Below are positions 1-33,235 of a stretch of 33,235 nt of DNA, piece after piece. Position 1 is the stretch's first letter. Each line of letters opens with the position of its first letter. Source of the stretch: Fimbriimonadaceae bacterium (GTDB taxonomy: Bacteria > Armatimonadota > Fimbriimonadia > Fimbriimonadales > Fimbriimonadaceae); contig JALOLT010000064.1 in assembly GCA_025455775.1 (NCBI GenBank), positions 1 through 33,235 of the forward strand. The letters run 5' to 3'. A program made the position numbers and the translations under genes. The notes under the pieces were generated by a model. It was not told the DNA's origin. It saw only the letters and a list, made by a program, of their open reading frames with translations, and ran no database searches.

Positions 1-65
1 TTTTCTTGTGTGGGAAAAAGACCAGAAGCGAATCTGTCATCCGACTCGTCTTGAACCATAGAGTC

Positions 66-1274
66 ATGAAAGCCTTTCGGATCTTCTTGGTAATGCTGTT
101 GAGCCTCTTTGCCCTCGGGGCTTGGGCACAACCGGATGAAAGCCGAATCAAGGCTGGTGACAGAGTCAGGGTGATGGTGACCGAAGAGCCTGCCATGAAC
201 CGTGACTACACAGTTTCGGCGGATGGGGTTGTGATGGTTGATTTCCTCGGGGCAGTTCGCATTGCTGGCCTCACCGAGGCTGAAGCTGCCACGCGCATTT
301 CCGAGAAGCTGGTGAGTGACAGAATCATTCGAAAAGCGACCGTTAGCCTCACCCTTCTCCGCGTGCAGCTCAAAATGGTGAAATTTTCTGGTGCTGTCAC
401 CCTTGAGGCTGAGGCACCCTTCCGGGAAGGCATCACGCTGGCCGACATCATTCGTCTGGCAGAGCCGAAGCCAGAGGCTGACTTAGCAAGTATCCTGGTC
501 CTGAGTGAGAACGGCGGGCAACTCCGAGTGGACACAACCAGAAGAGACCTTGGAAGTGACCAAATTAATCCTAAGCTCAAGCCTGGAGACCACGTCATCT
601 TTCCCGTTCGACGGACAAATGGCCAACAGGGTGGAAATCAAACGTCCCCCAACCAAACTCAAAATCCAGGGACGACCACTGCCCCTGCAAACCAGCCAGA
701 CCCTCCTCAACCGGCTATCTCGAACAAGATCTCGGTGGAAGGGTCTGTGATGATGCCTGGTCAGTTCGACTTTGTCGAGGAGATGCTCGTGAGAGATTTG
801 GTGATTCGAGCAGGGGGATTCGCAGCAAACGCCGAGACCTCTCAGGTCACCTTGATTCGTCCCAACCAAGCGAACCGAACGCTCCGTCTCCCTAATGATG
901 GCTTTACTCCCGTGAGGCCAGGGGACAGAATTGTCGTCTCGACGAGGCTGATCCGCGTGTTGGTTCGAGTTGAGGGTGCCGTGATGCTTCCTGGTGAGAT
1001 TGAGCTGGAGGAAGGGATGAGGCTCTCGACCGCGATCCAGCGAGCCGGTGGACTCAAAAACGACGCTCGTTCAGAAGCCATTCGGGTGACTTCGCCGAAC
1101 GGGGGACGACCTGTCACCGTGAACCTGAAGGATATTGAAGCTGGTTATGTCGGTGATATCGAGCTTCGTCCAGGAATGAGAATTGAGGTTCCTTCGCGGG
1201 CCTCTGCTGGTGACCAAAGAATCGTCCGCGCTGCTGGGGCAGCGGCCCTGTTGATTATCTTGTTCGGACGCTAA
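66..1274 (+). CDS. Polysaccharide export protein with SLBB domains (Wza-like, secreted)
   Basis: Predicted periplasmic or outer-membrane-associated protein of the polysaccharide biosynthesis/export family. Translation from the ATG at 66 gives 402 residues and starts with a clean signal peptide (MKAFR, hydrophobic core, cut near AWA-Q). The frame is open for 20 codons further upstream, but those residues would precede the signal peptide, so I chose 66. After the signal comes a Wza-type export domain (about 25-105) and then three SLBB-like beta-grasp repeats (about 105-180, 225-295, 300-380), the later two carrying V-E-G-x-V-M-x-P-G. The repeats are interrupted by a Q/N/P/T-rich linker (about 185-225). 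A short hydrophobic segment ends the protein (about 385-400). Wza homologues form the export channel for capsule or exopolysaccharide; here no polymerase or glycosyltransferase is visible, so the substrate is unknown. The VanX-like gene follows after 12 bp, suggesting co-transcription. Confidence 0.85.
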   Translation: MKAFRIFLVMLLSLFALGAWAQPDESRIKAGDRVRVMVTEEPAMNRDYTVSADGVVMVDFLGAVRIAGLTEAEAATRISEKLVSDRIIRKATVSLTLLRVQLKMVKFSGAVTLEAEAPFREGITLADIIRLAEPKPEADLASILVLSENGGQLRVDTTRRDLGSDQINPKLKPGDHVIFPVRRTNGQQGGNQTSPNQTQNPGTTTAPANQPDPPQPAISNKISVEGSVMMPGQFDFVEEMLVRDLVIRAGGFAANAETSQVTLIRPNQANRTLRLPNDGFTPVRPGDRIVVSTRLIRVLVRVEGAVMLPGEIELEEGMRLSTAIQRAGGLKNDARSEAIRVTSPNGGRPVTVNLKDIEAGYVGDIELRPGMRIEVPSRASAGDQRIVRAAGAAALLIILFGR

Positions 1275-1286
1275 ACTCTGAACCAT

Positions 1287-2012
1287 ATGGCAAGATGGGA
1301 TCGGAGCAAAGGGCGTCCTGAACCCATCAGGGCTCTGAACCGCGTCGCCGAGACGGAAAGTGGGGAGCCCTTGGTCTCTCTCCTCGAAGTCGCTCCTACG
1401 GCGGTCATTGCGCGAAGCTCTGTGATTCCTTATGCTCGCCTCAAAGTCGCAGAGATGGCGGAAAGAGCTGCAAAAATCCTCGCTCCAGAGTACAAATTGG
1501 GAATCACAGATGCATGGCGCCCTTACCAAAGGCAAGTCCGCATTTGGGAGTGGATGGAGAGAAATCTTCGGGAAGCAAGACCAGAACTGTCGCCAGCCGC
1601 AGTCCGTCGCATCCTTTGCCGATGGGTGGCTCCCGTAGATCAGAAGGCACCGCCTGGCCATTGCACAGGGGGAGCCTTGGATGTGAATCTACTCGATCAA
1701 AGAGGAGAGGTGGTAGACGTCGTCTCGCCCTACACCCAGATGCAGGGACACCCAACCTACGTTTATGGTCTCACGGAAGCAGCCCATCGACATCGCATGA
1801 TCCTTGTCGAGACAATGCTCGCAGTGGGTTTCAGTAATTGCCGGGACGAGTGGTGGCACTATAGCTATGGAGATGCTGGCTGGGCAGTCAGGACCGGTGA
1901 GACTGAGTGCTTTTACGGCAAATTAGACATGGATCCAGAGAACTTTGCCGAGCAGGAGAAGGAGTGGATCTCCCGCATGACCACGCGGGAAAACCCCTTT
2001 CTTAAGGGATAG
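1287..2012 (+). CDS. D-alanyl-D-alanine dipeptidase, VanX-like (peptidase M15D)
   Basis: Zinc dipeptidase expected to cleave D-Ala-D-Ala or a related peptidoglycan-derived D,D-peptide. All VanX hallmarks are visible in the 241 residues: the catalytic arginine in DAWRP (R78), zinc ligands H125 and D132 in GHCTGGALD (seven residues apart as in VanX), and the base/ligand pair E188 and H191 in EWWHYS. Length matches the family. There is no signal peptide, so it should be cytoplasmic, as VanX is. It lies 12 bp after the SLBB export gene and overlaps the convergent gene at 2002-2012. No vanH, vanA or two-component regulator is nearby, so glycopeptide resistance is not indicated. A housekeeping role in recycling D-Ala-D-Ala, like DdpX, is more likely. 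Family assignment is firm; the physiological role is inferred. Confidence 0.85.
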   Translation: MARWDRSKGRPEPIRALNRVAETESGEPLVSLLEVAPTAVIARSSVIPYARLKVAEMAERAAKILAPEYKLGITDAWRPYQRQVRIWEWMERNLREARPELSPAAVRRILCRWVAPVDQKAPPGHCTGGALDVNLLDQRGEVVDVVSPYTQMQGHPTYVYGLTEAAHRHRMILVETMLAVGFSNCRDEWWHYSYGDAGWAVRTGETECFYGKLDMDPENFAEQEKEWISRMTTRENPFLKG

Positions 2013-4335
2013 GGGTTCTGATTGGCCCGACCCACTCGACGGGAGGAGTCGATCCAATCGGACGAAAACCCTTCGGGGCGGCAACAACGACGTCAACCGC
2101 AATGTCTGGGTTAGTTCCCGAGTAGATCAGACGCACAACAAAGGACGCTTCTGGAGAAAACTCTCCGACTCGATACCACCCGAGCCCAGAGGGAAGAATG
2201 GTTTCTGGAGTGGTCGGCAGGCCAAAGGTTCGCCCCCCGAATTCCAGAAAGACGGATTGACGTTGCGGCTCTGGAACTCTCGCCAGCACCCAGACTTCGT
2301 GCAGCCCTTCTTGGCGTCGTCTCAGGTCGAAACGGGCCATGAACCCTTCCTCGGAGGGCCTCATGGCGGTTCGTAAGGTGAGAACTTCGCCGTTGCTCGC
2401 TCCGGCGAGAGGCTCTATCGTGCTGAATGTGTGATTTTGGCTCCGCTCTGCGTCAGCCCAACTGAAGGGAGCCGAGGCTACGATGGCTTCGTTGAGCAAT
2501 TCACGGATCCGCCGAATGGCGACAGGAGGGTTGCGGTCAAAGGCAAGAGCGAACTCACGGATACGCCCAATCATCGTACCGCCAGGGTCCACCTGAACCG
2601 TGTAGTTGTCGGCTAGGAACGCCAGCAGAACCACCGACTTCTCGTAGCACTCTAGGGGGACTGGAGAATCGGCCAAGCCCTCGATGATGACTGGCAATCG
2701 GGAAAGTTTGAGTTCGATTTCGTCTTTCAGTCGCCGAATCGGAACGTCTTTCCCGTCCACCGTTCTGGCAATGGCTGAACCAGGGTTTGGAGCTTTGAGC
2801 CGCACCAGTCGGCTCTCTTCCTCGATCCACAGGACTGTTTGCACTTGCTCTTGCTCGACCAGGCGGTAGGCGAAGAAGCCCCATCCAAAATCCAATCGTT
2901 GACCAGCCATTGGGCTGGGTAGCCACCAAAGGCCAGGAGCGAGGGCTTTGGGCTCGGCAGGATCTGTGGCGGCATCAGGAAAGAACACGGCGTTGGGTGA
3001 TTGGTTGGCTGCCGCAAGTCGATCTTGGTCTTTGGCAAGCTCCGCTATCTCTTTCATTGCCACAGGGTCTTGGGTGACAAAGAAAACTCCCCTCACACCC
3101 AGCCCTTCAAGAGCTGCGACGACGGAGGTTGGGCTCAAACTTTGCTCGCCTGACTTCAAATCAACTTGGGTGGCCCATGCCGTGAGGGGGCGGGTTGCGC
3201 GGAGAAGGGAAGAAACAGGTCTGGCGGCGGAGTGGAGAAGCCCATCGAAGGAAGTGTTTGTCGCAGCGAAGCCGATTCCGTTTAGCCAAGGGGACTCTTC
3301 GGCGTAGGGGCCAGTCCATCCCTCCCAAGTCTGAATGACTGGCCCGTCGGCGATCAAGCGAATGTTCTGCACCAGTCGGCGGTAGCGGCGGGTCAAGGCT
3401 GCTTGCATCACTTTCCGAATGTCAGCCCACATCACCGAAAGGCGTGTATCTACTGGATAGGTCCGGCCTGTCTCTGGGTCAAAAACAGAAGGGACCCCCC
3501 TGCGGTTCGACCAAAGAGGGATGAGGCGGGCCATCGCTCGAAATGAGGTGATGTCGTTCATCCCGAAACCCCATGCCCTTTGGGCCAGATTTAGGGAGCC
3601 ATATTCAGCCTGGAGATGGTGCTCCATCTCGAACCTATAGAGGGGAGAAGTGGGAACGACCGAAGTTGATTGATTGACGAAGTTTGTTCCCCGACCCATC
3701 GGGTTCAAAAGACCACGGTAGCCTTTGCCAGGGGGGGAAGCCTTTAAACTGCCGAGAAGTTCGTCTCGCCGACGATCAAACCCCTCATAGGCGTCGGGAC
3801 TCCGGAGGTCGCTGACGAGCGGAGTGATAAGGAGCACGTTTTCACCTCCGATCGCGCGCTTTTCCTCAACTACAAGTGTTCCGTTAGGATCGACGTCAAG
3901 TTTTTTTGCCCAGAGGATCGTACTGTCCCGTTGCGAGGCCAAGACGACCACGGCTGATTGCACGCCTGGGAGCTGAACAACTTGCCGGAAGGCTCCACGG
4001 AGGTTTGGCAGACGATATGCATCTGGCTCGACAGCGTGAACGAGGGCTCCAGGGGCCAAGGACGAGATAGAGATCACATATCTCATCTCGAGAGAATCGA
4101 GCAACTCGAAGGTCTGCCGCCATCCACGACCGTCGGCAGAAAGATCGACGATAAGATCCCGAATCCCATGCTTGTGGGCTCTCCGGATTTCCTCTTCGTC
4201 CTGGTTTACCCTGAGGCCAACTGGGATGTATGGTTGATTTTCCCAAACGAGGACTCGGTTGCTTCCCACTGACCAAGAGCCAGAGGCAAAACCAGCTAGC
4301 AACAAGGAAAAGCTCACGAGGGCAGCAACCTTCAC
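2002..4335 (-). CDS. Large secreted protein with GH42-like TIM-barrel segment
   Basis: A 777-residue exported protein with a GTG start at 4335 and an N-terminal signal peptide (hydrophobic 5-20). The first 450 residues look like a glycoside-hydrolase TIM barrel: strand-like segments appear in order, and residues about 232-257 (YRFEMEHHLQAEYGSL followed by QRAWG) match the F-x-x-x-L-x-x-K/E-Y-G-S/T-x-x-x-L-N-x-A-W-G signature seen before the catalytic region of GH42-type beta-galactosidases. I cannot place both catalytic glutamates with confidence. The second half (about 480-777) looks beta-rich, consistent with carbohydrate-binding or Ig-like modules. It is the last gene of the set that begins with the membrane protein at 7560, 17 bp after the DUF1501 gene, and its 3' end overlaps the convergent VanX-like gene by 11 bp. 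Substrate unknown; it could be a catalytically dead relative. Confidence 0.6.
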   Translation of the reverse strand: MKVAALVSFSLLLAGFASGSWSVGSNRVLVWENQPYIPVGLRVNQDEEEIRRAHKHGIRDLIVDLSADGRGWRQTFELLDSLEMRYVISISSLAPGALVHAVEPDAYRLPNLRGAFRQVVQLPGVQSAVVVLASQRDSTILWAKKLDVDPNGTLVVEEKRAIGGENVLLITPLVSDLRSPDAYEGFDRRRDELLGSLKASPPGKGYRGLLNPMGRGTNFVNQSTSVVPTSPLYRFEMEHHLQAEYGSLNLAQRAWGFGMNDITSFRAMARLIPLWSNRRGVPSVFDPETGRTYPVDTRLSVMWADIRKVMQAALTRRYRRLVQNIRLIADGPVIQTWEGWTGPYAEESPWLNGIGFAATNTSFDGLLHSAARPVSSLLRATRPLTAWATQVDLKSGEQSLSPTSVVAALEGLGVRGVFFVTQDPVAMKEIAELAKDQDRLAAANQSPNAVFFPDAATDPAEPKALAPGLWWLPSPMAGQRLDFGWGFFAYRLVEQEQVQTVLWIEEESRLVRLKAPNPGSAIARTVDGKDVPIRRLKDEIELKLSRLPVIIEGLADSPVPLECYEKSVVLLAFLADNYTVQVDPGGTMIGRIREFALAFDRNPPVAIRRIRELLNEAIVASAPFSWADAERSQNHTFSTIEPLAGASNGEVLTLRTAMRPSEEGFMARFDLRRRQEGLHEVWVLARVPEPQRQSVFLEFGGRTFGLPTTPETILPSGLGWYRVGEFSPEASFVVRLIYSGTNPDIAVDVVVAAPKGFRPIGSTPPVEWVGPIRTPIP

Positions 4336-4352
4336 GGCCCCAGGGTACCTGG

Positions 4353-5627
4353 TTAGATCACAAGGTTCAACTTCTTTCCAGCTCTCCCGGGAAACACCTT
4401 GTTCACCTCGCGGTTGCCGAGTCGCTTCTCCAGAACTTCGGCGAGCACATCGCGGTAGTCAGTTGTGATTCTTAGATCACCAGGATCTACCACTTGATGA
4501 GGGGCTAGCCCCGGCCAGTCTCCCATAACCTTGCCAGCCTGGACTCCGCCCCCCATGAGGAACATCGCCCCGCCGCTCCCATGATCAGTCCCTAAGCCGC
4601 TATTCTCGAAGACCCTGCGGCCGAACTCCGATTGGACAACCACTGTGACTCGGCTCATCTCCTTGCCAAGGTCTTTTCGGAAGGCTTCGAGCCCATCCCC
4701 CAAATCTTTAAGAAGAGTCCAGAGCCATCCATCGGTTGTGCCCTGGGTCACGTGAGAGTCCCAACCAGTTGAGTCCATGCAGGCGACTTCGAGGCCGATC
4801 TCTTTCTTGATTAGGAAAGCAGATTCGCGGAGGGCACGGCCCAATCGGGAGTCAGGATAGCTTGCTCCTCCGCTTGGCTTGTAGTCTTTGGGGTCGAGCT
4901 TGCTCAAGGTTTTCAGAACTTCGAGCGTGTTTTGGCCTGCCTGGGAGACTGGGTCGGAGTAACGGGAGTAAAGGGCTTCAAGAGATTCCAAATGTGACTG
5001 AGTTCTGAGCGAGTAGTCACTGATGGATGAAACGCCGATCGCTCCCGTTGCGCCACCCAAAGACTCTGGCACTGTTTCGCCCCAACTCACGGCCCTCATA
5101 GGCCAGCCTGTCCCTCCCGTCAGCTTGAGGTGACGTCCGAGCCAACCGCCGCCGGTCGAGTCGTTCTGGTCTCTCAGGCCTCGTTCCATAGTTGCCATGG
5201 CTTCGAAGTGAGAATGGGATCGGTCTTGCGAGCCAACTGCGTGGATGATGGCGAGATCCCCGTCATCCCAAGCAGGAAAAAGGCCGCTCAAGGCAGGGTT
5301 TAACCCAAAAAAGCCATCAAGGTCTCGCAGCTTTGTCCCGACTCCTGCAGTGGGTTTAGCCAAGCCAAGAGTGGGCCGAAGGCGGTAGTAGTTGTCTTCG
5401 CCATAGGGAGCCACGACGTTGAGGGCGTCCCATCCTCCCCGCAAAAAGACCACAACCAGGACATTGCCATGCTGGGCTGGCCTTTGCAGAGATACCTGGC
5501 CAAGAGCACTGCCAGCTGCCCACCAAACGAGGCTCCCAAGAGCGAGACCAGCAAAAGCGCGTCGGCTTGAGGCGCCGGACCAGTTACCTTGTCCATCACA
5601 GCTATACCATTCTTCGTTCATCGCCAT
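4353..5627 (-). CDS. DUF1501 family exported protein (Tat signal)
   Basis: A 424-residue DUF1501 protein. The N-terminus carries a twin-arginine motif (SSRRAF, R22-R23) and a hydrophobic stretch, so export by Tat is likely. The family hallmark follows: FLRGGWDALNVVAPYG near 62-77 with YYRLRPTL, then SHSHFEAM, TGWDSH and the C-terminal EFGRR and GTDHGSGGAMF. DUF1501 proteins have a sulfatase/alkaline-phosphatase-like fold by family knowledge, but no reaction has been established. The start is either ATG 5627 (GGAG five bases upstream) or the ATG two codons on at 5621, which would give an ATGA overlap. Either way the gene overlaps the end of the DUF1800 gene, so translation is probably coupled. 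DUF1501 and DUF1800 genes are recurrent neighbours in many bacteria and probably act together at the cell surface. Confidence 0.88.
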   Translation of the reverse strand: MAMNEEWYSCDGQGNWSGASSRRAFAGLALGSLVWWAAGSALGQVSLQRPAQHGNVLVVVFLRGGWDALNVVAPYGEDNYYRLRPTLGLAKPTAGVGTKLRDLDGFFGLNPALSGLFPAWDDGDLAIIHAVGSQDRSHSHFEAMATMERGLRDQNDSTGGGWLGRHLKLTGGTGWPMRAVSWGETVPESLGGATGAIGVSSISDYSLRTQSHLESLEALYSRYSDPVSQAGQNTLEVLKTLSKLDPKDYKPSGGASYPDSRLGRALRESAFLIKKEIGLEVACMDSTGWDSHVTQGTTDGWLWTLLKDLGDGLEAFRKDLGKEMSRVTVVVQSEFGRRVFENSGLGTDHGSGGAMFLMGGGVQAGKVMGDWPGLAPHQVVDPGDLRITTDYRDVLAEVLEKRLGNREVNKVFPGRAGKKLNLVI

Positions 5628-7054
5628 TGAAACTCCGGAGAAGCAAGGCTGAGGGCTACCTGATCGCGCATTTCAAGCTGGCTCAGCAGAGTGTCGAGTT
5701 CTTGCACTTGGGACTGGGTGCTTGGCTGGTTCAGGGCCATGGATATGGGACGTTGGTCAGGGAAAAGCTTCTGGAGCTGTTCCAGATCCACTTGCGTTCC
5801 ACTGATCTCGTTTCGAACCAAGGCACTGGCAAAGTTCCACCGGGCGAGGAGCGAACCTGTCCAAGGTTCCGTCCCCACCGGGTAACCATCTGGCATCGGC
5901 CACTCATACAAGGGCTGGCCCATGGCGCGAAGGTGGTGCTGGATTCCTTCGCCCCCGTCCGTTTCTGCGTTGAGAGCACGGAGCGAGCTCGCAAGGTAGT
6001 CAAAGGGTCTTTTCAGAATCGGTTGGGACTGAGGAGAAGAAGCCATCGAATCCTTCAGCGATCGCACCATCGTGGGGATATCGCCTTCCGATTGCTCGTA
6101 GGCTCGGATCACGACGGGAAGGTGCTTTTCCCAGTCATCGCCAGCGAAGAAGCGGCAGAACTTGCCAGAGATATGGCGTGCGGTCGCAGGATGTTTCGTT
6201 AGGATCTCGACGACTCTTTCTCCATCGCGAACTCCGCCTCCTGCTGGGATCACTTGGCCCAGGACGACCTTTTGCCCGTCATCGTGGAGTTCTGGGCGGA
6301 AGAGGAAATCGCCTTTGGCGCGGAGGAACCGACGTTCTTCACTCCAGCCAGTGAAGCACCGAGCCACCTCCATGACATCTTTCTGACTGTATCCTCCGTC
6401 TACTCCTAGAGTGTGGAGTTCCAAGAGTTCACGGGCGTAGTTCTCGTTCGGCTGGGCGGCGGTGGAATTCTGCTGATCCAAGTAGACAAGCATCGCAGCT
6501 GACTTGGAGCTAGCTCTCACCATTGCCGGGAATGAGCCAAGGACATTAGCCCTTACGACGAGCCTCTCATCGAGAGGCTTCCGGTAGGCACCGAGCCCTT
6601 TTCGGCCGTAGATATTGAAGTGATTTGTCCAGAAGTCTGCCATTCGTTCGCGAATTTGCCACGGGGAGTAGGTGGCGCGAAGAAGAGCAGCTTGTTGCAA
6701 CTGGGCCAGGATGCGATCCATCGGCCAGTCGCGAAGATCCCAGGGGCTTAGATGGTGGATCTCTAGACGATCCAGTTGAGCTCGAAGGGCAAAGTCCTCT
6801 TCGCCTGCCTTGAGCTGTTGATCGAACCAGAAGTCAAAGCCTAACTCTTCAACCTCGTTCAAGAGACCTGGCCGATGGCCGAAAGTCCACCGATTGATGG
6901 CGAGCAGGATTGGCTCTGCTTCTGCAGTGAACCGAGTCGACTGTGGCGCTTGAAGTCGACGGCTGACTGTGGCCAAGGGGGTGCAACCTGCGACGAGACC
7001 GAGAGTTCCTGCTCCTGCCAGGAGGGCGAGGGACTCGCGACGAGTCAGGCTCAC
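5618..7054 (-). CDS. DUF1800 family exported lipoprotein-like protein
   Basis: A 478-residue DUF1800 protein. It begins with GTG inside a GTGA overlap with the stop codon of the upstream membrane-protein gene (7051-7054). The N-terminus combines a twin-arginine motif (LTRRESL) with a lipobox-like LVAGC (C near 24), suggesting a Tat-exported lipoprotein. Family motifs are all present in order: INRWTFGHRPG, the FWTNHFNIYG segment, ENYARELLELHTLGVDGGY, ARCFTGW, HDDGQKVVLG, HPATARHISGKFCRFF, and LYEWPMPDGYP with the terminal WNFA block. Function is unknown; the family is frequently paired with DUF1501, as here, where the two genes overlap by 10 bp. The operon order is membrane protein, DUF1800, DUF1501, GH42-like protein. 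Confidence 0.9.
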   Translation of the reverse strand: MSLTRRESLALLAGAGTLGLVAGCTPLATVSRRLQAPQSTRFTAEAEPILLAINRWTFGHRPGLLNEVEELGFDFWFDQQLKAGEEDFALRAQLDRLEIHHLSPWDLRDWPMDRILAQLQQAALLRATYSPWQIRERMADFWTNHFNIYGRKGLGAYRKPLDERLVVRANVLGSFPAMVRASSKSAAMLVYLDQQNSTAAQPNENYARELLELHTLGVDGGYSQKDVMEVARCFTGWSEERRFLRAKGDFLFRPELHDDGQKVVLGQVIPAGGGVRDGERVVEILTKHPATARHISGKFCRFFAGDDWEKHLPVVIRAYEQSEGDIPTMVRSLKDSMASSPQSQPILKRPFDYLASSLRALNAETDGGEGIQHHLRAMGQPLYEWPMPDGYPVGTEPWTGSLLARWNFASALVRNEISGTQVDLEQLQKLFPDQRPISMALNQPSTQSQVQELDTLLSQLEMRDQVALSLASPEFQWR

Positions 7055-7560
7055 GATACCCCCGAAGCCCTAGGAGCAGTGATTCTTCTCATACTACTGG
7101 AGACGAACAGCCCGAAGCCCAGACAGAGAGCCACAGGAGCAAGAATCAGCCAACCAAGGAATGGAAGCCCGCAAAAGAGAACCAAGAGTGAGGCTCCCCA
7201 GCCGTTCGCGCTCAGGGCACTGCATTTGGGATGAAGCGACTGAACTCTGAGTCCGATCATCCTGGCGAGACCTGCCATCCCGACGCAGGCACACAGCACG
7301 AAGGCAACGAAGAGCAGCCCGGCAAGGAGCTTGATAACTGGGCTTGGCGCATTGACTAGAATCAGGGTGATGATCAAGACTGGCAGAGAGTAGAGAAATC
7401 CAAAGAGGATGGATCGTGCGGGGGAGCTTTCAACCAAGTGGGCAGAGGTCGAAACTTTAGCAGGGAAGAGGATGTTAAAGAGAAGAAGAGTGCCCCAGAG
7501 AGTCAAGGAGATAAGGGAAAGGCTGCCAAAGAACAACAGGTTATCGCCGATCGTGGTCAT
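7051..7560 (-). CDS. Small integral membrane protein of unknown function (about four helices)
   Basis: I do not recognise this 169-residue protein. From ATG 7560 it has roughly four hydrophobic segments (about 8-30, 48-68, 75-98 and 120-150) and a short basic C-terminal tail. The frame extends 32 codons upstream, but GGAG lies nine bases before the ATG at 7560 and the upstream residues are charged and atypical, so the shorter form is preferred. It is the first gene of the leftward set and its stop overlaps the GTG of the DUF1800 gene, so it is likely expressed with the DUF1800/DUF1501 pair. A role in anchoring or exporting those proteins is only a guess. Confidence 0.65.
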   Translation of the reverse strand: MTTIGDNLLFFGSLSLISLTLWGTLLLFNILFPAKVSTSAHLVESSPARSILFGFLYSLPVLIITLILVNAPSPVIKLLAGLLFVAFVLCACVGMAGLARMIGLRVQSLHPKCSALSANGWGASLLVLFCGLPFLGWLILAPVALCLGFGLFVSSSMRRITAPRASGVS

Positions 7561-7617
7561 GTGTTTTTTCTCCGATGCCTTAGTCCATTTCAGCGGAGAG
7601 TGACGCTGAGACCAAGG

Positions 7618-7626
7618 CTTATAGCA
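7618..7626 (-). promoter_or_regulatory. Possible extended -10 promoter for the leftward membrane-protein/DUF1800/DUF1501 operon
   Basis: Read leftward, TGCTATAAG fits an extended -10 element (TGn before TATAAG). It lies about 58 bases before the ATG at 7560. No good -35 is present, which is acceptable for an extended -10 but leaves the call weak. Confidence 0.3.
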
Positions 7627-7832
7627 GATCATAAGGCAGTCTTTGCGTTTCCCCAAGCTTGGGTCTGAAAGCAGGACTCTCGACGCATGGCTTTCCAGGC
7701 CTATCTCCTCATTTTTTAGATGAAAGTCCTGGGGGTGACTTTCTCATCCGTAGCGTTTGCCGCGGGTCCGATGAGAGGCGAGTTTCTCCCTTGTCCGACA
7801 CAGTCCTCGACACGATCGTCGCTCGATGTTCG

Positions 7833-7838
7833 TATAAT
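7833..7838 (+). promoter_or_regulatory. Possible -10 element of the leuA promoter
   Basis: A perfect TATAAT lies 36 bases before the leuA ATG. The best -35 candidate, TCGACA at 7807-7812, is 20 bp upstream, longer than the usual 17, so the promoter is only tentative. Confidence 0.35.
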
Positions 7839-7874
7839 GCTCTATCAGATTCTCAATGGAGAGACGGTACCGAG

Positions 7875-9023
7875 ATGAGCCACCAAGTCTATATTTTCGA
7901 CACAACCCTTCGTGACGGCGAGCAGAGCCCTGGCGTGCACCTGAACATGGAGCAAAAGCTGACCATCGGCCTTGCTCTCGTTGATCTTGGTGTGAATGTT
8001 GTCGAAGCTGGCTTCCCCATTAGCTCGCCGGGAGACTTCGAATCAGTGAACATGCTGAGTCGGGAGTTGAAAGGCGTGACGGTTTGCGGCCTGACGAGAG
8101 CCAAGGCCCGGGATATCGAAGTTGCCGCCGAAGCCCTGCGACCAGCCGAACGGCCGAGAATTCATACGGGGCTCGGAGTGAGCAACAACCACTTAGAGTT
8201 TAAGCTCCGGATGTCTAAGGAGGAGGCCCTGGAGGTTGGCGTGAACTCTGTCAAGCTGGCCCGGAACTTTGTAGAGGACGTCGAGTATTTCATGGAAGAC
8301 TCGGGAAGGGCAGATCGCGACTATGTCTACAAGGTGGTCGAAGAAGTGATTAAGGCAGGCGCAACTGTCATCAACGTCCCAGACACCACTGGCTACACAG
8401 CTCCTGATGAGTACCACGATCTGATCAAGGGAATCATTGACAATGTTCCGAACTCGGACAAAGCCATTTTCAGCTGCCACTGCCACAACGACCTCGGGAT
8501 GGCAACAGCCAATACCCTGGCGGGGGTCTTGGGTGGGGCGCGCCAGGTCGAGGTTACGATGAATGGAATTGGTGAGAGAGCGGGGAACACTGCTCTTGAA
8601 GAGGTCGTGATGGCCCTCGCAATTCGAAAGGAACGGTTTCAATGCGAGACGACGATTCACAGCAGGAAGCTTCTCGAAGTATCCCGCCTGGTGAGCAATC
8701 TTACAGGAATGTTGATTCAGCGAAACAAAGCAGTTGTTGGAGCGAACGCCTACGCTCACTCCTCAGGAATCCACCAAGACGGGGTTTTGAAAGAACGATC
8801 GACTTATGAGATCATCGACCCAGAGATGGTGGGAGCTGCTAAGACTGAGATCATCCTGACCGCTCGCAGTGGGAGGCATGGACTCAAACATCGATTGTCC
8901 GAACTTGGCTTCAACTTCCCAGACGAGCGGTTCGAGATGATCTATGAGGAATTCTGCCGCCTAGCTGATACCAAATCCGAGGTGAACGATCAGGATTTAC
9001 GCGAACTCGTTCTGGTTCGTTAG
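7875..9023 (+). CDS. leuA: 2-isopropylmalate synthase, catalytic part only (no leucine-binding domain)
   Basis: First step of leucine biosynthesis: acetyl-CoA plus 2-oxoisovalerate gives 2-isopropylmalate. Translation from ATG 7875 gives 382 residues beginning MSHQVYIFDTTLRDGEQSPG, the classic active-site start of the family. Metal and substrate motifs follow: VPDTTGY, the HCHNDLG metal ligands, GIGERAGNTALEEVVMAL, and HSSGIHQDGVLK with TYEIIDPE, which point to LeuA rather than homocitrate or citramalate synthase. The linker motif SGRHGLKHRL is present. The protein ends just after this linker, whereas LeuA is usually about 510-520 residues with a C-terminal regulatory dimer domain. The stop is followed directly by terminator hairpins, so no broken remnant is visible. 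No other leu or ilv genes are nearby. Expected to be insensitive to leucine feedback; a related acyl-transfer role cannot be excluded. Confidence 0.88.
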   Translation: MSHQVYIFDTTLRDGEQSPGVHLNMEQKLTIGLALVDLGVNVVEAGFPISSPGDFESVNMLSRELKGVTVCGLTRAKARDIEVAAEALRPAERPRIHTGLGVSNNHLEFKLRMSKEEALEVGVNSVKLARNFVEDVEYFMEDSGRADRDYVYKVVEEVIKAGATVINVPDTTGYTAPDEYHDLIKGIIDNVPNSDKAIFSCHCHNDLGMATANTLAGVLGGARQVEVTMNGIGERAGNTALEEVVMALAIRKERFQCETTIHSRKLLEVSRLVSNLTGMLIQRNKAVVGANAYAHSSGIHQDGVLKERSTYEIIDPEMVGAAKTEIILTARSGRHGLKHRLSELGFNFPDERFEMIYEEFCRLADTKSEVNDQDLRELVLVR

Positions 9024-9062
9024 AAGGGTAGGAGACAAAAAGCGACTGTCTCAAATGTGATA

Positions 9063-9102
9063 AAGCCCCTCTCCCCCGTAAAAATACTGAGGGGAGGGGC
9101 TT
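9063..9102. terminator. GC-rich inverted repeat downstream of leuA
   Basis: AAGCCCCTC at 9063 pairs with GAGGGGCTT ending at 9102, with a further partly paired C/G stretch and an A-rich loop. No strong T-run follows on the plus strand. It may help termination or protect the 3' end. Confidence 0.4.
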
Positions 9103-9150
9103 CTGGGAAGAAGGCTGCAAGTCACGGGGCGGCGCCTTTGGGTGGAAACA

Positions 9151-9197
9151 AAAAAAGGAGGGCTGCCTCTTTAAAGACAGCCCATTTTCGCTTTTGA
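9151..9197. terminator. Bidirectional Rho-independent terminator between leuA and the Bax inhibitor-like gene
   Basis: GGGCTG (9160-9165) pairs with CAGCCC (9178-9183) around the self-complementary TCTTTAAAGA. Rightward it is followed by ATTTTCGCTTTT; leftward it is followed by TCC and seven T (the A-run ending at 9156). It sits between two convergent genes, so it can end both transcripts. Confidence 0.8.
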
Positions 9198-9202
9198 CTC
9201 GC

Positions 9203-9970
9203 TTATCGCGGAGAGGCAATCTTGCGAAGAAGGTTCAAGATCTCAATGTAGAGCCAGATCAGGGTCACCATCAGGGCAAAGCTGGCGTACCATTCCATAT
9301 ACTTCGGGGCGCGACCCTCAACGCCTCTTTCGATGATATCGAAGTCAAGGAGCAGATTAAAGGCAGCGAGACCGACCACAAAGACCGAAAATCCAATGCC
9401 GATCCAGCCACTCCCATAGATGGGGATTTGCCAGACTCCGGACCAGAAAAGACTCACCACGAAACTCCCAACGTAGAGAATCATAATCGCGGCGGTTGCT
9501 CCCATCACAACCGAGCGGAACATCTGGGTTACGCGGATGATTCGGGTGGCGTAGAGGGCAAACATCACGGCGAAGGCAACCAGCGTCGCAACAACAGCCA
9601 TCGGCACAATCCCAGCCCACTGGGTGTTGGCAAACATCTGGCTTGTTACGAAAGAGATGGCACCCACAAAGACGCCCTGAAACGTCGCGTACAGGGGAGC
9701 CGTGATGGGGCTTGCTTGTGGTTTGAAAAAGGTAATCAGAGCGATTACAAATCCGATGATGACACACCCGATTGCGATTCCTAAACCGGCTGAACCCATA
9801 CTGGCAGTCAGCATCCAGCCGACCGCTGCCATGACGACAGTGATGGCCAGAAGAAGCCCAGACTTTTGCATGGTGCCAGCCAGAGTCATGGGTGACGTCG
9901 TAACGGCAAAGTTGTGACCAGTCATCACGTCATTTCGGAAGACTGGGTTGCTGGAACGAAAACTGTTCAT
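9203..9970 (-). CDS. Bax inhibitor-1 / YccA family membrane protein
   Basis: A 255-residue integral membrane protein of the BI-1 (TMBIM) family. After a soluble N-terminus of about 30 residues it has seven hydrophobic helices. The C-terminal half carries family features: an acidic NLLLDFDIIERG segment in the sixth helix region and the closing GRAPKYMEWYASFALMVTLI with ILNLLRKIA. Eukaryotic and bacterial members are proton-sensitive calcium leak channels or interact with FtsH, by family knowledge; the role here is not shown. The ATG at 9970 is preceded by GAGG ten bases upstream. It is transcribed alone, divergent from the UPF0182 gene, and ends at the shared terminator. Confidence 0.88.
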   Translation of the reverse strand: MNSFRSSNPVFRNDVMTGHNFAVTTSPMTLAGTMQKSGLLLAITVVMAAVGWMLTASMGSAGLGIAIGCVIIGFVIALITFFKPQASPITAPLYATFQGVFVGAISFVTSQMFANTQWAGIVPMAVVATLVAFAVMFALYATRIIRVTQMFRSVVMGATAAIMILYVGSFVVSLFWSGVWQIPIYGSGWIGIGFSVFVVGLAAFNLLLDFDIIERGVEGRAPKYMEWYASFALMVTLIWLYIEILNLLRKIASPR

Positions 9971-10086
9971 TCGTAGATAAGCCTCAAGCTACTGCATATG
10001 ACGGTCCTTTGAAACGGAACGTTGCAGCAGTCGGGACACATAAGTACAGTTTGGGGGTCAAAGGTCGCGAGGGCCAAACCAAGTCT

Positions 10087-10106
10087 GTTAACTCGAGTAT
10101 GTTAAC
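10087..10106. repeat. Two GTTAAC palindromes around a CTCGAG, just before the UPF0182 start
   Basis: The 20 bp GTTAACTCGAGTATGTTAAC contains two copies of the palindrome GTTAAC eight bases apart, with a CTCGAG palindrome overlapping the first. It abuts the possible GTG start at 10107. An operator is possible but unsupported by any other copy. Confidence 0.3.
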
Positions 10107-10112
10107 GTGACG

Positions 10113-12947
10113 ATGAGAAAAGTACGTCTCAGAACGGTTGAGGGAGAGGAGCAACAGTCGGGCAAGGGATTTCTGGTTTGGGCGGTGGTGCTGGCCTTGG
10201 TGGTCGCAGTTTTTTCGCTCTTTGGAAAGTACACCGAATGGCAGTGGTTTTTGCATGACGCTCGCCAACCGGAGGTCTTCTTAAAGGGGATCGGGACTGA
10301 AGCAGGTCTTTGGGTCTTTGGATTTGTCCTGGCAGCAATTCCCCTCTACCTGACGACGCAATACTGCCTCAAGATGAAGGTGAAGCTACCGCCGCGTGAT
10401 CTGAATACAATGGCAGCTGCGAGCGATATCCTTTGGGTTGGGATTCAGAAGGCAGCCAAGCCTGTCTCGATCGTTCTGGCGATCTTGTTTGGAATTCTCA
10501 CCGGCAATTCTCTCACTGGTCGGGTCGAGAGCTTTTGGATGTTCCGTTACGGAGGCGATTTTGGGGTGAAGGATCCCGTTTTCAACCTCGATCTCGGCTT
10601 CTATGCCTTCAAACTCCCGTTCTTGCAGACCATTCTTGGGTCGTTTACTGGGGTCGTGGCTCTTTGTGCTGGTGTGATGGCGATCCTCTACTTTCTCGCT
10701 GGTTCCGCGGTGAATGTTGGGGGCGGAGAGTTTGACCGGAAGCACCTCCACAGCCACGTCTGCACCTTAGGCGGGGTGATCTTGATCCTGGTCGGTGCTT
10801 CCATGATCTTGGGCCGGTATAGCAGCTTGACGGAGGTGGGGGAGACCTTTCCCGGCCCAGGATTCGCTCAAAACCAAGCCCTTGACTTCATGCTTGTAGC
10901 AGGGGTTTTGGGGATTGTTGTTGGTCTGTTGACTCTCGTGAACCCATTCTGGCGCAAAGATTTCAAGATTCCCATCGTGGGGGCAAGTGTCTGGGCAGCC
11001 TTGTCGTTCATTGTCCTTGGCCTCGTTCCGGGACTCATCAATTCGCTCTACGTTACTCCCAACCGCTTGACAGTCGAGCGTCCCTTCGTCGAGCGGGCGA
11101 TTCAGATGACTCGCTACGCCTACGGACTCGATATTCCTGGTGGTCGCGCCATTGAGGTGAATAACTTTGTCGTTCAACCTTCTCCGACAGCCCAAGAACT
11201 CGCTGCCAGCAAGCAGACTCTCGATAACATGCGACTGTGGGATCCGGAGGTTCTGCTCGGGGTACTGGACGGCCTTCAAGGGCTTCGACCCTACTACACC
11301 TTTCCGGATGTTGACATCGACCGCTACATGATCAATGGTGAACAGAGGATGGTGATGCTCTCCGCCAGGAACATCAACGCAGACGGTCTTTCGCCTGGGA
11401 GCAAGAACTGGCAGACCACTCACCTGAAGTACACCCACGGATTTGGCTTGGTGATGTCGAAAGTGAACGAGGCAGGAGCGAGTGGTCGGCCTCAGTTCAT
11501 TATCGAGAACGTTCCGCCAGTTAGCCGGATGGGTCAAGAAGTCACCCAGCCGAGGGTCTACTTCAGCGATTACAGACGGAGTATTCAAGAGCGCGAGGGA
11601 TATGTCCTCTTGCGCACCAACACCAAAGAGTTTGACTACCCAGCTCAGAGTGAGCAAGAGTACGTCTGGACAGGAACGAGAGGCATTCCAGTAGGCCCGA
11701 TCTTAAACAAGATTGCGATGAGTCTTCGTTTCGGGGATGGCAACCTGTTCGTCAGTCGCGACCTCAATTCTGAAACCAGGCTCATTTTCCGCCGAGACTT
11801 CACGGATCGGGCGGAGCAGATCTACCCGATGCTCCGGTTTGATCAAGACCCTTACATGGTGTTGCACGAGGGAAGGATTTTCTGGATTTTGGATGGCTAC
11901 ACAACGTCGCGCCACATCCCCTACTCCCAGACCCTCATCACGGCCCAAGGACGGCTGAACTACATCAGAAATTCAGCGAAGGTCATCATGGATGCCTACA
12001 CAGGCGATATGACTGCCTACGTCATGGACGAGAAGGAACCTGTTATCGCGATGATTCGCAGGGCCTTTCCAGGGTTGATCAAACCCTTGAGCGAGATGCC
12101 GGAGGGGCTCAGACCTCATTTGCGTTATGGTGAAGATTTCTTTCTCCAGCAGGCTCAGATCCTCACCACGTACCACGTGACCGACGCCACCGTCTTTTTG
12201 AATAACGAGGACGCTTGGCAGATCCCGACAGAAATCGGGCGAGGCAATAACGCTGAGCCGATCAAGCCTTACTATGTCCAGATTGGTCTGCCTGGCGAGA
12301 ATCGTCAGGGATTCATGCTGATCATGCCTTTCTCTCCCGTAGGTAAGGAAAACATGATCGGCTGGATGGCTGCGATGAACGACGGCCAGGATTACGGCCG
12401 GTTGCTTCTCTACAAATTCCCGAAGGATAGCCAGACGCCAGGGCCTTCCCAGATGGAAGCGACCTTCAATGCTGACCGAGAGGTGGCAGAAGTCAACCGA
12501 CTCCTGAACAATAACCAGTCTCGAATCGTCCCGGGGAACCTTTTGGTCATTCCCATCGGGAGCTCGATTCTTTATGTCAAGCCTCTCTTCTTGCAGTCCA
12601 CAACCGCTGGTATTCGCCCCATTCCAGAGCTCAAGAAGGTGATTTTGGGACTTCCCAATAACCGCGTTGTGATGGGGGATAGTTACCAGGAGGCACTGGA
12701 GCTCTTGTTCGGCAAGGGCAGAGCTCCAGTCGAGGCCCAGGCTCCTCCGACCGGGGCGACCACCGAGCCGAGCCAACCGAGTCAGGCAAGCCAGGCACCG
12801 ACTCTCTCTGCGGAAGCCCTTGAACAAGTGCGTCGAATCGGAAAGCTTCTGGATGATGCGGACGCAGCCCTGAGGCAAGGAGACTTCGCCCGTTACGGTC
12901 AGCTCCAGCAGCAGGCCAGGGACGCCATCAAGCAGTTGTCTCCCTAA
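10113..12947 (+). CDS. UPF0182 (COG1615) family large membrane protein
   Basis: A 944-residue protein of the uncharacterised UPF0182 family. The first third holds about seven membrane helices, including the WQWFLHDARQPEVF and FGVKDPVFNLDLGFY motifs typical of the family. After it comes a large extracytoplasmic domain (about 320-850) with conserved blocks such as YGLD, PYYTFPDVDIDRY, RMVMLSARN, YTHGFG and MPFSP. It ends with an A/P/T/S/Q-rich linker and an alpha-helical tail. Length is normal for the family. A GTG six bases upstream (10107) is an equally possible start; neither has a strong ribosome site. aroA follows after 21 bp, which suggests a shared transcript but no functional link. No biochemical function is known for the family. 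Confidence 0.88.
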   Translation: MRKVRLRTVEGEEQQSGKGFLVWAVVLALVVAVFSLFGKYTEWQWFLHDARQPEVFLKGIGTEAGLWVFGFVLAAIPLYLTTQYCLKMKVKLPPRDLNTMAAASDILWVGIQKAAKPVSIVLAILFGILTGNSLTGRVESFWMFRYGGDFGVKDPVFNLDLGFYAFKLPFLQTILGSFTGVVALCAGVMAILYFLAGSAVNVGGGEFDRKHLHSHVCTLGGVILILVGASMILGRYSSLTEVGETFPGPGFAQNQALDFMLVAGVLGIVVGLLTLVNPFWRKDFKIPIVGASVWAALSFIVLGLVPGLINSLYVTPNRLTVERPFVERAIQMTRYAYGLDIPGGRAIEVNNFVVQPSPTAQELAASKQTLDNMRLWDPEVLLGVLDGLQGLRPYYTFPDVDIDRYMINGEQRMVMLSARNINADGLSPGSKNWQTTHLKYTHGFGLVMSKVNEAGASGRPQFIIENVPPVSRMGQEVTQPRVYFSDYRRSIQEREGYVLLRTNTKEFDYPAQSEQEYVWTGTRGIPVGPILNKIAMSLRFGDGNLFVSRDLNSETRLIFRRDFTDRAEQIYPMLRFDQDPYMVLHEGRIFWILDGYTTSRHIPYSQTLITAQGRLNYIRNSAKVIMDAYTGDMTAYVMDEKEPVIAMIRRAFPGLIKPLSEMPEGLRPHLRYGEDFFLQQAQILTTYHVTDATVFLNNEDAWQIPTEIGRGNNAEPIKPYYVQIGLPGENRQGFMLIMPFSPVGKENMIGWMAAMNDGQDYGRLLLYKFPKDSQTPGPSQMEATFNADREVAEVNRLLNNNQSRIVPGNLLVIPIGSSILYVKPLFLQSTTAGIRPIPELKKVILGLPNNRVVMGDSYQEALELLFGKGRAPVEAQAPPTGATTEPSQPSQASQAPTLSAEALEQVRRIGKLLDDADAALRQGDFARYGQLQQQARDAIKQLSP

Positions 12948-12968
12948 TCGTGCCATCCTTTTGGACTG

Positions 12969-14345
12969 ATGGGCAAGGTTTTGACTGTTTCCCGTGTCGC
13001 AGGTTTCGAGGGGGTCGTGAGACCCCCTTCCGACAAGTCTCTGACCCATCGAGCCTATATCCTTGCTGCCATGGCAAAGCCAGGCTCTGCCTCTGTGATC
13101 GACGCTGGAGAAGCCTATATGGACGTCCCTGGCGGAGTCTCGTTCTCGAGGATTCCAGGCACTTATGAGTCCACTATTCAAGATTCTCTTCGGGGAGAAG
13201 ACTGCGAAGCCACTCTGGAATGTCTGAAAGCCCTGGGGCGTTTTGGCGAACATCTGAGCGCGACTGAGACGAGGATCTTTGGCGGACCAGAGGAGTGGCA
13301 CTCTCCCGAGTCCCCCTTGGATTGCGGGAACAGTGGCACCACCATGAGGCTCCTTTGCGGCGTTCTGGCCGGACTCCCTGGGGTCGAGGCGCGTCTGGTG
13401 GGGGATGCTTCTCTCACCCGCAGGCCCATGGGCAGGGTGGCAGAACCTCTCCGTCAAATGGGAGCCTCGATTGTCGGGGAATCTTCCCCATTGGAAATTT
13501 CCGGAAAACCCTTGAGAGCCATCGACTACCAGAGCAAAGTTGCGAGTGCCCAGGTGAAGTCCTGTGTTCTGCTGGCTGGTTTGAACGCAACGGGGACGAC
13601 TTGGACGAGCGAGCCAGCTCTCAGCCGTGACCACACAGAACGGATGCTCACTGCCTTAGGGGTTGAGTTACAAAGATCCGACCTTCTGCGAGTTGGAGTC
13701 GAAGGCGGGCAAGTTTGGGGTGGATTTAATTTCCGGGTTCCCGCCGACATCAGCAGTGCCGCCTTTTGGATGGTGGCGGCCGCCTGCACTCCCGGTGCTC
13801 GCGTCACCCTGCAACAGGTGGGTGTGAATCAGACTCGAACCGGCATCCTCGACGTCTTCGAACAAACTGGCGTAAAGGTGGAAATCCACCGCGAGACCGA
13901 AGAATTGGGCGAGCCAGTCGCAGACTTAACCGTCACAGGGCCAGCCGAACTTAAACCCTTCCACATTTCTGGCGACTTGGTACCGCGCCTGATTGACGAG
14001 ATCCCTGTTCTCGCTGTCCTTGCGACCCAAGCAACTGGCCAGTCAACCATTCGGGATGCGAGAGAATTGAGGGTGAAAGAGTCGGATCGGATCGCGAAGA
14101 TTGCCGAGGGTCTGGGAGAAATGGGAGCAAGGGTTGAGACTTTCGAGGACGGGCTCTCGATTGTTGGGAAAACAGCCCTGAGCGAGGGGACGATCGTGGC
14201 AGGAGGCGATCACCGCATCGCAATGAGCTTTGCAATCGCTGGCTCTCTGGCTTCGGGAACGACCACCATTGTGGGAGCAGAGTCGATTGCTACCAGCTAC
14301 CCGGATTTTTTTGAACACTATGACGAACTTGCCAAATCGGAATGA
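12969..14345 (+). CDS. aroA: 3-phosphoshikimate 1-carboxyvinyltransferase (EPSP synthase)
   Basis: Sixth step of the shikimate pathway: transfers enolpyruvyl from PEP to shikimate-3-phosphate. In 458 residues the family signatures are clear: PPSDKSLTHRA (19-29, catalytic lysine K23), LDCGNSGTTMRLL (117-129), LTRRPMGR, SAQVKSCVLLAGL, SRDHTERML, LVPRLIDEIPVLAVLA and LRVKESDRI with GDHRIAMSFAIAG at the end. Most homologues are about 425-435 residues. The excess is an insertion of roughly 28 residues at about 41-68, between the first helix and the GEDCEATL helix. All catalytic blocks are intact, so it should be active. Its last 26 bp overlap the cmk start, as expected for co-translated genes. Confidence 0.93.
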   Translation: MGKVLTVSRVAGFEGVVRPPSDKSLTHRAYILAAMAKPGSASVIDAGEAYMDVPGGVSFSRIPGTYESTIQDSLRGEDCEATLECLKALGRFGEHLSATETRIFGGPEEWHSPESPLDCGNSGTTMRLLCGVLAGLPGVEARLVGDASLTRRPMGRVAEPLRQMGASIVGESSPLEISGKPLRAIDYQSKVASAQVKSCVLLAGLNATGTTWTSEPALSRDHTERMLTALGVELQRSDLLRVGVEGGQVWGGFNFRVPADISSAAFWMVAAACTPGARVTLQQVGVNQTRTGILDVFEQTGVKVEIHRETEELGEPVADLTVTGPAELKPFHISGDLVPRLIDEIPVLAVLATQATGQSTIRDARELRVKESDRIAKIAEGLGEMGARVETFEDGLSIVGKTALSEGTIVAGGDHRIAMSFAIAGSLASGTTTIVGAESIATSYPDFFEHYDELAKSE

Positions 14346-14994
14346 CCTTATCGCGATCGACGGCCCAGCAGGGAGCGGAAAATCAACTGTCGCGAAGCTG
14401 TTAAGCCAATTGACTGGCCTCAAAGTTCTTGACACTGGTGCAATGTACCGCTGCCTCGCCCTTAAGGCTCTCCAAGAAGGGATCTCGCAGGATGATGAAG
14501 AGAAGTTGGTTGAGCTCGGGAATCGAACGGACATCTCCTTTGGGGGGACTGGCGGGGAGGTTCCTTATCTCGATGGTGAACCGGTGGGAGAGGAAATTCG
14601 GACGCTCGAAGTCGGGCAAGCTGCCAGCCAGATCAGCACCTTACCAGGAGTGCGGAGCATTTTGGTGGCTCAGCAAAAGTCAGTGATTTCCCAAGGAGGC
14701 TACATCCTCGAAGGAAGGGACGTCACGACTGTCGTCGCGCCTGATGCAAGTCTCAAGATCTTTCTGACCGCCTCAATCGAGGAAAGAGCCCGCCGACGCT
14801 GGCTCCAAATGAAGGAAACATCTCCCGAAACTCCTCTCACAGATGTTGTCATTGATGTCGTTCGGCGTGATCATCGCGACTACACCAGAAATGATAGTCC
14901 TCTTCAATTAGCAGTCGATGCAGTGATTGTGGAGACCTTTGGACTCAATCCTCGCGAAGTGGCGGAAAAGATTGCGTCACTCTTGCCTGGCTAG
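14320..14994 (+). CDS. cmk: Cytidylate kinase
   Basis: Phosphorylates CMP and dCMP with ATP. The 224-residue protein from ATG 14320 starts with the P-loop GPAGSGKS (15-22), then the CMP-binding LDTGAMYRC, ILEGRDVTTVVAPDA, the lid region with ERARRRWLQMK and the closing RRDHRDYTRNDSPLQLAVDAV. The frame is open further upstream inside aroA, but conserved sequence begins eight residues after this ATG. The start is within the 3' end of aroA (26 bp overlap). The aroA-cmk adjacency is common in bacteria. dapA follows after 17 bp. Confidence 0.93.
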   Translation: MTNLPNRNDLIAIDGPAGSGKSTVAKLLSQLTGLKVLDTGAMYRCLALKALQEGISQDDEEKLVELGNRTDISFGGTGGEVPYLDGEPVGEEIRTLEVGQAASQISTLPGVRSILVAQQKSVISQGGYILEGRDVTTVVAPDASLKIFLTASIEERARRRWLQMKETSPETPLTDVVIDVVRRDHRDYTRNDSPLQLAVDAVIVETFGLNPREVAEKIASLLPG

Positions 14995-15011
14995 AAAAGT
15001 ATCCTATAAAG

Positions 15012-15947
15012 ATGGGATCTTTTCGTGGCCAGAAAGATTGGGGCAGCCTCCTCACGGCGATGGTAACCCCCTTTAATGAAGCGGGGGAAATTAACGAATC
15101 AGAAGTTCGAAGAATTGCTCGCTGGTTGGTCAGGGATCAGAGCAACGATGGGATTGTCGTAGCTGGGACGACTGGGGAGTCTCCGACTCTCTCGCCCGAG
15201 GAGAAGCTCCGCCTCTTGGAAATAGTTCTCGACGAGGTGGGGAGCGAAGCGGCAATTGTCTTTGGCGCAGGCACCTACGACACGAGGGAGTCAGTTCATC
15301 TCACTCATGAGGCTAGTCAAAGGGGAGCTCACGGAATTATGGCTGTCAATCCCTACTACAACCGGCCGGGTCAGGAGGGGCTTGAAGCTCATTTTCGCGA
15401 AATTGCCGGAGCGACCCAGCTTCCCGTGATGCTCTACAACATCCAGCCTCGCAGCGCCATCAACCTTGAGACGGAAACCTTGTTACGGCTGGCAGAGGTC
15501 GAAAACATTGTCGCGGTCAAAGAAGCAAGTGGCAATCTCAACCAGATCACAGACATTTGTTCGCAGCTACCACACGGCTTTCGAGTCTACAGCGGCGATG
15601 ACGGACTCATCCTTCCGACCCTCAGCGTTGGGGGAGTTGGGCTGGTGTCGGTTGCTGCCCACTGCATCGGGAAAGATCTCAAGGCGGTGATTTCAAAGTA
15701 TGCTGCCGAGCCCCTAAAGGCCAGACAGTCGTTCCACCGCGTCTTGCCCTTTATCCGCGCAATTTTTGCGCAACCGAGCCCGGTTCCCATCAAATACTGT
15801 CTTTCACGACTCGGGTTCGACTGCCGCAGCGTCAGGCTCCCACTTGTGGAACTTCGGCGAAACTCTCAGCATGACCTTGATTCAGTGATGGTGAGATGTG
15901 GTCTCCTAGACGCTGCTCAAGCTGGGCTCGTCGAATGGCGAGGTTAA
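15012..15947 (+). CDS. dapA: 4-hydroxy-tetrahydrodipicolinate synthase
   Basis: Condenses pyruvate with aspartate semialdehyde in the lysine/diaminopimelate pathway. A 311-residue TIM-barrel protein with GTTGES (52-57, T53/T54 relay), the tyrosine Y142 in LYNIQPRSAINL, R147, the Schiff-base lysine K170 in VAVKEASGN, and SGDDGLILPTLSVGG. The YNIQPRSA loop differs slightly from the usual YNVPGRTG but keeps the key Tyr and Arg. Length is a little above the usual 290-300 because of the N- and C-terminal ends. A related N-acetylneuraminate lyase-type aldolase is possible but less likely. It ends with a 4-bp overlap with the convergent flhA. Confidence 0.9.
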   Translation: MGSFRGQKDWGSLLTAMVTPFNEAGEINESEVRRIARWLVRDQSNDGIVVAGTTGESPTLSPEEKLRLLEIVLDEVGSEAAIVFGAGTYDTRESVHLTHEASQRGAHGIMAVNPYYNRPGQEGLEAHFREIAGATQLPVMLYNIQPRSAINLETETLLRLAEVENIVAVKEASGNLNQITDICSQLPHGFRVYSGDDGLILPTLSVGGVGLVSVAAHCIGKDLKAVISKYAAEPLKARQSFHRVLPFIRAIFAQPSPVPIKYCLSRLGFDCRSVRLPLVELRRNSQHDLDSVMVRCGLLDAAQAGLVEWRG

Positions 15948-17953
15948 GCTGCCTGAGCCTGGTGGAGGCTCGCCTGAGCGACGAACTCGACCTCTGCTTG
16001 GGCACTGACCTCGTTATAGGCAAGAACTGGGATCTGGACACCTGCCCGCTCAAAGATCTTGTGCAAGGGAAGACGGATTCCGGGGGGGTCGCCAGCGATG
16101 ATCAGTCCTCCAGCCGTTTGTTGCAAACCTTCCTGGAACTGACGCTCCAAGGTTGGCTCGAGGGTGATGCAAAAGAGCTTGCCATGTTCGTCCACGTATT
16201 GGCGCGTGATCGTTCTGGCAAGTGAAGCCCGAACCAACTCTCCCATCTGCTCACTGTCCTTGATGCGACCAGAAAAGTCGGACATTGTCTCTAGGATCGT
16301 GATTAAGTCGCGAATGGGGATTCTTTCTCTCAGGAGGTGCTGCAGAACCTTTTGCACATCCCCCACCAAGACTCCCGCTGGCTGAAGATCGTTGACGACC
16401 GCTTCGTTTGCCTTTTTGGCTGTATCCAGAAGAACCGTGACATCTTGTCGGGAAAGGAGCTCGGCAGAGTGAGTTTTGACGATTTCGCTCAGGTGAGTGG
16501 CGATCATTGCGGCAGGTTCAACCACCGTATAACCGGAGCGCTCAGCCATTTCTCTCATGCCAGGGTCGATCCAGAGAGCATTGAGTCCAAAGACAGGTTC
16601 CCTGATAACTGTGCCAGGCAGGGGGTTGAAAACGGCACCACTGTCGATGGCAAGAAGCTGGTCTGGACTTGCTTCTGACTTTCCGAGATCTTCGCCTCGC
16701 AGCTTAATCACGTATTCGGTTGATCCGAGCATCGCGTTATCCCGAATCCTCACGCTAGGCATAACGTAGCCGATTTCGGTTGCGATCTGCTTTCTGGTGG
16801 CAGCAACTCGCTCTGGGAGGTCGCCCCCTGCTCTGGGATCAGCCAGCTTTGTGAGACCATAGCCAATCTCGATCTCCAGGTTATCGACCATAACCAATGG
16901 CAACACTCCTTCGGGGGAGGAGGGCGAGGGGCCGGTTGCAGCTGGGGTTGTTGAGGCTGGCTTCTTGTCTGCCTCGCTCTTCATCATGCCATCAATGAGG
17001 TTGGGGTTTTTCTGGGCGATGCGGCTGATGGCGAAGAGGAAGCCCCCTAAGCCCAGGAAGATAAAAGTGGGGAAGCCAGGGATGAAGGCGAAGGCTGCGA
17101 TGGCAAGTCCAGCAGTGGCAAGAACCCGGTGCTGGTTCAGGATCTGACCAAACATCGTGCCTCCCATCCCGACCTCTTGACCATTGCGCGTGACCAGCAA
17201 GCCAGAGGCAGTTGAAATCAGCAGAGCCGGGATTTGGGAAACCAAACCTTCACCCACCGAGAGCATGGCATAGGTTGAGAGCACGGCCATCGGATCCCCT
17301 TCGCCTCTCATAAAGCCAACCAAGAATCCCCCGATGATGTTGATTGTGATGATGAGGAGGCTGGCGATGGCATCCCCCTTCACAAACTTCGAGGCACCAT
17401 CCATCGATCCATAGAAATCAGCCTCTTGCTTGACAGCCTTTCTGCGGCTCCTCGCCTGATCTTCGTCGATGAGCCCAGCAGCAAGATCGGCATCAATCGC
17501 CATTTGTTTCCCAGGCATTGCATCCAGAGTGAACCTGGCCACAACCTCTGAGACCCTTGTTGAACCCTGGGTGATGACGATGAACTGAACGATCATCAAG
17601 ATGAGGAATGAGATAAACCCAACGACGAAGTTCCCTCCCAAGACAAAGGTGCCAAAGGTGGAGATGACATTGCCTGCACTTCCTGATCCGAGAATCAGCT
17701 TGGTCGCGGCAATGGAGAGGGAAAGGCGAAGGAGTGTTGTCACCAGGAGCAGCGAGGGAAAGACGCTGAACTGCAGTGGTTCTTTGACATTGACGCTGGT
17801 GAGGAGGATGATAATCGAAGCCGCCATGGTTGTGACGAGGCCAAGATCAAGCAGCCACTCGGGAAGCGGCAAAATCAGCATGGAAACAACCGCCAGCAGG
17901 CCAAGACCCATCAAAAGGTCTGTGTGCTTCATGATCTTGGCGAGTTGTTGCAT
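15944..17953 (-). CDS. flhA: Flagellar biosynthesis protein FlhA (type III export gate)
   Basis: Core membrane component of the flagellar type III export apparatus. The 669-residue protein from ATG 17953 has about eight membrane helices (to about 315) with the FHIPEP signature RFTLDAMPGKQMAIDADL and GLIDEDQARSRR in the cytoplasmic loop. A P/S/T-rich linker follows, and then the full cytoplasmic nonameric-ring domain ending in VPVLAYNEV. The frame extends 29 codons upstream, but those residues are not FlhA-like. No other flagellar gene lies within the window on either side: dapA converges with a 4-bp overlap and a glycosidase lies upstream. The gene appears intact, not a pseudogene. Virulence-type homologues are shorter in sequence similarity; the flagellar type fits best. 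Confidence 0.92.
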   Translation of the reverse strand: MQQLAKIMKHTDLLMGLGLLAVVSMLILPLPEWLLDLGLVTTMAASIIILLTSVNVKEPLQFSVFPSLLLVTTLLRLSLSIAATKLILGSGSAGNVISTFGTFVLGGNFVVGFISFLILMIVQFIVITQGSTRVSEVVARFTLDAMPGKQMAIDADLAAGLIDEDQARSRRKAVKQEADFYGSMDGASKFVKGDAIASLLIITINIIGGFLVGFMRGEGDPMAVLSTYAMLSVGEGLVSQIPALLISTASGLLVTRNGQEVGMGGTMFGQILNQHRVLATAGLAIAAFAFIPGFPTFIFLGLGGFLFAISRIAQKNPNLIDGMMKSEADKKPASTTPAATGPSPSSPEGVLPLVMVDNLEIEIGYGLTKLADPRAGGDLPERVAATRKQIATEIGYVMPSVRIRDNAMLGSTEYVIKLRGEDLGKSEASPDQLLAIDSGAVFNPLPGTVIREPVFGLNALWIDPGMREMAERSGYTVVEPAAMIATHLSEIVKTHSAELLSRQDVTVLLDTAKKANEAVVNDLQPAGVLVGDVQKVLQHLLRERIPIRDLITILETMSDFSGRIKDSEQMGELVRASLARTITRQYVDEHGKLFCITLEPTLERQFQEGLQQTAGGLIIAGDPPGIRLPLHKIFERAGVQIPVLAYNEVSAQAEVEFVAQASLHQAQAA

Positions 17954-18091
17954 GTTGGATTCGGCAGGCGCGGGGGTGGCCCATCGGAAGTATCGGTAAA
18001 AGTACGGGTGACAAGAGTGCAAGTGAGGCCTGGAGTTCAAAAGATTTCCTTTTGTGACAATTGGTTTTGCGATTTGCCACCAGTGGCTAGC

Positions 18092-18121
18092 AAAAAAAGA
18101 ACCCGCCCACTAGGGGCGGGT
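18092..18121 (-). terminator. Rho-independent terminator of the GH144-like gene
   Basis: On the minus strand ACCCGCCC pairs with GGGCGGGT around a four- to five-base loop (18101-18121) and is followed by TTCTTTTTTT (18092-18100). It lies 25 bp after the stop of the leftward glycosidase gene. Confidence 0.88.
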
Positions 18122-18146
18122 CTGATGCGCGCTCACGCTCAGTGTA

Positions 18147-19460
18147 TCATTCCGGACGAGCCGGCAAAGGCGGAATCTCAACCGGCGGGACATAGAGTCG
18201 TCGCTCGGTGATCTTGCCTTCGTCGGTGTTTCGGAATCCAGCCTTTGCCATTCCGCGGCGCACGATTGGGTGGCGATCCATCCAGCTCCAGGGCTTTCCA
18301 TCGCGTGCGTTTTCGATTGCCAGGAGCATCTGGCCAATGTCGATGCCAATCACGTCTGGCGAGTGCCAGTTCTTGCTAGGATTGATCCCTGTCGTAAAGC
18401 CGTAGCGGCCGTAGCTGTGGGGGTACTCCCGCACAAAGGCTTCTGCCGCACGCTTAGCGAGTTCAGGTTCGTACATCACAGCTGCGACTGCTGCAGCCGG
18501 GGCGAGAGTGCCATTATCGAAGATCGCTCCCGGTGCACCTGGTGCCCCGTATCCGCCCGGGATATCGCAGGCGCTCAGACCCCAAATGTCTGGCCCGTAG
18601 CCCTTGAACTTCTCTGGATTATCGATGCAATAGGCTCGGTTTGCCAAGGTCGCGTTTCTTCCACTGACCCAGTAGTCGTAGCCCAGATAGTCGCGGCGAT
18701 TGCGAAAGTCTAGGTAAGCCTGGGGCATCTGGTGGATAAATAGGGCGGCTCCGTGGATGAATTCGATCCCTTTGTAGGTGTACTTTGGCCCTCGTTGAAA
18801 GGCAGCCCAGGAGTTCGAGGGCACGGCGTCGCTGTGACCCATTGCGATGATCGAGAGGTACAGGTGTTCGTAAAAGCCATTCCACCGGGCGGGAATAAAG
18901 CCATCTTCTGGTTTCCAGCCCATCGTAAAGGTCAGGCTGTTTCCGAGTGCTCCTCCGTCTGTGAGCATCCATGTCCAATCGACTTTATCTAGGATGGCGT
19001 TTGTGAGTTTCGTGATCTCTGGGTCATTCCAATAGGAATCTGCCATGATCATGCCGGTAAACATCAAGGCACTATCAATGCTGCTGAGTTCAGAATTCCA
19101 CACTCGTTTGCCGGTTTCCCAGTTAACGAAGTGATAAAACCATCCCTTGTGTCCTTCGATGTTCGGGATATTCTTTAGAGTAAGGATTGTGCGAGCTTTC
19201 GCCTCGGCCTTGTCGATCCAGCCCCGTTCTGCTCCGATCGTATAGGCAGCAAGTCCGTATCCGATGGCGGCAATGCTGGATACGTCAAACTCGGTTTTAT
19301 CTTTGTAGTTTGGGGCTCGGTCAAGGGTGAATCCTGTCTTGGGGTGGGCCTCCACCCAGAAGTAGTTAACCGCTCTTTTACTCAGGTCGTCGAGGAGATC
19401 TTGTCCTCGGAGCTTTCCTGGGTCGGACAGGGCGAGTGTGGCGATGATGTGCGTAAGCAT
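18147..19460 (-). CDS. Putative glucoamylase-like glycosidase (PF10091, GH144-like)
   Basis: A 437-residue alpha/alpha-barrel enzyme of the family first named glucoamylase-like; characterised members (GH144) are endo-beta-1,2-glucanases, by family knowledge. Diagnostic features: DDLSKRAVNYFWVEAHPKTGFTLDR split over the N-terminus, DVSSIAAIGYGLAAYTIGAERGWI, GHKGWFYHFVNWETGKRVW with SELSSIDSALMFTGM, then GYGPDIWGLSACDIPGGY and YGRYGFTTGINPSKNWHSPDVIGIDIGQMLLAIEN. The N-terminus has a hydrophobic start but no basic residues, so export is unclear; the true start may be elsewhere. The gene follows the pseudopilin-like gene after 154 bp and ends at a good terminator. It may be regulated by the LacI protein encoded upstream. 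Confidence 0.8.
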   Translation of the reverse strand: MLTHIIATLALSDPGKLRGQDLLDDLSKRAVNYFWVEAHPKTGFTLDRAPNYKDKTEFDVSSIAAIGYGLAAYTIGAERGWIDKAEAKARTILTLKNIPNIEGHKGWFYHFVNWETGKRVWNSELSSIDSALMFTGMIMADSYWNDPEITKLTNAILDKVDWTWMLTDGGALGNSLTFTMGWKPEDGFIPARWNGFYEHLYLSIIAMGHSDAVPSNSWAAFQRGPKYTYKGIEFIHGAALFIHQMPQAYLDFRNRRDYLGYDYWVSGRNATLANRAYCIDNPEKFKGYGPDIWGLSACDIPGGYGAPGAPGAIFDNGTLAPAAAVAAVMYEPELAKRAAEAFVREYPHSYGRYGFTTGINPSKNWHSPDVIGIDIGQMLLAIENARDGKPWSWMDRHPIVRRGMAKAGFRNTDEGKITERRLYVPPVEIPPLPARPE

Positions 19461-19512
19461 TTCGTTTCGGAAACTTGGGTCAAGGGGGAGATGGACAGAA
19501 GGCGGGCGGAGT

Positions 19513-19557
19513 GTCTCTCCCGAAACTCATCAGTTGTCAGTTTTCGTTGAGAGAGAC
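19513..19557. repeat. Imperfect hairpin upstream of the GH144-like gene
   Basis: GTCTCTC (19513-19519) pairs with GAGAGAC (19551-19557), then CGAAA (19521-19525) with TTTCG (19542-19546), giving a two-part stem. No T-run adjoins it. It lies between the pseudopilin-like stop and the glycosidase start, where it could stabilise or separate parts of the transcript. Confidence 0.4.
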
Positions 19558-19571
19558 TGTCGCGAGAGGAG

Positions 19572-19601
19572 CTCCTGAGGGGTATGAAACCGCCTCAGGA
19601 G
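19572..19601 (-). terminator. Perfect 9-bp hairpin after the pseudopilin-like gene
   Basis: CTCCTGAGG (19572-19580) and CCTCAGGAG (19593-19601) form a perfect stem 13 bp after the stop of the leftward gene. No T-run follows, so this is a weak terminator or an RNA-processing/stability hairpin rather than a clear Rho-independent terminator. Confidence 0.45.
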
Positions 19602-19614
19602 ACTCAAGCCACCT

Positions 19615-20427
19615 TTAGCGAAGGGCGCTGGGTAAGGTTTGGCAGTAGGTGTCAACCCAAGTTACATTTCCAAGTCCGGGATATCCCGAAGCAAGTTGAT
19701 CCCTTTGGTAGTTCCACATGTTGACTTCGTTCGCTCTGCCGCAGGCTTGGGTGTGGGCTACGCGTCTGGCACTGGTGTCGAGGAAGCTGACAACCATGGC
19801 TTTCTCGCTCCATTTGCTCCCACCAAGCGGGTAGCGGAACCGCGTGGGCCCACTGGGTTCAGAGCTTGCAGTCCAGCTCATCCACGGGCCACCGTCGACC
19901 CACATGAACTTGTGTTCGAAGATCGCGATCACGCTAGAGGGAGTTTCGACGGTTGTGCCGGAGATCGGGAGGTTATTAGCCGCCCAACTCTTGTTGTGGA
20001 CAAAGCCTGCGTCATACAGGGCATATCCTCTGGCGAAGATCGGGGCCCCTGGCAGGACAATTTCTCCGTTCAGAGCATTGAAGGCAGGGTCAGAGGTGTC
20101 GTCGAGCAAGCGGGCAGCTTCGTTTACTGGGTCTGTGAGAAGTTGTGTGCTCTTGACGTAAGGATGGGCGACTTGCTTCCACGAGAGATATCCCCTTCCT
20201 GCTGGAACCGTATAGATGCCGAACCGTCGGAGTGGATACATGTCATCGTGGTCTGCGATGTAGATTGCCAGTCCGGTTCCCATCTGCTTGATGTTCGAGA
20301 GGGACTGGGTGGCTTTCGCAGCTGCCTTGGCTTGGGCAAAGACAGGGAACAGAATCGCTGCCAGAATCGCAATGATCGCGATTACGACGAGCAGCTCAAT
20401 GAGCGTGAAGGCTTTGGATTTGTTCAT
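19615..20427 (-). CDS. Prepilin-type N-terminal cleavage/methylation domain protein (pseudopilin-like)
   Basis: A 270-residue protein with a type IV prepilin start: short basic leader MNKSKA, then F-T-L-I-E-L-L and a long hydrophobic helix; the peptidase site would be A6-F7. The glutamate at mature position 5 is present. The helix continues into [35 protein letters not shown], the arrangement seen in the large paralogous families of short secreted pseudopilin-like proteins of Armatimonadota, Planctomycetota and Lentisphaerota. The C-terminal globular part contains [13 protein letters not shown] and WVDTYC. Its cargo is unknown. It lies 27 bp after the LacI-family gene and is preceded by an AAAGAAG ribosome site, so it is probably co-transcribed with the regulator. 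Confidence 0.88.
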
Positions 20428-20454
20428 GATCGTGACTTCTTTGTCTGAGGATTT

Positions 20455-21516
20455 CTATTTGGGAGCCGCGGTGGATCCCCGGATGATTAAACTGGGTGGG
20501 AGGACGATCTGCGAGGTCGTTTCTGTTCCTCTGGCGAGTCCTAAGGCGACGCGAACTGCCAGGGAGGCGATTTCCCGGATCGGCTGTCGGATCGTGGTGA
20601 GGGGCGGAACGATTTGCGAGGAAGCTTCAGTTCCGTCGAATCCAACGATGCTGAGATCCTCTGGAACGCGGAGACCAAGTTGGTTCACAATCTGGAGCAG
20701 TTGTGGGACGACATCGTCGGACCAGACGAAGAGAGCAGTGGGTCGGTCTTCGCGCAGCATGAGCCTTCGCACTGCCTCCCGATCCTCTTCATCCCCTACA
20801 AATGGCATGACGAAGGTTGGGTCGTAGGTTAGGTTTGCTTCAACAAGACCTGATCGGTAGCCCCAGAATCGGTCGTTGCTGTCGACTGATTTCGGGGCGC
20901 CTTTTAGCATTCCAATTCTCTTGTGTCCGAGTCCAACGAGGTGTTGGATCGCCATTTTGCCACCAGCAAAGTTGTCGCAGACGACGTAGCTGGCCCGGTT
21001 CACCACGCTTCGGCAGAAGAAAAGGACAGCAGGGAAGTCTCGTTCGATCAGAGCTTCGTGGGTGGCATCCCCCTCGTCGCGAATCATGATGACAGCGTCA
21101 ACTCTGCCATCGCTGAGGTTATTCGCTTCTTCGCAGGGGTCCCCCGTTGGCTTCGTGTGGAGCATCACATCGACTCCAGCCTCGACGCAAGCAGCACACA
21201 CAGAGCGCATAACTTCCATGGTGAAGTTGCTGTTCGAGCTAAAGAAGCCACCGTACTGAAACACGATCGCAATTGCGTCCGCTTGTTTTCGGGAAAGCAT
21301 CCTGCCAATCGCGTTGGGGCGGTAGTGGAGTTCACTGGCAACAGCGAGGATTCTCTCCTTGGTGGATTGACTGATTCTTGCTTGGTCTGCTCTGCCGTTC
21401 AGAACATAACTGACGGTCACTTTTCCGACGCCAGCCTTCTCGGCTATATCCTGGATCGTCACTCTGCGGTGACTCGCCTCGAGGCTTTTCAGACCCTTCT
21501 CCTCAGTCTTTCCCAT
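20455..21516 (-). CDS. LacI family transcriptional regulator
   Basis: A 353-residue sugar-responsive repressor. The N-terminal helix-turn-helix (about 19-75) reads VTIQDIAEKAGVGKVTVSYVLNG with the minor-groove hinge-helix region YRPNAIGRML. The periplasmic-binding-protein-like effector domain follows, with typical AIAIVFQ, RVDAVIMI, DNFAGGKMAIQHLVGLGHKRIGMLKG, TALFVWSDD and LSIVGFDGTEAS. The gene is 17 bp after the small lipoprotein gene and 27 bp before the pseudopilin-like gene. The likely operator is the 14-bp palindrome CTGAACCGGTTCAG upstream of the lipoprotein gene, which would make the regulator control its own transcript and probably the glycosidase further on. The effector sugar is unknown; a beta-1,2-glucan fragment would fit if the GH144-like gene is a target. 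Confidence 0.92.
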   Translation of the reverse strand: MGKTEEKGLKSLEASHRRVTIQDIAEKAGVGKVTVSYVLNGRADQARISQSTKERILAVASELHYRPNAIGRMLSRKQADAIAIVFQYGGFFSSNSNFTMEVMRSVCAACVEAGVDVMLHTKPTGDPCEEANNLSDGRVDAVIMIRDEGDATHEALIERDFPAVLFFCRSVVNRASYVVCDNFAGGKMAIQHLVGLGHKRIGMLKGAPKSVDSNDRFWGYRSGLVEANLTYDPTFVMPFVGDEEDREAVRRLMLREDRPTALFVWSDDVVPQLLQIVNQLGLRVPEDLSIVGFDGTEASSQIVPPLTTIRQPIREIASLAVRVALGLARGTETTSQIVLPPSLIIRGSTAAPK

Positions 21517-21533
21517 GAGTCAGTATCCGCTGG

Positions 21534-21827
21534 TTATTGGCTTTGGCTGCTTGGCATTGCCCCGCGATTGGGGTTCGCCATGATGTCCCAAGTTTGCTTT
21601 GCCTTTTGCTCGCTCTTACCGTTGACTTCGATGAGGCGGGCTTTGTCGGCTGCTGTCAAGGCCTCCCACTTGCCACCTGTTCGATCAAAGATCTCGCGGC
21701 TTTCCTTTGCGGCATCCACTGACATTAATCCCACTGCACTTTCTGCCGTTGGATCTGGTGCACACCCAGGAAGGGTGACGAAGATGGCGAGGGACAGAAA
21801 GAAGGCGGCTCCGACTGATTTCTGCAT
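21534..21827 (-). CDS. Small predicted lipoprotein of unknown function
   Basis: A 97-residue protein with a lipoprotein signal peptide: basic start, hydrophobic core and lipobox LPGC (C22). The mature part is about 75 residues, charged and helical (DAAKESREIFDRTGGKWEAL, then a KARLIEVNGKSEQKAKQTW segment). I do not recognise the family; the ADK/RTGG..W.ALT..D pattern resembles small lipoproteins found in related genomes, but that is an impression. It is the first gene of the LacI locus, directly downstream of the predicted promoter and operator. Confidence 0.65.
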   Translation of the reverse strand: MQKSVGAAFFLSLAIFVTLPGCAPDPTAESAVGLMSVDAAKESREIFDRTGGKWEALTAADKARLIEVNGKSEQKAKQTWDIMANPNRGAMPSSQSQ

Positions 21828-21833
21828 AGGACT

Positions 21834-21862
21834 AGTGTACTGAACCGGTTCAGCAAAAGCAA
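21834..21862 (-). promoter_or_regulatory. Predicted promoter with a LacI-type operator in its spacer
   Basis: Reading leftward, TTGCTT (21857-21862) and TACACT (21834-21839) are exactly 17 bp apart. The spacer contains the perfect 14-bp palindrome CTGAACCGGTTCAG (21840-21853) with the central CG typical of LacI-family operators. The -10 is six bases upstream of the lipoprotein ATG region. Binding there would block RNA polymerase. The hexamers themselves are only partial matches, so the palindrome is the stronger evidence. Confidence 0.6.
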
Positions 21863-21961
21863 GAGAGTGGGAGAGGAATATTTGAGTTTTTTCTGTGCTG
21901 GCACCTCGTGGCCAAACATCCCAATAAGATATGTGCCTAGCAGGCCATAATAGACGTCTAT

Positions 21962-22037
21962 GCGCTCGTAGCTCAGTGGATAGAGCACCAGCTTGCGGAG
22001 CTGGGGGTCGGAGGTTCGAATCCTCTCGAGCGCGCCA
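21962..22037 (+). tRNA. tRNA-Arg (anticodon GCG)
   Basis: A complete 76-base cloverleaf with encoded CCA. Acceptor GCGCTCG/CGAGCGC, D-arm GCTC/GAGC, anticodon stem CCAGC/GCTGG with loop TTGCGGA, so anticodon GCG reading CGC (and CGU). T-arm has TTCGAAT. The arginine identity base A20 and a G73 discriminator are present. Most bacteria decode CGN with an ACG (inosine-modified) tRNA; GCG is less usual. Confidence 0.96.
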
Positions 22038-22384
22038 CTTTCTCCTCTTCCAGTCAGGCTCTCTGCTTTAGGGGTTGTTCCCAATTCCTAGGCTGGGCTT
22101 TTCACCCAGCGCCGCCAGGCCCACGGCCAAGCCCGACCGGTTCCCAGCTTGAGAGTTTCCGTTCCGAGCACTCGTCCGGTCTGCCCCCGGACGGCGCTGG
22201 ATTCTTGTTTTACAAGTAGGGAACGAAAGAGTCTGCGGACTAAGAGGAAAGCAGGATCGAATCTTGTTGCTAGCTAGGTGCAAGATGACCAAGAGCAGAT
22301 TTCTATATTGAGTACCGGGAGACAAGTCGCGGATCCACAAGTTGGTGCTTCCCCCATTTGGAGGTGAATCTCCATCTCCCAGAC
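22038..22384. ncRNA. Non-coding stretch with dense inverted repeats; candidate structured RNA
   Basis: No convincing gene lies in these 347 bases. Several stems are visible: GCTGGG/CCCAGC (22092-22110); a closing stem TTTC-GTTCC/GGAAC-GAAA with one bulge (22156-22165 with 22220-22228) that encloses CGTCCGG/CCGGACG (22173-22193) and CTTGT/ACAAG (22204-22216); ATCTTG/CAAGAT (22261-22286); and GGGAGA/TCTCCC (22317-22380) enclosing GGAG/CTCC. The three-way arrangement suggests an RNA. I checked it by eye against RNase P, tmRNA, SRP RNA, 6S and common riboswitches and found no match. Strand is not determined; it lies downstream of the tRNA on plus and of the anti-sigma gene on minus. Confidence 0.35.
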
Positions 22385-23428
22385 CTACCTGAGAACTCTT
22401 TGGCTTCGGTCGATCAGGCCTTCCAAGGCTTGCTTCTCGTCATCCGGAAGCTGGCTTTCTCGAACTACGTCCTTTGCTTCTGAGAATCTGCCGCCAGACA
22501 AGAGGGCAATCACTCTTTCCGCAACCGACCTTGACTCCCGTAGAAGTTGTTCTGTCTCTTCTGCACTTTCTGGAGGAGCAAGCAGAATCGTCCCTCTTTT
22601 TTGCCCATCCCCGCCAAGGGGCACTCCGTCCAGGGTCACGCGATAGGTGTACCACTTGCCGGGAGGAAGGGCCGGCGCACTCTGCAGGAAGAAGCGATCC
22701 CCATCTCGGTCAAGCGGAAGAGTCAGAAGGGGAGTGTCAGGGGAGCCTGGGTCAAAGAACTGGACTTCTGCCCGACCTATTGAGGGAGAGGCATTCGGCC
22801 ATGTGATGCGAAAGGCACCAGAGACAACAGAGCGGGTAGGAGAGATTTGCCAAGCCTCGGCTTGGCCAGGAGATACCGGCACACTGCCAGGCTGGAGATC
22901 CATGGTTGGCGTGATGGTGAGAGACTTCAGGGCAGAGCGACTGAGCGAAAGGCGAGAGGGATCGGGAGAAGAACCTTGATCTGGCTTCCCGTCTGGATTC
23001 AGTCCGAAGTTGCCGTTTGGATCTTGAGGTGACCAACCCAGAGAGTCGAGTTGCCGTCTGAGTTCCTGAAGCTCAGCATCTTTTTGCTGACCTTCTTTCT
23101 GGAGCTGAGCCAGTTGGGGTTGGGAACCAATACCAGGATTGACGAGGACGAAGGAAAGGGCTGCCAGACAGGCTGCCGCGAGGCCCCAGGGAACCCACCT
23201 GTGCCACGGAGCTCCCTTTTCGAGAGTTAAAGAGGGGGCAGGAGCGGGAAGACCAGGCTTGGCCATTTCGAGGCGCAGGTCATTGACATCCTCTTGGCAA
23301 AGGTTACAGACCTCCAGGTGGAGGGAGACGTCGTATTTTGCGTCTGCATCCAAGGTGTCAGTCACCCACCCATGAAGCTCGTCCGGGGTTAGGTGAGGAG
23401 TAAGGAACTCGTGAGAGTCTTTCTTCAT
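22385..23428 (-). CDS. Membrane-anchored anti-sigma factor with zinc-binding (ZAS-like) N-terminus
   Basis: A 347-residue single-pass membrane protein. The cytoplasmic N-terminus has an H-x3-C-x2-C motif (H37, C41, C44) preceded by the LTPDELHGWV helix, the zinc-type anti-sigma arrangement. One membrane helix lies at about 79-96, followed by a short Q/E/K-rich coiled coil (about 106-130), a proline-rich linker and an extracytoplasmic beta-sandwich-like domain (about 175-285, with FRITWPNA and WYTYRVTLDG), ending in an alpha-helical tail. The start has a strong GGGAGGAG ribosome site. It follows the sigma-like gene by 57 bp, the usual order for an ECF sigma and its anti-sigma, which would hold the sigma at the membrane until a signal arrives. 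Confidence 0.75.
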   Translation of the reverse strand: MKKDSHEFLTPHLTPDELHGWVTDTLDADAKYDVSLHLEVCNLCQEDVNDLRLEMAKPGLPAPAPSLTLEKGAPWHRWVPWGLAAACLAALSFVLVNPGIGSQPQLAQLQKEGQQKDAELQELRRQLDSLGWSPQDPNGNFGLNPDGKPDQGSSPDPSRLSLSRSALKSLTITPTMDLQPGSVPVSPGQAEAWQISPTRSVVSGAFRITWPNASPSIGRAEVQFFDPGSPDTPLLTLPLDRDGDRFFLQSAPALPPGKWYTYRVTLDGVPLGGDGQKRGTILLAPPESAEETEQLLRESRSVAERVIALLSGGRFSEAKDVVRESQLPDDEKQALEGLIDRSQRVLR

Positions 23429-23485
23429 GTCTGTCTCCTCCCGATTTGAGAGGTCATCGATTCAAACGACAGGAGGGAGACTGTC

Positions 23486-24412
23486 TTACGCCTCACGGAA
23501 GATATCCCCCAACTTTTTTTGAAGCGACGCCTTTGTTCTCGTTCTCTTGACGTGGAACGCGCCGATATCGATGGCGAGTGCAGCAGCTACTTCTGGATCA
23601 GGCCAGGGAAGATCAAGCTCCTTTAGCTGATCTTGCGGCTCCCAGTCAGGCATGGCGATGACAAGTCCCGGTGGCGGGAGGTGTTCCGTCAAAGCTTCTA
23701 TTTCTTCCTCGTCTCGACAAAAGACTAAGGTCGATCGGTTTGACATCGGCATTTCGAGGAGGGCCTCCAACAGGATCCTCAAGATTGGTCTCTGAAGGGC
23801 GCGGAGTTGGCCAAGATCTTCCTGACCAGGTTCTGGACCATCCTCGTATTGACACTCTCTGCGCGGCACTGTGATAATCTTGTCGAGCAGGGCTAGGAGG
23901 TCGTGATACAGGAGAGGGGAGCCGATAGAACGCAGCCACCTTTCTGCGACATCGCCGGTCGGCACAAGGTTTGGATTCGCTCCAGCGAGCCCTTCTGTAC
24001 CAAAGAGAAAACGGTCTGGGTTTCGCCCGATCTCTTGAACTTGACTTGTGGCGAGAGGCTCTCTTCCTTGCCACTCTCGAAGTCCCACGATGGTGGCTCT
24101 TTCCCTCTTCCACAAAGCTAGGGTCTCCCTTTGATTTCCTTTGGATAGGGCCCAGGTCAGCCGCTTGGCCAGGACTCTTTGGGGGGACTGGCGGTGGGTG
24201 ATGATCTCATTGCGGAGAGCCACAACCGAAATGCGGATTGCCTCCTCCTGGTTGGTCGGGGGCTGGGTGGAAAATCGGTTGAGAAGCTTTACCAGAACGT
24301 CTGAGACCAGATCTTCTGCGTCGTCTCGGCTCACTCCCTGCCAAATTGCCTTTTTTACCAAGTCGTGGCGGATGTCCGGGAGGCGTTGATCCTCCTTAAA
24401 ATCGTAACCCAT
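23486..24412 (-). CDS. Atypical ECF-like RNA polymerase sigma factor
   Basis: A 308-residue protein in which I recognise sigma regions 2 and 4 separated by unusual material. Residues about 16-77 look like region 2 (DDAEDLVSDVLVKLLNRF, then the ALRNEIITHRQ helix). The C-terminus (about 270-304, PEVAAALAIDIGAFHVKRTR with KASLQKKL) matches the region-4 helix-turn-helix pattern of alanine/isoleucine followed by V-K-x-R-x-x-x-A-x-L. ECF sigmas are usually 160-210 residues; here the linker is about 140 residues and a further 40 or so residues appear to split region 4 between ALLEMPMSNRSTLVF and the helix-turn-helix. GAGGGG lies just before the ATG. The adjacent zinc-type anti-sigma gene supports the call. 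Conserved enough to infer, but not a standard member. Confidence 0.6.
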   Translation of the reverse strand: MGYDFKEDQRLPDIRHDLVKKAIWQGVSRDDAEDLVSDVLVKLLNRFSTQPPTNQEEAIRISVVALRNEIITHRQSPQRVLAKRLTWALSKGNQRETLALWKRERATIVGLREWQGREPLATSQVQEIGRNPDRFLFGTEGLAGANPNLVPTGDVAERWLRSIGSPLLYHDLLALLDKIITVPRRECQYEDGPEPGQEDLGQLRALQRPILRILLEALLEMPMSNRSTLVFCRDEEEIEALTEHLPPPGLVIAMPDWEPQDQLKELDLPWPDPEVAAALAIDIGAFHVKRTRTKASLQKKLGDIFREA

Positions 24413-24480
24413 TGCCCCTCGCTAGTTTAGCCAAGAGTCGCGCAGAATTACGACGGAGAAGTCAGAGGATGAACCGTGCC

Positions 24481-25386
24481 TTATCGCACCTGGCGGATTC
24501 GGGAGAGGGGAAGCCAGATGAACTCCGCTTTTCCGATGATCTGGTCTCGCGGAACGAGACCCCAGCCTCGACTATCAAATGATCCGTTCCGGTTGTCGCC
24601 CATAAAGAGGAAGTAGCCTGGAGGGATCGGGGCGGCAGGAAGATCCATCAAGCGACGCATCTCAGTGAGGTCATTGACGACAAACTCTGGCGAAACTGGC
24701 CCTGCCATCTGCATGTTGGCGTATCCTCCTAGCATGGCTAACGGAATGATTCGACCATTGTCGTTGACCAGTTTAAAGTCTGGAATGATCTGGGCATCCC
24801 ATTCGTCGCGGGGGAGAAGGATGCTTTGCTCGCGGCCGGTTGTATAGGTGACGTAGGGTTCGTCAACCGGCTGGCCGTTTCGATACAGTTTCTTGTTCCT
24901 GAGTTCGATTACGTCCCCTGGGACACCGATCAATCTCTTGATGTAGTCGGTTTCCTGGCCCCCCATCATCGTGAAGGCAGGTTTCGGAGGATGAAAAACG
25001 ATGATGTCCCCTCTTTGGGGTTCACTCGCTCGATAGATGAACTTATTTGCAACGATGAAGTCTCGGAGTTGCAAGGTGTTGATCATCGAACCAGTGGGGA
25101 TGAAGAATGTCTGAATCGCGAACGGCCGGATCAGAAGGAAGACGGCAATGGCAGCGTAAACCAGAGCGTCGGCGAGTTCGTTGATGGCCTTCATGACCTT
25201 GTAGCCTGCCCCTCTGGCGTGAACCGCCTGGTTTTTGAGGGGCAGGAAGACAAGGATTCGGACGAGTGTGAGCACAGCTGCGAACATCAACACCTGAGAG
25301 ATCGGGGCCCGGGCGATCCGGTCGATACTCTCGATGCTAAAGAGGGGTGGCTGCTGAGCCTGAGCGAGGAACCAGGAGAAGCTCAC
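24481..25386 (-). CDS. lepB: Signal peptidase I
   Basis: Membrane serine protease that removes signal peptides from exported proteins. In 301 residues there are two N-terminal membrane helices (about 31-48 and 72-91), then box B with the nucleophile S100 in IPTGSM, box D with the general base K150 in DYIKRLIGVPGD, and box E GDNRNGSFDSRGWGLVPRDQIIGKA. A loop of about 60 residues (165-235) separates box D from box E. The gene follows rplS by 11 bp, an arrangement seen in many bacteria. Given the many Tat- and Sec-exported proteins nearby, this is likely the main or one of the main leader peptidases. Confidence 0.94.
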   Translation of the reverse strand: MSFSWFLAQAQQPPLFSIESIDRIARAPISQVLMFAAVLTLVRILVFLPLKNQAVHARGAGYKVMKAINELADALVYAAIAVFLLIRPFAIQTFFIPTGSMINTLQLRDFIVANKFIYRASEPQRGDIIVFHPPKPAFTMMGGQETDYIKRLIGVPGDVIELRNKKLYRNGQPVDEPYVTYTTGREQSILLPRDEWDAQIIPDFKLVNDNGRIIPLAMLGGYANMQMAGPVSPEFVVNDLTEMRRLMDLPAAPIPPGYFLFMGDNRNGSFDSRGWGLVPRDQIIGKAEFIWLPLSRIRQVR

Positions 25387-25397
25387 AGGCGGTTGCT

Positions 25398-25748
25398 CTA
25401 GCGTCGCTCGGCGATTCTGGCTGCCTTACCGATCTTGTCTCGCAAGTAGTAGAGTTTCGCGCGTCGCACTTTGCCACGGCGAACCACTTCAAACTTGTCG
25501 ACGTTTGGACTGTGGATTGGGAAGGTGCGTTCTACTCCAATTTGGCTAGACAGTTTGCGCAGGGTGACGTTCTTGGCGATTCCCCCGTGGCGCACTGCAA
25601 TCACTGTGCCTTCAAAAATCTGGATACGCTCCTTGCCGCCTTCGCGAACCTTCACGTGAGCCTTGACCGTATCTCCTGGTCGAATCTCTGGCACTCCAGT
25701 CTTAAGGAAGGGCTGGGCCACGCTATCGAGGATGGCTTGTTTGGACAT
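25398..25748 (-). CDS. rplS: 50S ribosomal protein L19
   Basis: Large-subunit ribosomal protein at the 30S-50S interface. The 116 residues from ATG 25748 (AGG about eight bases upstream) match the family in length and sequence: FRPGDTV-type segment [58 protein letters not shown] and the basic end [24 protein letters not shown] longer frame of ten residues exists upstream but lacks conservation. It is the first gene of the rplS-lepB transcript. trmD and rimM, frequent neighbours, are absent. Confidence 0.96.
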
Positions 25749-25854
25749 AACTAAAACCTGTTTTCGGACGCAAAGCAACCACTGCGCCCACGAATGCGAG
25801 AGTATATCCCTTTCGTTCGCCTGACTCTAGGCCTGACTGTCACCTTCGCAAGTT

Positions 25855-27048
25855 TCAGTCCTCAAAAGGGTAGCTTGGCAGGACATAGTCAAGCGGCTTA
25901 TCGGTTCGGTAGCCAAGCTCATATTCTGCTTGCATGAGGGTATGAATCTCGTGGGTTCCTTCATAGATCATGGCCCCGCGAGAGTTTCGGAAGTACCTTT
26001 CAACCGGGAATTCATCTGTGTAGCCATAAGCACCGTGAATCTCAACTGCCTTGTTGGCAGCATCGAAGGCAGCGGCGCAGTTGGTCCACTTGGCGAGTGA
26101 ACATTCCTTGGTGTGGCGAAGGCCTTGGTTTTTCATCCAGCCGACTTTGTAATAGAGCAGGCGACCTACCTCTCGGCCTTGTACCATACTGGCGATCATT
26201 TGTTGAACAAGCTGCTTCTTGCCGATCGGCTCACCTTGCACGCTTCTTTCGTTCGCGTACTTGACGCTGGCGTCCAGACAGGCTTGGATGATCCCCACCG
26301 CTCCACTCGCCACAGTGTATCTGCCGTGATCGAGAGCAGACATCGCAACCTTAAATCCGTCCCCTTCTTCTCCGATCCTGCAGTCGTGATGAACTCTCAT
26401 GTCTTCGAAGAAGAGTTCACCGGTATTCCCGGCCCTGACTCCCAGTTTGCCCTTAATCGCCCTGCTACTAAATCCTGGCGTGTTGCGATCAATGATGAAG
26501 GCCGCATAGGGTGCCTTGGCTGTCGTCTCTGCCAGCTTCGTAATAATCAAAAACTGGTCGGCATAGTCAGCCAAGCTAATCCATGTTTTCTGGCCATTGA
26601 TCACGTAGTGGTCGCCATCTTTGGTCGCAGTGGTTCGCAAAGAGCTTGCATCGCTTCCTGCGTTCGGTTCGGTCAAGCCAAAGCCAGCTAGTTTTCGTCC
26701 TGTTGCCAAGTCGGGAAGCCAGCGTCTCTTTTGTTCTTCCGTGCCCCATTGCATGAGGGTCATCGAGTGAAGGCCAACGTGGACACTCATTGCAACACGG
26801 GCCGTGGAATCAGCCCTTTCCAACTCTTCGCAAACGAGGCCCAGACTCACATAATCAGCTCCCATTCCCTCGTAGTTGGGAGGGATGCAGACCCCCAGAA
26901 AACCTGCCTCACCCATCCGGCGGAGCATTTCTTTATCAGATTGATGGGCTCGATCCCGTTCAGCTAGGCCGGGAAGAATTGAGTTTTGGCCGAATTTATA
27001 GGCAGATTCGCGAATGAGCTCTTGTTCTTGCGTCAGGGCAAAATCCAT
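25855..27048 (-). CDS. Acyl-CoA dehydrogenase
   Basis: FAD-dependent enzyme that introduces the alpha-beta double bond in an acyl-CoA, passing electrons to ETF. From ATG 27048 the protein is 397 residues and begins MDFALTQEQELIRESAYKFG, a standard start; the frame extends 38 codons upstream without family similarity. Signatures: LTEPNAGSDASSLRTTA (flavin contact), GQKTWISLADYAD, EEGDGFKVAMSALDHGR, and IHGAYGYTDEFPVERYFRNSRGAMIYEGTHEI, where the glutamate of YEGT is the expected catalytic base. The substrate (short-chain, branched or glutaryl) cannot be told from sequence alone. There is no gene partner; it stands divergent from mutM. A TAGAAT seven bases before the ATG could mean a very short or leaderless transcript. 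Confidence 0.92.
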   Translation of the reverse strand: MDFALTQEQELIRESAYKFGQNSILPGLAERDRAHQSDKEMLRRMGEAGFLGVCIPPNYEGMGADYVSLGLVCEELERADSTARVAMSVHVGLHSMTLMQWGTEEQKRRWLPDLATGRKLAGFGLTEPNAGSDASSLRTTATKDGDHYVINGQKTWISLADYADQFLIITKLAETTAKAPYAAFIIDRNTPGFSSRAIKGKLGVRAGNTGELFFEDMRVHHDCRIGEEGDGFKVAMSALDHGRYTVASGAVGIIQACLDASVKYANERSVQGEPIGKKQLVQQMIASMVQGREVGRLLYYKVGWMKNQGLRHTKECSLAKWTNCAAAFDAANKAVEIHGAYGYTDEFPVERYFRNSRGAMIYEGTHEIHTLMQAEYELGYRTDKPLDYVLPSYPFED

Positions 27049-27194
27049 TGCACTGATTCTACCGAAGGGGGGAGCGGATCGTTTCTGGAAACCAGCCTCT
27101 TTGCAGAGCCAAAGCCAGAGGCAGCAGCTGTGGCTAGGAAAGAGGTCACGTTGAATCATCAAACCTGGAAGAGTTGCTCGTAGATAAGGGTGAC

Positions 27195-28037
27195 ATGCCA
27201 GAGCTACCAGAGGTAGAAGCGGTTCGCCGGCTCGTAGAGCGGGCTTTTTTGCACCAAAAGATCGAACAAGTTGACGTCGAGCCGGATGGGATCGTCTTTG
27301 AAGGGAAGGAACCGCACGAGATTCAAGCTGCCCTGGCAGGTCGTAAGGTGGAGGCTGTGTGTCGAAAGGGCAAGTTTTGGTGGCTTGAGTTTGCCGAGTC
27401 CCCGACCGTTATCCTGCACCTCGGGATGAGCGGGTGGGTTCGTGATCTCGGCGCAGATCAGGAAAGGCGGCTCGTCAATCACGGAAAGGCACCTCTTGAG
27501 GAAGAAGGACGCCCTCGCTTTCTTAAACTCCTGATGACAAGCGAATCAGGCCGGCGAATCGCTTTTACGGATGGGCGAAGGTTGGCCAGGATCTGGCTTT
27601 GTCAATCTGCTCAGCAAGATGAGAGGATCCAGCGTCTCGGGAGGGACATGTTCACGGAGCCCTATACGCAGACAGAACTTTCCACGATTCTGTCGAAGCG
27701 GAGTGCCCCGATGAAGGCCCTCTTGCTTGATCAGAGGATCTTTGCTGGGGTGGGAAATTGGGTGGCAGACGAGGTCTTGTACCAGGCTGGTATCGCACCC
27801 CAAAGGATGGCGAAATCTTTGGTTGGCGAAGAGGTCGAAAAGCTCCAACAGACCCTTGCGTCAGTCCTGAATCACGCAGTCTCGGTCGAGGCCGACGATA
27901 AGCTGTACCCGGATCACTGGCTTTTCCACTACAGGTGGGGGGGATCGAAGGGAAGAAACGAACTGAATGGTAACCAGATTTTGAGAGAGACGGTCGGCGG
28001 GAGAACAACTGCCTGGATTCCAAGCCTTCAACGATAA
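27195..28037 (+). CDS. mutM: Fpg/Nei family DNA glycosylase, plant-type zincless form
   Basis: Bifunctional base-excision repair enzyme that removes oxidised purines and nicks the strand. The 280 residues start MPELPEVEAVRRL, giving the catalytic P2 and E3; the DNA-binding lysine lies in RKGKFWWL (K60); the helix-two-turn-helix carries GVGNWVADEVLYQAGIAPQR. The C-terminus is unusual: instead of the four-cysteine zinc finger it reads YPDHWLFHYRWGGSKGR, then GGRTTAWIPSLQR, with no cysteine. Plant and fungal Fpg proteins have this zincless finger and the same N-W-x-A-D-E-V-L-Y-Q helix. The key arginine of the finger loop is kept in GGRTT. The ATG at 27195 follows AAGGG and is preferred over the seven-codon longer frame. 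Mono-cistronic, divergent from the acyl-CoA dehydrogenase. Confidence 0.9.
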   Translation: MPELPEVEAVRRLVERAFLHQKIEQVDVEPDGIVFEGKEPHEIQAALAGRKVEAVCRKGKFWWLEFAESPTVILHLGMSGWVRDLGADQERRLVNHGKAPLEEEGRPRFLKLLMTSESGRRIAFTDGRRLARIWLCQSAQQDERIQRLGRDMFTEPYTQTELSTILSKRSAPMKALLLDQRIFAGVGNWVADEVLYQAGIAPQRMAKSLVGEEVEKLQQTLASVLNHAVSVEADDKLYPDHWLFHYRWGGSKGRNELNGNQILRETVGGRTTAWIPSLQR

Positions 28038-28091
28038 CTCAACACTCTAGGAAAGAAACTCGAACTGCCGATCTCTTATACTGAGGATAAG

Positions 28092-29186
28092 ATGGCCTGG
28101 CAGGGATTGATTCACAAGTATGGAGAGCGGATGAAGCTCACTCCAGGTGCAAATCCTGTGACCTTGCATGAGGGGAATACTCCTCTGATTCCAGCACCTG
28201 ACCTTGCGAAGTGGATCGGCCACGGCATCGACCTTCACCTCAAGTACGAAGGGATGAACCCCACTGGCTCTTTCAAGGATAGGGGAATGACGACCGCCAT
28301 CACGGAGTCCCTCGCCAGAGGATCCAAAGCCGTCATTTGCGCTTCGACGGGGAACACTAGTGCTTCCGCCGCTGCTTATGCAGCAAGGGCTGGCATGACC
28401 TGCTTTGTTTTGGTTCCTGCAGGCAAGGTCGCGCTCGGGAAGATTGCGGGAACCCTGGCATACGGTGCAAGGGTTCTCTCGATTGATGGCTCCTTCGACA
28501 CTGCCCTCAACTTGGTGAGGAAGATCAGCGAAGACGGAGATGTCGATCTTGTGAACAGTGTGAACCCAGCAAGAATCGAAGGGCAACAGACTGCCGCCTG
28601 GGAGATCGTCGAGCAGCTGGGCCAGGTACCAGACTGGCTCTCCTTGCCAGTGGGGAACGCAGGGAACATCACTGCTTATTGGAAGGGCTTTTGTTCGAAA
28701 CCCTGTCTGAGTCCTTGTTCAGCGGCTTGCCTGCAATGTCCGATCGGGACGATCAAGCCAAGGCTCTTAGGCACCCAGGCAGCAGGTGCTGCTCCTCTGG
28801 TTTTGGGTCATCCGGTGGATCATCCTGAGACAAAGGCAACTGCCATCCGGATCGGGAATCCTGCCAGATGGGATGAGGCGATCGCTGCCCTGTCGGAATC
28901 AGGAGGTCACATCCTTGCCGCCCTGGATGAGGAGATCTTTGCAGCTTATTCTGCTGTTGCTCGAACCGAAGGAGTGTTCTGCGAGCCAAGCTCGGCTGCC
29001 TCTGTGGCTGGGTTGAAAAAGGCACTGGACAGAGGGGAAATCGAAGCAGCAGGCCAAACGGTTGTCTGTGTCCTCACTGGTAATGGGCTGAAGGATCCAG
29101 ACTCTGCGACCGAGTCAAGTAAGGGGTTGATCCCAACAGAGGCGACTTTCGACGCCCTCCGCCGATCCATTCTGGAGAACCTATGA
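28092..29186 (+). CDS. thrC: Threonine synthase (with a cysteine-rich insertion)
   Basis: PLP enzyme that converts O-phosphohomoserine to threonine. A 364-residue fold-type II protein with [11 protein letters not shown] (lysine K62 binds PLP), [37 protein letters not shown], the phosphate-binding [15 protein letters not shown] (186-200) and [12 protein letters not shown]. Between GF200 and PRLLG227 lies a loop of about 22 residues carrying cysteines at 201, 205, 209, 213 and 216; most homologues have about 12 residues here with a Y-H motif. All catalytic motifs are intact. GAGG five bases upstream supports the ATG at 28092. It overlaps thrB by ATGA (29183-29186), so the two are translationally coupled. 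Confidence 0.93.
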
Positions 29187-30109
29187 TCCGACTTCGAATC
29201 CCTGCAACAACCGCGAATCTTGGTCCTGGCTTTGACTGCATGGGCCTCGCACTGAACTTGTGGAATACCTTTGAACTTAAGGTTGGGGGAACGGATTGGG
29301 TGGCGGACATTCAGGGGGAAGGAGAGTCAAAGCTCCCGCGGGACGCAACAAACCTCGTGTTTACGACTTTCTGTGACGAAGTGAGGCACCTTGCTCAAAC
29401 GCCCCCGCTTGGGGCACGGCTGATCAATAGCAACCAAGTGCCTTTTATGAGTGGGCTCGGGTCAAGTTCGACAGCAACCTTAGCAGGGATTCTCTTCGCC
29501 CATTCTTATGTGGCTGGTTTGAAGGGGGGAGATCCTCGCCAATTTGACCAGGCGAAGGTGCTGGAACGGGCGATTGCCGTAGAAGGTCACGGAGATAACG
29601 TTGCCCCTGCACTGCTCGGTGGTTTTGTTGTCGTGATGGCGAGCCGCGAGGGAACCCTTACTCACAGAGTGCCTCATCTTCCTTTAACCGCCGTTGTTTG
29701 CGTACCGGAGTTCGAGTTTCCCACAAGTCAGTCACGGGCTGTCTTGCCTGGGAGCTACGCAAAGGAGGACGCGATCTTTAACGTGGGGCGAGCCCTTTTG
29801 GTCGCGGAGGCTTTGCGAACTGGCGACGATGAAATTTTGCGCCGCGCGATGGACGACCGTATTCACGAACCCTATCGCTATCCTCTGATCCCAGGAGCGG
29901 CTCAGGCGAAGCAGGGAGCTCTTGGCTCTGGGGCAGTCTGTGTTTGCCTCTCCGGGGCTGGCCCTGGGGTGATCGCCTTCACAAGAAAGAACGAAGACCT
30001 GATCGGCCAGGAAATGAAGCAAGCCTTCCTGGATAAGGGGCTGGAGTCGCGCTATTGGGTTCTGGAGGTCTCAGCCAGTGGCACTGAGGTTCAGAGAATG
30101 CCAATCTGA
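29183..30109 (+). CDS. thrB: Homoserine kinase
   Basis: GHMP-family kinase that makes O-phosphohomoserine, the substrate of the upstream-encoded threonine synthase. In 308 residues the family motifs are [15 protein letters not shown] (7-21), the glycine-rich nucleotide loop [34 protein letters not shown] and the C-terminal [12 protein letters not shown]. Length is typical. Its start overlaps the thrC stop (ATGA). Only 30 bp separate its stop from the convergent small gene at 30140, and no clear terminator is visible. No hom (homoserine dehydrogenase) gene is in the window. Confidence 0.95.
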
Positions 30110-30139
30110 TCCCTCACCAGGGTCGTTTGAGCTAAGTCA

Positions 30140-30400
30140 CTAACCTTGCCTGGGGGGGGGAACACCAACGAGGTCGTAAATCAAGTAAAGCTTGACGGGC
30201 TTTTCTTTGAGGTAGGCGACACGGTAGTAGCAGCGGAAGCAGGGAGCCTCATCGATGGTCACCTGGTCTCCGATCAGGTGACCATCGGCAATCTCGCGAG
30301 TCACGTCAAAAAGCCATCCATTGAAGTGGCTTCTAGTTTTTGGATCCATCAGTGAGACGATGCTTTCGTAGGTACTTTCGTATAGGTCGCCCTCAATCAC
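30140..30400 (-). CDS. Small protein of unknown function paired with an RHH protein (candidate toxin)
   Basis: I do not recognise this 86-residue protein. It begins MIEGDLYESTYESIVSL, has a helical first half and a beta-rich second half (CFRCYYRVAYLKEKPVKLYLIYDLVG) that faintly resembles the last strands of RelE/ParE-type toxins, and ends in a proline run. There is no signal peptide or membrane helix. It starts one base after the stop of the ribbon-helix-helix gene, the arrangement of type II antitoxin-toxin pairs. A perfect 13-bp inverted repeat and a nine-base G run lie inside the gene. It could also be a partner protein without toxicity. Confidence 0.5.
   Translation of the reverse strand: MIEGDLYESTYESIVSLMDPKTRSHFNGWLFDVTREIADGHLIGDQVTIDEAPCFRCYYRVAYLKEKPVKLYLIYDLVGVPPPRQG
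30152..30160. repeat. Run of nine G (C on the coding strand) at the end of the small gene
   Basis: The coding strand reads nine C, encoding three prolines near the C-terminus. Homopolymer runs of this length can slip during replication; a change would alter only the last few residues. Confidence 0.6.
30253..30287. repeat. Perfect 13-bp inverted repeat inside the RHH-partner gene
   Basis: CGATGGTCACCTG (30253-30265) and CAGGTGACCATCG (30275-30287) are perfect complements separated by nine bases. The stem lies in the coding sequence for ADGHLIGDQVTI. As RNA it would be very stable. Confidence 0.85.
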
Positions 30401-30401
30401 T

Positions 30402-30704
30402 TTATCCTCCTAACCGCTTCCTCCACTTTTCCTTGTCGTACGGTGTCCCTTCCGTAGTCCTCGAGTTTTCCCAGGCTTCTCGCGCGATCTTGTCCTCAGC
30501 AAAGAATTGATCTGCGCTGGTCGTTTCTCGTTCAAGTTGCTCCCGGATCGCAAATCTAATCCATTCGGAAAGACTTGCATATCCGCCATGTTCAATTTTC
30601 TGCTCAATTTGAGCAATCAGTGTCTGAGGAACGGTTATCGTGATCCGTTCCAATTTAATGGTTGTGGTCTTCCTCATTTGCTTACCCATCCTTGGCAGGT
30701 ACAT
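30402..30704 (-). CDS. Ribbon-helix-helix DNA-binding protein (candidate antitoxin)
   Basis: A 100-residue protein of the CopG/ParD type. The segment IKLERITITVPQTLIAQIEQ followed by YASLSEWIRFAIREQLERE shows the beta-strand, helix, turn, helix pattern of RHH repressors. The charged C-terminal tail (FFAEDKIAREAWENSR and onwards) is the kind of extension that wraps a partner toxin. AGAGGA six bases before the ATG at 30704 supports this start; internal ATGs at 30689 and 30677 are alternatives. It is followed after one base by the unknown 86-residue gene, so it probably regulates the pair by binding its own promoter. Confidence 0.75.
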   Translation of the reverse strand: MYLPRMGKQMRKTTTIKLERITITVPQTLIAQIEQKIEHGGYASLSEWIRFAIREQLERETTSADQFFAEDKIAREAWENSRTTEGTPYDKEKWRKRLGG

Positions 30705-31072
30705 AAACCGTCCTCTGCCAGTCTGGAGCCTGCAGTCTCCGTTCCTCCCACAGGACCAGGAACTATGCAGGTGTTTCTTACTTGGCCAGACAGTCAGACA
30801 ACGATGTGTGCGTAACTATTGATCCAGACGAGTGAGATGATCTAATTTTATCGCAGAAAGAGGGTTCCGTAAGACTTCTCCTTATTAAAACATACTTAAT
30901 ATGATGTATCTTGCAGCCCTGGCCCTTTTCAGGGGGCAGGGTCGTGGCAAGGGAATACTGCACCCCTGAAATGCGCAGACTACCCGTCGTTACTGGCGGA
31001 TACTTGCCAAGAGGAGGCCCGTCACACCGAAACGGCCAAGGGCCAGAAGGCGCAACCAGGTGGAACCTAAAC
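30705..31072. other. Intergenic region (368 bp) with an AT-rich patch and a 9-bp inverted repeat
   Basis: No gene is supported. TTTCAGGGG (30927-30935) is complementary to CCCCTGAAA (30963-30971), and a smaller CCCTG/CAGGG hairpin overlaps it at 30917-30934. An AT-rich patch at about 30840-30905 contrasts with the surrounding sequence and is a plausible promoter zone for the leftward RHH gene. GGCC repeats at about 31028-31038 may help end the GH9 transcript. A possible leftward frame at 30778-30963 has no ribosome site and no family resemblance. Confidence 0.4.
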
Positions 31073-33235
31073 TTAAGGCCGGAAGGCTAGGTACCCCCAC
31101 ACAAAGCTCGTCCACCCCATTGATTCCATAATCGTGAACTCACTCGCTGAGATCGTCCAGAAGGAGTCGAAGTAGGCTTCTGCCATCGGCCACTCAGAGC
31201 CTTTCGGCGTCAGGAATGGCTCCACAACCTTCCACCAGACGTCCGCTTCTTTGTTCCAGAACATCGGGCCATACACAGTGATGCCGGGAGGGAAGGGCTG
31301 CTTGGAGTAATAGGGGTCAATCATAAAAGGCTTCTGTACCGGCTGATCTCCCACCCCAGTTGTGAAGACCCAGTTGCCAGGATTCGATCCAAGCCCAAAG
31401 CCAGCCGACTCCGTGAGGGCCTTCAGATACTTGGGGTCGCCAGTCGCGCGGTGAGCCCAAATGAGGTAGGAAGAACCCTTGGGAGAGACAAGGTTTCCGT
31501 AGCCAGGCCACCCGCCAAAGTCAACTGCTGCGCTGCGCGTCGTCGTCTTTTGAACCAAGGACAGGGTTTGGTCAGCTTGACGGATCATCGCGGCTCGCGC
31601 CAGGGGTGTGACGTCGGGAAAGGCATTGGAGCGAATCGCCAAAGCGGCTGACTCACCTTGAGAGACGACAGTCCACTCGAAGAGAAAGGCTCCATCGCGC
31701 AGGAACTTGCAGGTCTCGCGGAAGGCTTTCTCGTACTGAGGCTCTCTCGTTTCGCGGTAGAGCCACAGAGCAGCCAGGTTCTTGGCGTCGCTGACCGAAT
31801 GAGGATAGGAAGGGCGATTCAAGCGAACCATCTCCCTTTCCGCCCAGCTGTAGGCTCTTTTGGCAGACTCCAGATATTCGCGAGAAAGAGTGGGATCGAT
31901 CGGCTGCAGCACGTGGCTCAGCTGAGTGGCACTAGCCGCATAGAGCCACGAGCACCACGGATCGGGAGCATAAGCGAAGTTTCTCAGGGAGTTCATCCAC
32001 GACGTTTCGCCCGGATTTGGGTGTTCCTCTTGCTCGACTCCTCCCCGAATTCCCCCTTCGGGCGTTTGCAGGCGGCGATAGTGGTCAATGTTCCATTTGG
32101 CCTCCGCGATCACATCTGGCAGGCCCTTTCCTGACTCTGGAATGTTGAGTTTGACCTTGGCGATCGCAGCAGGGAACATCTCGGCCAGTTCCAGCTTCTG
32201 GCGGGTGGCTTCGAGGTGCTGAATCCGGCTGTCCCAGTCACCAGCATCTTTGTAGCCTCCCCATGTGTTGGTGACGACCTCATTCGTGGCACCCTTGACG
32301 AGGTTGCCAAAGTTATCCTTGTCGGTTCCCAGTGCGTTGAGCCCGTTGCCGGAGTCCATCAGGCTCGTGGTGCTTTGGTAGACCTTCACCCCATCTAAGT
32401 GGTTGAAAGCGCGGGGAGCACGGTAAGTGGAGAAGGGAGGCCCGTGGGAGATTCCGTTTCGTTGGTAGTAAAAGCCCTTAGTGGCGACAGTGAAGGCGTC
32501 TTGCCAGACACACCCCTTGATTTCGAAGTCATAAGATGACCCGACTCCCGGCAAGTGCAGACGATAGGTGCCAGGTGTCCTGAGCTCCGTGAAGTCAATC
32601 ACATAAATAGGGGCCTTAATGCGGATCTCGCCATTTTGGGAATCGCTTGTTTTCCCGTCCTTGTGCAGGTTCAAGGGGACAGTGCGAACCACCCTGCCTG
32701 ATTGAGCTTCGAGAATTTCGACCGAGTTACGCGATGGAGTGATCCCGCCAAATTCGTTTAGCCACAGCGAGTAGGTCGCAGTCTTTGAGATATCGTCCGG
32801 ACGAAATCCCGTTTGGACTACGTGCAACCCTTCCGTTCTGGTTGATTTGGTGTTCAGGGTGACGGCTCTCGATCCAACACCAGGAACGTTCACGTCGATC
32901 CTGCGTCCTGCCAGAGGGCTTGCGACCTTCAGATACACCCTGTGATCTATTTCTGCATCGAACTGCCAGGGGCCAGTTTTGGCAGCCCACCGAGGAAAGC
33001 TTTTGCGTGTTCTGCCGACTACCGGGATGGTTTTGCCACTTGCTCGGACTGAGATTCCTTCTTGCAGAGCCGGATCCCATTTCCTCCCGTGCAAGCTATC
33101 ATGGGGGCGAATTTGGTCTCCTTTTGGACCGATCCGAACTCCGATATCTTTGGTTCCTTCCCGGACAGCCTGTTCCGCCCATGCGCACCGACCACCCGAT
33201 CTACCTGTTCCTGTCCGCTGGCGCCGAGGCCTTCC
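31073..33235 (-). CDS. Glycoside hydrolase family 9 endoglucanase-like protein (5' end outside window)
   Basis: Cellulase-type hydrolase acting on beta-1,4-glucans or related polymers. The frame is open from the stop at 31073 to the right edge, so the start lies outside; a TTG at 33094 is an internal candidate. Numbered from 33094, an N-terminal domain of unclear type (to about 85) is followed by the Ig-like CelD_N domain (about 88-193, starting EGLHVVQTGFRPDDISKTA, ending GTYRLHLPGVGSSYDFEI). The alpha/alpha barrel then carries GGYKDAGDWDSR (D283, D286: catalytic base and helper), DPWCSWLYAASATQL, LGSNPGNWVFTTGVG and the terminal ISASEFTI, where E652 is the expected proton donor. Both catalytic residues are present, so activity is likely. 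Export cannot be judged without the N-terminus. Confidence 0.87.
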   Translation of the reverse strand, partial: GRPRRQRTGTGRSGGRCAWAEQAVREGTKDIGVRIGPKGDQIRPHDSLHGRKWDPALQEGISVRASGKTIPVVGRTRKSFPRWAAKTGPWQFDAEIDHRVYLKVASPLAGRRIDVNVPGVGSRAVTLNTKSTRTEGLHVVQTGFRPDDISKTATYSLWLNEFGGITPSRNSVEILEAQSGRVVRTVPLNLHKDGKTSDSQNGEIRIKAPIYVIDFTELRTPGTYRLHLPGVGSSYDFEIKGCVWQDAFTVATKGFYYQRNGISHGPPFSTYRAPRAFNHLDGVKVYQSTTSLMDSGNGLNALGTDKDNFGNLVKGATNEVVTNTWGGYKDAGDWDSRIQHLEATRQKLELAEMFPAAIAKVKLNIPESGKGLPDVIAEAKWNIDHYRRLQTPEGGIRGGVEQEEHPNPGETSWMNSLRNFAYAPDPWCSWLYAASATQLSHVLQPIDPTLSREYLESAKRAYSWAEREMVRLNRPSYPHSVSDAKNLAALWLYRETREPQYEKAFRETCKFLRDGAFLFEWTVVSQGESAALAIRSNAFPDVTPLARAAMIRQADQTLSLVQKTTTRSAAVDFGGWPGYGNLVSPKGSSYLIWAHRATGDPKYLKALTESAGFGLGSNPGNWVFTTGVGDQPVQKPFMIDPYYSKQPFPPGITVYGPMFWNKEADVWWKVVEPFLTPKGSEWPMAEAYFDSFWTISASEFTIMESMGWTSFVWGYLAFRP

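Follow-up and report, generated by a model that had tools for sequence, protein, structure and literature searches.

Zincless formamidopyrimidine-DNA glycosylases (Fpg) of plants and fungi have been presented as a eukaryotic clade, and the zincless finger of human NEIL1 as having a separate origin (PMC3188539). The Arabidopsis enzyme, AtMMH/FPG, acts well on Fapy, Gh and Sp but poorly on 8-oxoG, a pattern that apparently stems from its short capping loop; in E. coli fpg, isoform 1 of AtMMH suppresses G-to-T mutation (PMC10573277). H2TH glycosylases have been described as missing from Archaea (PMC8307549). Bacterial OGG1 has been treated as rare and mostly confined to Firmicutes (PMC3397491, PMC8307549), and Clostridium OGG differs from human OGG1 at the opposite-cytosine residues of the human enzyme (PMC3397491). 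No report describing a plant-type Fpg in bacteria was found in the open-access literature searched.

The window, a stretch of 33,235 nucleotides from a Fimbriimonadaceae bacterium, contains on its forward strand an open reading frame (27195..28037) for a plant-type zincless Fpg of 280 amino acids plus stop, identified by Pfam and by its best PDB match; the features of the protein given below lie on the same strand. The frame starts with the ATG at 27195, where the earlier note had placed it, and its product begins with MPELPEVE. The features of the H2TH (Fpg/Nei) superfamily, Pro2-Glu3 and both domains, are all present. The N-terminal Fapy_DNA_glyco domain (27195..27593; PF01149, 101.6 bits, residues 1-133) and the H2TH domain (27636..27893; PF06831, 76.3 bits, residues 148-233) score above the Pfam cut-offs. 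Catalytic Pro2 and Glu3 (27198..27203), Lys60, Met78 and Arg128 of the N-terminal domain, Asn188 of the H2TH domain and Arg270 of the finger are invariant in 64 of 64 aligned proteins, from E. coli MutM to Arabidopsis; the H2TH domain also carries Lys174. In the established biochemistry of Fpg, Pro2 is the nucleophile once Met has been removed. The position of the void-filling Phe is occupied by Leu130 in the alignment, and nine of the ten Fimbriimonadaceae sequences have Leu there. The NCBIfam MutM models score below their cut-offs (167.6 against 203.3 and 160.1 against 212), and PF21218 Fpg-like_C gives 16.7 bits (E 0.006; cut-off 27.1). An H2TH search of the entire genome, which has 3.0 Mb and is 98% complete, returned the window Fpg as its single match.

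The earlier note had claimed that the finger (27936..28034) has no cysteine and that it resembles its plant counterpart, as does the H2TH motif. Both statements held. No Cys occurs C-terminal to the H2TH domain, the segments HWLFHYRWG (residues 241-249), GGRTTAWIP (268-276) and GNWVADEVLYQ (187-197) were all found, and their counterparts in Arabidopsis FPG are PSNWIFHNR...GGRTTAYVPELQ and GNWIADEVLYQ. The pattern P..WLFH.RWGG...GGRTTAW.P..Q is kept in 26 homologues of the same family, 47-58% identical to the window Fpg, and homologues in three further groups of bacteria keep the finger sequence too, so that the motif is not a matter of chance. Full-length members of the zincless type carry the signature P..WLFH.RWG...GRT.AW.P and no Cys4 set. 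The AlphaFold2 model, calculated from 26 sequences comprising only the window and the fetched loci, has a mean pLDDT of 92.5 (about 96 in the hairpin); it contains the zincless beta-hairpin that the earlier note had wished to see predicted, formed by strands 263-267 and 270-274 and carrying Arg270. A Foldseek search with this model placed four Arabidopsis FPG chains on top (3twk, TM 0.91, E 6e-30), followed by MutM (TM about 0.80, E 1.5e-22). Stop codons were observed in a few related genes: the frame of one Fimbriimonadaceae plant-type Fpg (G167:C1:2430269-2431054) is interrupted by a stop within the finger or close to it, and in two Verrucomicrobia genomes (L270, L271) a stop comes shortly after GGRTTAWVP of the plant-type Fpg.

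Arabidopsis thaliana FPG1/MMH (3twk, 3twl, 3twm) resembles the window Fpg over its full length, with 38% identity. It was the best match in a sequence search of the whole PDB (183 bits; the match spans residues 1-280 with the finger), the runner-up being Thermus MutM (81 bits), whose aligned parts stop at residue 233. The two proteins have in common the zincless finger, the short capping loop and the motifs GNW(V/I)ADEVLYQ, HNR/HYR and GGRTTA(Y/W).P. The window protein differs from the Arabidopsis enzyme in being bacterial, in lacking the plant C-terminal tail, in having Leu130 instead of the void-filling Phe, and in reading WGG rather than EKK after the HYR segment. The bacterial MutM/Fpg of E. 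coli and Geobacillus share with it Pro2/Glu3/Lys60, Met78, Arg128, Asn188 and the finger Arg270, but own a Cys4 zinc finger, which the window Fpg lacks. Their 8-oxoG capping loop is about 11 residues longer. In the alignment, the segment from residue 229 to Arg247 (27879..27935) has 19 residues in the window Fpg against 30 in E. coli MutM, and belongs to the same length class as that of Arabidopsis FPG. Human NEIL1 has a zincless finger too, but its sequence similarity is weak (24 bits). As judged from the predicted fold, the alignment and a tree with one plant sequence, the window protein appears to have the zincless hairpin, the short capping loop and the kinship to plant Fpg that characterise a plant/fungal-type Fpg (PFNei).

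In the trees, in which Arabidopsis FPG was the single eukaryotic sequence, the zincless bacterial proteins and Arabidopsis form one clade (100/99, full alignment), which is kept at 97/87 when the finger and capping-loop columns are removed. MutM, including the E. coli and Geobacillus proteins, forms a separate clade (100/99, full alignment). The proposed grouping with plant Fpg was thus recovered, and a placement inside zinc-finger MutM was not seen. Under a rival reading, the window protein would be a regular bacterial MutM whose zinc finger disappeared recently in this lineage, in convergence on the plant form, and which still acts mainly on 8-oxoG. Such a history agrees with the retained MutM catalytic core and with the AU test on the core alignment alone, which, the finger columns being absent, does not reject Arabidopsis together with MutM (p-AU 0.23); on the full alignment the same arrangement is rejected (p-AU 0.02). 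However, the zincless clade stays apart from MutM even when the finger columns are left out, the finger is common to all family members and has close relatives in three other phyla, and the capping loop is short too. A recent loss appears largely refuted by the tree and is very improbable.

Within the zincless clade, Arabidopsis FPG tends to fall inside the bacterial diversity, since the bacterial rows form a clade excluding it in 4% (core) and 10% (full alignment) of the bootstrap trees. A placement of Arabidopsis outside the bacterial rows is not rejected by the AU test (p 0.36), and in a quick 100-row tree it stood just outside them. Its nearest rows are those of Verrucomicrobia and Phycisphaerales, its exact place being without support. 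The suggested kinship of the window lineage to the source of the plant enzyme therefore stands as far as the grouping with plant Fpg is concerned, but the Fimbriimonadaceae are not the nearest bacteria. Transfer in the other direction, with an algal, plant or fungal gene entering these bacteria, would be compatible with the shared clade, which alone gives no direction, and with the AU result, which with one eukaryotic sequence leaves other placements open. It is improbable, however, given the deep bacterial diversity of the clade (four phyla, with about 40% identity between the bacterial groups), the rarity of the bacteria-only clade among the bootstrap trees and the bacterial or archaeal zinc-finger proteins that are the nearest outside neighbours.

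These closest outgroups are, in the trees, zinc-finger Fpgs whose loop is just as short, together with two actinobacterial proteins. The short-loop zinc-finger Fpgs (L036-L038, L040, L049, L065, L206-L208 and L223) come from Bacteroidota, Verrucomicrobia, other Armatimonadota and a Lokiarchaeota MAG. They resemble the window Fpg in their short capping loop, an FPxxWLxHxR-like segment and a GRTTY-like finger turn, but retain the zinc-ligand cysteines, four in most and three in L040, which seems to be one zinc ligand short. As a clade, they look intermediate between MutM and Fpgs of the zincless kind. Because they neighbour the zincless clade, the order of events read from the tree is that the loop was probably shortened before the zinc was lost. 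Two side observations concern other H2TH proteins. Fpg-like genes occur on archaeal-titled MAG contigs (L065, Lokiarchaeota; L079, Methanomassiliicoccaceae; L097, Euryarchaeota), which may be due to binning error. Second H2TH proteins of about 300 amino acids, Nei-like and with a zinc finger (L213, L214, L216, L217, L219-L221), come from the same family and order, have a conserved 30-residue tail and lie on a long separate branch of the tree.

The zincless Fpg is present in 66 of the 85 Fimbriimonadaceae genomes and, by scores and by reading of the sequences, is confined to this family among 291 Armatimonadota genomes; a Fimbriimonadaceae MAG (L032) has a homologue 58% identical to the window Fpg. 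Relatives of a Phycisphaerales, a Verrucomicrobia and a Bdellovibrionaceae genome also carry this type, with counts of about 18 of 61, about 16 of 97 and 12 of 99, respectively. The host range comprises at least four bacterial phyla among the matches listed and is probably wider than these groups. It is the host range that is unexpected; the kind of enzyme was already known. Eukaryotic contamination was rejected because the gene lies among bacterial genes and is family-wide. Plasmid and phage relatives were also set aside, their best matches reaching at most about 34% identity and being MutM or Nei where annotated. A protein-based scan of viral contigs gave 43 pattern matches and zero homologues, and the 80 stretches with the GGRTTAW DNA pattern in such contigs were accordingly treated as uninformative. 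A conserved gene neighbourhood was likewise dismissed, as tblastn of three neighbours against the homologue loci (mostly with about 1.5 kb of flank) revealed one other adjacency, that of acyl-CoA dehydrogenase in L032. The threonine synthase frame of the window contains, at 28686-28760, a 29-residue stretch that is unlike the family and more plausible in another frame, possibly owing to a pair of frameshifts that compensate each other or to a fault in the assembly.

The window genome also encodes a eukaryote-like OGG1 (G000:C78:9366-10235, reverse strand; locus L259:564-1439), which scores 145 bits to mammalian OGG1 versus 86 bits to Clostridium OGG and retains N149, R154, Y203, R204, K249 and D268. 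The catalytic Lys/Asp and the four opposite-cytosine residues are kept in this protein and in 15 family relatives. A MutY-like open reading frame was read from the sequence elsewhere in the genome; plants likewise encode both OGG1 and MutY. An OGG1 match was obtained in 64 of the 66 Fimbriimonadaceae genomes with plant-type Fpg, and the two others are drafts of 70-89% completeness. OGG1 homologues are common across Armatimonadota and occur also in Fimbriimonadia that have no plant-type Fpg, while Phycisphaerales genomes gave no match and Verrucomicrobia genomes no convincing one. For these reasons OGG1 was rejected as a specific tracker of the plant-type Fpg, and, given the Fimbriimonadia that have it by itself, co-occurrence alone is no proof of a division of labour. 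The pairing of Fpg with OGG1 fits what a plant-like division of labour would look like. Most Phycisphaerales carriers of the plant-type Fpg have a second, MutM-like gene, as do the Bdellovibrio-group carriers. In the Verrucomicrobia carriers one Fpg was found, a single H2TH protein being confirmed in one genome; since neither a second Fpg nor a convincing OGG1 was found there, the plant-type Fpg may itself handle 8-oxoG in these bacteria.

The reading that we prefer, with a probability of roughly 70%, is that the window protein is a working enzyme of the plant/fungal Fpg type, a bifunctional DNA glycosylase/AP lyase and member of an old bacterial clade, and that it would prefer Fapy lesions and hydantoins and leave 8-oxoG mainly to OGG1. 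With Pro2 as the nucleophile, it would remove oxidised purines and cleave the strand through beta,delta-elimination, the DNA being held by the H2TH motif and by Arg270 on the zinc-independent hairpin. An altered lesion preference, already raised in the earlier note, is a plausible consequence of the short capping loop. What we infer for the lesion preference, the division of labour and the role in vivo is that FapyG/FapyA and the hydantoins Gh/Sp would probably be preferred over 8-oxoG, because the loop that closes around 8-oxoG in MutM is cut short in the window Fpg, and that the eukaryote-like OGG1 would take care of 8-oxoG in this genome, and MutY of 8-oxoG:A. It is rather unlikely that the bacterial enzymes, although of the same clade, are general MutM substitutes with good excision of 8-oxoG in vivo, in which other contacts compensate for the short loop. 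The Verrucomicrobia members, with their sole Fpg and no convincing OGG1 detected, would suit such a role, and complementation of E. coli fpg by plant MMH has been described (PMC10573277); yet the loop is as short as that of Arabidopsis FPG, itself weak on 8-oxoG, and the window genome has a full OGG1.

Given its occurrence in at least four bacterial phyla, the zincless Fpg seems to be an old invention of bacteria and not a peculiarity of eukaryotes. In a scenario for which we consider the chances evenly balanced, the zinc ligands of a short-loop zinc-finger Fpg would have disappeared in an ancestral bacterium, and the resulting form would have spread over at least four phyla, from which plants and fungi acquired it; beside the eukaryote-like OGG1 of the Fimbriimonadaceae, it would constitute a bacterial counterpart of the pair of FPG and OGG1 in plants. 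The occurrence of a zincless Fpg and OGG1 in one bacterial family leads to the hypothesis of a bacterial origin of the plant enzyme. The short-loop zinc-finger Fpgs may represent present-day transitional forms between fingers with and without zinc, and the bacterial zincless Fpgs would provide simple proteins for testing the cause of the weak 8-oxoG activity of plant Fpg.
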